Shown: in pieces, positions 1 through 64,000 of the stretch
Layout: every line of letters starts with the position of its first letter
Numbering within the stretch: the first letter of the stretch is position 1
Assembly: GCA_903927025.1 (NCBI GenBank)
Contig: CAIYLG010000052.1
Coordinates: 1-64,000, forward strand
Origin: an uncultured Armatimonadota bacterium
GTDB taxonomy: Bacteria; Armatimonadota; Fimbriimonadia; Fimbriimonadales; Fimbriimonadaceae
DNA: 64,000 nucleotides
Direction of reading: 5' to 3'
Translations under genes and position numbers: made by a program
Notes under the pieces: generated by a model
The model's input: only the letters and a program-made list of their open reading frames with translations
Told to the model about the DNA's origin: nothing
The model's database searches: none

Positions 1-2
1 GC

Positions 3-104
3 GGCATCATGAGACTTCAGCTAGGACGACAGATCGTTATCGATCCTACAGTAGGACCTGGCGTCTACGAGAACGTGGGAACCATCACGGTGGTCCGCAA
101 CTAA
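3..104 (+). CDS. C-terminal fragment of an unidentified protein
   Basis: The window opens inside a plus-strand reading frame that ends with TAA at 102-104; only the last 33 residues are visible, finishing in ...YENVGTITVVRN. The alternating hydrophobic/polar pattern with Gly, Thr and Val suggests a beta-rich domain, as in secreted or surface proteins, but no family can be named from so little. A strong hairpin at 127-156 follows directly, as expected for the end of a transcription unit. Confidence 0.45.
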   Translation, partial: GIMRLQLGRQIVIDPTVGPGVYENVGTITVVRN

Positions 105-126
105 GACAGACACAACCTAGAAACGA

Positions 127-156
127 AACAGCCCAGGCGATACCGCCTGGGCTGTT
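127..156. terminator. Bidirectional intrinsic terminator
   Basis: A perfect 13-bp stem (127-139 with 144-156) closes over an ATAC loop. It has AAACGAAA before it and TTCTTGTGTT after it. It sits between the end of the plus-strand fragment (104) and the end of the minus-strand alpha-galactosidase (188), so it can serve both. Confidence 0.8.
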
Positions 157-187
157 CTTGTGTTAACTGGAGCGCTGGTCGTGGGCG

Positions 188-2107
188 CTAGTTTGTCTTC
201 GGCTTGCCGACTTTGATGAGCACGGCACCATGGCCTGGAACATCGAAGCTGTATCCTACTGCGCCTGGCTTGAGGTTGCGCCGCAGCCAGAGGTCGCGTA
301 CAGGAAGAGTCCCGCTCAGGCCGATGTCTGACCAGCGAACCACCATCTTGGTCTTCTGAGTACCTCGGTTGAAGAGCCCGACTGCCGTCGTTCCATCGAA
401 TAGAGGTCGAGTCCAAATTTCGGTTGTTCCGTCTTTCTTGGCAACCGTGGCAACCTTGCCGAGAGGATCCTGGTCGATTTCGATCACATCGTGATTCGTC
501 AGCAGGTCCTTCGTAAAGTCGTCCAACTGCGTCAGGTCGCAGCCGATGATGAGAGGTGCGCCGAGCATGGACCACAGAGAAATGTGGGTGATCTGCTCAT
601 TCGGCTTTAGCCGAGTCGGACGAGGATGGTCTCCCCAGCCTAGCTTTCCAACCACCAGCATATCAGGATCGTTCCAGCCTCCAGGGCCAGCTCCGACTGC
701 CTTGGGGCTATGGGCGAAGCCGATGCCTGCCATGCTGGTCCAAGTGTCGGTGATGTCTCCCGTTGTTCTCCACAGGTTGCCGCCAACTTCTTTGCCCCAG
801 TTGAATACATCGCCCATGCCGTATTGGCACAGTGAGAAGACGATGTCGCGTCCACTGTCATCAAGGGCCTTTCTCATCACCTGGTAGGGCTTCTTGAGCC
901 CATCAAGGTCGGGATGTGGCTCGATGCCGCCATAGGAGCACCAGTCGTACTTGAGATAGTCCACGCCCCACTTGGCGTATGTCTTTGCATCCTGACCCTC
1001 ATGCATGTAGCTTGCGGTGTATCCAGCGCAGGTGGTGGGTCCAGGCGAGGAATAGATTCCCAGCTTGATTCCCATGCCGTGCACGTAGGTGGCAAGCGCC
1101 CCCATATCGCCAAACTTGGTGTTGGTCAGAATCTCGCCACTGTCGTCGCGAGCTCCTTCCCAGGCGTCGTCAATGTTTACGTACGAGTAGCCAGCGTTGG
1201 CCAGGCCGGATTTCACAAAGGAGTCTGCAGCCGCTCGAACCTTGTTGGCGTCCACGCTGGTTCCCCAGACGTTCCATGAGTTCCATCCCATCGGGGGTGT
1301 CAGGGCCAACTTGTGGTCTCCTCCAACGATGGTGAGATCTCGCGTATCCCGGCCAGACTTGCCAAAGACAATGATTTGAACGGTGTAGGAACCTGAGGCG
1401 ACGAGCCTGCCCGAGATCACGCCGCGCGTCTGGTCCAGGCTGAGGCCGCTGGGCAGGCCTCGAGAAATGAAAGTGAAAGGCCCTTTGCCGCTTACAGGCA
1501 CGCGAAATAGAAAGTCATGACCCGGTGTGGTTCCCACGATGCGCGGTCCATTGATCTCGGGCTTTTCTGAGGTGCTGTGGAAGATGCGCATTGGCGGTTC
1601 TGGAGCTACTGCACCCGCGGCGCTTGGCTTCTTCTTGCCATCGAAATACGAGAGGGTCGCTTCGCCCCAATCTGCGTGATCGTAATCGATTCCGTCCCCA
1701 GCATCGTCAACAACCAACCGAAGGCTGTTCCGGCCGGTCAGATCCACCGATACTGGCTTAGGAGCGTCGCCGCCCTTAATGACGCCCGTGTCTGCGACCA
1801 GCGCATTGTCCGCGTAAACCATGAATCGAACCGATCCCTTGCCTTCGGTCTCATCGTCAACGCCAACGCTGGCGGTAAAGCTCTTTGCCCCACCGTAAAG
1901 GTTTACGGTGTACTCACTATGAGCATGGGTGCCAACTCCGGTCGCAAATGGCTTTCCGCCAATCTTGATTGGGTGGCCGTCCGTGCTTTTGCCCTTGGTC
2001 GGAGGGCCCCAATCCTGAATCATCGTGGAGAGGTCCAGGTCCTGGAGGAGAAGTGTCTTGAGCTGTTGATGGCTGATAGAGGTGAAGGCGAGAATCGGAA
2101 TGATCAT
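188..2107 (-). CDS. Alpha-galactosidase, GH27, with N-terminal NPCBM domain
   Basis: Predicted to release terminal alpha-linked galactose from oligosaccharides or glycans. Residues about 20-155 form an NPCBM carbohydrate-binding domain (GVGTHAHSEYTVNL, then DYDHADWGEA). About 185-260 is a small Ig-like linker. From about 268 the GH27 barrel starts with LTPPMGWNSWN. The catalytic nucleophile is D388 in LKYDWCSYGG; the likely acid/base is D451 in LWRTTGDITDTW; D313/D314 (NIDDAW) and D482-M483 (WNDPDML) match substrate contacts of human alpha-galactosidase A. The beta-sandwich tail is present. The 639-residue length fits the NPCBM-GH27 type. The N terminus is only weakly hydrophobic, so export is uncertain. 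It is divergent from the ThuA-like gene at 2227 and probably belongs to the same sugar locus as the ABC importer at 3-6.7 kb. Confidence 0.93.
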   Translation of the reverse strand: MIIPILAFTSISHQQLKTLLLQDLDLSTMIQDWGPPTKGKSTDGHPIKIGGKPFATGVGTHAHSEYTVNLYGGAKSFTASVGVDDETEGKGSVRFMVYADNALVADTGVIKGGDAPKPVSVDLTGRNSLRLVVDDAGDGIDYDHADWGEATLSYFDGKKKPSAAGAVAPEPPMRIFHSTSEKPEINGPRIVGTTPGHDFLFRVPVSGKGPFTFISRGLPSGLSLDQTRGVISGRLVASGSYTVQIIVFGKSGRDTRDLTIVGGDHKLALTPPMGWNSWNVWGTSVDANKVRAAADSFVKSGLANAGYSYVNIDDAWEGARDDSGEILTNTKFGDMGALATYVHGMGIKLGIYSSPGPTTCAGYTASYMHEGQDAKTYAKWGVDYLKYDWCSYGGIEPHPDLDGLKKPYQVMRKALDDSGRDIVFSLCQYGMGDVFNWGKEVGGNLWRTTGDITDTWTSMAGIGFAHSPKAVGAGPGGWNDPDMLVVGKLGWGDHPRPTRLKPNEQITHISLWSMLGAPLIIGCDLTQLDDFTKDLLTNHDVIEIDQDPLGKVATVAKKDGTTEIWTRPLFDGTTAVGLFNRGTQKTKMVVRWSDIGLSGTLPVRDLWLRRNLKPGAVGYSFDVPGHGAVLIKVGKPKTN

Positions 2108-2226
2108 CGTAACGAAATCCTTCGGGTCGGCTGCCGACCTCGGTTCGGTTTAAAGTTTGCCTCATCGTCCTCGATGTGCGCTCAACTCCTTGCTATCCGA
2201 CCCGTGTAAAGCCCCAAAATTGATTC

Positions 2227-2982
2227 ATGTCCACGCAGCAGCCAGTACGCGTCCTGATCTGGGACGAGAACCCTCACCATGCTTCCAAAGAACTCTATCC
2301 GAATGGCATTCGTGGAGGAGTTGCGGATGGTCTGATTTCGTCAGACGCCGCAAAGCTGCTTGAAGTGAAAACCGCACACCTCGATGAAGCATCTCAGGGT
2401 GTGACAGACGAATTGCTCGACAACACCGATGTCCTAGTTTGGTGGGGTCATGCTCGGCACGGCGAAGTTGAAGATGCCCTCGCGGAAAAGATTGCCAAGC
2501 GCGTGCAGGAAGGCGGCATGGGATTCATCGCCCTCCATTCGGCGCACTACAGCAAAACCTTCACTAAAGTTGTGAACGGGACCGGGCACCTGAAAGGTGG
2601 CTGGAGAGAAGCTGACGACTCCGAGGAGATCACTGTGTGCGCACCGTGGCATCCCATCGCCTCAGGCGTGGAGAACTTTATTCTTGAGGATGAAGAGATG
2701 TACGGTGGCCCATTTGATGTGCCTCCTCAGGAAGTACTCGTCTTCCAATCCTACTTCCCATCAGGCGGCGAGGCATTTCCTTCCGGCATCTGCTGGACGG
2801 TTGGCACTGGCATAGACCCTGAATTCACATCTGGTCCAGGAAAGGGCGTTGGCCAAGGAAAAGGAGTTGGACGAGTGTTCTACTTCCGACCGGGACACGA
2901 AACCTACCCGACGTATTTGGATCCTCGCGTTCGAAAGGTTATCTACAATGCGGTGAAGTGGGCAGGAAAGCTCACCGGTTAG
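2227..2982 (+). CDS. ThuA-like (trehalose utilization family) protein
   Basis: 251 residues with the ThuA/class I glutamine amidotransferase-like fold: an opening VRVLIWDENPHH strand, LVWWGHARHGEV, GFIALHSAHYSKTF, and the closing GRVFYFRPGHETYPT that is typical of the family. ThuA proteins occur in trehalose and other sugar utilization loci of rhizobia and other bacteria; the exact reaction is not settled. A short internal duplication (GKGVGQGKGVGR, about residues 211-222) precedes the final strand and looks like a local repeat expansion. It ends 2 bp before the convergent ABC ATPase gene. Context with alpha-galactosidase and a sugar importer supports a role in sugar metabolism. Confidence 0.85.
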   Translation: MSTQQPVRVLIWDENPHHASKELYPNGIRGGVADGLISSDAAKLLEVKTAHLDEASQGVTDELLDNTDVLVWWGHARHGEVEDALAEKIAKRVQEGGMGFIALHSAHYSKTFTKVVNGTGHLKGGWREADDSEEITVCAPWHPIASGVENFILEDEEMYGGPFDVPPQEVLVFQSYFPSGGEAFPSGICWTVGTGIDPEFTSGPGKGVGQGKGVGRVFYFRPGHETYPTYLDPRVRKVIYNAVKWAGKLTG

Positions 2983-2984
2983 GC

Positions 2985-4469
2985 CTACTTTACGCCAGCC
3001 ATAAGGCGCATTACAGACTCCTCGCCAGGATTGGCGGGGAGTTCACCCACCAGATGCCCCTCTCTCATGACGATGAGCCTTGTTGCGAGAGACAGAAGCT
3101 CCGGCAGGTCGCTCGAAACAAGCAGGACGGCCTTGCCCTGAGCCGCTAGATCTCGAATGAGGCCATGGATCTCGGCCTTAGCTCCGACATCAACGCCTCT
3201 AGTCGGTTCATCCACTAGCAGAATGTCGGTATCAGCTGCGAGCCACTTGGCCAAAACGAGCTTTTGTTGGTTGCCACCCGATAGTCCGGCGCTGCTTGCG
3301 TCTATAGAGGGGGCCTTCACCCGCATTTGATCAAAGAACTTTTGAGCAAGCGAGCGCTCCTTGCCGGGTTCGATGACTCCAAGCGATGAGACCAAGTCCA
3401 GCACTGGAAGCGATACGTTCTCCTTTGCAGTCATGGAAAGCACGAGTCCATGATGCTTGCGATCTTCTGGAATCAGTCCGAACCCTTCATGCATCGCTTG
3501 AATAGGGCCCCGCAAGGCAACGGGCTTCCCTTTAACCGTCACTTTTCCTGATACATGGCTATCCAGCCCGAACAAGGCCTCGACAATTTCGGTTCTTCCC
3601 GCACCCACGAGGCCCGCCAAACCGACAATCTCTCCAGCGTGGACTGAGAAGGAGACCGGTTCGAATTTTCCTGGGCTGCTTAGATTTTCAACCTTGAGCA
3701 GCTCCTCGCCAACTGGAATCTCCTCATGAGCCTCCATACTGGCAGCCAACTCGCGGCCGATCATCATTCGGACAAGCGAGTCTCGGCTCAGGCCGTTTGT
3801 ATCAACGGTATCCACCACCTGGCCGTCTCTCAAGACCGTGACGCGGTCACAGATGGCAAAAATCTCTTCGAGACGATGAGAGACATAGATACAGGTGACG
3901 CCCTTCGCCTTAAGCTCCCGAATCAGCTCAAGGAGTTTCTGCGCTTCTGCTTGCGAAAGGCTGCTGGTGGGTTCATCAAAGATCAGAACCTTTGCTCCGC
4001 GCCCAATTCCGCCCGCGATCTGCACGAGCTGCTGCTTCGAAATCGGAAGCTCGCCTAGGGTCTGGGTCGGATCAATCGACGAGCCGATGCTGGAAAGCCA
4101 TCCTTCCGCTCGGCGAACCATCTCTTTGCGATCGAGCCACATTCCTTTGCGGGGTAAGTCGCCCAGGCAAAGATTTTCAGCGACGGTCAGATTCTCGGCG
4201 AACAATAGCTCCTGGTGAACCATGCTGATGCCCGCTGACACTGCATCTTGGGGGCCATGAAATTGGACAGCATGTCCCTCAAACTGGATGTTGCCTTCGT
4301 CCGGCTGATAGATTCCAGCAAGGATCTTGCCGAGGGTGCTCTTGCCTGCACCGTTCTCTCCCATGAGAGCATGGCAGCTCCCCGCCTGAATTTCCAGGCG
4401 GACGCCGCTGAGGGCCTGCACTCCGGGGAAGCGCTTGCTGAGTCCAGAAACGGCGAGGATAGGGTGCAT
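2985..4469 (-). CDS. Sugar ABC importer ATP-binding protein, RbsA/MglA type
   Basis: A 494-residue double-ATPase subunit that powers uptake of a monosaccharide. The first half has Walker A GENGAGKS (37-44), a degenerate signature (ISKQQLVQIAGG) and Walker B VLIFDEPTSSL. The second half has the RbsA-type altered Walker A (GLVGAGRTEIVEALFG), signature LSGGNQQKLVLAKWL and Walker B ILLVDEPTRGVD. This asymmetry is characteristic of RbsA/MglA/XylG. It is followed upstream by binding protein and permease genes in the same direction (order permease, binding protein, ATPase). The substrate cannot be read from the sequence. Confidence 0.93.
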   Translation of the reverse strand: MHPILAVSGLSKRFPGVQALSGVRLEIQAGSCHALMGENGAGKSTLGKILAGIYQPDEGNIQFEGHAVQFHGPQDAVSAGISMVHQELLFAENLTVAENLCLGDLPRKGMWLDRKEMVRRAEGWLSSIGSSIDPTQTLGELPISKQQLVQIAGGIGRGAKVLIFDEPTSSLSQAEAQKLLELIRELKAKGVTCIYVSHRLEEIFAICDRVTVLRDGQVVDTVDTNGLSRDSLVRMMIGRELAASMEAHEEIPVGEELLKVENLSSPGKFEPVSFSVHAGEIVGLAGLVGAGRTEIVEALFGLDSHVSGKVTVKGKPVALRGPIQAMHEGFGLIPEDRKHHGLVLSMTAKENVSLPVLDLVSSLGVIEPGKERSLAQKFFDQMRVKAPSIDASSAGLSGGNQQKLVLAKWLAADTDILLVDEPTRGVDVGAKAEIHGLIRDLAAQGKAVLLVSSDLPELLSLATRLIVMREGHLVGELPANPGEESVMRLMAGVK

Positions 4470-4516
4470 CTTAGGTTTCTTGGGCGCACGCTTGAAGGCG
4501 CGCGCCCAAGCTTCGG

Positions 4517-5578
4517 CTACTTCTTGGCGGGCAGATACTTTGCATCAACGGGGAATCCCCACGTTTTCAGCTTGCCGCCCCATTCCGTCAGATTATCCTT
4601 GCTGACGCGGATCAACTCCATCTTGTTGATTTTCGGCACGTCTTTGCCCAGGATGATCTTGTCGACGATCAGCTCGACGGACTTATGACCCCAGTCGTAG
4701 ACAGGCTGGGCAAGAAGCACAGGAGCGATGCCCTTGTCGATATAGCCGAGTTCGGCTGGAAGCGCATCGATGGATACGATCTTCACTTTGGATGGGTCCA
4801 AGCTCATTAGAGAAGTGCTGAACAGCGGCCAGCCGCCAATCATCGCCCAGGCAGTAATTTCGGGATGGGCGTTCATATCCTTGACCACTTCAGCCGTGGC
4901 ATCCTCAGCAGTTTCGGCATGATTGAATGGGCCGAGAACCTTGATGCCGGGATACTTCTTGGCCTCATCGATGACACCCTGAGACCGCTTTTGGAGATTG
5001 GGCGCGTTGGGGTTGCCAGCAAGAATGCCAACGACGCCCTTTCCGTCGATGACTTTGGCCAACTCCGACATCACTTGAGTGCCAGCTTCGGTGTCATCTG
5101 CGCCATAGAAGGCAAATCGCTTGGAATCCGGTGCGTCACTGTCGAATGTCATGACGGGCACGCCGCTGTCGACCGCGCCATTGATGGCACCCGTCACTTT
5201 TGCCGCATCTGAGCAGGAGATGAGGACGGCATCCGCACCGTTGGTGACCGCCTGACCGATTCTCTGGGCCTGGACCGTTGCGTCATCCGAGTTCGGAGTC
5301 TGCCAGTCGATCGTGATCTTAACGCCGTTTTTAGTGCCGAGTTCCTTGGCTGCTTCTTCTGCGCCCGTCTTGGCTGCCGCAAAGACCGGGTTAGAAGAGC
5401 TCTTGGCGATCATCACGATCTTGTATTCACCCTTCTTCGCTGGTGTGCCGCCCGGTTTGCCTGAAGCGGTACTTGTCGAAGCAGAGGAGCCTGTTGCCCC
5501 TGCGTCCCCATTTCCACAGCCGCTGGCCGCCAACATGGCGACGATTCCGGCTCCCCAAAACAACTGATTCAACTTCAT
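4517..5578 (-). CDS. Sugar ABC importer substrate-binding lipoprotein (RbsB-like)
   Basis: Start chosen at ATG 5578, which gives a clean lipoprotein signal (MKLNQLFWGAGIVAMLAASGC, lipid-modified Cys at 21); the frame also extends upstream to 5614. The mature part begins with a Gly/Ser/Thr-rich linker, then the Peripla_BP_4 fold: YKIVMIAKSSSNPVFAA, VLISCSDAAKVTGAINGAV, VPVMTFDSDAP, GVVGILAGNPNAPN. This is the type I periplasmic binding protein family of ribose, galactose and xylose importers. As a lipoprotein it should be membrane-anchored. It lies between the permease and ATPase genes, so the three form one transporter. Confidence 0.92.
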   Translation of the reverse strand: MKLNQLFWGAGIVAMLAASGCGNGDAGATGSSASTSTASGKPGGTPAKKGEYKIVMIAKSSSNPVFAAAKTGAEEAAKELGTKNGVKITIDWQTPNSDDATVQAQRIGQAVTNGADAVLISCSDAAKVTGAINGAVDSGVPVMTFDSDAPDSKRFAFYGADDTEAGTQVMSELAKVIDGKGVVGILAGNPNAPNLQKRSQGVIDEAKKYPGIKVLGPFNHAETAEDATAEVVKDMNAHPEITAWAMIGGWPLFSTSLMSLDPSKVKIVSIDALPAELGYIDKGIAPVLLAQPVYDWGHKSVELIVDKIILGKDVPKINKMELIRVSKDNLTEWGGKLKTWGFPVDAKYLPAKK

Positions 5579-5650
5579 CGTTATCCGCTTCTCCTCAAGC
5601 CAATTCCAGCCCATTCGGACTGAGTCCTGAATCGCATATTACAGCAATCT

Positions 5651-6685
5651 TCACTGCCGAGCCCGCATAAGGTGCCGCTGAGCCTGGACGGTACTCCAGC
5701 GGTCCAAAACTACCGACACCACGATGGCGACGCCGATGATAATCCACTCGTAATTCTGGTCGAGGTTCAGCGTCCGTATTGCCTGCCGAATCATCACGAT
5801 CAGCAGAGCTCCCAGCATCGCGCCCACTGCACTGCCTTTGCCACCATTGAGGCTGGCTCCCCCTACAACGGCGCTGGCGATGACGTACAACTCGTATCCT
5901 GAAGCATCGCCTGAGCTAGAAGATCCGTAAAAGCTGGTGCCGACAAAGGCAGAGATGCCGGCGCACAGGCCTGCGATCACGTAAACGCTTGTGAGGATTC
6001 GGTTAATGGGCAGGCCCGAATATTTGGCCGCCTCAATGTTTCCGCCCACAGCAAAAATCCGGCGTCCCCATGTCGTCTTTTGCAAGAACAGAGCCCCGAC
6101 GACGGTGACGGTCAGCATCACCAGCATTGGGACTGGAAATAGATCTCTTCGCAACCCAAGGTTTGCCTTTGCAACGTGTGTAAGAGAGTCAGGAACAAGA
6201 ATGCTCATCGCCTTGGTCGTGACAAACGCGATGCCGCGGTAGACCCACATCGTGCCCAGCGTGATGATAAACGGATGCACTCCCAGGCGGCACACCATGA
6301 TGCCATTGAGAAATCCTGCAACGACTCCAATTCCACAGCTTAGGATCACCCCTAGCATTACCTGCTCGAATGGGGGCGCGTGGGTGAACTTTTGGAGAAC
6401 TAGCGACATCAGCACTGCAGACATCGCATAGATCGATCCGACGGATAGGTCTATTCCGGCCGAGATGATCACCATGGTCATCCCAACAGCCATGATCGCA
6501 AAAAAGCTCGTGTCAGTAGCGATCTGAATAAGGGTCGTTGGATTCAGAAAGTTGTTGACGGTATGTCCGCTGAGCCGATCCACGTGAGAACCGGCAAAGA
6601 TCGTCATCACCACGCCCAACAGCAGGATGATCACCACCAACCCTAACTGTTGAACACTAAACAGCGATTTGACCTTGCCCAGCAT
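5651..6685 (-). CDS. Sugar ABC importer permease, RbsC type
   Basis: Multi-spanning inner-membrane permease of the branched-chain/ribose family. Family hallmarks are GIDLSVGSIYAMSA and GFLNGIMVCRLGVHPFIITLGT, plus the late VVGGASLNGGKGSAVGAMLGA. About nine to ten hydrophobic segments are visible. Start placed at ATG 6685 (MLGKVKSLF); a GTG at 6700 would add five residues and neither has a strong ribosome site. It is the first gene of the importer operon on the minus strand. The divergent creatininase gene starts 85 bp away, so both promoters must lie in that gap. Confidence 0.92.
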   Translation of the reverse strand: MLGKVKSLFSVQQLGLVVIILLLGVVMTIFAGSHVDRLSGHTVNNFLNPTTLIQIATDTSFFAIMAVGMTMVIISAGIDLSVGSIYAMSAVLMSLVLQKFTHAPPFEQVMLGVILSCGIGVVAGFLNGIMVCRLGVHPFIITLGTMWVYRGIAFVTTKAMSILVPDSLTHVAKANLGLRRDLFPVPMLVMLTVTVVGALFLQKTTWGRRIFAVGGNIEAAKYSGLPINRILTSVYVIAGLCAGISAFVGTSFYGSSSSGDASGYELYVIASAVVGGASLNGGKGSAVGAMLGALLIVMIRQAIRTLNLDQNYEWIIIGVAIVVSVVLDRWSTVQAQRHLMRARQ

Positions 6686-6769
6686 CGACCTATCTTGCAC
6701 GATTTCAGCGGTCGCGTGTCACCGAAAAAGGTGGATGCCGAGTGGGAGAGAACAGCGGCACAATAAGTT

Positions 6770-7552
6770 GTGCCCGTTTACGCAGAGCTGTTGCCAGATC
6801 AGCTCGAAATCCTTTGGTCAGAAGGTTCCGCCGCGATAATTCCGTGGGGTGCCTTGGAGTGGCATGGATCGCACCTGCCACTTGGGCTGGACGGTATCGT
6901 CGCCCAGTGGTTCTCAGAAAAGCTTGCCGAGCGGACAAACGGCGTCCTGCTCCCCGGATTCTGGTTGCCGATGACGACCCTGCCGCACCCGACTTCCATT
7001 CAGGTTCGGACGGAAACCCTTCGGATGGTGCTGGACGATCTTCTCTCCGGTTTGTATGTTTCGGGTGCACGCACAATCTGCTTGGTCTCTGGCCACTATG
7101 CCCAGGGTCACCAGCTTGAATTGGCGGAAGCCGCCATGCAGACCATGGAGGATTACTCAGGTTTGCGAATTCTCACCGCCGCGCCCCTAGAGCTCCTGGG
7201 CGACGAGAACCTCCTGGACCACGCCGCCCATTACGAAACGGCTCAGCTCCAAAGCATTCGCCCTGACCTTGTTCATCTCGAGTTTTTAGCACCTCAGTCG
7301 GGTGGTGTTCATGCGACCGGCATTCTGGGCAAAACACCCCAAATGAGTTCAGCCGAGGAAGGAGCCGCCTTGCTGAGTGCAGGCCTGGACACTTGGGAAG
7401 AGTGGATCCGGTCAGCTGATTTCGACTCACTGAATCGCCACTACAAGGGTGTGTTTGACCAAAACGAGCACTATGTCAACACCTACTATCGCGGATCATG
7501 GGAAGATGCGATCAAGTCTTGGTGGACCGACAAGGGCGCAGAGATTCTCTAA
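6770..7552 (+). CDS. Creatininase-family amidohydrolase
   Basis: 260 residues, GTG start. Motifs of the creatininase/MftE family: IPWGALEWHGSHLPLGLDG near residue 24-42 (metal-binding E, H and D), SGHYAQGH, and a later HAAHYETA carrying the usual His-Ala-x-x-x-Glu-Thr element. The family binds two metal ions and hydrolyses cyclic or linear amides; members act on creatinine, formamide intermediates or mycofactocin precursors, so the substrate is open. The last four bases overlap the convergent kynureninase gene with interlocked stop codons (CTAA). Divergent from the sugar importer, which may hint at co-regulation but not at function. Confidence 0.85.
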   Translation: MPVYAELLPDQLEILWSEGSAAIIPWGALEWHGSHLPLGLDGIVAQWFSEKLAERTNGVLLPGFWLPMTTLPHPTSIQVRTETLRMVLDDLLSGLYVSGARTICLVSGHYAQGHQLELAEAAMQTMEDYSGLRILTAAPLELLGDENLLDHAAHYETAQLQSIRPDLVHLEFLAPQSGGVHATGILGKTPQMSSAEEGAALLSAGLDTWEEWIRSADFDSLNRHYKGVFDQNEHYVNTYYRGSWEDAIKSWWTDKGAEIL

Positions 7553-8784
7553 GTTACGCTGGAAAACTCATTTGCATAGGCCGTGTAGCTCCGCGATTCG
7601 ATCACGCGTCGCATTCTCAACACGGCCTCGGCTATCTCCCAGAAAGTTGTGTATAGGGGAGTGACGCCAAAGCGGATGTTGTCCGGGGTTCGGAAATCAG
7701 GGATCACGTTCATTTCCTTAATCAGCGCCTGGTCTATTTGGTAGGCGTGAGGGTGGCCCAGCGAGACATGGGACCCGCGGGAAGCCGGATCGGTTGGGCT
7801 GTTGAGGGTGACTCCGAGAACCTCGAGATGATCCTGCCAAAGGTCGACGAGGAACTCCGTCTGTCGGATGGATTTTTCACGTAGCGCGTCCATTCCTGCT
7901 TCCAGGATAAGGTCGACGCCTCCTTCGATCGCTGCCATTGAGAGAATGGGTGGCGTTCCTGTCATGAATCGCTGGAGTCCAGCTGCGGACTCATATTCCA
8001 AAGAGAAGCCAAATGGATTTTTTTGACCAAACCAACCCCAAATCGGGTTCGTCAGCTTCTCCTGAAGGCCGTGTCGCGCGTAAAGAAATGCCGGACTTCC
8101 CGGTCCGCCGTTGAGGTACTTGTACGTGCAGCCAACAGCGAGATCCACCCCATTTTTGTTGAGATCCAAGGGTACCGAACCAACAGAATGGCTGAGATCC
8201 CAAAGCACGAGGGCACCGCATTCGTGTGCTCTCTCCGTGACCCGCTGCATGTCGTAGAGTCTTCCGGTCTTAAAGGCACAGTGGGTCAGGCTCACAATCG
8301 CCACGTCTTCAGTGATCTGGGCGAGCACATCTTCGGGTTCGCAAATCTGAACCTTTCTCCCGGTTTCCTTTCCGCATCCTTGGAGGAGATAAACATCGGA
8401 CGGGAAGTTGTCTGAGCTCGTGAGTATGGTGTTTCGATTCGGCCTGAGGGTTAGGGCCGCCATTGTGAGCTTGTACAGGTTCACCGAAGTGGAGTCGCAC
8501 ACCAGAACTTCATCAGCGCCCCCGCCAACCAGCTTTGCGATCTTTGCCCCTAAGCGGTTGGGAAGGCCGATCCAATCTTTCCACGCTTCAACCTGGTGTT
8601 CGCCCCACTCAAAATCGATGAGGTCGTGGAGCCTCTGCCGGGTTTGGACGGGCAACCTCCCGAGTGAGTTGCCGTCCAGATAGATTCGGTCAGGATTGCC
8701 AATCACGAACGCGCTGCGAAATCCTGCCAGCGGGTCGGCCCGATCTAGCTCAATAGCAGTCTGGATCGGGTCTCTAAACTTCAT
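7549..8784 (-). CDS. kynU: Kynureninase
   Basis: PLP enzyme that cleaves kynurenine (or 3-hydroxykynurenine) to anthranilate (or 3-hydroxyanthranilate) and alanine. About 411 residues from ATG 8784; a TTG at 8793 would add three. Diagnostic stretches are RIYLDGNSLGRLP, DSTSVNLYKL, LWDLSHSVGSVPLDL and the PLP-lysine motif GCTYKYLNGGPGSP (Lys near 222), then WGWFGQ and FMTGTPPILSM. No other kynurenine-pathway gene is nearby, so it may work with tryptophan dioxygenase or formamidase encoded elsewhere. It starts 11 bp after the ABC exporter gene on the same strand and is probably co-transcribed with it. Confidence 0.93.
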   Translation of the reverse strand: MKFRDPIQTAIELDRADPLAGFRSAFVIGNPDRIYLDGNSLGRLPVQTRQRLHDLIDFEWGEHQVEAWKDWIGLPNRLGAKIAKLVGGGADEVLVCDSTSVNLYKLTMAALTLRPNRNTILTSSDNFPSDVYLLQGCGKETGRKVQICEPEDVLAQITEDVAIVSLTHCAFKTGRLYDMQRVTERAHECGALVLWDLSHSVGSVPLDLNKNGVDLAVGCTYKYLNGGPGSPAFLYARHGLQEKLTNPIWGWFGQKNPFGFSLEYESAAGLQRFMTGTPPILSMAAIEGGVDLILEAGMDALREKSIRQTEFLVDLWQDHLEVLGVTLNSPTDPASRGSHVSLGHPHAYQIDQALIKEMNVIPDFRTPDNIRFGVTPLYTTFWEIAEAVLRMRRVIESRSYTAYANEFSSVT

Positions 8785-8795
8785 CGCAGGCAATT

Positions 8796-10601
8796 CTACG
8801 CATCCAGCGAAGCAGCAAGCTCAGCTTGATCCTCAAACTGAATGTGATAAAGCCGAGCATATTCCCCGTTGAGAGTCAGCAGTTCGGAATGAGTTCCTCT
8901 CTCCACAATGACTCCGTGCTGCAGAACCAGGATCTGGTCAGCCGCTTGGATGGTGGAGAGTCGGTGAGCCACCGCAAAGGTTGTTCGACCCTTCATCAGC
9001 GGCACCAGCGCCGACTGAATCAGCCGCTCTGAACTCGTATCCAAGGCTGAAGTCGCCTCATCAAGAATGAGGATGCGCGGGTCCTTCAAGATTGCTCGTG
9101 CAATCGCAATCCGCTGCTTTTCACCTCCTGAAAGCTTGTAGCCACGCTCGCCGACGATGGTGTCGTACTTCTCTGGCAAGGAGGAGATGTGGTCGTGAAT
9201 GGCGGCAGCCTTTGCAGCCGCCTCCAACTCGTCATCGTTCGCGTCAGGATTGCCATACCGGAGGTTTTCTCTAATGGTGTCGTGAACCAGGTATGTCTCC
9301 TGCGTGACCACGGCGATCGCCTTGCCCAAAGATTCGAGCTTGATCGAGCGGACATCGTGTCCATCGATCTGTACGCTTCCGCTCACAACGTCGTAAAGAC
9401 GCGGAATAAGGTAGGTCAGCGTTGTCTTTCCCGACCCAGACGCTCCTACAAGCGCCACAAGCTGGCCAGCGGAGGCCTTTAGACTGACCCCATCCAAGGT
9501 GGGACGATCTTGCGATTCTTCGTACTGGAACTTCACATCTGAAAATTCAACGTCGCCTCGAATTTGACTTGGGGACAGTGCGATAGCTTCCGGTGCATCA
9601 ACAATGTCCTGCTTCATGTCGAGATACTCAAAGATTCTGTCGAACAGTGCCATCGCGCTGAACACTTCGACCTGGACATTGAGAAGGCTTGTGAGCGGGA
9701 AGAAGAGGCGGCTCTGAAGCGCGGTGAAGGCAACAATCGTGCCGATGCTCAGGTGGTTGTCCTGCTGACCGATCACCAGATAGCCTGCCAGCCAATACAC
9801 CAAAACTGGCGTTATGGAAAAAGTGAGGGTGATCATGTTGAAGAACACCCGCATCGTCATGGTGATCTTCACGCTGGTGTCAGTCAGATTTTCGTTTTCC
9901 GTTTGAAACTTTTGGAATGCGAGCGTCTGACGGCCGCTGGTTTTGGTGAGCAAGACGCCCGAAACGCTAAGCGTCTCGTTCATCGTCGCGCTCATATCCG
10001 CCATTTGCGTCTGCATCTGGGTTCGGTACTTCCGCATTCCATCGCCAATTTTCGCGCTGAGCATGGCAAACAGCGGCAACACACCAATGGACAGCAAGGT
10101 AAGGCGCCAATCCATCAGGAACATCGCGATAAGTGTGGAGAGTACGGTTGTGACATTGGACAACACGTTCGCAGCGGTATCGCTGACGACAGACTGAATG
10201 CCACCTACGTCGTTTGCGAGGCGAGACTGGATTTCGCCGGTGCGTGTCCCAGTGAAGAATTTCAGGGACATACCCTGCAGATGCCGGTAGAGGTCGTTCC
10301 TCAGGTCTCGCATGATGTGCTGACCCACAAGAACGCTCACATATCCGAATCCAAGACCAAAGGCAACTCCGCCGATCGTGGCGAGCAGCGTGAACATGCT
10401 GTACTTCGTGACAATGCTGAGCTGCTTGTTCATCAGCCCCTCATTCACGATGATCTTCAGGAAGAACGGGGAGAGAATCCCGAGTCCAGAGGACAAGAGA
10501 ACCAGAACAACCGTCCAGATCACGCTTGACCGGTAGGGTTTAAATAGCCCCATGACGCGGCGCATGCTCGCCTTGTTGATAGATTTGCCTTGAGGCTTCA
10601 T
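8796..10601 (-). CDS. ABC exporter, fused transmembrane and ATPase domains (MsbA-like)
   Basis: 601-residue half-transporter expected to act as a homodimer. The first about 330 residues hold six membrane segments of the type 1 exporter fold; the ATPase has Walker A GASGSGKTT, Q-loop VVTQETYLVHDTIREN, signature LSGGEKQRIAIARAI, Walker B ILILDEATSALD and switch AVAHRLSTI. Substrate (lipid, drug or peptide) is not evident. It has a short basic N terminus (MKPQGKSINKASMRR) and no peptidase domain. It lies directly upstream of kynureninase; the nearest divergent gene is a lipoprotein at 10721. Confidence 0.93.
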   Translation of the reverse strand: MKPQGKSINKASMRRVMGLFKPYRSSVIWTVVLVLLSSGLGILSPFFLKIIVNEGLMNKQLSIVTKYSMFTLLATIGGVAFGLGFGYVSVLVGQHIMRDLRNDLYRHLQGMSLKFFTGTRTGEIQSRLANDVGGIQSVVSDTAANVLSNVTTVLSTLIAMFLMDWRLTLLSIGVLPLFAMLSAKIGDGMRKYRTQMQTQMADMSATMNETLSVSGVLLTKTSGRQTLAFQKFQTENENLTDTSVKITMTMRVFFNMITLTFSITPVLVYWLAGYLVIGQQDNHLSIGTIVAFTALQSRLFFPLTSLLNVQVEVFSAMALFDRIFEYLDMKQDIVDAPEAIALSPSQIRGDVEFSDVKFQYEESQDRPTLDGVSLKASAGQLVALVGASGSGKTTLTYLIPRLYDVVSGSVQIDGHDVRSIKLESLGKAIAVVTQETYLVHDTIRENLRYGNPDANDDELEAAAKAAAIHDHISSLPEKYDTIVGERGYKLSGGEKQRIAIARAILKDPRILILDEATSALDTSSERLIQSALVPLMKGRTTFAVAHRLSTIQAADQILVLQHGVIVERGTHSELLTLNGEYARLYHIQFEDQAELAASLDA

Positions 10602-10720
10602 GGTGTTGCCGCCGTGATCATTTCGAGATTCTATCCCCCTGGACTCTGTTTTCCAGAACTTCCAGTACTATGAAGCTGTTGCAGTCGTTGCGTCACAAAG
10701 CTCCAAATAGGAACCGATCC

Positions 10721-11893
10721 ATGAATTCAAGCAAGCCCTTGCCCGTCATTTTGTGCTTGCTTGCGGGTTTTGTCGGATCTTTTTTGGTCGGATGCGGCGG
10801 CTCTTCAAACGTCAGTCTTTCTCATTCTGCTCCGACAGTGCCCGTTGCACTCACGATCCAGCCTGGGCAAATGACAATCGATTCGGCTGGAACCCCTCCG
10901 CTAGCCGTTGCGACAACCGGACCCATCGTTTTTGGAAGCACCAGCCTCACCGGTGAGTTCGCTCTGCTAGTGGGTGCCCATCAGTTTCGAACGGGGACCG
11001 GGCGATCTGAAACCACCGTTATTGGAGCCAATCGTGATGTCGCGATTCTCCATGTGGCGGGCGAGTCACAGATTTGGCCCTACCGAACCCTCGCTGCCCC
11101 TTTTAAATCCGGGGACAGCCGCCTTGCGGCCGTTGCACAGGACTCCAATCTGTTCCTGGAAGAGGTTGCAAACCGCTCCGGTAAAGTCGTCGGTCTAAAT
11201 CTTCTCTCATTCAGCGGGAATTCGGCGGTCCATCATCCTTACTTCCTAGGTGACATTGCTGCGGGACGACATCTGCGTGGTGTTGGACTTGACGGCCGAG
11301 GCAACGCGCTCGTTGAAATTACATCGGCAGCCACTAGCCGGGAGGTCAGAAGGGTTCATTCCGGAACCTTTGATAGACGTCTTAAGGCGCTTTCAGCTTA
11401 TATGAAAGGGTTGTCCACTGGCCGCTCGGATTCAAACTGGTACTTGGCGCCTCGGTTTGGAAAGCCGATTCCGCTCCAATGCCCTCCGCATGCCCTCGGC
11501 ATCCTTGTGTCGGCCATTCGAACTCCTGGCAGGGCGGTCGGTGCCGTTATCATTGGCAAAGGGTCGGACGTGCGATCCATTCCGTGCTGGTGGGATCTCC
11601 GGGGCCAGATTCACGAGTTGCCACTCCCAAATGATGTCAACTTCGGGCTTGCAACCGATTCAAGCGCAGACGGTGCCGTGGTCGGAATGGTGGGCAACGA
11701 AATCACCAGCTACGCTGCTCTGTGGCCGAATGTAAGAAGCGAGGCCAAGAACGTCAACGGAATGCTTCCCACGGATGCGGACTTCGAGCTACGCTGCATC
11801 GACAGCATTGGATCGGACTACACCATGGTCGCCCTAGCCCAGCCCAAACTCAATTCGGACCAAAGCGTGATAGTAGGGCTAAGCCCTCGGTGA
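10721..11893 (+). CDS. Unknown lipoprotein
   Basis: Start placed at ATG 10721, which has AGGA eight bases upstream and yields a lipoprotein signal (MNSSKPLPVILCLLAGFVGSFLVGCGGSS); the frame also opens at 10670. The mature protein of about 360 residues is rich in Gly, Ser and short beta-like segments (LRGVGLDGRGNALVEI, SSADGAVVGMVGN), reminiscent of the repeat modules of extracellular beta-propeller (HAF-type) proteins, but I cannot assign a family. Its TGA is embedded in the GTGA start of the next gene, so the two products are made together. Confidence 0.8.
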   Translation: MNSSKPLPVILCLLAGFVGSFLVGCGGSSNVSLSHSAPTVPVALTIQPGQMTIDSAGTPPLAVATTGPIVFGSTSLTGEFALLVGAHQFRTGTGRSETTVIGANRDVAILHVAGESQIWPYRTLAAPFKSGDSRLAAVAQDSNLFLEEVANRSGKVVGLNLLSFSGNSAVHHPYFLGDIAAGRHLRGVGLDGRGNALVEITSAATSREVRRVHSGTFDRRLKALSAYMKGLSTGRSDSNWYLAPRFGKPIPLQCPPHALGILVSAIRTPGRAVGAVIIGKGSDVRSIPCWWDLRGQIHELPLPNDVNFGLATDSSADGAVVGMVGNEITSYAALWPNVRSEAKNVNGMLPTDADFELRCIDSIGSDYTMVALAQPKLNSDQSVIVGLSPR

Positions 11894-12738
11894 GCCTAAA
11901 AGTCTTCATCAGTGTTGATATTGAGGGGGCAACTGGCGTTGCATCGTTTTCTCAATGTTCACGTCCCGACTCGCAGTTTTTTGACTACCCGTTCGCGAGG
12001 CGCGCTCTTATTGGCGATGTCAACGCTGCCATTCGAGGCGCAAAGCGGGCGGGAGCGGAGCGAGTCGTCGTCAAAGATTCTCACGCTACCTGCAAGAACC
12101 TTCTGATCGACGAACTGGAGCCCGGCACGGAGCTAATTTCTGGCTTCGGTGCGACTCGGGATGGAATGATGGACGGGATCGATGATTCCTTCGCCGCCGC
12201 CATGTTGGTTGGATACCATGGACAGGCTGGAAGGACGTGTGCGATGATGGACCACGCGCTGGTCGGCGGGTTATATCGATTCTGGGTCAACGACACCGAA
12301 TGCGGAGAAATCGCCGTGAGCGCCGCTGCGGCGGGTGCCTGCGGAGTTCCAACGATCCTAGTGACCGGCGATCACGCAACCTGCGCAGAAACCTCCGAAA
12401 CAATCACTGGTGCGTTCACTTACTGCACCAAGCAGGGCTTAGGGAAGTACATGGGCAACTTGCTCCACCCATCTGAAACTATTCCTGGGATAGAGGCCGC
12501 CGCTGAATCTGCAGTCAGGGCCAGAGCGGGGATTTCCCCCTTTAAAGTGGAAGGTGCCGTAGAAATGCGCGCGGAGTTCCGAACGACGGAAGAAACTGAC
12601 TTGGTGGCCACAATGGAAGGAGTCAGAAGGTTAAATGGCTACACCGTAGGTTGGAGCCGCCCCGACTTCGTCACGGCTCATCGAGCGATGCTGGCCATCT
12701 TCAATATGTCGATCCAGGGCAGAAGATCCGAATCTTAG
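11890..12738 (+). CDS. M55-family D-aminopeptidase (DppA-like)
   Basis: Zinc D-aminopeptidase family that releases N-terminal D-amino acids from short peptides, such as those from peptidoglycan turnover. Start set at GTG 11890, overlapping the previous stop by four bases; this gives the expected N terminus VSLKVFISVDIEGATG. Likely metal ligands are D10, E12, H65 (VKDSHATCKN), H110 (LVGYHGQAG) and a Glu in NDTECGE. Length about 282 matches B. subtilis DppA (274). There is no signal peptide, so it is probably cytoplasmic despite coupling to a lipoprotein. Its stop codon interlocks with that of the convergent peptidase gene (TTAG). Confidence 0.88.
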   Translation: MSLKVFISVDIEGATGVASFSQCSRPDSQFFDYPFARRALIGDVNAAIRGAKRAGAERVVVKDSHATCKNLLIDELEPGTELISGFGATRDGMMDGIDDSFAAAMLVGYHGQAGRTCAMMDHALVGGLYRFWVNDTECGEIAVSAAAAGACGVPTILVTGDHATCAETSETITGAFTYCTKQGLGKYMGNLLHPSETIPGIEAAAESAVRARAGISPFKVEGAVEMRAEFRTTEETDLVATMEGVRRLNGYTVGWSRPDFVTAHRAMLAIFNMSIQGRRSES

Positions 12739-13976
12739 GGCGCGATCGCCAGCCACTGACTCCATCCACTTGCCGTATCCCATGAGAGCCTATGGTAGTC
12801 GGCACTTACTTTGGTGAAGGAGCTGCTCGGAGAAAAATCGATCCCGAGCCCGTGTGATCCGGGCGAGTTGGAATTGTGCCCCTCCCAGATGACGGCATTG
12901 CTCACGGCGGCGCTTAGGTTCACGCACGCGGATTGGACTCCGGAGCTCGTCGAAGCCATGTTGAGCTGATTGCACAGATCGGTCGCGTCAAAAAAGAAAC
13001 GGTTGACAGTCGGCTCATAAGATTGAACAGAAGTTCTTAGTGCTGGCGCAATTGTAATCAGAGAGCTCGCATTTGCTACCAGCTGCACACGAAGTGCCGC
13101 TGCGGCAGAAGCGACGTTTGCCATTTGAGTGGTGTCGATGACGCTCTCTTCGACCTTCATCGTATTGTAGGTCGGCTCGTTCATCATGCCGTCCACGAAC
13201 GCTTTCGAGAGCGTTCGTGGTGAAGCATCTGGAGTAGCGGTGAATGCGCCAAGAACGCGCTGATACGGGTAGCCAGAGCCTGGAGGACTTTCTTCGCTTG
13301 CAGCCACATAGTCGGCCTTGCCTACGAATTGGTAGGCAACTTCAGCCATCTGCATCAAGCTGCAGTCAAAGGCCGCGATGTCGACGTGAAGTCCCTGGAA
13401 TGCCTGGTTGAGTTGCCATATTTGGATAGAATGCCCGGTTTGATCGTCGTAGCTAAAGGCTGGCGGTGCCGTTTTGCTACCTCTAGACGCAGGTAGCCAA
13501 CCATTTCCGTGGTCCCACAAAATGACTGCGGTGTGGTCTGCCGGATAGTGCGCCTTCCCCCACTGGATAAAGCTCTTCAGGCTTCCTGGAATGCCCATAT
13601 CGACGCTTAGCCCAAGATCCTGCACAACCTGGCTAGTCACACCACCGCTTAGACTCGGCGTGATGAGATACCTGCGGGTGCCATTGAAGGTAGCAGTGGT
13701 ACTCACCTTCGTGGACTGCTTCCATTGGACTACAAACCGAACGTCGGAACTCGCCGTGGCCGCCTGTTGCATCTGAATGATATTGAGCGGGCTGAACACA
13801 TCCAGGTCGTTCGCTGCATTCATATAGACAAGCACGGTCCACTTCCCGTGGACGGGAGGCGTTGAGGGTGCACTGCCTCCCCCACCACAGCCGATTGCAA
13901 ATGCAGCGGCGGCCAAACTGGCCGCGAGCTTCAGCAAGTGTGCGAACGAGGGAACAAGTCTTGTTTGCCCGAGCAT
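12735..13976 (-). CDS. Clostripain-like (C11) cysteine peptidase, lipoprotein
   Basis: 413 residues. Lipobox AFAIGC puts the lipidated Cys at 30, followed by a Gly/Ser/Pro linker. The C11 core begins WTVLVYMNAANDLD; the catalytic His is H156 in VILWDHGNGW and the catalytic Cys is C205 in AAFDCSLMQMAEVAYQ, with YVAASEESPPGSGYPY after it. C11 enzymes cleave after basic residues and are often secreted. A perfect 11-bp inverted repeat lies in the coding sequence at 13193-13220. Convergent with the D-aminopeptidase gene, 4-bp overlap. Surface location is inferred from the lipobox. Confidence 0.9.
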   Translation of the reverse strand: MLGQTRLVPSFAHLLKLAASLAAAAFAIGCGGGGSAPSTPPVHGKWTVLVYMNAANDLDVFSPLNIIQMQQAATASSDVRFVVQWKQSTKVSTTATFNGTRRYLITPSLSGGVTSQVVQDLGLSVDMGIPGSLKSFIQWGKAHYPADHTAVILWDHGNGWLPASRGSKTAPPAFSYDDQTGHSIQIWQLNQAFQGLHVDIAAFDCSLMQMAEVAYQFVGKADYVAASEESPPGSGYPYQRVLGAFTATPDASPRTLSKAFVDGMMNEPTYNTMKVEESVIDTTQMANVASAAAALRVQLVANASSLITIAPALRTSVQSYEPTVNRFFFDATDLCNQLNMASTSSGVQSACVNLSAAVSNAVIWEGHNSNSPGSHGLGIDFSPSSSFTKVSADYHRLSWDTASGWSQWLAIAP

Positions 13977-14139
13977 AGTCGTAACTCGTATTTTGAAGGA
14001 ACTAATCCGCCCGGGTAAGTCTTAGACAGAGCGAACCGGTGAATTTGAGAAGAACAGACCGCAATCGGTGTTACCCTGTTGAGCAGAAAGACGGATTCGG
14101 TGCGTCGACACGTTCAATTTCAGCAGTTCAGGATTCAGC

Positions 14140-14865
14140 ATGAGCATTGCCGCCAAACGAAGAGGAACAGCTAAAGAGGCCAAGCGGCTTCAAATTGAGC
14201 AGAAGCATCCCCTTGCCATTCGATGGTTCCACTGGGTCAACTTTCCAGTGCTTGCCATCATGATCTGGAGTGGAATCCTGATCTATTGGGCAAACGGAGT
14301 TCTCCACATTGGGCCCTACGTGTTCTTTGCCGATTGGTTCTACCACCCTGGATACCAAGAGAAACCGCTTAAACCAGGGCTGTGGGAACTCACGGGCCGG
14401 CTCGCAGAAGGGATGTCTTGGCACTTCCTGTTCATGTGGATCTTTGCGATCAACGGGTTGCTTTATGTTCTGTTCGTAGCCCTATCTGGAGAGTGGCGGT
14501 TCATACTGCCATCCAAGGGCACTTTGAAGGATGCCATCCATGTGGTCCTCCATGACCTTCACCTTCGAAAGGATGAACCGCCAAAGCAGAAGTTCAACGG
14601 AGCCCAGCAGATTGCCTACACAGGCGTTATCCTGATGGGTTTTGCCTCTCTAGTGACAGGAATCGCGATTTACAAGCCAGTTCAGGCCAGCTTCTTCACC
14701 CAGCTGCTGGGTGGATATACCGTCTGTAGGTTCTTGCACTTTTGGCTGATGATGGGGTTCATCGGGTTCTTCTTTGTTCACGTCGGACAAGTTGTACGCG
14801 CCGGGTGGAACAACTTCCGAGCCATGGTTACTGGATTTGAAGTCGCTGAGGAGGAGCAGTCATGA
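14140..14865 (+). CDS. Membrane cytochrome b (b561/hydrogenase cytochrome b type)
   Basis: 241 residues with four main membrane segments. Candidate heme ligands are His in IRWFHWVNFPVLAIM (helix 1), SWHFLFMWIF (helix 2), FLHFWLMM and FFVHVGQVV. This is the bacterial cytochrome b/b6-like family (CybB, HyaC, thiosulfate reductase C) that passes electrons between quinones and a periplasmic oxidoreductase. The downstream molybdopterin protein gene overlaps by four bases (ATGA), so this is almost certainly its membrane anchor and electron partner, in the way YedZ/MsrQ serves YedY/MsrP, although this subunit is of a different family. Confidence 0.87.
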   Translation: MSIAAKRRGTAKEAKRLQIEQKHPLAIRWFHWVNFPVLAIMIWSGILIYWANGVLHIGPYVFFADWFYHPGYQEKPLKPGLWELTGRLAEGMSWHFLFMWIFAINGLLYVLFVALSGEWRFILPSKGTLKDAIHVVLHDLHLRKDEPPKQKFNGAQQIAYTGVILMGFASLVTGIAIYKPVQASFFTQLLGGYTVCRFLHFWLMMGFIGFFFVHVGQVVRAGWNNFRAMVTGFEVAEEEQS

Positions 14866-15692
14866 GCGAAGAGCAGGTTCCAGTAAAGATCCCTGCAGAT
14901 TTGAAGCGGCAGAACGACGAGGTTGAAAGCGCCATGCGCCACCTTTCACGTCGCAGCTTCATCTGGGCCGGCATCGCCTCCCTAGGCGCCTACGGTGGCA
15001 TTCATTGGCTTGCTTCCAGGCTAGAGGACAACGGAACGCCGTGGCCATTTCGGCGTGTGTTGGATGCCAACGAAGGCTTGGCGATGGACTACTTTGGCCC
15101 GATGCGACTCGCGCCGACGTTCTCGAAATCGGAACTGACCGAACTTCGACAAAACGGGGATGAGGGAATCAATGACGAAGACTTTGATCCCACTCAGTGG
15201 AAGTTGACGGTGAACAATGTGTTTGGGCACGATTCTCCCGTTCAGCTCACCCTTGACGATATCAAGCGTCTGCCTCACACAACCCAGATCACCGAGATGT
15301 TCTGTATCGAGGGCTGGAGCATCAAAGTTGAATGGACGGGCGTAAGGTTCGTCGACTTTGTGGAGAAGTATCCGCCTAATCCGATTCGGGGAGACAAGCC
15401 GGACGTCCGCGGCAACCCACATGATCTGCCTTCCTACGTCGCAATGCTCACTCCCAACGAGGGGTACTACGTGGGCCTTGACATGGCCAGCGCCCTCCAT
15501 CCGCAGACCCTATTGTGCTTTGAGATGAATGGCGAGCCGCTGTCAGTTGACCACGGTGCCCCACTAAGGTTGGCAATCCCGGTGAAGTACGGGGTGAAGA
15601 ACATTAAGCGAATCGGGACGATTACCTATTCGAGTGAGAAGCCAAAAGACTATTGGGCTGAGCAGGGCTATGACTGGTATGCCGGCCTTTAG
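14862..15692 (+). CDS. Molybdopterin-dependent oxidoreductase, sulfite oxidase family, Tat-exported
   Basis: 276 residues. A twin-arginine motif HLSRRSFIWAG (R30, R31) with a following hydrophobic stretch indicates Tat export or anchoring. The SUOX-type molybdopterin fold shows the Mo-ligand cysteine C148 in EMFCIEGWSIKVEWTGV and the late SVDHGAPLRLAIPVKYGVKNIK segment. The family includes MsrP (methionine sulfoxide reductase) and sulfite oxidases; the protein lacks a dimerisation domain, so reductase chemistry is plausible. It is translationally coupled to the cytochrome b gene. An ECF sigma/anti-sigma pair begins 66 bp downstream on the same strand. Confidence 0.88.
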   Translation: MSEEQVPVKIPADLKRQNDEVESAMRHLSRRSFIWAGIASLGAYGGIHWLASRLEDNGTPWPFRRVLDANEGLAMDYFGPMRLAPTFSKSELTELRQNGDEGINDEDFDPTQWKLTVNNVFGHDSPVQLTLDDIKRLPHTTQITEMFCIEGWSIKVEWTGVRFVDFVEKYPPNPIRGDKPDVRGNPHDLPSYVAMLTPNEGYYVGLDMASALHPQTLLCFEMNGEPLSVDHGAPLRLAIPVKYGVKNIKRIGTITYSSEKPKDYWAEQGYDWYAGL

Positions 15693-15758
15693 CAAAAGAT
15701 AGTGGAACCAACGGTCGCCGACGTGCCTTTATCTCCTGGTTGAGAGAGAACGCACGAC

Positions 15759-16355
15759 ATGACACTCACAAGGGAGGATTTACCCATCAGTCAAAGTCCG
15801 ATTGTATCGAAGCGGGCCGAGTTTGCGGCGATGGCTCGGCAACACGAGGATGCGCTCTTGAGAACAGCGCGCCGGATGTGCGGAGCGGACAAAGATTTGG
15901 CGCAGGATATTGTCCAAGACGCCCTCGTTTCCGCCTATCGGGCGTACTTGGATGGCAGATTTGACGGACGGCATCCGGCAGCCTGGCTCACGCGGATTCT
16001 TACGAACTGCTTTCTTTACGCCAAGCGCCAGAACCGCACTGAGACGGGTTTGGATGAGGAGGTGATTGCCAACATGCAGGGATCGATGGATCACGGCTGG
16101 AACAGCAATATTCCTGGCCCAGACACGAAATTGATGCGGGAAACTTTCAGCGAGCCGATGGAACGCGCGCTGATGAGTCTCCCGGAATCTCAACGGCTAT
16201 GTGTTCTCTTGGCCGATGTGGAGGAGCTGCCTTATGCAGAAGTGGCGGCAGCACTCGATATCCCTATCGGCACCGTTCGCTCTCGATTGGCACGGGCGAG
16301 GATGCAGATGCTCACCGTGATCCGCGATATGAACCAACTGGAGGTTTTGGTATGA
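15759..16355 (+). CDS. ECF RNA polymerase sigma factor
   Basis: 198 residues. Sigma region 2 runs about 25-95 (HEDALLRTARRMCG, DLAQDIVQDALVSAYRAY, AAWLTRILTNCF). Region 4 runs about 135-190 with the helix-turn-helix LPYAEVAAALDIPIGTVRSRLARAR. It directs polymerase to a small stress or envelope regulon. The last bases overlap the start of a zinc-finger anti-sigma gene (ATGA), the standard arrangement for regulated ECF factors. Proximity to the molybdopterin oxidoreductase suggests, but does not show, a redox signal. Confidence 0.92.
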   Translation: MTLTREDLPISQSPIVSKRAEFAAMARQHEDALLRTARRMCGADKDLAQDIVQDALVSAYRAYLDGRFDGRHPAAWLTRILTNCFLYAKRQNRTETGLDEEVIANMQGSMDHGWNSNIPGPDTKLMRETFSEPMERALMSLPESQRLCVLLADVEELPYAEVAAALDIPIGTVRSRLARARMQMLTVIRDMNQLEVLV

Positions 16356-16627
16356 AGCTTCATAAAGACTCAGGAGACTCTTTGGAACCGTGCCCGCACA
16401 TGGAATCCATGCTCAATCAAACTGCCGATGGCACCGCGTCCAAGCTAGTGGAAATATATGCCAGAGCTCACGCCGCAAGATGCCCGCGGTGCGGAACGTT
16501 CCTTGCCCGCCTCACCGCGATGCTGGGCAAGCTTCGACGAATGTCCACAGAGCCTGCGGAGCCAGAGAAGTTGGACGAAAAGCAGTGGGAATCTCTAGAA
16601 GCAAGATTTGCCGAAGTCGAGGGCTAA
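16352..16627 (+). CDS. Putative zinc-finger anti-sigma factor
   Basis: 91 residues starting at ATG 16352, overlapping the sigma stop by four bases. It carries H40-x3-C44-x2-C47 (HAARCPRC), the ZAS/zf-HC2 metal site of soluble anti-sigma factors such as RsrA and ChrR, where thiol oxidation or zinc loss releases the sigma factor. There is no membrane segment, so it is cytoplasmic. An acidic tail (EPAEPEKLDEKQWESLEARF) follows. The function is inferred from the motif plus the coupling to an ECF gene. Confidence 0.8.
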   Translation: MKLHKDSGDSLEPCPHMESMLNQTADGTASKLVEIYARAHAARCPRCGTFLARLTAMLGKLRRMSTEPAEPEKLDEKQWESLEARFAEVEG

Positions 16628-16630
16628 ATT

Positions 16631-16675
16631 CCGATCTTCCTTCCTCTCGCAGCAGGCGAAAGGAAGGAAGATCGG
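16631..16675. terminator. Long hairpin terminator between convergent genes
   Basis: A perfect 15-bp stem (16631-16645 with 16661-16675) and a 15-nt loop that can pair further (TCGC with GCGA). It starts 3 bp after the anti-sigma stop and ends 7 bp before the DegT stop, so it can end transcription from both sides. There is no clear T-run. Confidence 0.65.
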
Positions 16676-16682
16676 ACTGATT

Positions 16683-17801
16683 CTATTTACCTACGGTCTG
16701 CTTGCAGAACTCAGCGACGCACTTCGCGGCATAGGCGACCTGATCTACGTTCAGATGTGGCTGTATCGGCAAATTCACAATCTGCTTCGAGACTCTTTCA
16801 GACTCAGGCAACGAGCCTTCTCCAGATCCGAATCGTTGATACGGCTCGTGGAAGTGGATGGGCACCGGATAGTAGATCATCGTATCGACTCCGCGCTCCT
16901 TTAGATAGTCCCTAAGGGCATCTCGACGATCTGACTGGATGCTGAACTGGTGCCAGGTCGTGTTGTTGCCTGGAGAAACGATTGGCAACACGACTGGCGA
17001 TTCGGAAAGGATGTCGAGATACACCTCTGCGAGCCGCTCGCGTCGCTGATTCCACTCATGGAACTTGGTCATCTTTACCCTTAGGACAGCGGCTTGAACC
17101 TCATCCATGCGAGATGTGTAGCCAACGTGGTCGTAGTAATATCGTTCCCGGCCCATTCCGTGCACTCGGATGGAACGGCAGGCTTCTGCAATGGTGTCGT
17201 CGTTCGTAAGAATCAGTCCGGCATCACCAGCCGCTCCCAAGTTCTTCGTGACATAAAAGCTGAATCCCGCACCAATCCCGTAGTTGCCAGCGGCCACTCC
17301 GTTGTATGAGCTTCCAATCGCCTGAGCCGCGTCCTCGATAACCATGAGGCCGTGCTTGTCTGCAATGTGGTTGATCGCGCTCATATCTGCGAGCTGACCG
17401 AAGAGGTGAACGGGTTGAATTGCCTTTGTTTTCGAGGTAATTGCCGCTTCAATCTTCTTTGGATCGATGCAATAGGTAGCCGGGTCGATGTCGACGAAAA
17501 CCGGTCTCGCACCGGTCTGAACGATCGTTTCCACACTAGCGACGAAGGTGAAGGCGACGGTGATGACCTCGTCTCCTGCTCCGATTCCAGCGGCATCCAT
17601 GATAATGCGAAGGGCATCCGTACCGGAGTTGAGAGCGATGCCGTGTTTGCATCCGTGGAGTTCGGCAAGTTCCTGCTCGATCAGGCCATGGTTCTTCCCC
17701 ATGGTGTAAACACCGCTTGAGATGACCTCGTGAACAGCCGCATCCATGGGCGCCTGAAGCTCGTCGTACTGGGCCTTAATGTCGTAGAACGGAACTCTCA
17801 T
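16683..17801 (-). CDS. DegT/DnrJ/EryC1/StrS-family PLP aminotransferase
   Basis: 372 residues; start at ATG 17801 with AGGAG eight bases upstream (a TTG precedes it in frame). Family signatures: VPFYDIKAQYDEL at the N terminus, HGIALNSGTDALRIIM, VIEDAAQAIGSSYNG and the PLP-lysine segment FYVTKNLGAAGDAG (Lys near 186). The C-terminal YYPVPIHFHEPYQRFG and HLNVDQV are typical. These enzymes aminate keto-sugars used for surface glycans or antibiotics. No other nucleotide-sugar gene is adjacent, so the product sugar is unknown. Confidence 0.92.
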   Translation of the reverse strand: MRVPFYDIKAQYDELQAPMDAAVHEVISSGVYTMGKNHGLIEQELAELHGCKHGIALNSGTDALRIIMDAAGIGAGDEVITVAFTFVASVETIVQTGARPVFVDIDPATYCIDPKKIEAAITSKTKAIQPVHLFGQLADMSAINHIADKHGLMVIEDAAQAIGSSYNGVAAGNYGIGAGFSFYVTKNLGAAGDAGLILTNDDTIAEACRSIRVHGMGRERYYYDHVGYTSRMDEVQAAVLRVKMTKFHEWNQRRERLAEVYLDILSESPVVLPIVSPGNNTTWHQFSIQSDRRDALRDYLKERGVDTMIYYPVPIHFHEPYQRFGSGEGSLPESERVSKQIVNLPIQPHLNVDQVAYAAKCVAEFCKQTVGK

Positions 17802-18131
17802 CAATTCTCCTGGAGATTCCTATTGTGGCCCAACCGTTAAGGCAATGCTGCGGTCTGGGCGATACAGTTCCCCTACCGCACGGAGAGACAGATCTAGTGG
17901 TCCAATTTCAGTGCGGGTCGGCGGATGAATAGGTGATACGTGACTCACTCATGGATCATATTGTCAGTCAGGCGATGGTGAGCGATGCAATGACTCAAAG
18001 GAGGAAACGGCCGCCTAACCGGTCAGTTTCTTTGCGGATCGGTTAAGTATTCTGAGAACGGGTGATATCGACGCTCCCAAATCACCCAGAAACTTCAAAA
18101 CACCTCATGTTCCGGGGTTCAATCTAAGCCT
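17802..18131. other. Intergenic region between DegT aminotransferase and maf block
   Basis: About 330 bp upstream of both a minus-strand and a plus-strand unit. It contains one 31-codon open frame (17951-18046, ATG with no convincing ribosome site) that I do not regard as a gene, and a short inverted repeat around 18016-18046 (CCTAACCGGTC and GATCGGTTAAG). Otherwise only promoter DNA is expected. Confidence 0.4.
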
Positions 18132-18245
18132 ATGCCTTTGTCTCGAAAGCCGTTCTTTGAGTCCTCAGAGATCGAGCTCATTCCAACGACCGCAATCGGC
18201 GTCCGATATCAGCGCCATACTCAGTGGCTGGAGGGCATCAAGTGA
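18132..18245 (+). CDS. Possible 37-residue small protein upstream of maf
   Basis: ATG 18132 to TGA 18243-18245 encodes a 37-residue product (MPLSRKPFFESSEIELIPTT at the start, ending QWLEGIK) with no recognisable domain. Its stop overlaps the GTG start of the Maf gene by four bases (GTGA), the same coupling used by several real gene pairs in this window, and this is the main evidence for it. It could instead be a leader that sets Maf translation. Confidence 0.4.
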   Translation: MPLSRKPFFESSEIELIPTTAIGVRYQRHTQWLEGIK

Positions 18246-18820
18246 TCCTAGGAAAAGATGTGGTTCTGGCCAGCGGCTCTCCGCGGCGCCAGCACCTTCT
18301 ATTGGAATTGGTTGAGGACTTTGAAATATTTGTGCCAGAAGTCGACGAGGACAGTCTCACGACTTCAGATCCGGTGCAGACTGCAGAGACACTCGCGGAA
18401 GCCAAAGCCGTTGCCGTATTCGAAAAGCGGCAGGAAGGATTTGTCATAGGCGGAGATACCGTCGTAGCGCTACCGGATGAAAAGGGTGGCTTCACGCTCC
18501 TCGGAAAACCTAAACACAAGAAGGACGCTGAGAAGATCCTGTCACAGCTGTCTGGAAGGAGCCATTTGGTCATCACAGGTGTCTGTTTCGTTTGGAGCGG
18601 AGGAAAGAAGACGTTCAGCGAAACTTCGAAGGTAACTTTCAGAACCCTTGACCCTGCTGAGATCAAGGCCTATGTGGCAACAGGAGAGCCGATGGACAAG
18701 GCTGGCGCGTATGCAAGCCAAGGCGGAGCCGCAAAGTTCATCGAGTCGATTGAGGGCTCCAAGTTCAACGTTATTGGGCTGCCGCTCGAGCGTGTTCAGA
18801 AGGAAATCGAAGCGCTCTGA
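18242..18820 (+). CDS. maf: Maf-like nucleoside triphosphate pyrophosphatase
   Basis: 192 residues from GTG 18242; an upstream GTG at 18224 is possible. The Maf/HAM1-type hallmarks are VVLASGSPRRQHLLLEL at the N terminus, EVDEDSL, VIGGDTVVALPDEKGGFTLLGKP, and GEPMDKAGAYASQGGAAKFIESIEGSKFNVIGLPL. Maf proteins hydrolyse non-canonical nucleotides (dTTP/UTP or m7GTP types) and influence division. The GTGA overlap with the 37-codon frame supports the chosen start. A strong palindromic terminator follows. Confidence 0.92.
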   Translation: MILGKDVVLASGSPRRQHLLLELVEDFEIFVPEVDEDSLTTSDPVQTAETLAEAKAVAVFEKRQEGFVIGGDTVVALPDEKGGFTLLGKPKHKKDAEKILSQLSGRSHLVITGVCFVWSGGKKTFSETSKVTFRTLDPAEIKAYVATGEPMDKAGAYASQGGAAKFIESIEGSKFNVIGLPLERVQKEIEAL

Positions 18821-18828
18821 CAATAAAG

Positions 18829-18858
18829 CGGCCCGGCCATCAATTGATGGCCGGGCCG
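18829..18858. terminator. Perfect 30-bp palindromic terminator
   Basis: A perfect palindrome centred on CATCAATTGATG with GC-rich arms (CGGCCCGGC), 8 bp after the maf stop and about 30 bp before the end of the minus-strand MMKKG peptide gene; it can end both transcripts. It is preceded by AATAAAG and followed by AAATC. Confidence 0.75.
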
Positions 18859-18886
18859 AAATCTCTTGATTGAAAACTTGGGTAGC

Positions 18887-19129
18887 TTAGCTGCCCTTCT
18901 TCATCATGGCGCCCTTCTTCATGGTGCCTTTCTTCATCATTGAGCCCTTCTTCATCATGGCGCCCTTCTTCATCATGGTGCCTTTCTTCATCATCGAGCC
19001 CTTCTTCATCATGGCGCCCTTCTTCATCATAGGAGCCTTCTTCATCATGGCGCCCTTCTTGTCCTGCGCGAACGCGGAGCCAGAGATAACCACGGCCGAT
19101 ACAACGATTAGAGTGAGTAGATTCTTCAT
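18887..19129 (-). CDS. Secreted Met/Lys-rich hexapeptide-repeat protein
   Basis: 80 residues from ATG 19129 (the frame extends to 19171, but this start gives a perfect signal peptide). The signal MKNLLTLIVVSAVVISGSAFA ends in AFA before QDKKG. The whole mature part of about 59 residues is made of MMKKGx hexapeptides, x being A, S or T, in the recurring order A-S-T. Nearly every residue is Met, Lys or Gly. It resembles short Met/Lys repeat proteins annotated as MXKDX repeat proteins, whose role is unknown. Thioether-rich composition would allow Cu(I) binding or oxidant scavenging, and the high positive charge would allow binding to anionic surfaces; both are speculation. Confidence 0.75.
   Translation of the reverse strand: MKNLLTLIVVSAVVISGSAFAQDKKGAMMKKAPMMKKGAMMKKGSMMKKGTMMKKGAMMKKGSMMKKGTMKKGAMMKKGS
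18890..19050 (-). repeat. Tandem 18-bp coding repeat with 54-bp higher-order unit
   Basis: Reading the minus strand, 18-bp units encode MMKKG[A/S/T]. Three consecutive units (A, S, T) form a 54-bp super-unit present about 2.7 times; one unit has lost one Met codon (51 bp). Codon-level identity between super-units points to recent duplication by slippage. Confidence 0.8.
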
Positions 19130-19293
19130 TTGAGTTTTCTCCTGCGATACGACAGTCCGTAACTGGTGCATCTTACCACTGTCGATATAACGTCGAATAA
19201 CTTACAAACGAAGAAAGTTCCCTAATGTTTCCGAAAAAATGAAGGAAATTTGGGCGATTGGCGATTCAACTTGAAAGTAAGCCCTGCTGGAGC

Positions 19294-20106
19294 CTACAAG
19301 CTTTGGAGAGGCGACAGGCGACCTCTAGAGGCCATGCGATGCCTATCTGTTGCCTGAGCGGCGTCCATTTTCTTGCGCGCTTCGGTAGCCAAATCTGTTC
19401 GTCCAGCGTGATCGTACAGTTCCACCACGCGAGTCCACGCCTGAGCCACGTGGTGTGGTCTCCAGTCGAGAAACTCCTGACCCGGGAGAGATTGTGTGTC
19501 CACCTTCACGCTCAGGTCAATTGCGATCGCGTCTTCGAGAAGTTTGCCAATTTCCACGTCGGAGCCTTTGTCAAATGCGGCAGGAACGATCTCGTATGCC
19601 GTCGCATACAAAATCGGTGCTCCATCTTGGGGTTTCACGTCGAAGACGGATCGGGCAATTTTGATCGCCTCGGGTACCTTCCCCATTTCTGCGTAGACTC
19701 TGGCTAAACGCAGCGTATCGTTCACGACGCGGTCTTCATCATGATGCTGTTTTGCCCACTGAACCGCAAGCTCTAGCGTGACCTTTGCTTGGTCCCAATG
19801 CTTCGCCGTGATCATGATCTCGCCGATCTGCCAGGCTTTGGCCTCGTCAATTTTTTCTGGATTGAATCCCGCTAAAAGCTGATCCGCCGCCTGCTGCATC
19901 AGGGATTGAAATTCCTTGTTGCTGATTTCCCCTCGAATGAGTCGAGTCTGAAGCGAGTCAGAAATGCACCCGAGCTGCTCGCGGATATTGTCCGGAGTCA
20001 GCGACCCCATGTCCTTGGGGTCGTTGGGATTCGGCAACATGCCAGATTGGCAGCCACCCGCCACCAGCAATGCACCAAGAAGCAACAAAAGTTGGGGGCG
20101 TCGCAT
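19294..20106 (-). CDS. Lipoprotein with helical (TPR-like) repeats
   Basis: 270 residues. The N-terminal signal MRRPQLLLLLGALLVAGGC ends in a lipobox with Cys at 19. The rest is helical, with TPR-like helix pairs (WDQAKVTLELAVQWAKQHHDE, DTLRLARVYAEMGKVPEAIKIA, RVVELYDHAGRTDLATEARKKM). No enzymatic motif is seen. Such lipoproteins commonly serve as scaffolds in envelope assembly. It ends a minus-strand run headed by pyrR-pyrB-pyrC and starts 2 bp after the pyrC stop, so it may be co-transcribed without sharing their function. Confidence 0.82.
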   Translation of the reverse strand: MRRPQLLLLLGALLVAGGCQSGMLPNPNDPKDMGSLTPDNIREQLGCISDSLQTRLIRGEISNKEFQSLMQQAADQLLAGFNPEKIDEAKAWQIGEIMITAKHWDQAKVTLELAVQWAKQHHDEDRVVNDTLRLARVYAEMGKVPEAIKIARSVFDVKPQDGAPILYATAYEIVPAAFDKGSDVEIGKLLEDAIAIDLSVKVDTQSLPGQEFLDWRPHHVAQAWTRVVELYDHAGRTDLATEARKKMDAAQATDRHRMASRGRLSPLQSL

Positions 20107-20108
20107 GT

Positions 20109-21428
20109 TTAGGAAAGAGTGTAGCGGCTATCAGGAAAAAGGGCGTCTCGATAGATTTCGCTTCCGGAGAAGGTCAACATCGTTTTCCCTTTCAGGTTCA
20201 TCCCATCAAAGGGAGTGTTCTTGCTCTTGCTGAAGGTCTTATGCCGGTCGAAGGTCCACTCACAGTCAGGATCAATCACGCAGATTTGAGCGACTGGAGT
20301 TTCTCCTGGCTTTAGCGTGCCTGCTTCAAGTCGAAGAATTTCCGCCGGTTTGGTGCTTAGCTTGTTGATCGTTTCCAGCGGGCTGAGGACACCTTTATGA
20401 GTCAGCATGGTCAGGGTGACGCCAACCGCACTTTCCAACTGGGCGGAGCCAAAGGGCGCTTCTTCAAATGGAACGTCCACTTCGTGCGAGGCGTGCGGCG
20501 AGTGATCGCTTGCAATGCAGTCGATGGTGCCGTCGGCAAGTGCCTGAACGATCAGGTCTATATCGACCTGAGTGCGAAGAGGAGGAAGAATCTTGAACCG
20601 AGTATCGAATTCACCCACATGGTCTTCGATAAAGGTGAAGTGCATCGGGCAAATTTCGCACGTCACGGGTGCACCTAAGAACTTTGCCTGACGGATCATT
20701 TCGACGGCACCCCAAGTGCTGACCCGCATGATGTGAAGCTGACAGCCAGTGTGCAGGCTGAGGAGGCAGTTTCGGACGATGGCAATCTCTTCAGCCGAGC
20801 GAGGAATTCCTCGGAGACCCAGCATTGCGCTGATGCTTCCTTCATTCATGCTCCCGCCACGGGTGAGATTGGTGTCCTCGCAATGCGCCATGATTGGCAA
20901 ATCGAGCTGCACGCAGAATTCCATGGCCTGCGACATGACTAGGGCGTTTTGGATGGGGAACTGTTCGTCGCTGGCGGCAATAATGCCTGCCTTCTTCATT
21001 GCCGCGAGGTCAGCGAGTTCCTCCCCCTTCATGCCCTTGGTCAGGGCTCCAACCGGTGCAACAAAGACTCCACCTGCTTCTGGTGATGCGGCTCGATCGA
21101 GGATAAAGTCGATCAGGGCAGGGCTATCTAGCGGCGGATTGGTGTTGGGCATGCAACAGATGGTTGTGTATCCGCCCGCAGCGGCAGCTTGTGTGCCGGT
21201 GATGATCGTTTCCTTTTCTTCGCCGCCTGGCTCGCGCAAGTGGACGTGGGGGTCCACAAGACCGGGGCAGATCCACATTCCAGTGCAGTCATAGGTTTCG
21301 TCAACCTCGACGTTTTCGAATTCACGCCCATATCCAACGATCTGGTCATCTTCCAGCAGTAGGCTGGAAACCTCGTCCAGGTCCTGAGAGGGGTCTAGAA
21401 TGCGACCATTTTTTAGCAGTGTTCTCAA
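20109..21428 (-). CDS. pyrC: Dihydroorotase
   Basis: Third step of pyrimidine synthesis: interconverts carbamoyl-aspartate and dihydroorotate. 439 residues of the class I (multifunctional-type) family: zinc-binding GLVDPHVHLREPGGE near 56-70, then TICCMPNTNPPLD, MAHCEDTNL and IASDHSPHASHEVD with the catalytic Asp. It overlaps the end of pyrB by four bases, which matches co-translation with aspartate carbamoyltransferase. Length and all metal ligands look intact, so this is an active enzyme, not a PyrX-type scaffold. Confidence 0.95.
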   Translation of the reverse strand: MRTLLKNGRILDPSQDLDEVSSLLLEDDQIVGYGREFENVEVDETYDCTGMWICPGLVDPHVHLREPGGEEKETIITGTQAAAAGGYTTICCMPNTNPPLDSPALIDFILDRAASPEAGGVFVAPVGALTKGMKGEELADLAAMKKAGIIAASDEQFPIQNALVMSQAMEFCVQLDLPIMAHCEDTNLTRGGSMNEGSISAMLGLRGIPRSAEEIAIVRNCLLSLHTGCQLHIMRVSTWGAVEMIRQAKFLGAPVTCEICPMHFTFIEDHVGEFDTRFKILPPLRTQVDIDLIVQALADGTIDCIASDHSPHASHEVDVPFEEAPFGSAQLESAVGVTLTMLTHKGVLSPLETINKLSTKPAEILRLEAGTLKPGETPVAQICVIDPDCEWTFDRHKTFSKSKNTPFDGMNLKGKTMLTFSGSEIYRDALFPDSRYTLS

Positions 21429-22351
21429 TTCGTTTCCAGCTCCAGATTTTGAGAAAAAGCCCAGTAGAAGGATGCCATCCGCACGAAGACGCCGTTTTCA
21501 ATTTGAGAGGTGATCGCAGACTGCTCGCCGTCGGCGGCAATATCGTCCACTTCAACTCCGCGGTTCAGCGGTCCCGGATGCATTACAAGGCAACCCTTGG
21601 AAGCGTACTTCAGCGTCTCTTTGTTGATTTGATACATCGACGCATATTCACCGATGGAACTGAGCAGTCCTTCCGACATTCGCTCTTTTTGAAGTCGCAG
21701 CGCAATCACGACGTCTGCATCCGCGATGCCCGTCGCGAGGTCATAGTGAACCGTTGCAGGCAACAGAGCGGAGTAAGGTGGAATCAGTGTTCGTGGCCCA
21801 ACAAATCTGACTTCCGCACCCATCTTGCTAAGTAGCCAGGCGTTGGATCGGGCTACACGCGAATGATCCACGTCTCCGACGATGGCCACAATCTTGCCGG
21901 CAAGGTCACCCTTGCGTTCAATAATCGTGAGAGCGTCTCCCAGTGCCTGGGTTGGATGCTCATGTTGACCGTCTCCGGCGTTGATCACAGGCCCACCGAA
22001 ATGTCGCGCGGCGAGGGTCGGTGTTCCAGACATTCGGTGCCGCATGACCAGCGCATTGAGCCGCTCGTAGCGAAGCGTTAAAATCGTGTCTTTCAGGGTC
22101 TCACCCTTGCTCATCGACGAACTGGATGCACTGAAATTTGCGGTCTTGAGGCCCAGGTAGTAGGCGGCCTGCTCGAAACTCACCCGAGTTCGAGTTGAGT
22201 TCTCGAAGAACAACATCCCAACGACCAGCTTCTCAAGCTTTGGAACTGGGCGGCCTTCGATCACTCGCAGCTTGAAGTCTGCGGAAAGGCTGAGGAGATC
22301 CTCAATTTGATTTTTGTCGAGATGGCGAATTCCCAGAAGGTTTCGTGACAT
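21425..22351 (-). CDS. pyrB: Aspartate carbamoyltransferase catalytic subunit
   Basis: 308 residues, the usual length. Carbamoyl-phosphate site FFENSTRTRVSFEQAA, then VMRHRMSGTPTLAARHFGGPVINAGDGQHEHPTQALGDALTI in which the HPTQ motif is intact, and IVGDVDHSRVARSN and VMHPGPLNRG. No pyrI regulatory subunit is nearby, as in Bacillus-type trimeric enzymes, so control is probably through PyrR. Two bases separate it from pyrR upstream; it overlaps pyrC by four. Confidence 0.96.
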   Translation of the reverse strand: MSRNLLGIRHLDKNQIEDLLSLSADFKLRVIEGRPVPKLEKLVVGMLFFENSTRTRVSFEQAAYYLGLKTANFSASSSSMSKGETLKDTILTLRYERLNALVMRHRMSGTPTLAARHFGGPVINAGDGQHEHPTQALGDALTIIERKGDLAGKIVAIVGDVDHSRVARSNAWLLSKMGAEVRFVGPRTLIPPYSALLPATVHYDLATGIADADVVIALRLQKERMSEGLLSSIGEYASMYQINKETLKYASKGCLVMHPGPLNRGVEVDDIAADGEQSAITSQIENGVFVRMASFYWAFSQNLELETN

Positions 22352-22353
22352 TG

Positions 22354-22887
22354 CTAGCGCACTTCCTGGTGGACTTTTTCGAGGACCACGGCGTCTTCTC
22401 CGTCGTACTCGTTGACCTTGACCACGATGTGGTCTCCCTTTTCGGTAAAGACTTTCTTTCCGTAATAATTGGGCTCGATCGGCAATTCGCGGTGGCCGCG
22501 ATCGATGAGCACCGCAAGTTGGACCGCGCGGGGACGTCCGTATCGCATCAGGCCGTCAAGAGCTGCGCGGATCGTCCTTGCTGTGAAGATGACTTCGTCC
22601 ACGAGAATGACCGTCTTTCCAGTCACTTCAAAGGGAATTTCAGTTTCGTTGACTTCAACCGCCGGCTTATCGTCCCGAAAAGGGCGAACGTCGATCTTGC
22701 CGCAAGGCACAGTGGTGCCCTCAATTTGGGTCATTAGGAACGCCAGCCGCTTGGCAATTGGCCAACCTCTACGAAGCACGCCGACAACAACCAGCTGCTC
22801 CGCTCCCTGATTCGCCTCGAGAATCTCGTGCGCCATGCGTCCGAGGGTTCTCCGCATGTCGCCAGCATCGAGCAAGACTCCGCCCAT
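22354..22887 (-). CDS. pyrR: PyrR, pyrimidine operon attenuator / uracil phosphoribosyltransferase
   Basis: 177 residues with the PRPP-binding loop VILVDEVIFTARTIRAALDGLM and the flanking RPRAVQLAVLIDRGHRELPI typical of PyrR. In Gram-positive bacteria PyrR binds pyr mRNA when UMP is high and promotes termination; some homologues act only as phosphoribosyltransferases. It heads the pyrR-pyrB-pyrC operon. Only 88 bp separate it from the preceding acyltransferase gene, and I see no clear anti-terminator/terminator pair or canonical PyrR-binding loop there, so attenuation is not demonstrated. The usual VDDV appears as VDEV. Confidence 0.93.
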   Translation of the reverse strand: MGGVLLDAGDMRRTLGRMAHEILEANQGAEQLVVVGVLRRGWPIAKRLAFLMTQIEGTTVPCGKIDVRPFRDDKPAVEVNETEIPFEVTGKTVILVDEVIFTARTIRAALDGLMRYGRPRAVQLAVLIDRGHRELPIEPNYYGKKVFTEKGDHIVVKVNEYDGEDAVVLEKVHQEVR

Positions 22888-22975
22888 CTGGGGTCATTAT
22901 GGCTTCTTCAAGCGGTTTGATGCCGGGTGAGGGCCGACTATGCTCCACTTTGTTGACGCTATGCCGTCTGTTCTG

Positions 22976-24157
22976 TCATCGAGACTTCGCCGGACGGAAG
23001 GTTCGCAGGGGCAATCCGGAAGGCGCGTGCTGCTTGGGCTTGAGGTCCGGCTTGTCCCTTCGCTTCGGGATGAAAGGCTTTTCGAACAGCAGGTAGAAGA
23101 ACCAGCACAGTAAAAGGACTACAGGAAGGCACGCAGTCAGATAGAAAAACAGACTCACTTCGCCATTGGCCCACAGCGGCCGGTTCGCATATAGGACTTG
23201 GGCGATGGGGTGGTGCATCAGGTAGAGACTGTAAGAAAAGGTTCCAAGCGCGACGATGGGTCTTAGGGAGAGGAATCGATAGAGAGGGCCGCGAGCCGCT
23301 CCCGTCATGGAATAGCATCCAGCAGCCACTGCCGTTCCGAGGAACATGTCCGAGTCATAAAGCGGCATGTTCTTTGAAAGTGTCCACCAGCAGCCGACGA
23401 GGCACCCGAAGGTGACCAAGCTGCCGACAACAGGCAGGCGGCCCACTTTCCCAGGCTTGAAGGCAAGGTGGGCAGCCACCATTCCGATGACGAACAGCGG
23501 CATGTACCAGATGTACATTTTGGGAGCAAGCGGCACATTCATCACCACCAGGTATGCGATTCCGCCTCCGACAACCAGAGTGAGAATTCTGCCAATTTTG
23601 TTGATCCCGAGCACAAGCAGCGGAAACGCTATGTAAAGCTGAACCTCAATGGCGATGCTCCAAAGCACACCGTTGACCTTGTACATCCAGTCCATCGAAA
23701 AGTTGTGGATCAGCAGGACATGGGAAATCACAGCTGCCTGGTCAACCGGCACGTATTGGGCAAACGGGTTGCCGATCAACTTTGTCGTCACGTGGTTCGC
23801 GACGTAAATTGAGATCAGTAGGCACCCGTAGTAAGGCGGCAAAATCCGCTGTGCCCGCCGTCCGTAGAACTGTCCGACGCTCTTGATCGTGCCATTTTCC
23901 CTCGCGAACAGGGAGAGTTCAAGGCAAAATCCTGAGATTACGATGAACGCTGCCACTGCGAGGTGACCAAACGAAAAGCAAGCCATCGTCTGCTGAAGCC
24001 AAGGAGGAGCATGGCTAGTCCGTCCGAACGGAACGCTTGGGTCAGCAAGGGAGCACAAGTGGCCAATGACCACGTACATTGCCGCCACGCCGCGGATCCC
24101 TTCCAAAAAGGGCAGCCTGATTTTTGGCACACTTGGTTTGGACTTTCGGCGGATCAT
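22976..24157 (-). CDS. Membrane acyltransferase 3 family protein
   Basis: 393 residues, about ten membrane helices. N-terminal LPFLEGIRGVAAMYVVIGHLCSL carries the conserved R and H of the OafA/NodX acyltransferase-3 fold; YGRRAQRILPPYYGCLL and FSYSLYLMHHPIAQ are further family marks. These enzymes O-acylate glycans, lipids or other surface molecules. The C terminus is highly basic (KRRDKPDLKPKQ). There is no SGNH domain. It may start the transcript that continues into pyrR, but no functional link is apparent. Confidence 0.88.
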   Translation of the reverse strand: MIRRKSKPSVPKIRLPFLEGIRGVAAMYVVIGHLCSLADPSVPFGRTSHAPPWLQQTMACFSFGHLAVAAFIVISGFCLELSLFARENGTIKSVGQFYGRRAQRILPPYYGCLLISIYVANHVTTKLIGNPFAQYVPVDQAAVISHVLLIHNFSMDWMYKVNGVLWSIAIEVQLYIAFPLLVLGINKIGRILTLVVGGGIAYLVVMNVPLAPKMYIWYMPLFVIGMVAAHLAFKPGKVGRLPVVGSLVTFGCLVGCWWTLSKNMPLYDSDMFLGTAVAAGCYSMTGAARGPLYRFLSLRPIVALGTFSYSLYLMHHPIAQVLYANRPLWANGEVSLFFYLTACLPVVLLLCWFFYLLFEKPFIPKRRDKPDLKPKQHAPSGLPLRTFRPAKSR

Positions 24158-24241
24158 GGGGAAATGTCAGCATCTGGCTCGCTGGCAGAGGGCGTTAGAC
24201 GTATGGACGTGTCGCAGCGGCAACAAGAACTTCGAGTTCGA

Positions 24242-25042
24242 TCACCGGCGAAGAAAGCCCTGTTTATGAAGCCACTCCTTTAGGACTTCACGCCCCGTTA
24301 AGTAGCCGCTCCCCACCCGTCGACCAGATCGCTGCGACCAGGTGACGTCTCCTTTCATCTTCTGACTCTCGTAAAAACCCCTCATGCGTTCGTCGTACTC
24401 CGCAACGCTCGGGCTTTCCTCGTATTGCTCCCTGAACCAAACTGACTCCTGGGCTAGGCGAGGTTTTATCTCCGCCGTCATCGGCTCCGAGGGCCACCCG
24501 ATGCAAAGTCCAAATACGCCAAACGTCCCCTCTGGAAGATGTAGGAGATTCTTGATACCCTCAGGATCGTTTCTGAGCCCACCGATGTAGCAGATTCCCA
24601 TACCAAGTGCTTCTGCCGCACAAACCATCCGCTCGGCGGCCAGGGCTGCGTCAATTACCGCCATGGTAAAGAATTCTGTGTAGTCTAGGCCGTCTGCCTC
24701 GAACCCAACCGCGTGGGCGGCAGTGCGGATCCGGTGAATATCCGCAAGGAAGGCAAAGAACCAGCCGCAGTCGACGACCTGCTGTTGATTGCCGCAGAGT
24801 TGGGCGACAGTCTGACGCCGAGACGCATCCTGCACCGAAACGACGGACCACAGCTGAAGATTGCTGCTGGTGGCGGCGCTTTGCGCGGCGGCGACTAAGC
24901 CTGCGGCGGTCGATTCTGGAATTTCTCGCCCAGAAAAATGTCGAACCGAGCGATGGGTAAGGAACTGCTCGAGCTCCGGTAGATCCGGCGTCTCCGTCCC
25001 GTAGCGAAGCTTCCAAGCCTCTGGGGCCGATTCGTCAAACAT
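24242..25042 (-). CDS. NfsA/FRP-type flavin nitroreductase family protein
   Basis: 266 residues. FMN-site motif THRSVRHFSGREIPE near residue 29-43, SAATSSNLQLWSVVSV, EALGMGICYIGGLRNDPEG and FGLCIGWP define the NADPH nitroreductase (NfsA/Frp) branch, followed by a C-terminal segment with DERMRGFYESQKM. Such proteins reduce quinones, nitroaromatics or flavins. The gene starts 11 bp after the 61-residue membrane protein on the same strand and likely shares its transcript. Confidence 0.9.
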   Translation of the reverse strand: MFDESAPEAWKLRYGTETPDLPELEQFLTHRSVRHFSGREIPESTAAGLVAAAQSAATSSNLQLWSVVSVQDASRRQTVAQLCGNQQQVVDCGWFFAFLADIHRIRTAAHAVGFEADGLDYTEFFTMAVIDAALAAERMVCAAEALGMGICYIGGLRNDPEGIKNLLHLPEGTFGVFGLCIGWPSEPMTAEIKPRLAQESVWFREQYEESPSVAEYDERMRGFYESQKMKGDVTWSQRSGRRVGSGYLTGREVLKEWLHKQGFLRR

Positions 25043-25053
25043 ATGGGTTCAGA

Positions 25054-25239
25054 TCAAGGCTTTGCGGTGGAAGAAACGGCTGGTTTCTTGCTGCCGCTGT
25101 GGTCTAAGTAGGGAGTGAGGACTTTGGCGAAAAAGTAGGTGCCAAATCCCATAACTATCGTGAAGACAACGGATCCAACTGCCAGGCAGACAACGACGAG
25201 CTTGCCGTTGATCGGTTTTATCTGTTTCACATGGGCCAC
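25054..25239 (-). CDS. Small single-span membrane protein
   Basis: 61 residues: a basic, cytoplasmic-type N terminus (MAHVKQIKPINGK), one hydrophobic segment (LVVVCLAVGSVVFTIVMGF, about 14-36) and a polar Lys/Ser-rich tail (SGSKKPAVSSTAKP). No known family. Tight spacing to the nitroreductase gene (11 bp) and a strand shared with its neighbours support it as a real gene. Confidence 0.6.
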   Translation of the reverse strand: MAHVKQIKPINGKLVVVCLAVGSVVFTIVMGFGTYFFAKVLTPYLDHSGSKKPAVSSTAKP

Positions 25240-25278
25240 CTTATCTCTATGATGACTGATTCGAAGTGGTCTGGGAGA

Positions 25279-26007
25279 CTAAGATCGGTCCCCAGCCAAT
25301 GGCTGCCAATCTGAGACGGGGCCATTTGGAAGGATTGGGGATGAGAATCGAACCCGGCCGGTCCACGGTGTGCTCTGACCGGTCACTTCGAGCTGATAGT
25401 GAAGCACGCTGCAGTTGGTGAGATGCCTCTCTGTGAGCCTGGAAGCTGTTTCAGCCGTTAGATGCTCAAGAATGAGCTGAAGCGTCTTCATCGTTCCGCC
25501 GTGAGTCACCAGGATGACCTTGCCGCTCGGATGCTCTGTCCAGAGATCTTCCAAAAAGGCATGGCACCTTGGAATCATGTCCAGGACGCTTTCTGCGCCA
25601 GGGAACTCTCCTTTCCAACTAAAGCCGCCGCACATGGAAAGATCTTGAAGGTACTGGGTGACCGTGTAAGTGGGTAGCCCTGGCGTCCAGTAGGTGCCCC
25701 AATCACGCTCTCGAAGTCGCTCATCGAGAATCCAGTGGTCCTTTCGGATTCCTAGGTTTGCCGCCGTCTGTCTGCTGCGCTTAAACGGAGACACATACCT
25801 GCCGTCAAAGTGCGGAGAGATGTTCTCACGAATCCACAGGCCGGCCACCCTCGCCTGCTCGATGCCGCGCTGCGTCAAATCCCAGGCGGATTCGTCGGTT
25901 TCAAACCGTATCTGGTACTCGAGCAGAGTGGTATCGCCGTGGTGGGCCAGATCTGACGCATGATTCCTCACGGACTCGCCGTGCCTCACAATTGCCAGAT
26001 CCAGCAT
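25279..26007 (-). CDS. Histidine phosphatase (phosphoglycerate mutase-like) family protein
   Basis: 242 residues. The phospho-His motif LAIVRHGESVRNHAS (R-H at 8-9) opens the protein; RYVSPFKRSRQTAANLG, an RERDWGTYWTPG block and the second catalytic His in VILVTHGGTMKTLQL complete the branch 1 site. The substrate may be a phosphosugar or another small phosphate ester. It starts 8 bp after xylA on the same strand, a possible link to sugar phosphate metabolism. Confidence 0.9.
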   Translation of the reverse strand: MLDLAIVRHGESVRNHASDLAHHGDTTLLEYQIRFETDESAWDLTQRGIEQARVAGLWIRENISPHFDGRYVSPFKRSRQTAANLGIRKDHWILDERLRERDWGTYWTPGLPTYTVTQYLQDLSMCGGFSWKGEFPGAESVLDMIPRCHAFLEDLWTEHPSGKVILVTHGGTMKTLQLILEHLTAETASRLTERHLTNCSVLHYQLEVTGQSTPWTGRVRFSSPILPNGPVSDWQPLAGDRS

Positions 26008-26015
26008 AGGTGCCC

Positions 26016-27347
26016 TTACAGAATGAACTCGTTGATCAAGTTCTCAAGCCGCTCTTGACGTCCCGACTTTCGAACCGGCTCGCCGTGGCGAAGCACGTGG
26101 TCTTCGCAGTCGGCAAAGGTTCGATGGCCACTCATGACCTTTTCGCCAAAGCCGTGGCTCCAACCCGAATATCTTTCCTCTACGACGGCTTCAAGGCGGC
26201 CGTCGTCGATGATTGCCTGTGCAATTTCCAAGCCACGAGCGAAGGCGTCCATGCCGCCGATGTGGGCGTAGAACAGGTCTTCGGTATCAATCGACTGCCT
26301 TCTGACCTTTGCGTCAAAATTCAAGCCACCAGTGGTGAAGCCGCCCATGGCGAGGATCTCCAGCATGATCTGCGTGGTCAGGTAGACGTTGGTGGGGAAC
26401 TGGTCGGTATCCCATCCGATGAGTTCGTCGCCCGTGTTGGCGTCAACACTACCGAGAATCCCAGCTTCTCTGGCCGCTCGAAGTTCGTGTTGCATCGTGT
26501 GCCCAGCGAGTGTGGCGTGGTTGGTCTCTAGGTTCAGTTTGAGGTGATCCATGAGGTCAAACTCCCGGAGGAAGTTGAGGCACGCTTCGGTGTCGCTGTC
26601 GTACTGGTGCTTGGTCGGCTCCATTGGCTTGGGCTCAATATAGAATTGGCCGGTAAACCCGATCTCTTTCTTGTAGTTCACTGCCATGTGCAGGAGCCGG
26701 GCGAACTGAGCGCGCTCGTGCTGCATCCGGGTGTTCCAAAGAGTGTCGTAGCCTTCACGTCCGCCCCAGAATGTGTAGCCGATGCCACCAAGCTTGTGGG
26801 TGGCATCCATTGCGTGCTTTACCTGGGCGGCGGCATAGGCGAAAACGTTAGGGTCTGGGTTGGTGGAGGCTCCAGCCTGATAGCGAGGATGGCTAAACAG
26901 GTTAGCGGTGCCCCATAGCAACTTTACGCCGGTCTCCTTCTGCTTCACCTCCGCGTAGTCCACGACCTCTTGAAGGATCTTGCAGGAGTCCGCGAAGTCG
27001 GTTCCCTCAGGAGCGATGTCGCGGTCATGGAAGCACCAATATTCGACGCCCAGCTTGGTGAAGAACTCGAATGCCGCGTCCATCGTGTTCTTAGCGCGCT
27101 CAATCGGGTCGGATGCCGCATCCCAGCCGCGTACCATCGTGGGAAGACCAAACGGGTCGCTTCCTGTTGCCTTGAAAGTGTGCCAGTAGCAAACGGTAAA
27201 GCGCAAATGCTCGCGCATCGTCTTGCCGCCCACAACCTTATTGGGATCGTAATGCTTGAAGGCCAGCGGGTTCTTGCTGGTCGGCCCCTCATAGGCCACA
27301 GTGCCAGAGACTTCAGGGAAGTATGCCATCGCTTTGTAGCTTGGCAT
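26016..27347 (-). CDS. xylA: Xylose isomerase
   Basis: Converts D-xylose to D-xylulose (and often glucose to fructose). 443 residues, the class II length. Key motifs: YWCFHDRDIAPEG (catalytic His-Asp pair), FWGGREGYDTLWNT, IEPKPMEPTKHQYD (metal ligand Glu), LNLETNHATLAGHTMQHEL, DANTGDELIGWDTDQFP and GLNFDAKVRRQS. No xylulokinase is visible in the window, so the rest of the pathway is elsewhere. It starts 18 bp after the AIM24-family gene and precedes the histidine phosphatase by 8 bp. Confidence 0.97.
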   Translation of the reverse strand: MPSYKAMAYFPEVSGTVAYEGPTSKNPLAFKHYDPNKVVGGKTMREHLRFTVCYWHTFKATGSDPFGLPTMVRGWDAASDPIERAKNTMDAAFEFFTKLGVEYWCFHDRDIAPEGTDFADSCKILQEVVDYAEVKQKETGVKLLWGTANLFSHPRYQAGASTNPDPNVFAYAAAQVKHAMDATHKLGGIGYTFWGGREGYDTLWNTRMQHERAQFARLLHMAVNYKKEIGFTGQFYIEPKPMEPTKHQYDSDTEACLNFLREFDLMDHLKLNLETNHATLAGHTMQHELRAAREAGILGSVDANTGDELIGWDTDQFPTNVYLTTQIMLEILAMGGFTTGGLNFDAKVRRQSIDTEDLFYAHIGGMDAFARGLEIAQAIIDDGRLEAVVEERYSGWSHGFGEKVMSGHRTFADCEDHVLRHGEPVRKSGRQERLENLINEFIL

Positions 27348-27365
27348 ACCCGATGCGTTTTGGTC

Positions 27366-28061
27366 CTATTTTGCTTCGGTTAAGTGTACGTACATGGACT
27401 GAACACCCAGTCTTCCGGGCCCCGTGAAGCGGTTAAACACCAACTGACCTGCACTCGCGAAGATCCCGGAGCTTAGGGACTGAACGACAGTTTCCATTCT
27501 CACACTCGGGTCCTTGTAGATCCATCCGCCCGGTTCGACATCAATTTGCTGACCTGGCGCGAGGTTCAGTTCAAATACGTTTCCGTATCCATGAAGCCAA
27601 AGGATGCCCTCATTGGCCATGCAGGTGAACGTGTCGATGAATAAGCCCGTGCCCGAGAACATGATGTTGGCGAAGCCCTTAATTCGATTGAATGTGAAAT
27701 CCAAACTGTCAGTTGCGGCGAGCCATTGGTGCTCCCGGACGTCCAGAGACTGTCCCCTTTGCAGGTGCATCCCGAAAACATGCCCGGCACCATCTCGGCT
27801 GAAGCCAATCTGCCCGGGGCCGCCGGCCTGAACCATGACAATCGGCATTCCAGAGATCACTCGCTTAAATGCGCCAGCTAGCTTTTTGACCCCAATTTGA
27901 ACCTGCGGATCCTTCCAAAGCAAAATATGATGTTCAAAGTAGACCGGCATCGCTGAGAGCTCAAGGTGAAGAACTGGAACGAGTTCTCCTTCGACGTGGT
28001 AGGTCACCCCGGCGAACATCTCATCATGAACCGACGTTGGTTTGAGTATGGGAACTGGCAT
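27366..28061 (-). CDS. AIM24 family protein
   Basis: 231 residues of beta-rich AIM24/TIGR00266 fold with the repeated Gly motifs GGPGQIGFSRDGAGHVFGMHL, ANIMFSGTGLFIDTFTC and EPGGWIYKDPSVRMET. Bacterial members have no established role; the yeast relative is mitochondrial. It lies between the MacB-type ATPase gene (29 bp upstream) and xylA (18 bp downstream), all on the minus strand. Confidence 0.85.
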   Translation of the reverse strand: MPVPILKPTSVHDEMFAGVTYHVEGELVPVLHLELSAMPVYFEHHILLWKDPQVQIGVKKLAGAFKRVISGMPIVMVQAGGPGQIGFSRDGAGHVFGMHLQRGQSLDVREHQWLAATDSLDFTFNRIKGFANIMFSGTGLFIDTFTCMANEGILWLHGYGNVFELNLAPGQQIDVEPGGWIYKDPSVRMETVVQSLSSGIFASAGQLVFNRFTGPGRLGVQSMYVHLTEAK

Positions 28062-28089
28062 GGTTCCCGCAGTCTACTACGCTAGTTGG

Positions 28090-28851
28090 CTAGCGAGCGA
28101 CAGGAGGGACGGCACCCGCGACAGCATCCGGATCTGGCATCTTGTCCAGCATCTCTCGGGCATTAACCTGGTTCTGGACCTTCTCATCCACCTGAACTCG
28201 GCCGTCGCGGAAACGAATAATCCGCTTGCAGTGCAGGGCGATATCCTCTTCGTGAGTGACGATGACGACGGTCTTGCCCTGTTGGTTAAGGTCTTGGAAC
28301 AGCGCCATGATCTCCTCGCTGGTATGGGAGTCAAGGTTTCCAGTGGGCTCGTCAGCAAGAAGAAGAACGGGATCGTTCACGATCGCGCGTGCGATTGCGA
28401 CCCGCTGCTGCTGACCACCGGAGAGTTCACTTGGCTTGTGATCCATCCGCTGGCCGAGTCCCACTTTCTGAAGTGCCGCTTTTGAACGCTCAATTCGGTT
28501 CTTGGCATTGGCGTACATCAGGGGAAGCTCTACATTCTTGATCGCGCTGGTGCGGGGAAGCAGGTTGAAGTTTTGGAAGATGAAGCCTAGGTACCGATTT
28601 CGCACATCTGCAAGCTCATTGTCTCCCATTCGGGCGACAGCTTCGCCGTTGAGCAGGTACTCGCCGCTTGAGGGTCGGTCCAAACACCCAAGCAGGTTCA
28701 TAAACGTGGACTTGCCCGATCCGGATGGGCCCATGATCGCGACAAATTCGCCTTCGTCGATCGTGAGATCCAGGGCACGGAGGGCGTGGACCACCTGGTC
28801 GCCCATGACGTAGTCTTTGCACAGTTTATGAACTTCGATAATGTGGGCCAT
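28090..28851 (-). CDS. MacB/LolD-type ABC transporter ATPase
   Basis: 253 residues. Walker [17 protein letters not shown], signature [18 protein letters not shown], Walker [17 protein letters not shown] and switch [12 protein letters not shown]. The family works with FtsX-fold permeases to drive extracytoplasmic transport or lipoprotein release. Its partner permease gene ends 100 bp upstream on the same strand and an HlyD/MacA adaptor and TolC precede that, so this is the motor of a tripartite pump. The C terminus carries about 30 extra residues ([20 protein letters not shown]) beyond the core. Confidence 0.94.
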
Positions 28852-28950
28852 GGGAGATTTCAGGCTGGAGTCGGTTTGTATTCTGGCTGGAGAAGCTCCG
28901 CCAAGCCTGTAGGCTTACGGAATTGTGCTGCAAAGAGTTTCAAATAGGGC

Positions 28951-30162
28951 TCATTCGTACCGCAGTGCCTCGATCGGCTCAAGTCGACTGGCACGAAGCG
29001 CAGGATAGAGTCCGAAGAACAAGCCCACTCCGGCACTGAAGCCAAAGGCGATGAGAATAGCTTGAGAATTGACGAGAGGCGGCACCTTGAGCAGACCGGA
29101 GATTGCAAAGACGGCAACCGTACCGAGCGCAATGCCGATGAATCCACCGACTGAGCACATGACCACGCTCTCAAGCAGGAATTGCCCCAGAATGCTCTCT
29201 CGCTTCGCGCCCAGTGCTTTTCGAAGTCCAATTTCTCGGGTTCGCTCCGTCACCGAGACGAGCATGATATTCATGATTCCGATTCCGCCAACCAACAGCG
29301 AAATGGAGGCGATGCCGGCAAGGAGGATGCTGAGAAGCTGGGTCTGCTTCTTCATCGTTTCGATCCAGTCTCCCTGGTTCATCACGCGAAATAGCGGTTC
29401 TCCGCTGGCATTCTTCCGCTTTTTAGCGAGCGAATCCTCTACCTGTTGCTGGGTGATGGGTAACAGTTCTGAGTTGCGCCCCTGGATCATGATCATGTCC
29501 AAGTCACGCCGACCCAAGAGGCGATGCTTGGCGGTGGCGAGTGGAATATAGATCTGATCGTCAGGATTCCAGTTGCCGGTGCCGCCCTTATAGGCGCAAA
29601 CACCGACCACTTCAAACGTCTCGTTCTTAATGCGGATCATCGTGCCCACCGCATTCTCGTTCTCGCCGAAAAGCTCCGTGAACGCCACCCAGCCGAGAAC
29701 GCACACACGGTTTGCCTTGGCTTCGTCGTTAAACGTGTACCAGTGGCCAGCGTGCATCTTCGTCGCATTTCGAATGATCGCGATCTGAGGCTCTCCACCT
29801 GTAATCTGGGTCATGTAACTGGTCGACTTGTGCTTAGTCATCGCCCGTGACCCTACGCTTCCGGTGATGAACGCAATCAGAGGGACGTCCTTTTTGAGCC
29901 GAGGAACATCCTCTTCTTTGAGCGTTGGCATGTCCGATGCCAACCCGACACCTCCTCTCCGCCAGTTGGGGAACACCATGAGCATGTTGGTCCCCATGAC
30001 CTCGATCTGCTCCATAGACTTGCGCTTGGTACCCTCGCCGATTCCAATCATCGCGATGACGCTTCCAACGCCAATCACGACACCTAGCATGGTGAGGAAC
30101 GATCTCAGCTTATTGGCGGAGACCGCTCGAAGTGCGGTTTGGATACTGTCGAGGAGGTTCAT
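28951..30162 (-). CDS. MacB-type ABC permease (FtsX fold)
   Basis: 403 residues: helix 1 after SIQTALRAVSANKLRSFLTMLGVVIGVGSV, a long periplasmic MacB core domain (about 50-260), then the FtsX-type triple helix with VGGIGIMNIMLVSVTERTREIGLRKALGAKR and FGLYPALRASRLEPIEALRYE. Unlike E. coli MacB the ATPase is a separate protein, encoded 99 bp downstream. The adaptor gene ends only 5 bp upstream. Mechanotransmission by this family pushes substrate (macrolides, peptides, lipoproteins) through the adaptor and outer-membrane channel. Confidence 0.94.
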   Translation of the reverse strand: MNLLDSIQTALRAVSANKLRSFLTMLGVVIGVGSVIAMIGIGEGTKRKSMEQIEVMGTNMLMVFPNWRRGGVGLASDMPTLKEEDVPRLKKDVPLIAFITGSVGSRAMTKHKSTSYMTQITGGEPQIAIIRNATKMHAGHWYTFNDEAKANRVCVLGWVAFTELFGENENAVGTMIRIKNETFEVVGVCAYKGGTGNWNPDDQIYIPLATAKHRLLGRRDLDMIMIQGRNSELLPITQQQVEDSLAKKRKNASGEPLFRVMNQGDWIETMKKQTQLLSILLAGIASISLLVGGIGIMNIMLVSVTERTREIGLRKALGAKRESILGQFLLESVVMCSVGGFIGIALGTVAVFAISGLLKVPPLVNSQAILIAFGFSAGVGLFFGLYPALRASRLEPIEALRYE

Positions 30163-30167
30163 GGCTG

Positions 30168-31865
30168 CTACTTCGTGGTGGCGTGCTGCTTCTTGGTGCG
30201 TGAGGGGCCTCCGCCAACAAGACCACCGCCTTGTTCCGCTTCCACCATCTTCTTCTGCGTGGCCTTAAGCTCTTCCATGTCAATCTCGGCGATCACGACT
30301 TCTTCTCCTGCCTTGAGGCCCGACTTAATTTCTACGACGTCGTTGCCAATATCTCCCACAACGACCTTTCGAGATTCTGGTTTGAGGGGATCTTTGGTCT
30401 TTACACGAACCGTGTCTCCATCCTGAAGCGCCTGGTTCGGAATCGCGATGATATTGGTCTTCTGCATCGTGATGAATTCGCAGGTTGCGTTCATCCCCGG
30501 GACGAGCTGAATCTTGGCACCCGGCAGAACTTTAACCCGGACTTTGACGCTCGTGACATTATTCGCCGTAATCGCGGCTGGGCTCACTCGGGTGACGATG
30601 CCCGGCACTGACTCGCCTCGGTAGGCATCGGCCACGATGCGCACAGACTGGCCCACTTTCACATTGGAAACATCCGCTTCGTCCACAGCGCAGTCCACAA
30701 ACAGTTTGGTGACGTCGCTGATCTGAACAAGGCTTGTGCCCTGCGCGAAGGTGCTGGTCCCAGGAGGAATGATCGTGCCTTCCTCAAGGTATTTGAGGGT
30801 AACAACGCCATCGCGCGGCGCCAGAACCGTGGTGCTGTCCAACTGCACCTTGGCGTTTGCCAGCGAGACTTTGTTTCGAACGGTTGCGGCTCGAGCTTGG
30901 AGGATGTCGCTGTGGCGAACCTCGATCTGCATCTCATTGTCGAGAGCTTTCTGGAGAGCAATCTCAGCGCTGCGGATATTCTTTTGAGCTTCTTGGTAGC
31001 TTGTTCGGCTGACGTCGTTCTCCGTTGCATTGGTCTTCGCCTGCTGCACGGCAGTCTGTAGCCTGGCAACGTTAAGTCTTTCTGCCTGAAGCTGGGAGGA
31101 AATGTCAGACTCCAGCGTCGTCATCTTCTGCTGGGCGGTGTCGTAGGCAGCTTGAGCTGCTTCTGCAGCGGCGTCTGCTTTTTCGACCGCAGATCCGGGC
31201 ACATAGCCTTTTGCGTAAAGGTTCTTCTGTCGGGCAAGGTCGGCGACCGCTTCGGCTCGCTGAGCTTTGGCCTGGTTGACTCCACCGGAAGCGTCTCGCC
31301 TCATTTGAGGAATCGTAACCTGCTCAAGCCGATGGAGGTTTGCAACCTCGGCATTGTAGTTAGCCTGCGCAGTGTCGACTGCGGCTTGGCTAAGTGCGGG
31401 CTGGCGCTTGTATTGAATCCCAGCGCGCTCCAGCCGGACCTTCATCGTTTCCAACGTCGCCCGAGCATCGGAAACTTCCGTTTTGCTCTGAGCGCGCTGG
31501 AGTTCGTAAGTCTTGGACGCCTGCTCTGTTTTCGCGTTGGAACTGGTTAAATCCGCGTCGGCCTGGTCATAGGCTGCCTTCGTGTCGGCAGGGTCGATCA
31601 CCGCGATGAGGTCGCCCTTCTTGACAATCGTTCCCTCGTCGACGGCAAGCTTGACAACGTTGCCGCCCGCTTTGGACTTTACGTCAACAGCAGTGAGAGC
31701 GACAACTTGCCCGGTCGCTGAGATTGACTTGACCAACTCGCCTGGCGCGACCGTCGCATACTTGTACTCAACTTCCGTGGTCTTTTCGGTTCCGCGAGAT
31801 TCGTAGGCCCAACCGCCAAGGATAAGGACTAAGACACCAATGATTAGGGCGATTTTAATTTTCAT
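30168..31865 (-). CDS. MacA/HlyD-type periplasmic adaptor
   Basis: 565 residues, longer than MacA (about 370) because of an extended coiled-coil hairpin. N-terminal membrane anchor MKIKIALIIGVLVLILGGWAYESRG, biotinyl-lipoyl half-motif (VVKLAVDEGTIVKKGDLIAVIDP), a helical hairpin of about 250 residues rich in Ala, Gln and Lys (ADLTSSNAKTEQASKTYELQ, then AEAAQAAYDTAQQKMTTLES), the second lipoyl half (TTVLAPRDGVVTLKYLEEGT) and beta-barrel and membrane-proximal domains. It joins the TolC channel gene upstream to the MacB permease gene downstream. The C-terminal Gly/Lys tail is low complexity. Confidence 0.93.
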   Translation of the reverse strand: MKIKIALIIGVLVLILGGWAYESRGTEKTTEVEYKYATVAPGELVKSISATGQVVALTAVDVKSKAGGNVVKLAVDEGTIVKKGDLIAVIDPADTKAAYDQADADLTSSNAKTEQASKTYELQRAQSKTEVSDARATLETMKVRLERAGIQYKRQPALSQAAVDTAQANYNAEVANLHRLEQVTIPQMRRDASGGVNQAKAQRAEAVADLARQKNLYAKGYVPGSAVEKADAAAEAAQAAYDTAQQKMTTLESDISSQLQAERLNVARLQTAVQQAKTNATENDVSRTSYQEAQKNIRSAEIALQKALDNEMQIEVRHSDILQARAATVRNKVSLANAKVQLDSTTVLAPRDGVVTLKYLEEGTIIPPGTSTFAQGTSLVQISDVTKLFVDCAVDEADVSNVKVGQSVRIVADAYRGESVPGIVTRVSPAAITANNVTSVKVRVKVLPGAKIQLVPGMNATCEFITMQKTNIIAIPNQALQDGDTVRVKTKDPLKPESRKVVVGDIGNDVVEIKSGLKAGEEVVIAEIDMEELKATQKKMVEAEQGGGLVGGGPSRTKKQHATTK

Positions 31866-31903
31866 TTGCGGTTTGACTGCTGGTGCAGCTCAACCCGCAT
31901 TGG

Positions 31904-33223
31904 CTATTCGCCAGGAATGGGTCGTCCGGTAACCAGCTTTAGATTCACATCGGAGATCCGATAGTCGTACAGAGCTTGAATCTGATTCGACTCGGCTGTG
32001 ACAAGGCTGACTTGCGCAGTAAGCACCTGCAACAGGTCATAGGCTCCCGCCTTTTGAGAGTCTACCGCCGCGTTGTAGTTTTTCTTAGCAGCATCCAATG
32101 CGATTTGTGCCGCATCCAGTCGCTCTGCGTTAGTCGCAATGTTCTTATACGCGGCTTCAATGTCAGCACGGACGGATCGCTCTGCCTGCTCCAGAGTTGC
32201 TTCGTCGGCACGGATGTTGTAGCCAATCTGTCTAGCGGCCGCTCGAAGACTTCCTCCGTCAAAAATTGGAATCGTGACCAGGAAGGTGAGTGTTCGATCC
32301 GAAAGCGATTGCGGAGTGATCTGCTCCGTGTACGTTGCGGCGACATTCGCGGAAATGGTCGCTTGTCTGTCTGCAAGGCGCTTCGAGAAATCTTCAGCCT
32401 GGATGTTCTTTCGCTGCGCGATGAGGTCCGGACGATTTCTAATGCCTTCAAGCAGGAGAGTTTCAAGCGTGTCTGCCGGAGCCGGCGCCTCAGAACCGTT
32501 GACCTTGGTCAGCTGAGGAAGTGGACTGTTCGAACTGAGTCCAAGGGTGGATTTCAGGGTGGCTGCCGCGTTCGTTGTCGTGTTCTTCGCGGTCAGCGCG
32601 CTTACACGTGCGTTCTGGTAGTCGGCGTTTGCCTGAAGCTCTTCGATCTGAGCGGCATCTCGGGCCTTGATTCGAGTTTGAGTCTGGTCGAGAATGGTCT
32701 GAGCTCGGCCGACTTCTGCCTGGGCGACGCGTTCCAGCTCTTGAGCTCGAAGTGTGTTGTAATACTGCTGAACGACGTTGAAGAGTGTGGTTCGAAGCAC
32801 CTGCTTGGCATTGTAGGCGCGTGCGTCTCGTGCCCGCTTCGCGGAGTTGACGCTAAAGTTCCTCTCACCGGTATCGAGCAGCGTCCAACTCGTGTTTAGG
32901 AATGTCTGAGCGCCTTCAGTTTGCAAAAAAGCGGTGTTGTTATTGGTAGCAAACTGCTGGCGGTCGCTGGTGTATTGATACTGCGTGTTGATGGTGGGAT
33001 AGAAGGCGGATAGCGCCTGAACCACTGCCGCGTCTCCAGCCTTGACCTGAAGGTACGCCGACTTGACGGTGCCGTTGTGGTCCTTAGCCAGTTTCAGGGC
33101 ATCGTCCAACGTCAAAACGTCCTGAGTGGACGTCTGACCCGCGGCAGCCATGGCGCTGCACACCACTGCGAAAACGAGCGCGGTGGTTCTAATTTGAAGG
33201 GAGCAGGGGACACGATATCGCAT
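31904..33223 (-). CDS. TolC-family outer-membrane efflux channel
   Basis: 439 residues with a signal peptide (TTALVFAVVCSAMAAAGQ) and two OEP repeats of long helices: LTLDDALKLAKDHNGTVK and TLLDTGERNFSVNSAKRARD, then LLEGIRNRPDLIAQRKNIQ and IPIFDGGSLRAAARQIGYN. These form the alpha-barrel tunnel. It is the first gene of the pump operon (TolC, adaptor, permease, ATPase), 38 bp ahead of the adaptor gene. Confidence 0.94.
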   Translation of the reverse strand: MRYRVPCSLQIRTTALVFAVVCSAMAAAGQTSTQDVLTLDDALKLAKDHNGTVKSAYLQVKAGDAAVVQALSAFYPTINTQYQYTSDRQQFATNNNTAFLQTEGAQTFLNTSWTLLDTGERNFSVNSAKRARDARAYNAKQVLRTTLFNVVQQYYNTLRAQELERVAQAEVGRAQTILDQTQTRIKARDAAQIEELQANADYQNARVSALTAKNTTTNAAATLKSTLGLSSNSPLPQLTKVNGSEAPAPADTLETLLLEGIRNRPDLIAQRKNIQAEDFSKRLADRQATISANVAATYTEQITPQSLSDRTLTFLVTIPIFDGGSLRAAARQIGYNIRADEATLEQAERSVRADIEAAYKNIATNAERLDAAQIALDAAKKNYNAAVDSQKAGAYDLLQVLTAQVSLVTAESNQIQALYDYRISDVNLKLVTGRPIPGE

Positions 33224-33274
33224 GAGCGTATGACCTTACCGTTTAGAGGAACCCAAAGTTGCGATTGAATTTCG

Positions 33275-33310
33275 TTTGATGCAAGGAAGCGCAAACTCCC
33301 TTGCATCAAA
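33275..33310 (-). terminator. Hairpin terminator after purA
   Basis: A perfect 12-bp stem (33275-33286 with 33299-33310) around a 12-nt loop, 10 bp downstream of the purA stop on the minus strand. No strong U-run follows, so its strength is uncertain; it separates purA from the efflux operon. Confidence 0.6.
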
Positions 33311-33319
33311 ACCGAGAAT

Positions 33320-34618
33320 TCAGGAGATTTTGCCCCAGATCAACTCAGGCTTAACCACGATCGTCTCCTCGCGGTCCGGACCAATGCTGACAATCGCGAC
33401 CGGAGTTTTCGTCTGGTCAGCGACGAACTCTAGGTAGCGGCGAGCGCTTGCGGGCAGGTCGCTAAGCGACCGGCACTGCTGCAGATCTCCATCCCAACCT
33501 TCCATCTCCTCGTAGTGAGGCTTTACCTTGGCGAAGTCCCAGACGTTGGCGGGGATGTGATCAATCTGACCACCCTCGTAGTCGTAACTGGTGGCAACCT
33601 TCACCTTCTCGATTCCACTGAGAACGTCGAGTCGGGTGACAACGAGTCCGCTGAGGGAATTGAGCCTGCAAGCCTGCTTGAGCACCACAAGGTCCAGCCA
33701 TCCACAGCGCCGTCCGCGGCCGGTCACGGTGCCGTATTCCTGCCCCTTGTCTCGGATGAACTCGCCAACCGAGTCGAAAAGCTCCGTAGGGAACGGGCCT
33801 GAGCCGACTCGAGTGGTGTATGCCTTGCAAACACCCAAAACAGACTGCAGCGCCAGCGGGCCCACGCCCGTGCCCAAGCATGCGCCGCCTGCAACTGGGT
33901 GAGAACTGGTGACGTACGGGTAAGTGCCCGAGTCGAGGTCCAGGAATGTGCCCTGGGCGCCCTCAAACAGCACCTTCTTGTTGGCTTCAACAGCTTCGGA
34001 GACCACCACTTCGGTATCCACTACGTAGGGGCGAATTCGGTCCGCGTAAGTCGAATATTCTGCGTACAGCTGATCAAAATCGACCTGCGGAGATCCAAAC
34101 ATCTCAAGAAGCCGATTCTTGTAGGCGAGTACTTCGCGAAGGCGCATGGCGAACAGCTCCGGCTGGACGTACTCGCCCATACGGATGCCAAATCGCGCTA
34201 CCTTGTCTTGGTAGGCCGGGCCAATCCCACGGGAAGTTGTCCCAATCTTGTTCTCACCGCGTGCCTCTTCTTCCAGAGCGTCGAGCATCCGGTGGTATGG
34301 GAAAACCACGTGGGCGGCAGATGAGATCATCAGAGTGCCCAAGTCCGACTTCTGAGCCAGGGTTCGATCCCACTCTTCCAGAAGCCCCTTGGGGCAAACC
34401 ACCATGCCGCTGCCGATGATGGCAACGGTTCCGGGGTGCAGAATTCCCGCTGGAATCAGCTGGAACTTGTAAGTCTTACCTCCGGTGATAACGGTGTGTC
34501 CCGCGTTGTTGCCTCCGGCAAATCGCACGACGACATCGGCCTGACTGCCAAGGACATCTACAAGCTTTCCTTTGGCTTCATCGCCCCACTGGGCACCGAC
34601 TATAACGAGTGTTGGCAT
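33320..34618 (-). CDS. purA: Adenylosuccinate synthetase
   Basis: Condenses IMP and aspartate with GTP to adenylosuccinate, the first committed AMP step. Start set at ATG 34618 (preceded by GGGAG about 8 bases away) because the family begins MPTLVIVGAQWGDEAKGKLVD, the P-loop with the catalytic Asp; the frame extends further to 34750. Other signatures: NNAGHTVITGGKTYKFQLIPAGIL, GTTSRGIGPAYQDKVAR, LFEGAQGTFLDLDSGTYPYVTSS and GRRCGWLDLVVLK. 432 residues, normal size. A terminator lies just upstream (34665-34703), so its promoter must sit in the following 50 bp or transcription reads through. Confidence 0.97.
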   Translation of the reverse strand: MPTLVIVGAQWGDEAKGKLVDVLGSQADVVVRFAGGNNAGHTVITGGKTYKFQLIPAGILHPGTVAIIGSGMVVCPKGLLEEWDRTLAQKSDLGTLMISSAAHVVFPYHRMLDALEEEARGENKIGTTSRGIGPAYQDKVARFGIRMGEYVQPELFAMRLREVLAYKNRLLEMFGSPQVDFDQLYAEYSTYADRIRPYVVDTEVVVSEAVEANKKVLFEGAQGTFLDLDSGTYPYVTSSHPVAGGACLGTGVGPLALQSVLGVCKAYTTRVGSGPFPTELFDSVGEFIRDKGQEYGTVTGRGRRCGWLDLVVLKQACRLNSLSGLVVTRLDVLSGIEKVKVATSYDYEGGQIDHIPANVWDFAKVKPHYEEMEGWDGDLQQCRSLSDLPASARRYLEFVADQTKTPVAIVSIGPDREETIVVKPELIWGKIS

Positions 34619-34664
34619 GTTGCTTTCTCCCAGGAGAACAGCGCCGGCCGATACCTTCAGGCAC

Positions 34665-34703
34665 AAAAAAACCGGCGCCACCCTCGCGTCGAGGATCCGC
34701 CGG
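34665..34703 (-). terminator. Rho-independent terminator upstream of purA
   Basis: On the minus strand an outer CCGGCG/CGCCGG stem (34672-34677 with 34698-34703) and an inner CCTCG/CGAGG stem lead straight into seven T residues (34671-34665). It follows the MFS gene stop (34743) and lies only 46 bp before the purA start, so it either ends the MFS transcript or acts as an attenuator for purA. I favour simple termination. Confidence 0.75.
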
Positions 34704-34742
34704 CTTGAGGCGAAATCCCCCTCAGAGCCGTTGAGCCTTATC

Positions 34743-36029
34743 TCAACCAACCGAAATTATACTACTGTCGGGGTCCACTTGGGGGGTGCTATCTTGAACT
34801 GGCATCTGCAGATTGCGGAACTGACGATCGATCAGTCCGGTTAGGCCAGCAATCGCCATTCCAACACCCATCGCGATGAATGCAGTCGCTATCCCCAGCT
34901 TTGCCACCAAGACGCCTCCCAGCGCCATCCCGAGTGGCTGCATTCCAAATTGAAGCATGGCCAGGATGGAATTGACCCGCCCCTGATAAGCATTCGGCGT
35001 GGAGACCTGTAGCCACACCGTAATCGGAATTGTTGAAAACGGCAGCACAAGTCCGGCTACCAGATTCCAAACGAGAAACAGCCCGAAGGTGCGGCTGAAC
35101 GCCATCGCCAGCACTGCGAGACCGACTCCGGCAATTCCGAAGACAAACCCTTTGCCGGGTGCATCGAACTTTAGCTTGCCGACGACAATGCTGCCAAGGA
35201 CCATGCCCACGAAGAACATCAGCTCGCAGATGGCAAGCGTGACTGGGCGTCCCCCCAGCCATTCCTTATTCGCGGCAACGTACACCACAAAAAAGGGCGA
35301 GATTGATAGGGTGAGCCCAGCCTGAACAATGAACAGAACGATAAGGGCATGCCGAGTACGGATATATCGGATGCCGTCCTTTAGGTCAGTCCAAGGGTGA
35401 GGGTGATCCTCCCGGTTCCGGTCTGGCTCAATTTTAGGGAGCCGATAGATGAAGTAGGCGGAAGCCCAAAAGGACAGCGAATTTAACAGCACCGCACAGA
35501 TGAGGAACACCGAAGGGGACCTCTCGTAAATCAAGCTGAGAATCCCCGCAGATAGGCTCAGTGAAAGTATTGGCGCAATGTTCTGGGTTGTGGAGCTGAG
35601 GGCATTGGCTTCCATCAGTCGGTCTGCCGGCACGATCGACGGAATTGCCGCGTTTTTGGCGGGCAAGAAGCAGGTCCGTACCGTCGAGAGCAGAAACGGA
35701 GTGACCAGAAGCGACCAGACCGGAGGCTTGCCAAGCACCCAAACGAGTGCGGCGAGTGCACAGAGGATGGCTCCGCACATCAGGTCTGAGGCCAGCATGA
35801 TTCTGCGGCGATCCATTCTGTCCGCCAGCACGCCTCCGTAAAGGCTGAACAGTAGGTAGGGAGCGGTCTCGCACGCGCCAACGAAGCCGACCATGGCGTA
35901 CGAGCCGGTGACACGCTGGACCATGAACATGAAGGCGACGTAAAAAAACGAGTCGCCCATCTGCGAGATGGTCTGGCCAAGCCATAGATTGCGAAATGCG
36001 CTGAGGCGCAATACGTTGGAATTCGACAT
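34743..36029 (-). CDS. MFS transporter (EntS/MFS_3-like exporter)
   Basis: 428 residues with twelve membrane segments. N-terminal FRNLWLGQTISQMGDSFFYVA and GGVLADRMDRRRIMLASDL carry the loop 2-3 MFS motif (GxLaDrxdRR); a central hydrophilic loop follows helix 6 (LPKIEPDRNREDHPHPW). The second half shows VSTPNAYQGRVNSILAMLQFGMQPLGMALGG, typical of the EntS/multidrug branch. Export of a small molecule is likely; no siderophore genes are adjacent. Divergent from fabD with about 155 bp between. Confidence 0.9.
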   Translation of the reverse strand: MSNSNVLRLSAFRNLWLGQTISQMGDSFFYVAFMFMVQRVTGSYAMVGFVGACETAPYLLFSLYGGVLADRMDRRRIMLASDLMCGAILCALAALVWVLGKPPVWSLLVTPFLLSTVRTCFLPAKNAAIPSIVPADRLMEANALSSTTQNIAPILSLSLSAGILSLIYERSPSVFLICAVLLNSLSFWASAYFIYRLPKIEPDRNREDHPHPWTDLKDGIRYIRTRHALIVLFIVQAGLTLSISPFFVVYVAANKEWLGGRPVTLAICELMFFVGMVLGSIVVGKLKFDAPGKGFVFGIAGVGLAVLAMAFSRTFGLFLVWNLVAGLVLPFSTIPITVWLQVSTPNAYQGRVNSILAMLQFGMQPLGMALGGVLVAKLGIATAFIAMGVGMAIAGLTGLIDRQFRNLQMPVQDSTPQVDPDSSIISVG

Positions 36030-36183
36030 GAAACTAACTTCTTTTTGGGGTTGAGAGTGGACGTGGCCACCTAAGTCAACGGGGCAGCGGTGACGGCTGC
36101 TAAAGAAGTTGCGGTTGCTTCATGAAGCTGACATTATGGCATAAACGGCCGGTGACCCGCTCAAAAGGTACAGTTCACTCCGT

Positions 36184-37113
36184 ATGATCGCCGCAGTTTT
36201 TCCCGGACAGGGAAGCCAAAAGCCCGGTATGGGCCAGGATCTCTTTGACACTTTCCCAGGAGCCCGTGGGATCTTTGAGCGCGTTGCTGTGGCAACGTCG
36301 ATCGACACCGCGAAACTGTGCTTTGAACTGGATGAAGAGACTCTTCGGCAAACTCAGAACGCCCAAGTTGCCCTCTACACCTGCTCGGTTGCGGCATGGG
36401 CGGTTCTCTCTTCTCACACCGACGTACGAGCCATTGTTGCCACCGCAGGCCACAGCGTCGGCGAGTACGCAGCTCTTGCGGCTGCCGGTGTGATCTCCGT
36501 AGAAGATGGAGCCCGGCTGGTTCAGACCCGTGGACAACTCATGTCTGATAGCGGCAAGGCTTATCCCGGAACTATGGCCGCTGTGCTCGGTTTGGAACGG
36601 GAAGCGCTTGCTGCGATCTGCGCGCAGGTGGACGGCGTGGTCGTGGTTGCCAATGACAACTGTCCTGGACAGTTGGTCATCAGCGGCGAAGTGGAAGCGG
36701 TTGGCAAAGCGGGTGAACTAGCTTCGGCAGCTGGTGCCAAACGAGTTCTTCCGCTCAATGTCAGTGGAGCCTTCCACAGCCCGTTGATGGACGTGCCCGC
36801 CAAGGAAATGGCGAAGGCCCTTGCCGGGGTCGCCTTTGGGTCCGGAGACCGATCCGTCTATGGAAACGTAACGTCCGAGAAGGTGGAGGATTCCGGCGAA
36901 TGGCCCACTCTTTTGGAGCGGCAATTGGGAAGCCCCGTTCGCTGGACCGAAAGCATCCAGCACATGCGCCGGGACGGCATTGACACGTTTGTCGAGTGCG
37001 GCGTTGGCGACGTGCTGTCAGGCCTTCTCAGGCGCATCGACAAAGAAGCCACCGCGCTCAAAGTTGCCGATCAGCCAACGCTTCAGGCGACTCTCGCCGC
37101 CTTGAGCGCTTAA
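36184..37113 (+). CDS. fabD: Malonyl-CoA:ACP transacylase
   Basis: Loads malonyl groups onto acyl carrier protein for fatty-acid elongation. 309 residues: AAVFPGQGSQKPGMGQDLF at the start, catalytic Ser91 in TAGHSVGEYAAL, and the catalytic His in VSGAFHSPLM. A C-terminal KVADQPTLQATLAAL completes the usual length. It faces fabG, which lies on the opposite strand with the stops overlapping by four bases (TTAA); the common fabH-fabD-fabG-acpP-fabF order is therefore broken by an inversion of fabG. Confidence 0.96.
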   Translation: MIAAVFPGQGSQKPGMGQDLFDTFPGARGIFERVAVATSIDTAKLCFELDEETLRQTQNAQVALYTCSVAAWAVLSSHTDVRAIVATAGHSVGEYAALAAAGVISVEDGARLVQTRGQLMSDSGKAYPGTMAAVLGLEREALAAICAQVDGVVVVANDNCPGQLVISGEVEAVGKAGELASAAGAKRVLPLNVSGAFHSPLMDVPAKEMAKALAGVAFGSGDRSVYGNVTSEKVEDSGEWPTLLERQLGSPVRWTESIQHMRRDGIDTFVECGVGDVLSGLLRRIDKEATALKVADQPTLQATLAALSA

Positions 37114-37850
37114 AGGGTCAGCCCGCCGTCTACGGTAAGTGTTTGGCCGGTGATGTAACCGGCCTCTTCGCTCGCCAAAAACACGACCGCCGGGGCAATG
37201 TCCCCGGGAAGACCTAGTCGGCCGGCAGGTGCAGTTTTGATCACGGACTCTCGCATCTCCGCTGGAAGAGTCTCCGTCATGTCCGTCTCAATGAATCCAG
37301 GTGCCACCGCATTGCAGGTGATTCCGCGAGATCCTAGTTCCTTGGCGACAGACATCGTGAGCCCAAACAGGCCCGCCTTCGAGGCGGCGTAGTTTGCCTG
37401 GCCAGCGGCTCCGGTTTGCCCCACTACGCTGCTTATATTGACGATTCGACCATAGCGTGCCTTCATCATGCCGCGGGTAACAGCTCGAATGCAGTTGAAG
37501 CTGCCTTTGAGGTTCACGTCGATGACCCTGTCCCAGTCATCGTCCTTCATCCGCATCAACAGGGTGTCCCGATTGATGCCTGCATTGTTGACAAGCACGG
37601 CCGGTGTCCCTAAGTCAGCCTGAATCCGATTGAAAAGGGCGTCCACAGCGGTGGAGTCGCTGACGTCGCAAGCGTACGCCTTCGCCTTGCCGGCCTCTGC
37701 TTCGATGGCCTGGACGCTTCCAGAAGCGCCGGCTTCAGAGGTCGCAACACACGCTACGGTGGCTCCTTTCCTAGCGAAGGCGAGAGCAATCTCGCGTCCA
37801 ATTCCCCGGCTTGCGCCCGTTACTACGACAACCTTGCCTTCAAAGCTCAT
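37110..37850 (-). CDS. fabG: 3-oxoacyl-[ACP] reductase
   Basis: NADPH-dependent ketoreduction in fatty-acid synthesis. 246 residues with the classical SDR pattern: TGASRGIGREIA cofactor loop (11-22), NNAG (88-91), Ser near 140, Y154 and K158 in ANYAASKAG, and PGFIETDMTETLPAEMRE of FabG proteins. It is transcribed against fabD and divergently from the dioxygenase gene at 37955. Position among fab genes and high FabG likeness (ends ITGQTLTVDGGLTL) support the assignment over the second SDR at 38763. Confidence 0.95.
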   Translation of the reverse strand: MSFEGKVVVVTGASRGIGREIALAFARKGATVACVATSEAGASGSVQAIEAEAGKAKAYACDVSDSTAVDALFNRIQADLGTPAVLVNNAGINRDTLLMRMKDDDWDRVIDVNLKGSFNCIRAVTRGMMKARYGRIVNISSVVGQTGAAGQANYAASKAGLFGLTMSVAKELGSRGITCNAVAPGFIETDMTETLPAEMRESVIKTAPAGRLGLPGDIAPAVVFLASEEAGYITGQTLTVDGGLTL

Positions 37851-37954
37851 GATCCGGTTGTACCCCCTCTCTCGCTTCTCGATTGAGAAGCTTTAAGTTA
37901 GGGTCGCCATCCTGGTTCAAACGCTGTAAGATCTTTCCAGCGAGAATCCCATCA

Positions 37955-38749
37955 ATGGCGACGACCCTTCCACCCGACTTTAAATACCTGCAGCAGACTT
38001 TTACGCTTGACCAGACCGAGGCAATGGCAGAAGCCATCCACGAGGATGGATTTGCTCTCATTCCCGGTGTTTTGAATGCCGATGAAATTGCTGAGCTGAG
38101 GGATGCGATCGATCGCCTGCGACCGTTTGGGTTTGATCACCACAAAGTCAATGAGCACTACAAGTGCGTGTTTAATCGGGAAAAGTGTTTTCTTGACCTT
38201 ATTGACCGAGCCGGAGTGGTGGAGCTGGCGGAGGCGACGATGGGGGACCAGTGCCACATCATTGGAGAAACCGCATGGAAATCCCACCGAGGGCACAACG
38301 GCTGGAATATCCACACCGATCAGCTTTTTATGACGCTTCCCGAGGAGTTTGTCGCAGATCCTCGAGTGAAGCTCCCGATCTACATCTGCACTGCCCATTA
38401 CTATCTCAGTGACATCCCAATGGAACTCTGCCCCACCTGGGTCATTCCAGGAAGCCATAAGTCGGGACGCTCTCCTCAGAAGGGTGAAGAGACTTGGCAG
38501 GGCAAGCCGCTTGAGCCGGTGCTGTGCAAAGCGGGAGATGTGCTTTTCTTTAGGAGCGAGGTGTGGCACACCGGAAGCGAGAACCTCACCGACGACATTC
38601 GGTACCTGGTGCAGGTTCACTATACGCACCGAACCGTAGCACAGCGGTTCTCGCCTTTCCCATTTGTCTATAACCAAGAGCTTCTTCTCGGAGCGAATCC
38701 CAGACAATTGAGACTGCTGGGCAAGCATCCGGAAATGGCATACGGCTAG
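37955..38749 (+). CDS. Phytanoyl-CoA dioxygenase family protein
   Basis: 264 residues from ATG 37955; the frame extends to 37883 but the shorter form starts at a typical MATTLPPDFKYLQQ. Fe(II)/2-oxoglutarate oxygenase site: H120-x-D122 in WNIHTDQLF, distal H205 in EVWHTGSEN and R216 for 2-oxoglutarate. DGFALIPGVLNADEIAELRDAI and WVIPGSHKSGR are PhyH-family marks. It hydroxylates an unknown substrate. The SDR gene follows after 13 bp, suggesting a hydroxylation/dehydrogenation pair embedded in the fatty-acid block. Confidence 0.9.
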   Translation: MATTLPPDFKYLQQTFTLDQTEAMAEAIHEDGFALIPGVLNADEIAELRDAIDRLRPFGFDHHKVNEHYKCVFNREKCFLDLIDRAGVVELAEATMGDQCHIIGETAWKSHRGHNGWNIHTDQLFMTLPEEFVADPRVKLPIYICTAHYYLSDIPMELCPTWVIPGSHKSGRSPQKGEETWQGKPLEPVLCKAGDVLFFRSEVWHTGSENLTDDIRYLVQVHYTHRTVAQRFSPFPFVYNQELLLGANPRQLRLLGKHPEMAYG

Positions 38750-38762
38750 TCCAAACGAGTTT

Positions 38763-39518
38763 ATGATCGACCTATCTGGAAAACATGTCTTTGTCGCTGG
38801 AGGCGGCCGTGGAATCGGCGCTTCAGCGGCTCGTATGGCAGCTGCGGCAGGTGCCGCGGTCACCATCAACTACCTTAAGAACGCGGAAACTGCGAAGAAG
38901 CTGGAGCAAGAGATTATCGAGGCGGGTGGCCTTGCCCTGACCGTTCAGGCGGATATCTCTCAACCTGGCGAGGCGCAGGTTGCGGTGCAGTACGCCGTGG
39001 AAAAACTTGGCCCCCTCGGTGGGCTAGTTGTTTCAGCTGGGATTTTCCAGGGCCTTTCGCTCGGAAAAATGACGGTTGAGTTCTGGGATCACGTGATGGC
39101 CGTCAACGTTCGGGGAACGTTCCTTGCCGTCCAGGCGGCGGCGCCCTATCTGGACGCCAACGGCGGCGGAAGCATCGTGATCTACACATCGACCGCAGGT
39201 CAGCGGGGCTCAGCTGTATACAGCGCCTATGCCGCTTCCAAAGCGGCTCAGATCATGTTCATGCGTTCGATGGCACAGGAACTCGCTGGCGAGCGCATTC
39301 GCGTTAACTGCATTGCACCTGCATGGACTGAGACCGATATGGCCGAGGCCAGCATCGAAGCGATTGGACGTGAAGCGATCATGGCTGGGTTTCCTTTGGG
39401 GAGAATTGGACAGCCGGCAGACGTTGCTGGGGCCACTGCCTTTCTTCTCAGCGATCTCGCTTCATTCATCACCGGCTCCACCATCACGGTGGATGGCGGC
39501 ATGGACATGCGGGGCTAG
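38763..39518 (+). CDS. SDR-family oxidoreductase
   Basis: 251 residues. NAD(P) loop VAGGGRGIGASAAR (GGGRGIG at 13-19), SAG in place of NNAG (91-93), active-site Ser near 143 and Y156-x3-K160 in AYAASK, with ITGSTITVDGGMDMRG at the end. It is 13 bp after the dioxygenase gene and about 90 bp before acpP. The substrate is unknown; a role next to the dioxygenase or as a second ketoreductase is possible. Confidence 0.9.
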   Translation: MIDLSGKHVFVAGGGRGIGASAARMAAAAGAAVTINYLKNAETAKKLEQEIIEAGGLALTVQADISQPGEAQVAVQYAVEKLGPLGGLVVSAGIFQGLSLGKMTVEFWDHVMAVNVRGTFLAVQAAAPYLDANGGGSIVIYTSTAGQRGSAVYSAYAASKAAQIMFMRSMAQELAGERIRVNCIAPAWTETDMAEASIEAIGREAIMAGFPLGRIGQPADVAGATAFLLSDLASFITGSTITVDGGMDMRG

Positions 39519-39609
39519 TTCGCGCAGTCTGGAGCGCAGGTGAAGAAAACTGCGGTGTTTATCCACATCGGGACTCCACTGCATTGCGAAAGGGGGTATC
39601 TTCCCAGGC

Positions 39610-39849
39610 ATGTCGCAGGACATTCTGAACCGCGTAAAAAAAGTGACCGTTGAAGAACTGGGTGTGAAGGAAGAGGAGGTCGTGGAGGCCGCTTCATTCA
39701 CTGAGGATCTAGGTGCGGACTCGCTTGACGTCGTTGAACTGGTTATGGCTTTTGAGGACGAGTTCGGCATCGACATCCCAGATGAAGAAGTCGGAGAAAT
39801 CAAAACCGTCGGCGACGCCGTAACATATATCAGCAAGAAGCTCTCATGA
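39610..39849 (+). CDS. acpP: Acyl carrier protein
   Basis: 79 residues, acidic, four-helix ACP. The phosphopantetheine attachment serine is S38 in [20 protein letters not shown], followed by [20 protein letters not shown]. An A/G-rich AAAGGGGG lies about 15 bases upstream of the ATG. The stop overlaps the fabF start by four bases, so carrier and condensing enzyme are co-translated. One copy only is seen here. Confidence 0.96.
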
Positions 39850-41099
39850 GCGGACAGCCCGTGCCATCCGGCCGGGTTGTTGTGACTGGCATGGGGGCGG
39901 TAACGCCCCTGGCTACCGGCATTGAGAACTTTTGGCCGAAAATGCTCGCCGGAGAAAACGGCGTTGGCCCCGTCACGCATCTCGACCCCACAGAATTCAC
40001 CACTCGTATTGCGGCTGAAGTTTTGGACTTCAACGCAGAGGATTGGCTCGAAAAGAAGGAAGCGCGACGAATAGATCGCTTCATTGCGTTTGCAGTAGCC
40101 GCCTCAACAATGGCGCTGAAAGATTCTGAGATCGTTATTGACGACGAACTCCGGGATCAATTCGGCGTTCTCATCGGATCTGGCATTGGCGGCCTAACCC
40201 TGATGGGAGACCAGCACCGTCGACAGGTGCTCCAGGGACCCAGCAAGGTCACACCATTCCTGGTGCCATACATGATTCCGGACATGGCGAGTGGCTTTAC
40301 AAGCATCGTCCATGATCTTCGCGGACCGAATACCTGCGTCGTGACCGCCTGCTCGACCGGCGCCAACGCTATCGGTGACGCCTATCACATTATTAAGCGC
40401 GGCGATGCGGTTGCGATGCTGGCTGGTGGCACGGAAGCTCCCATCAATGAAATTGGCCTTGCCGCCTTCAGTGCCGCTCGTGCCATGAGCACCCGCAACG
40501 ATGATCCTGCCCACGCATCAAGGCCATTTGATTTAGATCGCGACGGATTCGTGATTGCAGAAGGGTCAGCCGTCCTCGTGATGGAGGATTACGACCATGC
40601 CATCGCTCGCGGAGCAAAGATCTACGGCGAACTTATCGGCTACGGAATGTCTGGAGACGCCTTCCACATCACCCAGCCCAGAGCCGACGGTGGAGGCGCG
40701 ATTCGAGCCATGAAGATGGCATTCAATCGTGCCGGAATTACTCCCGAGCAGGTTGGCTACATCAGCGCTCACGGAACCTCGACCTACTACAACGACAAGC
40801 TTGAGACGATGGCGATCAAGGATGTCTTCGGCGAAAAAGCCTACAGCACACCTGTCAGCTCCATCAAATCCATGATTGGGCACACATTGGGAGCCAGCGG
40901 TGCCATTGCGGCGCTGACCTGCCTTCTCGCGATGAGAGACGGCAAGCTGCCCCCGACGATCAACTACGAGAAGCCAGACCCGGAGTGCGATCTCGATTAC
41001 ATCCCCAACGTCTGCCGAACTGCAGATGTTGAGTACAGCATGCTGAACTCCTTTGGATTTGGCGGACATAACGTTACGCTGATCCTCAAGCGGCTGTAA
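39846..41099 (+). CDS. fabF: 3-oxoacyl-[ACP] synthase II
   Basis: Elongating condensing enzyme. 417 residues; catalytic triad C169 ([15 protein letters not shown]), His in [13 protein letters not shown] and His in [28 protein letters not shown] at the start and [14 protein letters not shown] at the end are characteristic of KAS II. Coupled to acpP by an ATGA overlap. A hairpin 13 bp downstream ends the unit. Confidence 0.96.
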
Positions 41100-41111
41100 A
41101 CCCAACTCGGA

Positions 41112-41139
41112 CCGACTTAACCTTGCCCGGTTGAGTCGG
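41112..41139 (+). terminator. Probable terminator after fabF
   Basis: An 11-bp stem with one G-T pair (41112-41122 with 41129-41139) over TTGCCC, 13 bp after the fabF stop. The tail ATTCCCGTTCC is only weakly T-rich. Confidence 0.5.
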
Positions 41140-41176
41140 ATTCCCGTTCCCCAGCGTCTGAACAGAAGTCGATACG

Positions 41177-42040
41177 ATGACTACGAGTTTGGACACGCTC
41201 ATCCAGCAGTTTCTTGATCACCTTGCGGTGCGCCGATCTGCGAACACCGTTCGGTCGTACGGCACGGACTTGGCCCAGCTGTCTCAGTTCATGGGCGGCA
41301 AGTTTGATTTGACGCCTGAGCGCCTTCGCGGGTACCTCCGGAAGTTTGCGCCAACACCGGTTACCCGCGCCCGCAAGCTGAGCACGCTGCGCACATTTGT
41401 GAAGTACCTGCAAGCGGCGGGGCATCTTTCCAATGATCCAACGGAGGTTCTCGAAGCCCCTTTTCGAAGGAAGAAGCTGCCAAAGGCTCTCAGCAGGCTC
41501 CAGGCCTCAGAGCTGCTCGATCAAGAAGATTCAGGGAGGCATCCGATGAGAGACCGAGCCCTGCTCGAGTTGACCTACTCTGCCGGAATCCGGGTTTCTG
41601 AGTTGGTTGGGGTGAACATTTCAGATATTGATTTCAAAAACCAATCGCTCCTCGTGAGGGGCAAGGGAAGTAAGGAGCGAATTGTACTTTTCGGAAAGAC
41701 CGCGAAGAGCTCAATTCAGGACTACATTCAGCAGGAACGGATTCCTGCTGTCTCGGACAATGCACTGTTCACGAATGCAAAGGGGGCACGCCTTACGACC
41801 CGCATGGTCCAATACGTAGTGAAGAAGTGGTGCGTTAGAGTCGGGTTGCCACCCGAGACCTCGCCGCACACCCTAAGGCATTCCTTCGCAACTCATATGC
41901 TCGATGGAGGCGCCGATCTCAAATCGGTCCAGCAACTCCTGGGGCATGAGAGCCTGGCCACTACCGAAATGTACACACATGTCAGCATGGAGCGGCTTCG
42001 AACCACAGTGGACTCAGCCCATCCGAGGCGAAAACATTAG
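41177..42040 (+). CDS. XerC/XerD-like tyrosine recombinase
   Basis: 287 residues, the normal Xer size: N-terminal SAM-like DNA-binding domain (1-100) and catalytic domain with R139 (SAGIRVSEL), K163 (RGKGSKER), H231-x2-R234 (HTLRHSFATHML), H257 (LLGHESL) and nucleophile Y266 (TEMYTHV). All catalytic residues are intact. Such proteins resolve chromosome dimers at dif; XerC or XerD cannot be told apart without the partner. It lies outside the ssrA-flanked island, 3 kb upstream, so it is most likely a host gene. Confidence 0.92.
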   Translation: MTTSLDTLIQQFLDHLAVRRSANTVRSYGTDLAQLSQFMGGKFDLTPERLRGYLRKFAPTPVTRARKLSTLRTFVKYLQAAGHLSNDPTEVLEAPFRRKKLPKALSRLQASELLDQEDSGRHPMRDRALLELTYSAGIRVSELVGVNISDIDFKNQSLLVRGKGSKERIVLFGKTAKSSIQDYIQQERIPAVSDNALFTNAKGARLTTRMVQYVVKKWCVRVGLPPETSPHTLRHSFATHMLDGGADLKSVQQLLGHESLATTEMYTHVSMERLRTTVDSAHPRRKH

Positions 42041-42060
42041 TCAAGTGTGATATATTACTG

Positions 42061-42426
42061 CTAGACCCAGGTTGACGCGCGCCTGAAAATCTTGTAGTCC
42101 ACGGGCCGCTGAACGTTTCCCAACACGAAATTTGGCCACCCGGCCATAAAGTCGAGTTCGTAATCCTGAGGCGGTGAGATCACGACGAGTGGCGTTTTGC
42201 TCGCGGTCGGATGGTTCATCTTCACCTTGGCGAACTCCTCATATCCAGAGATCTTGTGCGGCTCGGTGAGAGTGGCCAACATATCCACAAAGAGCAAATC
42301 AGCATCAGAAGCGAGTTCAAGAGCCTCACTCCAGCTTGAAAGCACGGCGCATTCATCCGAAGGGTGAAAGCCTTGCACGGCTGCTTCGGCTACGACAGGG
42401 TCTTGGGTGACGACTACAAATTTCAT
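42061..42426 (-). CDS. Degenerate response-regulator receiver-like protein
   Basis: 121 residues with a CheY-like layout: MKFVVVTQDP (acidic D9 after strand 1), LLFVDML with D48 where the phospho-acceptor would sit, TPLVVISPP with a Ser at the Thr/Ser switch position, and QRP in place of the invariant KP. The partly eroded site suggests a pseudo-receiver used for protein interaction. No kinase or output domain is attached. Its 3' end is 20 bp from the convergent Xer gene. Assignment rests on pattern, not clear identity. Confidence 0.6.
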   Translation of the reverse strand: MKFVVVTQDPVVAEAAVQGFHPSDECAVLSSWSEALELASDADLLFVDMLATLTEPHKISGYEEFAKVKMNHPTASKTPLVVISPPQDYELDFMAGWPNFVLGNVQRPVDYKIFRRASTWV

Positions 42427-42523
42427 GGGCTTTTACGCGGCCACGCTGCCGTCCTTTACAGAATACAACACATTGCTTGAACTGAAAAGAGCGGTGAATG
42501 GGGCCAAAGCCTGGCGAAATGTT

Positions 42524-42570
42524 AATCAATCAACGAATCATTCAAAAATAGCGCAATCAATCAATCATCA
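42524..42570. repeat. Cluster of ATCA motifs upstream of ECF sigma gene
   Basis: Seven ATCA units, several in direct AATCAATCA tandem, fill an A/T-rich stretch just upstream of a TATAAT at 42575. The arrangement looks like a multi-site binding region for a regulator or bent DNA, in sharp contrast to the surrounding base composition. Confidence 0.5.
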
Positions 42571-42574
42571 CTGA

Positions 42575-42580
42575 TATAAT
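42575..42580 (+). promoter_or_regulatory. Candidate -10 element of the second ECF sigma gene
   Basis: Consensus TATAAT 50 bp upstream of the ATG at 42630. No good TTGACA is present 17 bp further up, where the ATCA cluster lies instead, which would fit an activator-dependent promoter. Confidence 0.4.
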
Positions 42581-42629
42581 CCGCTCATAGGTTGTTGAAA
42601 GGTTTCGACGACATCCAGGGAGAAATGCC

Positions 42630-43220
42630 ATGTGCGTATTGGAAAGCAGCGTTATCGAAGAACGGGCCCAAGCCGACTTTCAGAAATTTCATGAGATGAT
42701 GACGGACACGAAGCGGCGAGCCTATACTCTCGCGCTTCAGTTGACGCGCAACCCCGCAGATGCTGAAGATCTCGTCCAGGAGACCTATGTCAAGGCTTGG
42801 CGCGGCTTCGAAAGCTACATGCCGGGACGCCCGTTCCTCAACTGGCTTCTGCGCATCATGCAGCGAGCCTATCTTGACTCGCGCAGACGGGACAATCCAA
42901 TTCGAAAGGCCGAATCGTTGAACTCGATGATTTCGCCGTCGGACGGAGAAGTTCAGGAGCTTCCGATTTCCGATGGTGGCCCAAGTCCAGACGAAGAGAT
43001 TCTTCACCAGGAATTTCGAACTCATCTGTACTCAGCATTGGATGAGCTTCCAGAGGTCTATCGCACCGCTATCGTGATGTGCGACCTAGAGGAGATGTCC
43101 TACTCTGAGATCGCCGATGTGCAGAAGACGACGATCGGCACCGTGCGATCACGAATTCACCGTGGCCGTCGCCTCCTCCGCGAAATCATCCAGAAGCGCG
43201 GCGGAATCGCCCAGCTCTGA
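42630..43220 (+). CDS. ECF RNA polymerase sigma factor
   Basis: 196 residues. Region 2: RRAYTLALQLTRNPADAEDLVQETYVKAWRGFESY, with FLNWLLRIMQRAYLD; region 4: LPEVYRTAIVMCDLEEMSYSEIADVQKTTIGTVRSRIHRGRRLLRE. It resembles the SigW/RpoE-like group. Unlike the sigma gene at 15759 it has no anti-sigma gene behind it; a strong terminator lies 6 bp after the stop. Control may therefore be at its own promoter (ATCA cluster). Confidence 0.92.
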   Translation: MCVLESSVIEERAQADFQKFHEMMTDTKRRAYTLALQLTRNPADAEDLVQETYVKAWRGFESYMPGRPFLNWLLRIMQRAYLDSRRRDNPIRKAESLNSMISPSDGEVQELPISDGGPSPDEEILHQEFRTHLYSALDELPEVYRTAIVMCDLEEMSYSEIADVQKTTIGTVRSRIHRGRRLLREIIQKRGGIAQL

Positions 43221-43226
43221 AAGCAA

Positions 43227-43261
43227 GATGCCTGCTCAAGCACATGGCTTGAGCAGGCATC
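43227..43261 (+). terminator. Intrinsic terminator after ECF sigma gene
   Basis: A perfect 15-bp stem (43227-43241 with 43247-43261) with a five-base loop, followed by GTTTTG. It starts 6 bp after the sigma stop codon. Confidence 0.85.
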
Positions 43262-43290
43262 GTTTTGTCCAGCAGGTACACTATTTCGCT

Positions 43291-43584
43291 GTGAGCCGGA
43301 AGAAAGAAGTTGCCAGACCCGTTTGGTACAAGAACACCTACTTTCTCATTTCGGCAATTCTATTTGTGCTCGGCATCCTCGGGGCCATATTTGGCGACGG
43401 CGCGATCCGAGATCCAGGGCAGAAGCGTGAGGGCGGGCTCTACCTCCTTTACTTCGTGGCCTTCGTCGTGATGCTGGTCAATGGCTACATCAGCCACCAA
43501 CAGACTGTCCAGCAGTTTGAAGAGGAGCATCCGGAGGCATTACGCCCCGCTCCCAGTACCGTAGAGGAATCAAAAGGAGCCTAA
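43291..43584 (+). CDS. Small two-span membrane protein
   Basis: 97 residues from GTG 43291 (the frame is open upstream but would cross the sigma gene and its terminator). Basic N terminus (VSRKKEVARPVWYKN), helix 1 TYFLISAILFVLGILGAIFG, a short charged loop (REGG), helix 2 LYLLYFVAFVVMLVNGYI, then an acidic/Pro-rich tail. No family recognised. No clear ribosome site precedes the GTG. The next gene starts after 2 bp. Confidence 0.6.
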   Translation: MSRKKEVARPVWYKNTYFLISAILFVLGILGAIFGDGAIRDPGQKREGGLYLLYFVAFVVMLVNGYISHQQTVQQFEEEHPEALRPAPSTVEESKGA

Positions 43585-43586
43585 GA

Positions 43587-43799
43587 ATGGTCACTTGCGT
43601 TTGTGGAAAGCCTATCGAGAAGCTGCCAAGCTGGCTTCAGGGAACGAAGGTCGACTTCGTTTGCAACAACTGTCCGAACCGACAGACAAAGAACATCGCC
43701 CTCATCAGCATGGAATTGGATGCCAAGCCATCGACAAAGGTTGATGATGATGACGATATGGAATTGGAAGAGATGCCCGAAGAGGATCTCGACGCCTAA
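43587..43799 (+). CDS. Small zinc-ribbon-like protein with acidic tail
   Basis: 70 residues. Cys pattern CVCGKPI and FVCNNCPN gives two CxC/CxxC knuckles, a likely four-Cys metal site, then a highly acidic tail (DDDDDMELEEMPEEDLDA). AAAGGAG lies 6 bases before the ATG. Function unknown; acidic zinc ribbons often bind RNA polymerase or ribosomal partners, which is only a guess here. Coupled to the preceding membrane protein gene; its stop interlocks with that of ispE (CTAA). Confidence 0.7.
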   Translation: MVTCVCGKPIEKLPSWLQGTKVDFVCNNCPNRQTKNIALISMELDAKPSTKVDDDDDMELEEMPEEDLDA

Positions 43800-44617
43800 T
43801 CGGCTCGTAGACTTTCACTTCGGCTAAGCGTTCTCGTCAGCCAAATTTTAGGCGCTCCCAAATCGTGGAGCGCCTTTTTTGCGCCTTCCGCTAGCTTGCG
43901 GTCACCAAAGAGGCCAAACACCGCCGATCCCGAACCGCAAAGGGTCGCATTTTCTGCTCCATTGCTCTTGAGCGATTCGATCAGCTCGATGCTTTCAAAG
44001 GGAGCGGTCTTCTCAAAGTCGTTGTAGACCTCATCCTCTGTTGGGAAGTCCCGCCACGGGTAAGGATCCTCGTCTAGCTTTTGGTACATAAGCGGAGTGC
44101 TGCATCCAATGACTGGGCGCGCTAGCACAATCCACTGAGATGCAGCATCGGGAAGCGCTGTTACCTTTTCCCCATACCCTTCGCCCCTAGCGCGTCCGCC
44201 AATGAGGAAAAAGGGGACATCCATGCCGATAGCCTCTGCGATTCCCCTAAGTTCCCCTTCTGGAATCGTAGTCTTGGCCAGGCGCTGGGCGGCGCGAATG
44301 ATCGCCGCCGCGTTGGAGCTTCCTCCTCCGAGTCCGCTCTCTGGGGGTATGTGCTTTTGCACGGATACGGTGAGCCTAGGAATGCTGACCACTTCGCTAA
44401 GGAGTCGGAGGGTGCGCGAGATGGTGTTCATCTCGGGGATGGATGGATCATCAAACAGAACCTGGTGCCGGTTCGTGGTGGAGGGTGCCAGCGTGATGAC
44501 GTCGCATAGGTCGACGGCTTGAAAGATGGTCCGCAGCGGATGGTAATTCCGCGAGTCCTTTGGCCCCACCGCCAGGAACAGGTTCACCTTGGCCGGGCAG
44601 CGCAGCGTCATCAGCAT
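43796..44617 (-). CDS. ispE: 4-diphosphocytidyl-2-C-methyl-D-erythritol kinase
   Basis: Phosphorylates CDP-methylerythritol in the MEP isoprenoid pathway. 273 residues, GHMP kinase fold: RCPAKVNLFLAVGPKDSRNYHPLRTIFQAVDL at the start, ATP loop ESGLGGGSSNAAAIIRAA, GMDVPFFLIGGRARGEGYGE and NATLCGSGSAVFGLF near the end. ATG 44611 is an alternative start two codons in. Its 3' coding region contains, on the opposite strand, an intrinsic terminator for the convergent small genes. Divergent from ssrA. Confidence 0.95.
   Translation of the reverse strand: MLMTLRCPAKVNLFLAVGPKDSRNYHPLRTIFQAVDLCDVITLAPSTTNRHQVLFDDPSIPEMNTISRTLRLLSEVVSIPRLTVSVQKHIPPESGLGGGSSNAAAIIRAAQRLAKTTIPEGELRGIAEAIGMDVPFFLIGGRARGEGYGEKVTALPDAASQWIVLARPVIGCSTPLMYQKLDEDPYPWRDFPTEDEVYNDFEKTAPFESIELIESLKSNGAENATLCGSGSAVFGLFGDRKLAEGAKKALHDLGAPKIWLTRTLSRSESLRAD
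43851..43880 (+). terminator. Plus-strand terminator inside the ispE coding region
   Basis: GGCGCTCC (43851-43858) and GGAGCGCC (43867-43874) form an 8-bp GC-rich stem followed by six T residues. It is oriented to stop plus-strand transcription from the two small genes ending at 43799, yet lies within the minus-strand ispE gene. Confidence 0.75.
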
Positions 44618-44665
44618 GTGTTCCTATTGTGAACCAGTGGAACAAAAGGGGGTGCGCCGGTGTTC

Positions 44666-44671
44666 TATACT
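44666..44671 (+). promoter_or_regulatory. Probable -10 element of ssrA
   Basis: TATACT ends 12 bp before the tmRNA 5' end at 44684, the right distance for a sigma-70 start nearby. No clear -35 box could be picked. Confidence 0.4.
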
Positions 44672-44683
44672 AATAGAACGATT

Positions 44684-45037
44684 GGGGGCGAACGGGCTCG
44701 ACAGGGCTGGTTCGACTTTCGGTTGCGAGCCGAGGCGCCGTTGGCCTCGTAAAAAGCGGCAAAAACAGTAGATGCGAATAACAACTACGCCTACGCAGCT
44801 TAATTAACTGTGTGGTCCTCCACTTCCGAGCCGGTAGGAAGTGTCCAGGGCCTAATAAAATCCGGATCGTTGGGCAAGCTTCTGTTCGTAGCAAGCTCGA
44901 CTAGATAAATCGAACTGGATGACCGCCCAGGTGACCTCGACAGAGGGTGGCGTCGAGATAAAGTACAGAGGAGACGCTCGTGGTAATTGAAGGGCCGACA
45001 GTTTTGGAAGGGAGTTCAACTCTCCCCGCCTCCACCA
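44684..45037 (+). ncRNA. ssrA: tmRNA (ribosome rescue RNA)
   Basis: 354 nt. The 5' end GGGGGCGAACGGGCTCGACA and the 3' end CGCCTCCACCA are the conserved tRNA-like half-molecules; the acceptor stem pairs GGGGGCG (44684-44690) with CGCCTCC, and CCA is encoded. GGTTCGAC and AGTTCAACTCT (T-arm) are as expected. The tag frame reads from GCA 44759 to TAA 44801-44803 and encodes AKTVDANNNYAYAA, ending in the degradation signal YAYAA. It rescues stalled ribosomes with SmpB. Its last 24 bp plus one base recur at 46817-46840. Confidence 0.96.
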
Positions 45038-45038
45038 A
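45015..45038. repeat. Left 24-bp direct repeat (ssrA 3' end, attL-like)
   Basis: Covers the T-arm 3' half and acceptor end of ssrA through CCA plus one A. The identical 24 bases occur at 46817-46840 in the same orientation, while bases on either side differ. This is the standard footprint of tyrosine-integrase islands that insert into tmRNA genes. Confidence 0.85.
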
Positions 45039-45050
45039 AACTTTGAACCT

Positions 45051-45077
45051 AAAGCCAGCTAAAAGCTGGCTTTTTTC
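45051..45077 (+). terminator. ssrA terminator
   Basis: AAAGCCAGCT and AGCTGGCTTT form a 10-bp stem over AAA or TAAA, running into TTTTTTCTTTTG. It lies 13 bp after the mature tmRNA end. Confidence 0.85.
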
Positions 45078-45203
45078 TTTTGTTCGCCACTGATTCCGAT
45101 ATCCTTGCTATTTTGGAATTGTTCCTAGCCTGTTAGTAGCGAGGCTACCGATGCAAGGCGACATATACTAGAGATGGCACCTTTGCTTTAGTGCGCCTTC
45201 CTT

Positions 45204-46421
45204 TCAGTAAATCGTCTCTTCTTCTGATTCGAGGCCATTGACATGGTCGGCGGACAATTCTGAATCATCGAACATTCGGAAATAGGATTGGTGGAGGTAG
45301 ACCCGATTTCTTGACCTGCCCGTCATCTCTCTGAGGATATCGGCGTCAACCATTTGTGAAATAAGTCTATTCGCGGCATGAAAGCCCTTGCCGACGAGGT
45401 GCTGGGCTTGGGCGACATTGATATACGGATGTTGGAATAGCCCGTCGTGAAGAACCAGTCCGTCAGCGGTCATCCTTCCAAAGCTTGCTTGGATTCGCAC
45501 TCGTTGCTCTTCCCGCAGATTGACTATCCGCCTCGCGACCTCGGTTGCTTCATTGGCAACCACCGTGACTCCCCGCAGAAAAAACTTCAACCATCCCTCC
45601 CAGTCACCTTTGTCACGAACGGCTTGAAGGCGGTCATAGTATTCGAGCCGGTTGAGCTTGAAGTAGTGAGAGAGGTACAGCAACGGACGTTTAAGGACCG
45701 CGCGCTCGCATAGCATGAAAGTGATGAGCAACCTTCCAATTCTTCCATTCCCATCAAGGAAAGGGTGAATCGTTTCCAATTGAGCATGTGCCAGTCCAAC
45801 CTTGACCAAAATTGGCATCGGTCGTTCACTGTGCAGAAATTGCTCCCAGTCCCCGAGCGCCTGCTTCATATCGTCTGGTGCGGGTGGCACAAAGCGGGCC
45901 GTAGTAAGCGTGCAGCCCTGTGGCCCGATCCAGTTTTGGCTACGCCTGAATTCTCCAGGATTACGTTCTTGCCCCCGTGTGCCCTCCATAAGCCTCGCAT
46001 GAATCTCGCAGAGCATTCTGAGTGAGATGGGCAAATTTTGAAGTCTCTCCAATCCGTAGTTCATCGCGCCGACGTAATTGATAACCTCGGCAACATCGGT
46101 CGGCGTCTGAGGCTCAAATACCCTTGCCTCAAGTTCGAGCACATCGGCGAGGGACGCTTGAGTGCCTTCGATTTGAGAACTCAGCACCGCCTCCTTGCGG
46201 ACGTACATCATGACGAACAACTCGGGATTTGGTAAGGCTTCGGTAGAGCCATCGAGCCGCCCCAGCGCCCTATCTGCGCGAGAGAGCAAGTCCAACAGGT
46301 CGTCGTCATACTGTACGGGAGGGTTGGGTGGCAACGCGGCTGGCACGAAGGCTCGATAGCCCGTCGCCTGTTTGATGTAAACCCCCGATCTGGCCGATGT
46401 CTGTTGCACCCTGTCGATCAT
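45204..46421 (-). CDS. Fic-domain AMP-transferase with self-inhibitory helix
   Basis: 405 residues. N-terminal Fic_N domain with the inhibitory motif (S/T)xxxE(G/N) present as SSQIEG (81-86), the class II arrangement in which the helix blocks the active site in cis. Fic core motif HPFLDGNGRIGR at 219-230 has every catalytic residue (H219, D223, G224, N225, G226, R227, R230). The last about 100 residues (VRIQASFGRM, NVAQAQHLVGKGFHAANRLISQMVDADILRE) look like a winged-helix DNA-binding module. Fic enzymes transfer AMP to Tyr, Ser or Thr of target proteins. It is the only intact gene between the ssrA repeats; no antitoxin gene accompanies it, consistent with self-inhibition. Confidence 0.93.
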   Translation of the reverse strand: MIDRVQQTSARSGVYIKQATGYRAFVPAALPPNPPVQYDDDLLDLLSRADRALGRLDGSTEALPNPELFVMMYVRKEAVLSSQIEGTQASLADVLELEARVFEPQTPTDVAEVINYVGAMNYGLERLQNLPISLRMLCEIHARLMEGTRGQERNPGEFRRSQNWIGPQGCTLTTARFVPPAPDDMKQALGDWEQFLHSERPMPILVKVGLAHAQLETIHPFLDGNGRIGRLLITFMLCERAVLKRPLLYLSHYFKLNRLEYYDRLQAVRDKGDWEGWLKFFLRGVTVVANEATEVARRIVNLREEQRVRIQASFGRMTADGLVLHDGLFQHPYINVAQAQHLVGKGFHAANRLISQMVDADILREMTGRSRNRVYLHQSYFRMFDDSELSADHVNGLESEEETIY

Positions 46422-46816
46422 TATGACGACTGGAATGCGTCGTTATTGTCACTTCTCTCGTGTTTCGGCAATAAGAGCAGGCAATTGAGCGGTTTATGAT
46501 TCGTAGTCGATCATTGTCACGTGGTCTGGGTTCCCAATGTTTTTGTGCTTGCCTGTGCTGAAAGGCGTAGAAACGTGCCGCAGATAGTGCCGCAATCGGT
46601 TGACGTTCTTGGCTTGTTCAGCATTTGTTCTGGAGTCCTCACAACAATGGTTAAGAGACAAGGCAGTTGGCACGATTTGAGGCTCTGCCCAACAAAATCT
46701 TGTCACACTTGTTGACCTAAAATGCCACACTTCTTGGTTGCAATTTACGGTGGTCAGACACTCTTCGTGAGACGCTTTTGAACTTAAATGGACCTTCTCG
46801 TGAAATTATAGGTGTC
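46422..46816. other. A/T-richer non-genic part of the ssrA island
   Basis: About 400 bp upstream of the Fic gene that should include its promoter. No intact gene is seen. A 61-codon stop-to-stop frame on the minus strand (46702-46517) contains DCGTICGTFL near its end; this vaguely resembles C-terminal tails I associate with some integrases, but the match is too short to rely on. Confidence 0.4.
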
Positions 46817-46840
46817 TTCAACTCTCCCCGCCTCCACCAA
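46817..46840. repeat. Right 24-bp direct repeat (displaced ssrA 3' end, attR-like)
   Basis: Exact copy of 45015-45038, with different flanks (GTGTC before, CTCATG after). It is not followed by a terminator or a second tRNA-like half, so it is an isolated copy of the ssrA 3' end. Confidence 0.85.
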
Positions 46841-46882
46841 CTCATGTGAAACTAGGCTTCGGCTGGCAAGACAAGCATTGGG

Positions 46883-48340
46883 CTAATTCTTCGTTTTAAA
46901 AGTTTCCGACCCGTGGCCGATGTTGCCGACGATATCGGTTGCGGTCATGGCCACCGTGTACTGTGTGTTCACCAGTTGGGCAACGCTCGGAAGACTGTTG
47001 AGGGTCCACTTGCCGCTGGTAACCGTCCCAGCCAAACTTGGGGGCGTTTGTCCCGAGGCGACTTTGACCCAAGCTGTTCCGTTCCAGTAATTGGAGTCCG
47101 TTGCACGCTTCAGAGTGCCGGTCACCGTGCTGATCGCATTGTTTGCCCCAACGGCAGCAACCTTGCCGGCGATCGTGATCGCACCTTTGACCGTAGCTCC
47201 CAAGGTTGGCGTCGTGATCGAGAGAGTCGGAGCCGTTGTTGCGGTGACGATCTTCTGGGTTTGAGTCACTTTCTGACTTCCCAAAGTGAGCGTCAACGTT
47301 GCCGTATAGATTCCCGGGGAAGAATAGGTGTGGATGGGGCTTCGATGCGTCGAATCTGTTGTCCCGTCTCCAAAGCTCCAGATCCAATTGTCTCCGGCAA
47401 GGCTGTAGTTGAAGAAAGTGACGCCCAAGCCCGGTTTTCCACTGGTTGGACTGGCATAGAAATAGGCAGCCGAACTCGAAGCGCCGTTGTAGTACCACAG
47501 TCGATTTGTTGGGTTGTACCCAAGCGTGTACTGGCCAAGATGAACAGTTCCGTTCGTGACCAGGACGGGGCTCGTGTTGGCGTGGACGGCAACTGTGAAA
47601 TTACAGGAGATCCATTTGTTCGCGGCGTAGTCGAAAATGGCCGCGTTGATTAGGTTAGAGTCTGGAACGCCAGCGGTGTAGTGGGTGGATACCCATGCCA
47701 CCACACCGTCCTGGACCGTCAACTGGGAGACCGCCCAATAGTTTCCGGTGCCTTTGCTGTTGCCCGCATACCAAGAGTAGTCCACCGCGTAAGTCCCTGT
47801 CGCGGCATTGTAGGCAGCGTAATAGACGTTACAGTTCTCCGTGTATAGGTTAGGAATCCAGGGAGTAAACGTGGCCAGCCACGAGGTAACGCCACCGGAT
47901 GAACTGATCGTCTGAATCTTTGGCGCGATGCCAAGCGGCTCGTCGGCGGAATCTTGCCACAAGTAATTCTGCCAAGCGGTCTTTGCCGGGTCGAATGTCG
48001 ACAAGAAGACCCCCGCTTGGAACGAGTTATATTGATACTCGTAGTTCATCTTGCCGAAAATGGAGCCGTTCATTTGGGAAATGCTGGCTGGGGTCCAGAA
48101 CTTGCTGGTGGTCAGGATGTAAATCGGTGCGTAGTAGTCCAGCGCCAGATACTCCGTGACGGACGTCAACGGATCCAGAACCGTGTCGTAGATTTGATAG
48201 ATTTTGTTGCCGCCAGATTGGGACAGCTTAATCTGAGCAGTTGGGTTGGTGAGTGCGGGCCATTGGGCACTGGCAAGCTGCGTCGCCACCAGCAACACTG
48301 CGGAGACGACAATGCGAGGATCAAATTTCAACCAGTTCAT
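46883..48340 (-). CDS. Secreted PKD-domain protein
   Basis: 485 residues from ATG 48340, which gives a good signal peptide ending ATQLASAQ; longer starts at 48379 and 48391 are possible. An N-terminal beta-rich region of about 270 residues is full of Trp and Tyr (YLWQDSADEPLG, YAVDYSWYAGNSKGTGNYW) and has no name I can give. A PKD domain follows (WIWSFGDGTTDSTHRSPIHTYSSPGIYTATL), then an Ig-like segment (TLSITTPTLGATVKGAITIAG) with YWNGTAW. PKD modules support extracellular binding. It begins just beyond the right ssrA repeat and is the first host gene after the island. Confidence 0.82.
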   Translation of the reverse strand: MNWLKFDPRIVVSAVLLVATQLASAQWPALTNPTAQIKLSQSGGNKIYQIYDTVLDPLTSVTEYLALDYYAPIYILTTSKFWTPASISQMNGSIFGKMNYEYQYNSFQAGVFLSTFDPAKTAWQNYLWQDSADEPLGIAPKIQTISSSGGVTSWLATFTPWIPNLYTENCNVYYAAYNAATGTYAVDYSWYAGNSKGTGNYWAVSQLTVQDGVVAWVSTHYTAGVPDSNLINAAIFDYAANKWISCNFTVAVHANTSPVLVTNGTVHLGQYTLGYNPTNRLWYYNGASSSAAYFYASPTSGKPGLGVTFFNYSLAGDNWIWSFGDGTTDSTHRSPIHTYSSPGIYTATLTLTLGSQKVTQTQKIVTATTAPTLSITTPTLGATVKGAITIAGKVAAVGANNAISTVTGTLKRATDSNYWNGTAWVKVASGQTPPSLAGTVTSGKWTLNSLPSVAQLVNTQYTVAMTATDIVGNIGHGSETFKTKN

Positions 48341-48620
48341 AAGGACGAACACTCCGACAAATCCAGCCTGGGTATTCATAACCTCAGGCATTCACTCAGC
48401 TTTCGCGAATGGAGACCTAAGTGTAACTCAGACTTCCCGAGCCTTCCCTTCGTAGGACTGGTGCCAGCACATCCACAGTTCTCATTTGTGCCGATGAAAC
48501 CTCAACTCTTGAGTTAAAGCAGAGTCTTGATCAAACGCTAGGCGATGCAAACCGATTTAGCGGCATGAACTTGGCTAAGTCACATGGATCTGGCTGGGTT
48601 GAGCCACGGATAATAGATTG

Positions 48621-49274
48621 GTGAGACACGTCAACGCGGTGGGCGGGTTCCTCGGTGAATTCTTGTTGCTCACATCACTTCTGTGCATCGCCTGGGCTAC
48701 CGCATGGATCGCGTCCGGAATCCATATAGAGCTTGAGGTGACCCTCACACTTTCAGCATTTACGTCACTTCTCTTTTGTGCTGTTCGAAGCACCGTAATT
48801 AGGCGGAAGCCAAAAACGTCGAGGGCCCTCATTCGTTTCTCACTGATCAGCGCAGTGTCTGTATTCGTTGGGGTTTGGTGCCTGCACAGCTTCAAAGATC
48901 CACCCATGCGTTTTGCATTTCTTGGAAGTCACCCCTTCACACTGTCTCTGGAACCCGGAATTTATGGACTTGATGAGGTGGCTTACAGTTTCCGGGGAAA
49001 TCCCGAGAAAACCATTTCCGATGCAGCGAAAGAGCTCGGTTCGCTTGGGTTTAAAGTGGACCGCAAAAAGGATTCCCTGTTCGCAACTCTCGAAAGATCG
49101 CATCACGTGCCATTTGATGGTGTCTCGGTCCAGGTCAGCTCTGGCCGAGTGGTTGGCAAGCACTTTGTCGTAGATGGAGACATCGTTGACATTGAGAAGC
49201 GAGATGATTGGGTGACAGTGGACGTCACCCAACCTGATACTCGTCCAACGTGGGTCCGAGTTCTGGCACCGTAG
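48621..49274 (+). CDS. Unknown membrane protein
   Basis: 217 residues from GTG 48621 (a TTG directly precedes it). Three hydrophobic segments (about 8-33, 42-57 and 72-90) and then a soluble domain of about 120 residues (LEPGIYGLDEVAYSFRGNPEK, AAKELGSLGFKVDRKKDSLFATLERS, VQVSSGRVVGKHFVVDGDIVDIE). No family recognised. It stands alone on the plus strand between minus-strand genes. Confidence 0.65.
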   Translation: MRHVNAVGGFLGEFLLLTSLLCIAWATAWIASGIHIELEVTLTLSAFTSLLFCAVRSTVIRRKPKTSRALIRFSLISAVSVFVGVWCLHSFKDPPMRFAFLGSHPFTLSLEPGIYGLDEVAYSFRGNPEKTISDAAKELGSLGFKVDRKKDSLFATLERSHHVPFDGVSVQVSSGRVVGKHFVVDGDIVDIEKRDDWVTVDVTQPDTRPTWVRVLAP

Positions 49275-49352
49275 CTCGGCTCGGTGCCAGACAGACTTCG
49301 ATCTTTATAAAGTCCCTATCGGCTGTCGGAGAAGCTGTTGGTGGTCAGCGAC

Positions 49353-49772
49353 CTAGTGGCTGGCGTGTTGTGCCCTCATCTGCTCCATCATCTGTTCGAA
49401 CTTTTCCTTTTGGGTCGGGTCGAGAATCTCACTCAGACTGGCGGCAGCAACATTCATTTCCTTTGCCATAGCCTCCTGCTTCTTGGCGGGATCCATTGAC
49501 TTGGTTCCCTGAATCGAGGCCACTTTGTGTTGCATTGCATCAAAGATCTTGCCCAATTGCGCCTTCTGAGACGCGTTCAGTTTGAGCTGTTCCGTGAGCT
49601 GCACCACCATGCCATTCGTTGCGGATATGGTCGGGCGATGGCGATTGGATGGGCGGCTGGCGGAGTGCCGGACGGCGATGGGGGCTGCCGTTTGACTCTT
49701 CACCCATGCGAAGGAGCCGCCAATGGCGCAGAGGGAGGCGATGACGAGTAGGGTTGCTCTAGTTTTCTTCAT
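49353..49772 (-). CDS. Spy/LTXXQ-like periplasmic helical protein
   Basis: 139 residues from ATG 49772, just 10 bp after the pseudopilin stop. Signal-type N terminus MKKTRATLLVIASLCAIGGSFAWV; then LTEQLKLNASQKAQLGKIFDAM and LSEILDPTQKEKFEQMMEQM, two copies of the L-T/P-x-x-Q helix pattern of Spy/CpxP proteins. These act as ATP-independent chaperones or metal/stress sensors in the periplasm. A two-component system starts about 0.9 kb away on the opposite strand, which suggests (not proven) envelope-stress linkage. Confidence 0.75.
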   Translation of the reverse strand: MKKTRATLLVIASLCAIGGSFAWVKSQTAAPIAVRHSASRPSNRHRPTISATNGMVVQLTEQLKLNASQKAQLGKIFDAMQHKVASIQGTKSMDPAKKQEAMAKEMNVAAASLSEILDPTQKEKFEQMMEQMRAQHASH

Positions 49773-49782
49773 AGGATGCTGC

Positions 49783-50595
49783 TTATTCGAGTCCATCGAA
49801 TCGGGTGTTGGAAAGGAACCAGTTCACGATTGCAGCGCAGTCGGCGGAATCCGGAGCGCTGCAGTAGCTGGTGAGGTCCTTGGAGTTGGAAGGGGAAAGG
49901 GTGTTGGAAGCACCAATGGCATGGGTTCGGTCGATGTTGCCGACAACGTAGGTGTCTGCGGCAGTGAACCCGTGGCGCTGATGCAGCGACTTGGCGTGCC
50001 CATCCGCGTAGGCAAAGTTGAATCGCTCCGCGTGGCGAGCGGAACCAGCGCCGTTCCAGTTGTCAAATACGGCGAGCGTGTATGGCGGTTGGGACCAAGT
50101 GTCTCCGGTCACAAAGGTTGAAGTGGGCTGGGTCAAGCTAGAGCTCGATTTGCCCCGCAACATGAATTCATGAAGCCCTCCCAAAGCCACAATGGGTTCC
50201 AGCAGGCCGATTCCATCGTCCCAGGGATTGTAAAGCCCCCAATTGAATCCGTATCCCAAGCATCGGCTCGATGCTCCGCTGCTGCCCAAACAGTCGGAAT
50301 CAAACCGGGTTGGACACTGCAGCACTGATGACGATTTGACATAAGGTGTGAGGTCGCTTCCCATCGGGTCAGCCACCCCGCCGCCTGTGCCAGGAAAGAC
50401 GGACGGATACGTGTCATCGGAATCCTGGAGATAAAAGGTCTGCGCCAGTGAAACCTGGCGTACGTTGCTGAGGCAGGTGGTTGAGTAGGCGGAGACCTTA
50501 GCCTGCACGAATGCTGGGAAGAGGATTGCGGCAAGGATTGAGATGATGGCAATAACCACCAGGAGCTCAATCAGGGTGAATCCGGTTCGTTTCAT
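49783..50595 (-). CDS. Type II/IV pseudopilin with H-x9-DG C terminus
   Basis: 270 residues. Prepilin peptidase site and helix MKRTGFTLIELLVVIAIISILAAILFPAF; methylated Phe would follow the Gly. The rest is a beta-rich head with SNVRQVSLAQTFYLQDSDDTYP and the C-terminal HAERFNFAYADGHAKSL motif. This form is greatly expanded in Planctomycetes and Armatimonadota, where each genome has many copies. The role is in pseudopilus or surface fibres; no secretion gene is adjacent. Probably co-transcribed with the Spy-like gene. Confidence 0.93.
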   Translation of the reverse strand: MKRTGFTLIELLVVIAIISILAAILFPAFVQAKVSAYSTTCLSNVRQVSLAQTFYLQDSDDTYPSVFPGTGGGVADPMGSDLTPYVKSSSVLQCPTRFDSDCLGSSGASSRCLGYGFNWGLYNPWDDGIGLLEPIVALGGLHEFMLRGKSSSSLTQPTSTFVTGDTWSQPPYTLAVFDNWNGAGSARHAERFNFAYADGHAKSLHQRHGFTAADTYVVGNIDRTHAIGASNTLSPSNSKDLTSYCSAPDSADCAAIVNWFLSNTRFDGLE

Positions 50596-50696
50596 ATTTT
50601 TCCTTCAAACCGCGTCAAATTTCTTTGCGGCTAAAAGCATGTTCTCAGAGAGAAATGACAGGAAGATGAACGTGGATAGACTGCAACGAAGAAACC

Positions 50697-51380
50697 ATGC
50701 GACTCCTACTCGTAGAAGACGATGCACAGATTGCAGGAGGGATTCAGCGCGGATTTTATTCGGCAGGGTTCGATGTTGACGTCGCGACCAACGGCGCAGA
50801 TGGCTTGGACTGGGCTCTGAAAACCGCTTACTCGGTGATCGTCCTAGACCTTATGCTCCCGTTGATGAATGGATTGGAAATCTGTGAAAGGCTTCGGTCT
50901 TCCGGGGTTTCCGTTCCGATCCTGATGCTGACCGCCAAGGACACTGTTCTGGATCGAGTGCGCGGCTTAGAGACCGGCGCCGATGACTACTTGGTCAAGC
51001 CGTTCGCTTTTCCAGAGCTGCTCGCCCGGGTCAAGGCGCTGATTCGGCGGGACAAAATTCATCGCGGCAAAGCCATCAAGATCGGCCAAGTGAATCTCGA
51101 CGTTCAACAGCGAAGAGTGTTGGTTGAGGGAGAAGAGGTGAGCCTCAACCCACGCGAATTCGAACTGCTGGAGGCCCTCATGCTTAACGAAGGGAGGGTG
51201 CTGACTCGGGATACCATTCAATTTCGAGTATGGCAGGGGGAAGACAGCTACTCCAACGTTGTCGATGTTCAGATTCGCCGTCTTAGACTCAAGATCGAGC
51301 GACCTAATCTGCCCAAGCTGATTCATACCATTCAGGGAGTGGGCTACTCCCTTCGAAGACCCGATGAGGAAGTTCCTTGA
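50697..51380 (+). CDS. OmpR/PhoB-family response regulator
   Basis: 227 residues. Receiver: MRLLLVEDDAQIAG, phospho-acceptor D51 in VIVLDLMLPLMNG, and Lys in DDYLVKPFAFPELLARV. The C-terminal winged helix (about 125-225) shows LNPREFELLEALMLNEGRVLTRD, VWQGEDSYSNVVDVQIRRLRLKIE and IHTIQGVGYSLR. Its stop overlaps the TTG start of the sensor kinase gene by four bases, so both are made in step. Confidence 0.96.
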   Translation: MRLLLVEDDAQIAGGIQRGFYSAGFDVDVATNGADGLDWALKTAYSVIVLDLMLPLMNGLEICERLRSSGVSVPILMLTAKDTVLDRVRGLETGADDYLVKPFAFPELLARVKALIRRDKIHRGKAIKIGQVNLDVQQRRVLVEGEEVSLNPREFELLEALMLNEGRVLTRDTIQFRVWQGEDSYSNVVDVQIRRLRLKIERPNLPKLIHTIQGVGYSLRRPDEEVP

Positions 51381-52447
51381 AGAAGCGCTCCCTCCGAGGA
51401 CGCCTGCTGGCTTGGAACGTGATCGTTCTCGTGCTATGTCTGCTCTTAGCGGGGGCTGCGGTTCACTTGGGAGTCGCGGCTGCAATCAAAGGTCAGAGTC
51501 CGGGCCGGTTGACCGCGACCCTAACCCACCTCGATAGCGTTCTCCTTCACTTAGTCCCGTTCGGAATTATTCTCGCGGGATTGGGAGGTTACGTTATCAG
51601 TGTGATGGGCTTGCGCCCTCTTGGCCGTATGGCTGCCAGCGCCCAGCAGATCAGCGCCCACAACCTATCTCAGCGAATCCCGGATCAGCGCGACCGCGAA
51701 CTGGCCGAGTTGGGCGGGGCCTTCAACCAGGTTCTCGACCGGTTAGAGGGCGCATTTGAGTCTCAAAAGAGATTCATTGCCGATGCGTCCCACGAGCTTC
51801 GAACTCCTCTTGCCGCGATTAAGGTCAATACGAGCGTTGCACTCTCCGGTGCGCCGTCGCTTGAGGAGTACCGCACCGCGCTGGAATGTGTCGATGCGGC
51901 GACTGATAGGATGACTCGCCTCGTCAACGATCTGCTTTTCCTCTCTCGGTCCGAAGAGTTGCACGTGCCGATAAACGTGACGGCAATTGATGCTTGGGGT
52001 GCGGCCGCATCCGTGATTAGCCTTTTCCAATCCCCGGCTATGGCATTGGGTGTTGAACTTCACAATCTAGTATCGGCAGGAATGATTGTGCAGGGTGACG
52101 CCGACCTCATTGAGCGCCTGATCGCCAACCTTGTCTCAAACAGCCTTGCCCACACCCCACGAGGCGGTCAGGTTTCAGTGGATGGCCGTTTGGTGGGCGA
52201 AAATATCGAACTCACAGTCTCCGACACAGGCTGCGGAATCTCACCGGAGCACCTTCCCAAAGTCTTTGACCGGTTCTATCGCGCTGACACGTCTCGCTCG
52301 TCCTCCGGCGGTGGAACCGGGCTCGGGCTCTCCATATGCATGACGATTGTGGAATCGCTCAATGGATCGATCGAGATCACGAGCGAGTTGGGTGTGGGCA
52401 CCAAGGTCTGTGTCGTGCTTCCAGCTGTATTGCGAAGCGAACTCTGA
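51377..52447 (+). CDS. Sensor histidine kinase
   Basis: 356 residues, TTG start. Two membrane helices (about 11-36 and 57-78) enclose an extracytoplasmic loop of only about 20 residues, too small for a ligand domain, so it probably senses membrane state or a partner protein. HAMP (79-132), HisKA with H139 in FIADASHELRTPLAAIK, N-box NLVSNSLAHTPRGG, G1 DTGCGISPEHL, F-box DRFYRADTSRS and G2 GGTGLGLSICMTI are all intact. Translationally coupled to the response regulator. Confidence 0.95.
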   Translation: MKKRSLRGRLLAWNVIVLVLCLLLAGAAVHLGVAAAIKGQSPGRLTATLTHLDSVLLHLVPFGIILAGLGGYVISVMGLRPLGRMAASAQQISAHNLSQRIPDQRDRELAELGGAFNQVLDRLEGAFESQKRFIADASHELRTPLAAIKVNTSVALSGAPSLEEYRTALECVDAATDRMTRLVNDLLFLSRSEELHVPINVTAIDAWGAAASVISLFQSPAMALGVELHNLVSAGMIVQGDADLIERLIANLVSNSLAHTPRGGQVSVDGRLVGENIELTVSDTGCGISPEHLPKVFDRFYRADTSRSSSGGGTGLGLSICMTIVESLNGSIEITSELGVGTKVCVVLPAVLRSEL

Positions 52448-52837
52448 ACCAAGCGTAGATGGGTTGATATCTCACATTTGGCCATTACAGTTGCCGGCGG
52501 AGGGAGCCTGGATTAGCGTCTTGCTGGCTTCAATTGAAGAAAAAGCATTCTGGGCTCCTAGTGCTTTTGGGTTAGCCGGTGCGCCGTAAATCGGCTCCCT
52601 CTCCCGCCTTCCGTGGCGGGCTGGAGGGTGGGGAGGGGGTGGCGAAAGTCAGCATTCCCGACTCCGCCGGGGTCCATATAAAACGCGATTAGCGACTTGT
52701 GATTCAATTTGGGGGGTGAAGCGATCGTTCCGCTAGCCACCCATTCGAACCTCTGAAATGGCAGTAGACGGAATCCGTCTGGACGATTTGGCCCTGAAGC
52801 GGAGTGGTCCAAGTCTAACTCTTCGGTTAGTGGAGAT
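52448..52837. other. Convergent intergenic region with GC-rich inverted repeat
   Basis: About 390 bp between the ends of the kinase gene and a minus-strand membrane protein gene. At about 52597-52643 CTCCCGCCTTCCGTGGCGGG and CTGGAGGGTGGGGAGG form a nested inverted repeat (CCCGCC...GGCGGG inside CTCC/GGAG) of the kind dispersed between genes in bacteria. The rest has one open frame on each strand, neither with coding character. Confidence 0.5.
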
Positions 52838-53401
52838 TCACTGGATGGATTCGCCGTTGTGGTCGGAGTCGTCCCCTCCGGATACCCCCAATAGCCGTCG
52901 AGCCGGTTTCCCATATTTGAACCAAGCGATGATCGCGGCACCGATCACGATCTTTGCAAGGGGGCCAATCACCTGCTGACCTTCCGCGCTGACCATGTTT
53001 TTGAAAACCTGCGACACGGTGTGCTTGACCACCATTACAGAAAGCAGCGAGGAGAACCCTTCGACGAAGATAAAGACGCCGAGGGCGCTCATCACGACGG
53101 ATCTGATACTCAGGATGTTCAGCGTCGTGGTTTTGCTCAGCGGCTCATCATCGCTCGGAAACAGGAGTGTGGGTTTTGTCCACAGCATTGCACCGATGAA
53201 GATCAACCCTGCGACCAACATGAGGTCTTCAAGGACCGGCACAATCACATAGGGTCGGCTTTCCTCACCAGGCCGCATTCTCTGAAACTGGAGGTAGGCC
53301 AAGTAAGAATTAGGCAATCTGGACGCGTGGTTGACCACCACACAAAAGACCCAAACCGCCAACGATCTGCTGACAAGCATCCCTACATCAGAGCGCCGCA
53401 T
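52838..53401 (-). CDS. Unknown inner-membrane protein
   Basis: 187 residues. About four hydrophobic segments: VSRSLAVWVFCVVVNHA, IVPVLEDLMLVAGLIFIGAML, SVVMSALGVFIFVEGFSSLLSVMVV and PLAKIVIGAAIIAWFKYG. The pattern and size loosely resemble UPF0114/YqhA-type proteins, but no signature confirms it. Acidic C-terminal tail (GGDDSDHNGESIQ). No operon partner. Confidence 0.6.
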   Translation of the reverse strand: MRRSDVGMLVSRSLAVWVFCVVVNHASRLPNSYLAYLQFQRMRPGEESRPYVIVPVLEDLMLVAGLIFIGAMLWTKPTLLFPSDDEPLSKTTTLNILSIRSVVMSALGVFIFVEGFSSLLSVMVVKHTVSQVFKNMVSAEGQQVIGPLAKIVIGAAIIAWFKYGKPARRLLGVSGGDDSDHNGESIQ

Positions 53402-53596
53402 ACCCTAGGATACGATCTGGGATAGACACTGGGTGCGAGCAAATCAAGCGCAAAATAATACAAGAGCGAGGGGCAGGCGGATCTCCCATTAATAGATTTG
53501 TGCCAACCCCCTGTCAATTGAATTGACCGAACCGGCGCATTCGGGACTCAACCGTAAGGCATTGAGGTGGGCCGGGTCGGCAAAGGCTTGTGCTGC

Positions 53597-53818
53597 CTAT
53601 CTCTGGTGATCCATTCGGGCCTGGAGGCGGTTGATGAGGCTCTGGAGGTAGTGAACTTGTGCGCGGTTGTGGTGGGCGCGGGCGGCACGCTTGGCGGTTT
53701 GGAGCCGGTCCATTTGGGCGCGTAGGTCGCGATCGCCGTGATGCTGCGCAAACGCAACTCCGATAAAGCAGGCGCAAATGGCGCCCAAAGTGACGATTCT
53801 AAGCATGGTTGTCTTCAT
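53597..53818 (-). CDS. Small secreted His/Arg-rich helical peptide
   Basis: 73 residues from ATG 53818. Signal peptide MKTTMLRIVTLGAICACFIGVAFA then QHHGDRDLRAQMDRLQTAKR and RAHHNRAQVHYLQSLINRLQARMD: about 50 residues, strongly basic, seven His, all helical. No family recognised. It is the last gene of the HlyD-ATPase-ATPase-permease-permease operon (41 bp behind the second permease gene). It might be a chaperone/sensor peptide for the pump or a metal-binding peptide. Confidence 0.65.
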   Translation of the reverse strand: MKTTMLRIVTLGAICACFIGVAFAQHHGDRDLRAQMDRLQTAKRAARAHHNRAQVHYLQSLINRLQARMDHQR

Positions 53819-53859
53819 TGTCGTATTCCTCTGTCGGACGGACCGTGGGGGTCTTCCGA

Positions 53860-54984
53860 CTAGTCGAGCCGCTTTTGGAATCGCTGGATCGCCGCTAGGA
53901 AGATGAGAATGCTTAGGACGGCCATCGGCCAAATCTGATTGGTCAATTCGCCGAACCCGTTTCCCTTCAACATCAAACCCCTCACCGAAGTGAGGTAGTA
54001 GCGCATCGGCAGCAGATACGTAATCGGCTGGAGCCATGCCGGCATATTGGAGACGGGGTACATGAACCCTGACAGCATCATGTTCGGCATCAAGATGAGA
54101 CTGGCAAGCATCGTCGCTTGTTGCTGAGTCTTGGAAACGGTTGAAATCAAAAGTCCGATGCCGAGGGAGCCAAGCATAAATAGGCCAGACACGCCAAAGA
54201 GGGTCATCAGACTGCCGCGCATTGGAACCGCGAACAAAATTTGAGCTAGAAACACAGTCGTGGCGACGTTGACGAACCCCATCATCATGTAGGGCAACAA
54301 CTTGCCAAGCATCAACTCCCAGGGGCGCATCGGTGTCACCAAGAGCTGTTCAATTGTGCCGAGTTCGCGTTCCCGCACGATTGCCAGTGCTGACATGAAG
54401 ATGGTGAGGTTGCCCGTAATCAAGCACACTACCCCCGGCACCAGGCTGAAGCTGCTTTCCAACGTAGGGTTGTACCAATACTCCAGACGTGCATCGATGC
54501 TGCCCGCGGACTTGCCAAGACCCGTCGCCGCGAGTCGGCTTTGGACGATCGCCGCAGAGCGGGTCGCGATCATCTTGGCAAGGTATCCGGTCGCCACGGT
54601 TCCCGCATTGGGGTCGCTCCCATCCACTAAAGCTTGAAGTGAGCCCACCTGTCCTCGATTGATATTTGTCTGGAAGCCGCGAGGGATCACAAGGGCGAGC
54701 GAGGCACCCGATCCCTGAAGGTACTTGCGGGCGTCATTAGCGCTGTGAACGTATCCAACGACGTCGAAGTACTCCGGCGAAGCAATCACGGACTGGATGA
54801 TCTGCCGACTCTCGTAGGACCCATCCATGTCGCAAATCACGATCTTGAGGTGGCGGATATCTTGGGTGACCGCATATCCATACAGCAGCAGCTGAAGGAC
54901 CGGCATTCCAAACAGCATGCCCAGCAGCCTGCGATCTCGCCGCATCTGCCGAATCTCCTTCAAAACAAAATCCCACACTCTCAT
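53860..54984 (-). CDS. ABC-2 type permease (YbhR/YhhJ-like), second subunit
   Basis: 374 residues from ATG 54984, four bases after the first permease stop. N-terminal VLKEIRQMRRDRRLLGMLFGMPVLQLLLYGYAVTQD is the conserved first helix of the ABC2_membrane_3 family; a large periplasmic domain (about 50-175) precedes five membrane helices with VREREL GTIEQLLVTPMRPWELMLGK and LILMPNMMLSGFMYPVSNMP. It pairs with the gene product at 54989. Family members export drugs or lipophilic compounds. Confidence 0.92.
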   Translation of the reverse strand: MRVWDFVLKEIRQMRRDRRLLGMLFGMPVLQLLLYGYAVTQDIRHLKIVICDMDGSYESRQIIQSVIASPEYFDVVGYVHSANDARKYLQGSGASLALVIPRGFQTNINRGQVGSLQALVDGSDPNAGTVATGYLAKMIATRSAAIVQSRLAATGLGKSAGSIDARLEYWYNPTLESSFSLVPGVVCLITGNLTIFMSALAIVRERELGTIEQLLVTPMRPWELMLGKLLPYMMMGFVNVATTVFLAQILFAVPMRGSLMTLFGVSGLFMLGSLGIGLLISTVSKTQQQATMLASLILMPNMMLSGFMYPVSNMPAWLQPITYLLPMRYYLTSVRGLMLKGNGFGELTNQIWPMAVLSILIFLAAIQRFQKRLD

Positions 54985-54988
54985 ATCG

Positions 54989-56119
54989 TTAGATCTTCTT
55001 CTTGAAGGTCGCAATGCTTGCGCCGAGCAGCACAGCGGCCAACAGGGTCATCGGCCAGATTTGGGGCCAGAGGTCCACGAAGCCAGAGCCCTTCAGGAAG
55101 ATGCCTCGGGAGATGACCATGAAGTAGCGGGCGGGTACCACGTAGGTAAACATCTGCACCACGGCAGGCATGCTGGAAATGGGAAAGACGAAGCCGCTGA
55201 GAATCACGCTCGGGAGTGTCGTGAGCAGCATCACCGTCGTCATGGCGGACCGTTGACTGTTGGAGCCTGCCGAGGCTAGTAGCCCCAACCCCAGCGAGCT
55301 GGCGATGAAAATGAGCGAGCATCCCGCATACAAAAGCACGCTGCCGCGCATAGGGACGCCAAAAAACAGGCGTGCCACCACCACCACAAGGATCAAGTCC
55401 ACGAAGGCAAGGGCAACGTAGGCAGCCGTCTTGCCCAGCATTAGTTCGGTAGGAGTCACCGGTGAGGCAACGATCTGCTCAATGCTGCCTCGCTCCCGCT
55501 CTCGCGTGATCGTGCCCGCGGTCAGGGAAGCGGTCGTTGTCATAAGCACGATGACAACCACACCTGGAACGATGAAGTAGATGCTGAGGAGGTCCTCGTT
55601 GTACCAAACTCGAGGTTGCAGGGTCAGGGGCGAGGTCATTTTGGCAGGCAAAATGCCGCGTTTGGAGAACACTGCGCTGACCTGGGCGGTGGAGTAGGTT
55701 CCCACAATTGACGAGATGTACGACGACACTGAATTCGCGGTGCTGGGGTCGGAGCCGTCGAGGATTACCTGAAGAGTTGTGGGTCGTCCAGACACCATGC
55801 TGCGGCCAAAGTCGGGTGGAATGACCAGTCCAACTTGAATCCGACGGTTGTCCATTGCCTTGCCAAGGTCGTCGTATCGGTCCGTGCGAAAGGTCTGGAT
55901 GAAATAGCCGGAGGAGGTAAACGACTTAACGAGGTCAGCTCCCTGCTGAGAGTGGCTCCAGTCGACCACGCCAAGGCTCACGTTTCGAATGTCGGTGGAG
56001 ATGCCGTATCCGTACAGGAACAGCATCATCAGCGGGTTTAGCAGCGCGGTGACGAGGGACCTAGGGTCTCGGATGATGTGGAGGAACTCCTTGTTCATCA
56101 GGGCCATCGTCCGCCTCAT
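54989..56119 (-). CDS. ABC-2 type permease (YbhS/YhhJ-like), first subunit
   Basis: 376 residues. MNKEFLHIIRDPRSLVTALLNPLMMLFLYGYGISTD, an extracytoplasmic domain, then ITRERERGSIEQIVASPVTPTELMLGKTAAYV and LLTTLPSVILSGFVFPISSMPAV mark the same family as the next gene; the two are clearly paralogous and should form a heterodimer. Its start overlaps the end of the ATPase gene by four bases (ATGA). Confidence 0.92.
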   Translation of the reverse strand: MRRTMALMNKEFLHIIRDPRSLVTALLNPLMMLFLYGYGISTDIRNVSLGVVDWSHSQQGADLVKSFTSSGYFIQTFRTDRYDDLGKAMDNRRIQVGLVIPPDFGRSMVSGRPTTLQVILDGSDPSTANSVSSYISSIVGTYSTAQVSAVFSKRGILPAKMTSPLTLQPRVWYNEDLLSIYFIVPGVVVIVLMTTTASLTAGTITRERERGSIEQIVASPVTPTELMLGKTAAYVALAFVDLILVVVVARLFFGVPMRGSVLLYAGCSLIFIASSLGLGLLASAGSNSQRSAMTTVMLLTTLPSVILSGFVFPISSMPAVVQMFTYVVPARYFMVISRGIFLKGSGFVDLWPQIWPMTLLAAVLLGASIATFKKKI

Positions 56120-57054
56120 GCCACTGCTCCCGCAACGGCGACAAAGACGTCATCAAGAGTTGCCTCACCAAGTTCGATACTTTCGACATGGATCCCCTGA
56201 TCCGTCAGCTTCTTGCGAATCTCCTCCATGCTGGGCCCGCCTACAGCGGACCGAACATGCAGGCGAGAACCCGTCACGGAGGCATCCGGAACACCGGGCA
56301 TCGTCAAGGCAACCGTAACGGCGGGGAAAAGTGGATCGCATTCCACGTTGAACACCTGCCCAGTAATCTGGGATGCCCGAAGTTCATCGGGCGTGCCCAT
56401 ACACACGACCTTGCCGCTCTGCATCATCGTAAGGCGGTGACAGTGCTCCGCCTCATCCATGGCGTGAGTGGTTACCAACACGCAGGCACCATTGTTGGTG
56501 ATGTCGTAAATGAGGTCCCAAAGCCGCCTTCTAGAGAGAGGGTCAACTCCTGAAGTGGGCTCGTCGAGAATCAGGATTTCGGGTGAATGGAGAATCGACG
56601 CGCCAAGTGCCAGTCGCTGACGAAAGCCGGTGGAAAGTCCGGCGACCAGGGATTGGCGCACCTCTTTGAGGTCAATCAGTCCGATCACCTCGTCTAGCCG
56701 CTTTTTCTGCGCTTTCCCGCGAATGCCGTAGATCCCGGCAAAGAACTGAAGATTTTCCTGAACGGTGAGGTCGTCGTAGAGCGAGAACTTCTGCGACATA
56801 TATCCGACACGGTTTCTCACGGATTCTGGGTCCAGCGCCACGTCGGTGCCCCCGACGAATGCAGAGCCAGAGGTTGCGGTGATGAGGCCGCAAACCATGC
56901 GGATGGTGGTCGATTTGCCACAGCCGTTCGGTCCGAGGAAGCCAAAGATCTCGCCCTTCTTCACCCCAAATGAAACGTGATCGACGGCAGTAAACGAGCC
57001 GAATTGCTTGGTGAGTTCCCGACACTCGATCTCATACTCGGGCAATCTTCTCAC
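56116..57054 (-). CDS. ABC exporter ATPase 2 (YbhF C-half-like)
   Basis: About 312 residues from GTG 57054, which overlaps the upstream ATPase gene by 23 bp; a TTG at 57045 is also possible, and longer frames to 57201 are unlikely. Walker A FLGPNGCGKSTTIRMVCG, signature LSTGFRQRLALGASIL (an LS-TGFRQ variant of LSGG), Walker B ILILDEPTSGVDPLSRR and switch VTTHAMDEAEHC. In E. coli YbhF the two ATPase domains are fused; here they are separate consecutive genes. A C-terminal domain (EEIRKKLTDQGIHVESIELGE) follows. Confidence 0.92.
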   Translation of the reverse strand: MRRLPEYEIECRELTKQFGSFTAVDHVSFGVKKGEIFGFLGPNGCGKSTTIRMVCGLITATSGSAFVGGTDVALDPESVRNRVGYMSQKFSLYDDLTVQENLQFFAGIYGIRGKAQKKRLDEVIGLIDLKEVRQSLVAGLSTGFRQRLALGASILHSPEILILDEPTSGVDPLSRRRLWDLIYDITNNGACVLVTTHAMDEAEHCHRLTMMQSGKVVCMGTPDELRASQITGQVFNVECDPLFPAVTVALTMPGVPDASVTGSRLHVRSAVGGPSMEEIRKKLTDQGIHVESIELGEATLDDVFVAVAGAVA

Positions 57055-57967
57055 CTTCCTCAAGTGCGGCGATAAACGCATCCTCAAGGCTTGGAGCAAC
57101 GACCCGGACTTCTGTGATGCCGATTCCATCGGCTTCCAACTCGGCGCGGATGCCAGCGGGATCTGTTCCTGGCAGCGCGGTCGCGTGTAGCCGCTGGCCA
57201 AAGGCTTCCACTGCGGTTACTCCTTTGCAGGTCTCTAGACGCACTTCTGCCTTGCGAGGGTCGGGTGAAAAGACTTCAATCACCCGCCGCTTCATGCTCT
57301 TGCGCAGGTTGGCGGGAGAGTCACACATCAAGAGGCTTCCCTTGTTCATCAGGGCGAGCCGCTGGCATCTATCTGCTTCGTCCATGTACGGGGTGCTTAC
57401 AAACAGCGTCATTCCATCCGCAACTAAGCCGTACAGAATCTGCCAGAACTCTCGCCGCGAGATTGGATCGACACCCGTCGTGGGTTCATCCAAGAACAGC
57501 ACTTTTGGGGTGTGAACCAGGGTGCAAACCAGAGCGAGCTTTTGCTTCATCCCCCCGGAGAGGTCTTCTGCTCTGCGTGTCTGGAACGCTTCCAGGCGGC
57601 TAGCGGCGAGGAGTTTCTTCATGCGATCTGCCAGTTCCTTTCGCGGCACTTCATGAATGTCTGCAAAAAATCGAATGTTCTCTGCAACCGTCAAGTCACC
57701 GTATAGCGAGAATCTCTGCGACATGTACCCCAGGTCGGAAACGACCTTGTCGACTTGGTCTGGGATCTTTGCACCGAGAACGGTGGCCGTTCCCGAAGTT
57801 GGATCCAAGATTCCGCACAGCATGCGAATCAGAGTGGTTTTGCCCGCCCCGTCTGGGCCGACCACCCCGAAAACTTCACCCGGCTTTACCGCAATGCTGA
57901 TCCTGTTGACCGCGATCAGGTCTTTGAAGTTCTTGACCAGGTCCATACATTCGATTGCGGCATCCAT
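57032..57967 (-). CDS. ABC exporter ATPase 1 (YbhF N-half-like)
   Basis: 311 residues from ATG 57967, 7 bp after the HlyD gene stop. Walker A VVGPDGAGKTTLIRMLCG, signature LSGGMKQKLALVCTLVH, Walker B VLFLDEPTTGVDPISRRE and switch VSTPYMDEADRCQ (Pro in the usual His position region, VSTPY rather than VSTH, worth noting). This TPY variation is typical of the N-terminal half of YbhF. It overlaps ATPase 2. Confidence 0.92.
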   Translation of the reverse strand: MDAAIECMDLVKNFKDLIAVNRISIAVKPGEVFGVVGPDGAGKTTLIRMLCGILDPTSGTATVLGAKIPDQVDKVVSDLGYMSQRFSLYGDLTVAENIRFFADIHEVPRKELADRMKKLLAASRLEAFQTRRAEDLSGGMKQKLALVCTLVHTPKVLFLDEPTTGVDPISRREFWQILYGLVADGMTLFVSTPYMDEADRCQRLALMNKGSLLMCDSPANLRKSMKRRVIEVFSPDPRKAEVRLETCKGVTAVEAFGQRLHATALPGTDPAGIRAELEADGIGITEVRVVAPSLEDAFIAALEEGEKIARV

Positions 57968-57974
57968 GTTCTGC

Positions 57975-59414
57975 CTACTGGGTGCGAATCGTCGCATCTC
58001 CAGGCATTCCAGGCTTCAGCCGGCGGCCTGGGTTGTCAATCATGATCTTCACACCGAACACTAGCGTCACTCGCTCCTCCGGGGTCTGCGCATTCTTCGG
58101 CGTGAACTCAGAATCGGTGTTGATAGAGACAATGTGGCCGCGGAAGATTTCCTTGGGGAAGCTGTCGACCTTCACATCCACGGACTGGCCTAGCTTAAGC
58201 GCACCGTATTGATCCTCTGGGACAAACACACGGATCCAGATGTGGTCCAGGTCTGCAATCGTGACCACTGGGGTACCGGCGCTCAGGGTTTCTCCCAGGA
58301 GCGAGTCCTTGGTCTTCACAACCCCACTCGTCGGTGCATAGAGAACGGTATCCGCGACCATTTGCTTCGCATACTCGACGGCGTGACTCGCCTGATCTCG
58401 CGTGGCCCTGGCAGTTTCAATGTCTTCGGCTCGCGATCCCGCCTTCATGAGGTCAAGCTGAGCCTGGGCCGCTGCGACCTGCGCGATGGCGACATCGGTG
58501 GTGGTGGACTGGGATTCAACCTGACCTTGAGCGGTGAGTCGATCACTAAACGTGCGCCGTGCATCTATCAGTGCCTTGCGCGCTCCGTCCAGGTTTGCCT
58601 TTGCTGCAGCTACCGCTTGCTGGGAGCCACGAATCTCCTCTGGACGCGATCCGGCAAGGAGGTCGTTGTAGTGAGCCTGGGCCTGCTCGACCAACTTCTG
58701 ATCCACATCCCGGACGGCGAGGGCATCGTCGTAGTTTTGAACGGCGATCGCACCTTGGTCAGCCAGGATCTTCATCCGCGCGAGATCCGTTCCGGCTTTG
58801 GCAAGGGCAACATTGGCCTGGAGCAACGCGACTTTTGCCTGGTCCACCTGCTCCGGTCTGGTTCCGGCCATGGTTAGCTTAAGTGCTTCTACCGACTGTC
58901 GGTAGGCTGCTTCGGATGCGGTTACCTTCGCCTCTGCACTATCAAGTTGGGTTTGGAGGTCGAGAACGGAATGCATATTGCGAAGGCTGGTCGCCAGGAG
59001 TCGGTGGGAGCCAGCGGCGGTTTGTTTGGCTGCTTCTAGCTGGGCAACGGCCTGTGCGATCTGCTCTGGACGATTGCCCTTGACGGCCTCGTCAAACTTT
59101 GCCTGAGCGGCGGCCAGGCCAGCTTCGGCTTGGCCAAGTTGGGCCCTTAATTCCGAATCGTCCAGTTTCGCCAGCAACTCCCCCTGCTTGACGTCGTCTC
59201 CCTCGTTCACTTTGAGGAGCTTTAGCCTGCCGGGAACCTTGGGAGCGATGGTTGTCTCGTCAGCTTCAATTGTGCCGCTTGCAAGAATCACGCCCTTTTC
59301 CGGCTTGGGTGCGAAGTACCGTGAGGCAAAGAACCCCCCGATTCCGATAATCGCTATCCCGATCAGGATGGGGCGGAGCCACTGGGGCCCCTTTTTCGTC
59401 TTTGCTGTGTCCAT
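57975..59414 (-). CDS. HlyD/YhiI-type periplasmic adaptor
   Basis: 479 residues from ATG 59414 (the frame opens at 59522). Single anchor helix WLRPILIGIAIIGIGGFFAS, lipoyl half VPGRLKLLKVNEGDDVKQGELLAKLDD, a long Ala/Gln-rich coiled-coil hairpin (about 100-310), second lipoyl half DTVLYAPTSGVVKTKDSLLGETL and beta-barrel VDVKVDSFPKEIFRGHIVSI. First gene of the six-gene export operon; a TolC partner must be supplied from elsewhere, perhaps the one at 31904. Confidence 0.93.
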   Translation of the reverse strand: MDTAKTKKGPQWLRPILIGIAIIGIGGFFASRYFAPKPEKGVILASGTIEADETTIAPKVPGRLKLLKVNEGDDVKQGELLAKLDDSELRAQLGQAEAGLAAAQAKFDEAVKGNRPEQIAQAVAQLEAAKQTAAGSHRLLATSLRNMHSVLDLQTQLDSAEAKVTASEAAYRQSVEALKLTMAGTRPEQVDQAKVALLQANVALAKAGTDLARMKILADQGAIAVQNYDDALAVRDVDQKLVEQAQAHYNDLLAGSRPEEIRGSQQAVAAAKANLDGARKALIDARRTFSDRLTAQGQVESQSTTTDVAIAQVAAAQAQLDLMKAGSRAEDIETARATRDQASHAVEYAKQMVADTVLYAPTSGVVKTKDSLLGETLSAGTPVVTIADLDHIWIRVFVPEDQYGALKLGQSVDVKVDSFPKEIFRGHIVSINTDSEFTPKNAQTPEERVTLVFGVKIMIDNPGRRLKPGMPGDATIRTQ

Positions 59415-59742
59415 TGGATGTTGGGATTTGAACCCCTGTCTCGCAGCCGCAATGGTCCAACTTTCTGTAGAAGCCGTCCCACTGCGGCATCGTTGCCTGT
59501 CAACACTAGGACTCAGCGCCAATGGTCCCAGTTCCTCAGTTGATTATCGAATATCCTGATGTGCAACTTTCTTTAACTGTGGATCGGATCTATTCAGGCT
59601 CCGGCCGCGGATGCACGCTGTGTTTAGTTCGAACTGCATAGGTATATCTGCTGTCTGATAAATGGGAATAGCAATCACTCTCCGCTTCGTGCAATAAGAA
59701 AGTCACCGTGCAGTTTTTGATTTACGTTGAGTTGTATTTCCC
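59415..59742. other. Divergent promoter region of the export operon and hybrid kinase
   Basis: About 328 bp with no gene. The minus strand contains a GGTTCAAATCC stretch and a GCCGC...GCGGC-like arm that recall tRNA T- and D-arms, but an acceptor and anticodon stem cannot be formed. Promoters for both neighbouring units must lie here; none is unmistakable. Confidence 0.45.
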
Positions 59743-62103
59743 ATGATCCCCAGTTTTCAGCCCGAGTTTCAGGAAACGGATTGGCTCTTCGACGAAGAGT
59801 CGATTCAAGCTCACGCCGTTTCAATCAGAGAACTGATGAACACGGATTTTGCGGCGTTTTTAACGACCGCAAGCCGATTCCAGGAAGTAGCCAAGTTAAA
59901 GGGAGCCCGATTTGCTGAAGGCGTGTTCGCCAGAATTGTTGCCGACGGCTTGAAGCTGCAGTCCCTCTATGGGCCAAGCATTGAGGCCGCGATCCAGGCG
60001 AAGTCGCTTCTCAGTCGCTTCCCGGAGAGTGAGGAATACGTACTGAGTCTTCGCACCCTCGGGTCAGGGTATGCGGTAAGTGGGAATGTCGAACTGGGGA
60101 TGAATTGCTTCCTGGACGGATTCGATGCGGCGATTAGCCGTGAGTTCTTCGTCGATGCCGTAATTTTTGCCTTTGACCTTTGCCATTGGCATCGCGAAAT
60201 AGGACAGCCAGAGCAAGCCCTTGAATACCTTCGATATGTATCTGAGCGGCTTATCGACTACTGTGACAGCGGCCTCGAGAATATTCTTGCGGCGAATTAC
60301 GGTGAGGTTTACCTTGAGTTAGGGCGCCTTGAAGACGCGGAACACGTCCTTTTGGAAGGCTTGCGAACTGGGGACGCTGAGGTAGAGCAGTACTACCTGC
60401 ATCTGTACGGTGCTCTCGGCTGCGTCAGGGCTGCGCAGGGGAAACATGATGAAGCTAGGCGGCTGCTGGCCATCTCGCAGGAAATATCCCTGAAGTTCGC
60501 CGATAAGGGGATCACCGCATGGTTAGGATATCGTTTAGCAGAGACTTGCCTTGATTACAACTGTCCGCAAGAAGCCGTAGGCATTCTTTATGATTCGATC
60601 AACCTCTGTGAAAACTTAGGTGACGAATGGCTCTTGGTGGACCTCTACGAAACACTTTCCAAGGCCTATGTGAACCTGGGAGATATTGAAGCGGCGTTCG
60701 AGGTCCTCCAAACTGCAAACAAGATTCTACAGACGGCGCGCCGGCAGAAACTCGGTAGAAAATCGGCGCTGTTGGAGCAGCTGAACTACAACTGGACAAC
60801 ACGCGAACTTGAGCTGCAGAGTGAAATTCGGGATGCGCTAATAGAAGGCAAGGAAGTTGCCAGGCGGGCCAGTCAGTTCAAGTCGATGTTCCTCACGAAG
60901 ATGAGTCACGAACTGAGAACGCCGTTGAATGGCGTTTTGGGAGTGACGAAGATGTTGCTCAGCCGCAACCTCAATAGTGAGGACCAGAAACTCGCTCAGA
61001 CGATTTATGCTTCGGGCGAACACATCCTCCATTTGGTCAATCGTGTCCTCGATCTGTCCAAATTGGATGTTGGGGCTCTGCAACTCGATATTCAGCCTTT
61101 CCGTCTCATGGACCTCTTCAACGAAGTCACTGATCTGTATGATCCGCTTTGTAAGGAAAAGCAGATTCGACTAGAGACTCACCTTTCGCCAGAGTTGAAC
61201 GAGTTGGTCATGGGCGATCGAACTCGAATTGCTCAAGTGATTACCAATCTGCTTGGCAATGCCATCAAATTTACGCAGGTTGGTGGAATCACCCTCCGAG
61301 TTGAGCGCTCTCCTGCCTCTGATGAGCCGTTGCGAGCTAAATTCACCGTCAAAGACACCGGGATCGGCGTTTCCCCTGAAGATCAGGAATGTATCTTTGA
61401 GTTCTTCGGACAGGGAGTCAAGGCAAGGTTCACCGGTGGCGCTGGCCTGGGCTTGTCGATTGGGCGGGAGCTAGTCACCCTCATGGGAGGCACGATTGGG
61501 GTGATTTCGGAGGTTGGCCAAGGAAGTGAATTCTGGTTTGAAATTCCCCTTCCCGTCGCAGATTCCGACTTTGCCACGTCCGAAGTTCCCACATTTGCGT
61601 CTCTACCGTCGCAAGTCAGTCCAACTCTTCGCGGCGTTAAGATCCTCGTCGCAGAAGACGATGAGATCAATTGGATGGTATTGGAGTCGATGCTGGACGG
61701 CCTAGATGCGAGCTCCATTCGTGCATCAAACGGCAAGCAGGCAGTGGATTTTTTCGCCGACGAGCAATTTGATCTGGTCATTCTCGACTGCCACATGGAT
61801 GTGATGGATGGCTTTGAGGCGGCATCTGTTATCCGCGAAATGGAGACAAACTCTCGAGTCCCAATTCTCGCTCTGTCCGCTGATATTCTCGAGGCCAACC
61901 AGGAGCGTTGCCTGGCAAGCGGCATGGATGGCTTTGTGGGGAAACCCGTGCAAGTTCAAGAGCTCATCTCGAAAATTGCACAGGTGGCCCCTGGCCTGGT
62001 CTCAACTGGACAGACGAGCTCGGGGACTAGCGCGCCTGTAGGCGAATCCGTCAGGTGGTCAAGCGCACAAGTTCAATCCGGCTCTCGGGCTGAATTAGTT
62101 TGA
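59743..62103 (+). CDS. TPR-containing hybrid histidine kinase/response regulator
   Basis: 786 residues. The first about 350 are helical TPR-like repeats (AANYGEVYLELGRLEDAEHVLLEG, LYGALGCVRAAQGKHDEARRLLA, ETLSKAYVNLGDIEAAFEVL) and there are no membrane helices, so it is cytoplasmic. HisKA with H389 in MFLTKMSHELRTPLNGVLG, HATPase with LLGNAIKFTQVGG, DTGIGVSPED and GGAGLGLSIGREL, then a receiver domain from about 635 with VLVAEDDEINWMV and phospho-acceptor D682 in VILDCHMDVMDG. No Hpt domain, so a separate phosphotransfer protein or direct signalling is needed. It may read protein partners through the TPR part. Confidence 0.95.
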   Translation: MIPSFQPEFQETDWLFDEESIQAHAVSIRELMNTDFAAFLTTASRFQEVAKLKGARFAEGVFARIVADGLKLQSLYGPSIEAAIQAKSLLSRFPESEEYVLSLRTLGSGYAVSGNVELGMNCFLDGFDAAISREFFVDAVIFAFDLCHWHREIGQPEQALEYLRYVSERLIDYCDSGLENILAANYGEVYLELGRLEDAEHVLLEGLRTGDAEVEQYYLHLYGALGCVRAAQGKHDEARRLLAISQEISLKFADKGITAWLGYRLAETCLDYNCPQEAVGILYDSINLCENLGDEWLLVDLYETLSKAYVNLGDIEAAFEVLQTANKILQTARRQKLGRKSALLEQLNYNWTTRELELQSEIRDALIEGKEVARRASQFKSMFLTKMSHELRTPLNGVLGVTKMLLSRNLNSEDQKLAQTIYASGEHILHLVNRVLDLSKLDVGALQLDIQPFRLMDLFNEVTDLYDPLCKEKQIRLETHLSPELNELVMGDRTRIAQVITNLLGNAIKFTQVGGITLRVERSPASDEPLRAKFTVKDTGIGVSPEDQECIFEFFGQGVKARFTGGAGLGLSIGRELVTLMGGTIGVISEVGQGSEFWFEIPLPVADSDFATSEVPTFASLPSQVSPTLRGVKILVAEDDEINWMVLESMLDGLDASSIRASNGKQAVDFFADEQFDLVILDCHMDVMDGFEAASVIREMETNSRVPILALSADILEANQERCLASGMDGFVGKPVQVQELISKIAQVAPGLVSTGQTSSGTSAPVGESVRWSSAQVQSGSRAELV

Positions 62104-62573
62104 GGTCGATGCGGACGCATGGATCCCTTCGCCTCAGGTCTGCACTCGAAAAGAAACACTCTCATCCAACGCCATTCTGTTTGCAGTTCCAAACTTATTC
62201 CCACGTGCATTCGATTGGGTAGTTATGCAAGTGCGGAAGCGATTAATTCTTAGAGGGCGAATAGTATCTGGCTTTCGACCGTGCAATCGTCAAAACGCCC
62301 GACTTTGGTTGAGGTCCAAAGTTGCCACTTAGTAGTGTTGGCGATTTCGGCGCGCTGTTCGTGACCTCTGCAGATTCACGAAACTGGATTTGTTAGTCCA
62401 GGCGGATGTACAGTCTCTAGTCTGCAGGCAACCGGCCACGGGAATTTATCCGCGCCTCCTCGATGTGGAGGTCACGCGTTAAGTGAGAAATAGGTGCTGA
62501 GGTGGCGGCATCCCAAGTGAAAATTGAATGATATTCTTCTGATACCTTACATCTTTTTGAAATTCTGCTCACA
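62104..62573. other. Intergenic region upstream of the beta-barrel gene
   Basis: 470 bp with no gene that I can support. An imperfect hairpin at 62451-62478 (CGCG and CTCC/GGAG arms) may terminate or regulate. The last 60 bp before 62574 are A/T-rich and should hold the promoter. Confidence 0.4.
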
Positions 62574-63527
62574 ATGTCCCCTATCGTGCTGTCTCGAAAC
62601 TCTGTCGGAAGGTTGGCTGTCCTGGTTGGGGCAAGCTTGGCCGCCAAGGTGGGCACCTGCCAAGATCTCCCCAAGCTCTCTGGAGTGGTTGAAACTTATT
62701 GGCTTTCAAACTCAAATGCGCGTGGTTCTTACCAGATGAACACGTGGGCGGAGCTCAAAGCCAGAATCAATTCAAATTGGTCTGCTGTTTGGTCAGGATA
62801 CGATGCACAGAGCTTTGCCGGATACGATGAGTCGTATGTCCGATATGAAGTTGATGCTGGCTCTGTCCGAGTCGGACGGCTTCGCTCAAGCTTTGGATTT
62901 AGTGATTGGAGCGAGTTGCTTTATTCGGGAATCAATCATAGGCCACTGGTGAGGGAGTGCAATCTCGTGGGCAAAATCAAGTTGGACCGCGATGACTCAG
63001 GGGCTGAGGCAAGTGCCAACTTTGGACCCCTTCAGATTCAAGCCGCGATGATTGACACAGGACTGACGCGCGCACAGGTCGGTCCTGACAAATTGGATCA
63101 TGCAACTGTGACTGCCCAGTACGGTTTAGGGCAGGTAATCCTTGGAGGAGAGTTCTTAGGGAAGACTGACCTAACGGAGAAGCTGGTCGGGGCCAATGTT
63201 CGATATACAGTTCCGCACTGGATCTTCAAAGGTGAGTTCTTCGAAGGCATTGGTGCTCAGTCTGGATCGGGTGGGTATCTCGACGCTATCTATCGAATTC
63301 CTTATCGGCTCCGAACCGAGGTCGTTGCGCGCGTAGAGCAGGTTCACCCGTGGAAGGCGGACGATGACACCGTTTTAACCACCTTGGGGATCAGACACAT
63401 CGTGAATCAAAACCTAACTCTGAATCTCAATTACGGATGGGGCAAGGACTTGTTCTATAGCAACTATGCAACCACTCTCGGTGCAACTGGCTGGAGTCTG
63501 AGAGCGATGTTTCAGGTGCAGTTCTAA
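62574..63527 (+). CDS. Outer-membrane beta-barrel (porin-like) protein
   Basis: 317 residues. Signal-like N terminus (VGRLAVLVGASLAAKVGTC, then QDLPKLSGVVETYW), followed by alternating amphipathic strands (SGAEASANFGPLQIQAAMID, TVTAQYGLGQVILGGEFLG, LTLNLNYGWGKDLFY) and a C-terminal Phe (AMFQVQF), the outer-membrane insertion signature. About 14 strands are possible. No specific family. The stop overlaps the ATG of the cupredoxin gene (TAATG), so the pair is co-expressed. Confidence 0.8.
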   Translation: MSPIVLSRNSVGRLAVLVGASLAAKVGTCQDLPKLSGVVETYWLSNSNARGSYQMNTWAELKARINSNWSAVWSGYDAQSFAGYDESYVRYEVDAGSVRVGRLRSSFGFSDWSELLYSGINHRPLVRECNLVGKIKLDRDDSGAEASANFGPLQIQAAMIDTGLTRAQVGPDKLDHATVTAQYGLGQVILGGEFLGKTDLTEKLVGANVRYTVPHWIFKGEFFEGIGAQSGSGGYLDAIYRIPYRLRTEVVARVEQVHPWKADDDTVLTTLGIRHIVNQNLTLNLNYGWGKDLFYSNYATTLGATGWSLRAMFQVQF

Positions 63528-64000
63528 TGGTCCTTTCTTTTGCTCTCTTGGCTGTCGCCCATCTCGACTCATCCGTGTCAGGGAAGGTAACGCTGCCGAA
63601 CGGTAAGCCAGCCGGTCAGGCGATCGTTTGGTTTACAGGTTCGGCGCGGCCGAAGGCACTTCCAAAAGCAGTTGTGGACCAGCGTGACCGGACCTTCATT
63701 CCTCATGTCAGCGTCGTCACGGTCGGAACTCGCGTGGATTTCCCCAACAACGACGTGATCTTTCACAACGTCTTCACCGAGTTCAACAGCACAAAGTTTG
63801 ACCTCGGGAACTATCCCAAGGGCACCAAGCGGACCCAGGTTTTCTCGCAGCCGGGCCTGGCGGTCATCATGTGCAGCATCCATCCCGATATGGGGGCCTA
63901 TATCATGGTGGTTGATACGCCGTTCTATGCCATCGCCGACAAGAGAGGCGAGTATCACATCCCATCGATACCCAGCGGAAAATACAAGGTTGAGGTCTGG
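63527..64000 (+). CDS. Secreted cupredoxin-domain protein (3' end outside the window)
   Basis: Starts at ATG 63527 inside the previous stop codon and runs 158 codons to the window edge. Short signal peptide (MVLSFALLAVAHLDSS), then a plastocyanin-like domain: VSGKVTLPNGKPAGQAIVWF, FPNNDVIFHNVFT (first His ligand) and VIMCSIHPDMGAYIMVV (Cys, His and Met ligands). This type 1 copper layout is complete. After it a carboxypeptidase-regulatory-like segment begins (KRGEYHIPSIPSGKYKVEVW). It may carry electrons or copper for the preceding outer-membrane protein. Confidence 0.85.
   Translation, partial: MVLSFALLAVAHLDSSVSGKVTLPNGKPAGQAIVWFTGSARPKALPKAVVDQRDRTFIPHVSVVTVGTRVDFPNNDVIFHNVFTEFNSTKFDLGNYPKGTKRTQVFSQPGLAVIMCSIHPDMGAYIMVVDTPFYAIADKRGEYHIPSIPSGKYKVEVW

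Follow-up and report, generated by a model that had tools for sequence, protein, structure and literature searches.

A probable integrase-stripped island at the tmRNA gene of a Fimbriimonas genome, with a single SoFic-type gene as cargo

SoFic was reportedly described as a single-gene anti-phage system by Millman et al. in 2022. It is reported to be an abortive-infection system that consists of one protein and contains an autoinhibitory helix; its expression is toxic in E. coli, and in E. coli H397 the downstream gene encodes AS1, an antitoxin of 47 aa (PMC12249575). Among mobile elements, the closest described systems are the cis-mobilizable elements (CIMEs), defined in PMC5704250 after Pavlovic et al. 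(2004), and the islands of tRNA and tmRNA genes (tDNAs), for which crossover in the T-loop is a recognised subsite (PMC4383910).

The window, a stretch of 64,000 nucleotides from the genome of an uncultured Armatimonadota bacterium (G000), holds at its tmRNA gene what is probably a CIME-like ssrA island that has been stripped of its integrase and has kept a SoFic-type anti-phage gene for its usefulness. Comparison of sequences demonstrated the pair of att sites, a horizontal origin, a remnant of the integrase in a sister copy, and purifying selection on fic. The sister copy belongs to Fimbriimonas sp. MAG_BO249 (G012; Armatimonadota), of the same genus, and the genomes compared are drafts or MAGs. 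The features of the locus are the following:

44684-45037, plus strand: tmRNA gene (ssrA), the insertion target (ARAGORN; Rfam RF00023, 163.9 bits)
45015-45038, plus strand: attL, 24-bp repeat from the T-loop to the CCA of ssrA, with only two copies in the genome
45042-45053, plus strand: TTTGAACCTAAA, candidate motif of arm type or tDNA-trailer type, next to attL within the element
45051-45073, plus strand: terminator-like hairpin for ssrA, inside the element; the first 45 bases after ssrA are common to G012
45083-45199, no strand: stretch without a match, at the position of the broken integrase of G012
45204-46421, minus strand: fic, 405-aa class II Fic protein of SoFic type (Pfam; PADLOC SoFic; alignment; structure model and fold search)
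46422-46776, no strand: non-coding stretch upstream of fic, common to G012, presumed fic promoter region
46777-46788, plus strand: TTTGAACTTAAA, the motif for a second time, 28 bp short of attR
46817-46840, plus strand: attR, the other 24-bp copy, with host sequence again from 46841 on

An earlier note on this DNA, made from the letters alone, had described an exact 24-bp repeat at the tmRNA 3' end, in the same orientation and with unrelated flanks. Sequence search, ARAGORN and Rfam bore this out: TTCAACTCTCCCCGCCTCCACCAA is present without mismatch at 45015-45038 and 46817-46840, both on the plus strand, and the flanks are unrelated. The first copy starts at the first base of the 7-base T-loop (GGGAG/TTCAACT/CTCCC), which is where the identity begins, and ends with CCA plus one base. 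The chance of a 24-bp repeat within 3 kb is about 1e-11. When all 66 contigs of the genome (5.25 Mb, 98% complete) were searched with up to 3 mismatches, two copies were found, both at the ssrA site, and the reversed-pattern control gave 0 copies; an ordinary dispersed repeat, which the note had named as a refutation, was thereby ruled out. The single variable base of the T-loop is C in both window copies and T in both copies of G012 and of G001, another member of the genus. A 7-bp T-loop overlap required to match on both partners would explain this C/C versus T/T pattern, as far as these few genomes go.

The repeats bound a segment of 1.80 kb, and ORF and Pfam analysis agreed with the earlier reading that fic is the sole intact gene between them. 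The note's further statements, that no integrase is left and that the ssrA terminator lies inside the element, also held, as the homologue search of the 1.8-kb segment was negative for an integrase and the terminator-like hairpin falls beyond attL. The 117 bp of 45083-45199 were considered as a concealed integrase remnant and gave no match, and a small gene between fic and attR was rejected because the reading frames of G012 differ. The interval 46422-46816 is 84% identical to G012, gaps included, and the fic promoter presumably lies within its first part. The GC content of the unit is 51%, versus 55% for the window. No conjugation or mobilisation gene was seen, and an integrase ancestor is indicated by the G012 remnant.

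The predicted protein contains the Pfam domains Fic_N and Fic. The self-inhibitory SSQIEG helix and the full catalytic site claimed by the earlier note are both present (residues 81-86 and, for HPFLDGNGRIGR, residues 219-230), and in an alignment with 25 homologues the former is invariant and the latter nearly so. SSQIEG corresponds to the N-terminal (S/T)xxxE(G/N) helix and HPFLDGNGRIGR to HPFx(D/E)GN(G/K)R, which places the protein in class II. The PADLOC SoFic model matched it over its full length (407.5 bits, E 1e-122) and also matched all 25 aligned homologues; the NCBIfam SoFic equivalog scored 172 bits against a cut-off of 550, which counts against the favoured explanation. The AlphaFold model (mean pLDDT 86.8) showed the same fold as the SoFic crystal structures, with TM scores of 0.72-0.81 at about 24% identity to solved SoFic. 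No AS1-like antitoxin ORF was found downstream of fic. Relatives at 43-61% identity are scattered across many phyla, which fits frequent transfer. A phage or plasmid origin of the unit was considered and set aside: viral contigs contained no relatives of fic or of the G012 integrase, phages have distant Fic homologues only, and those of plasmids are at most 60% identical. By analogy with the SoFic family, from which its defence role is inferred, Fic most likely constitutes an abortive-infection system of one gene, maintained for the benefit that it confers.

The ssrA-fic unit was found in 2 of the 20 genus genomes, G000 and G012, the latter having its own matched att pair with the second copy about 2.5 kb past the tmRNA. 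The two units are 92% identical from a point just beyond the fic stop codon as far as the end of attR, and the first 45 bases after ssrA align as well, while the upstream host DNA is 67-76% identical. Compared by codons, fic is 95% identical in nucleotides, 90% at third positions and 96-97% in protein, with dN of 0.016-0.018 and dS of 0.17-0.18; the resulting dN/dS of about 0.1 indicates that the gene is under purifying selection. At the host neighbours, third-position identity is 45% for xerC, 40% for the sigma factor gene and 36% for ispE; dS is about 2 for xerC, and for the other two it is saturated and not computable. This contrast supports horizontal acquisition of the unit independently of its flanks and rules out vertical inheritance of fic; the divergence equal to that of host genes that would have spoken against the earlier note was not seen, that of fic being far lower. 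The left junctions of the two units differ and are compatible with one or two integrase losses, which for this reason are inseparable.

Between ssrA and fic, G012 contains an ORF (L041 2650-3381) whose frame continues upstream beyond a single stop codon. In G001, ssrA is followed by an intact tyrosine integrase of 473 aa, to which this ORF is 32% identical (E 7e-16); the ORF stops shortly past the region LRLGLRPAEVFAL, which we take to be box I. G001 has an ssrA island of 35.7 kb with the same core at both ends, the intact integrase, HmaA, HmaB and HmaC. Among relatives the earlier note had foreseen both ssrA 3' regions with one att copy and larger inserts with an integrase, and both were found: most other genus members have a single copy, G001 has the large island, and in G012 a broken integrase lies between the copies. 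Relatives of the G012 integrase were limited to G001 and G025 among 291 genomes of the phylum, and none was found in the G000 genome. An intact parent with a complete integrase and fic at ssrA was not found in the genus or phylum genomes, which also counts against the favoured explanation. In G019, further att copies on other contigs suggest more insertions there. The G012 remnant, the G001 island and the additional copies of G019 identify ssrA as an island site in the genus, and the window unit is accordingly best read as a former island without its integrase.

Several other loci were recorded in the course of these comparisons. The G001 island (contig C19; L031 2562-17305, L093, L094 168) carries a complete set of the HmaABC defence system together with dynamin-like GTPase genes. 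On contig C15 of G019 (L098 124-1068 and 2953), an ssrA att copy lies near a ribosomal protein operon and beside an ORF that we took by eye to be RHS-like with a phospholipase-A2-like part; this copy probably marks the distal boundary of a further ssrA island. The fic of G004, 75% identical, is located elsewhere, and the ssrA of that genome has a single att copy. In G160 (L163 639-1923), a 68% identical fic follows tRNA-Pro(ggg) at a distance of 27 bp from its 3' end and has the convergent layout seen in the window; the contig has no second att copy. Two candidates were rejected: the second ssrA 3' end of G008 (C176:4387) lies within a second partial tmRNA and more likely represents another strain in the bin, and the fic near ssrA in G030 is 43-45% identical, a second att copy not being found.

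Both ends of the window unit carry a 12-bp motif: TTTGAACCTAAA begins 3 bases after attL, and a second copy with one base changed lies before attR. The motif or a near form was found in 5 of 5 distal-att flanks examined, versus 0.0018 expected per 60 bp. There are 14 exact copies in the G000 genome, and genus-wide it is over-represented, with about 156 matches versus 13 for the reversed control, both being sums over the genus table. Among 18 tDNAs in 1.61 Mb, 4 of the 4 with the motif at their 3' end were occupied, versus 2 of the 14 others (Fisher p 0.005), on contigs picked for carrying the motif or an integrase and thus not a random sample. Of 43 copies inspected, 16 lay within a few bases of tDNA 3' ends; some were away from tDNAs and some directly before start codons, so that an integrase arm function is no more than a lead. 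An arm site specific to ssrA was rejected, as the motif is enriched genus-wide and occurs near many tDNAs but elsewhere too.

Tracing the copies of TTTGAACCTAAA led to further tDNA islands in G000. At tRNA-Arg(cct) (contig C2:48296-59551; L183 8297-19560), the gene is followed by four tandem copies of the tRNA 3' half, delimiting units of 1.38, 1.50, 3.29 and 5.01 kb; the cargo comprises a gene for a PIN protein, a pair resembling VapBC, two genes that belong to no family, and AbiE with others, and no integrase was found in the four units. Integrase-less units bounded by tDNA ends recur in this genome. Intact integrases are present in the islands at tRNA-Ala and tRNA-Thr; a 13.5-kb unit at tRNA-Pro(ggg) starts with an integrase N-terminus fused to a Replic_Relax domain and seems also to be broken. 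The fused protein, of 389 aa, occupies the integrase position (contig C16:20138-21307; L186 8139-9308), and the same island carries E1/E2/JAB-like defence genes. In G012, contig C25 (L240 12391-13892) has a tRNA-Pro unit of about 2.9 kb with an AbiE toxin-antitoxin pair and no integrase.

The course of events most consistent with these data is that a genomic island of the tyrosine-integrase type integrated at the T-loop of ssrA and that its integrase was later deleted, leaving a 1.8-kb attL-fic-attR unit as a CIME-like minimal island. Its sole cargo would be a SoFic-type anti-phage system whose own N-terminal helix keeps it inactive; on infection, Fic may AMPylate a cell target and growth would stop, an abortive infection, and the unit would have been retained because fic is useful. 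The earlier note had offered a tyrosine-integrase-type island reduced to fic, in one version the residue of a larger island, and the G012 integrase fragment together with the full G001 island makes this the best reading. The unit is probably unable to excise by itself and could be mobilisable on the arrival of a second island or of an integrase specific for ssrA. An unlikely alternative, raised in part by the earlier note as a satellite moved by an integrase elsewhere, is that attL-fic-attR is an active non-autonomous cassette or satellite moved by an integrase in trans, with the tRNA-Arg tandem units as further members. It would account for the integrase-less units, several in number and 1.4-5 kb in size, that occupy tDNAs of G000, the common motif at element ends and the occurrence of the ssrA-fic unit in two species; however, the broken integrase of the G012 copy points to decay of an autonomous island, G000 lacks a relative of that integrase, and the motif is not confined to elements. 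To a similarly small degree it is conceivable that the tDNAs of Fimbriimonas serve as docking sites for integrase-less toxin or defence cassettes of one or two genes with TTTGAACCTAAA ends, moved in trans by a few integrases, in an integron-cassette-like manner built on tRNA and tmRNA 3' ends.

It is less probable still that Fic is an addiction or stability module holding the island in place rather than a phage defence, although toxin-antitoxin genes (PIN/VapBC-like, AbiE) occur in other integrase-less units of G000 and expression of SoFic is toxic to E. coli (PMC12249575). The class II inhibitor resides in the same chain, so gene loss would remove toxin and inhibitor together, and with no separate AS1-like antitoxin downstream post-segregational killing is not expected. 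The earlier proposal of a toxin protecting the island from loss was not supported, since Fic matches the SoFic anti-phage family and its retention is accounted for by defence no less well than by addiction. An ordinary, vertically inherited fic-ssrA arrangement with a coincidental or dispersed repeat has nothing but proximity in its favour and is very improbable, given the presence of the unit in 2 of 20 genomes, third-position identities of 90% versus 36-45%, and a repeat that reaches from the T-loop start to one base past CCA and has no copies elsewhere. On the favoured reading, an integrase-stripped island, the element has shrunk to a very small useful form that consists of a pair of att sites and a probable defence gene, and a related species preserves a less reduced state. 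Programs that recognise islands by their integrase overlook units of this kind, and the number of mobile defence genes at tDNAs may therefore be underestimated. Whether such remnants are dead or still move in trans is made testable by the tRNA-Arg tandem units and the recurring end motif.

Compared with known systems, the unit resembles CIMEs as a decayed integrative element in which integration and transfer genes are lost, fic alone remaining, and attL and attR are kept as an exact 24-bp pair; it differs in being much smaller (1.8 kb, one gene). CIMEs are further defined by ICE or IME descent and by mobilisation in cis after accretion with an incoming element, which for this unit would be putative features. 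With the tDNA islands at tmRNA genes catalogued by Islander (PMC4383910) it shares a restored, intact target gene, a displaced 3' fragment in the same orientation as its far end, and the T-loop subsite; Islander, however, demands an integrase inside the island, which is intact in G001, broken in G012 and absent here. The tRNA-Arg array, with tandem units of variable size between tRNA 3'-end copies, is similar to the additive flexible genomic islands of Methylophilaceae (PMC10872708), from which the ssrA site differs in having a single unit and G000 in a cargo rich in toxin and defence genes; by analogy, the tandem arrays of G000 resemble both additive islands and CIME accretions. The protein, in turn, shares with SoFic the class II organisation, the N-terminal inhibitory helix, the full catalytic motif, a C-terminal domain, the fold and the PADLOC match, and differs in scoring below the NCBI equivalog cut-off and in having no AS1-like ORF downstream. 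The kind of element is already known, and what is new is a clean single-gene SoFic example at ssrA, accompanied by a less reduced sister copy.
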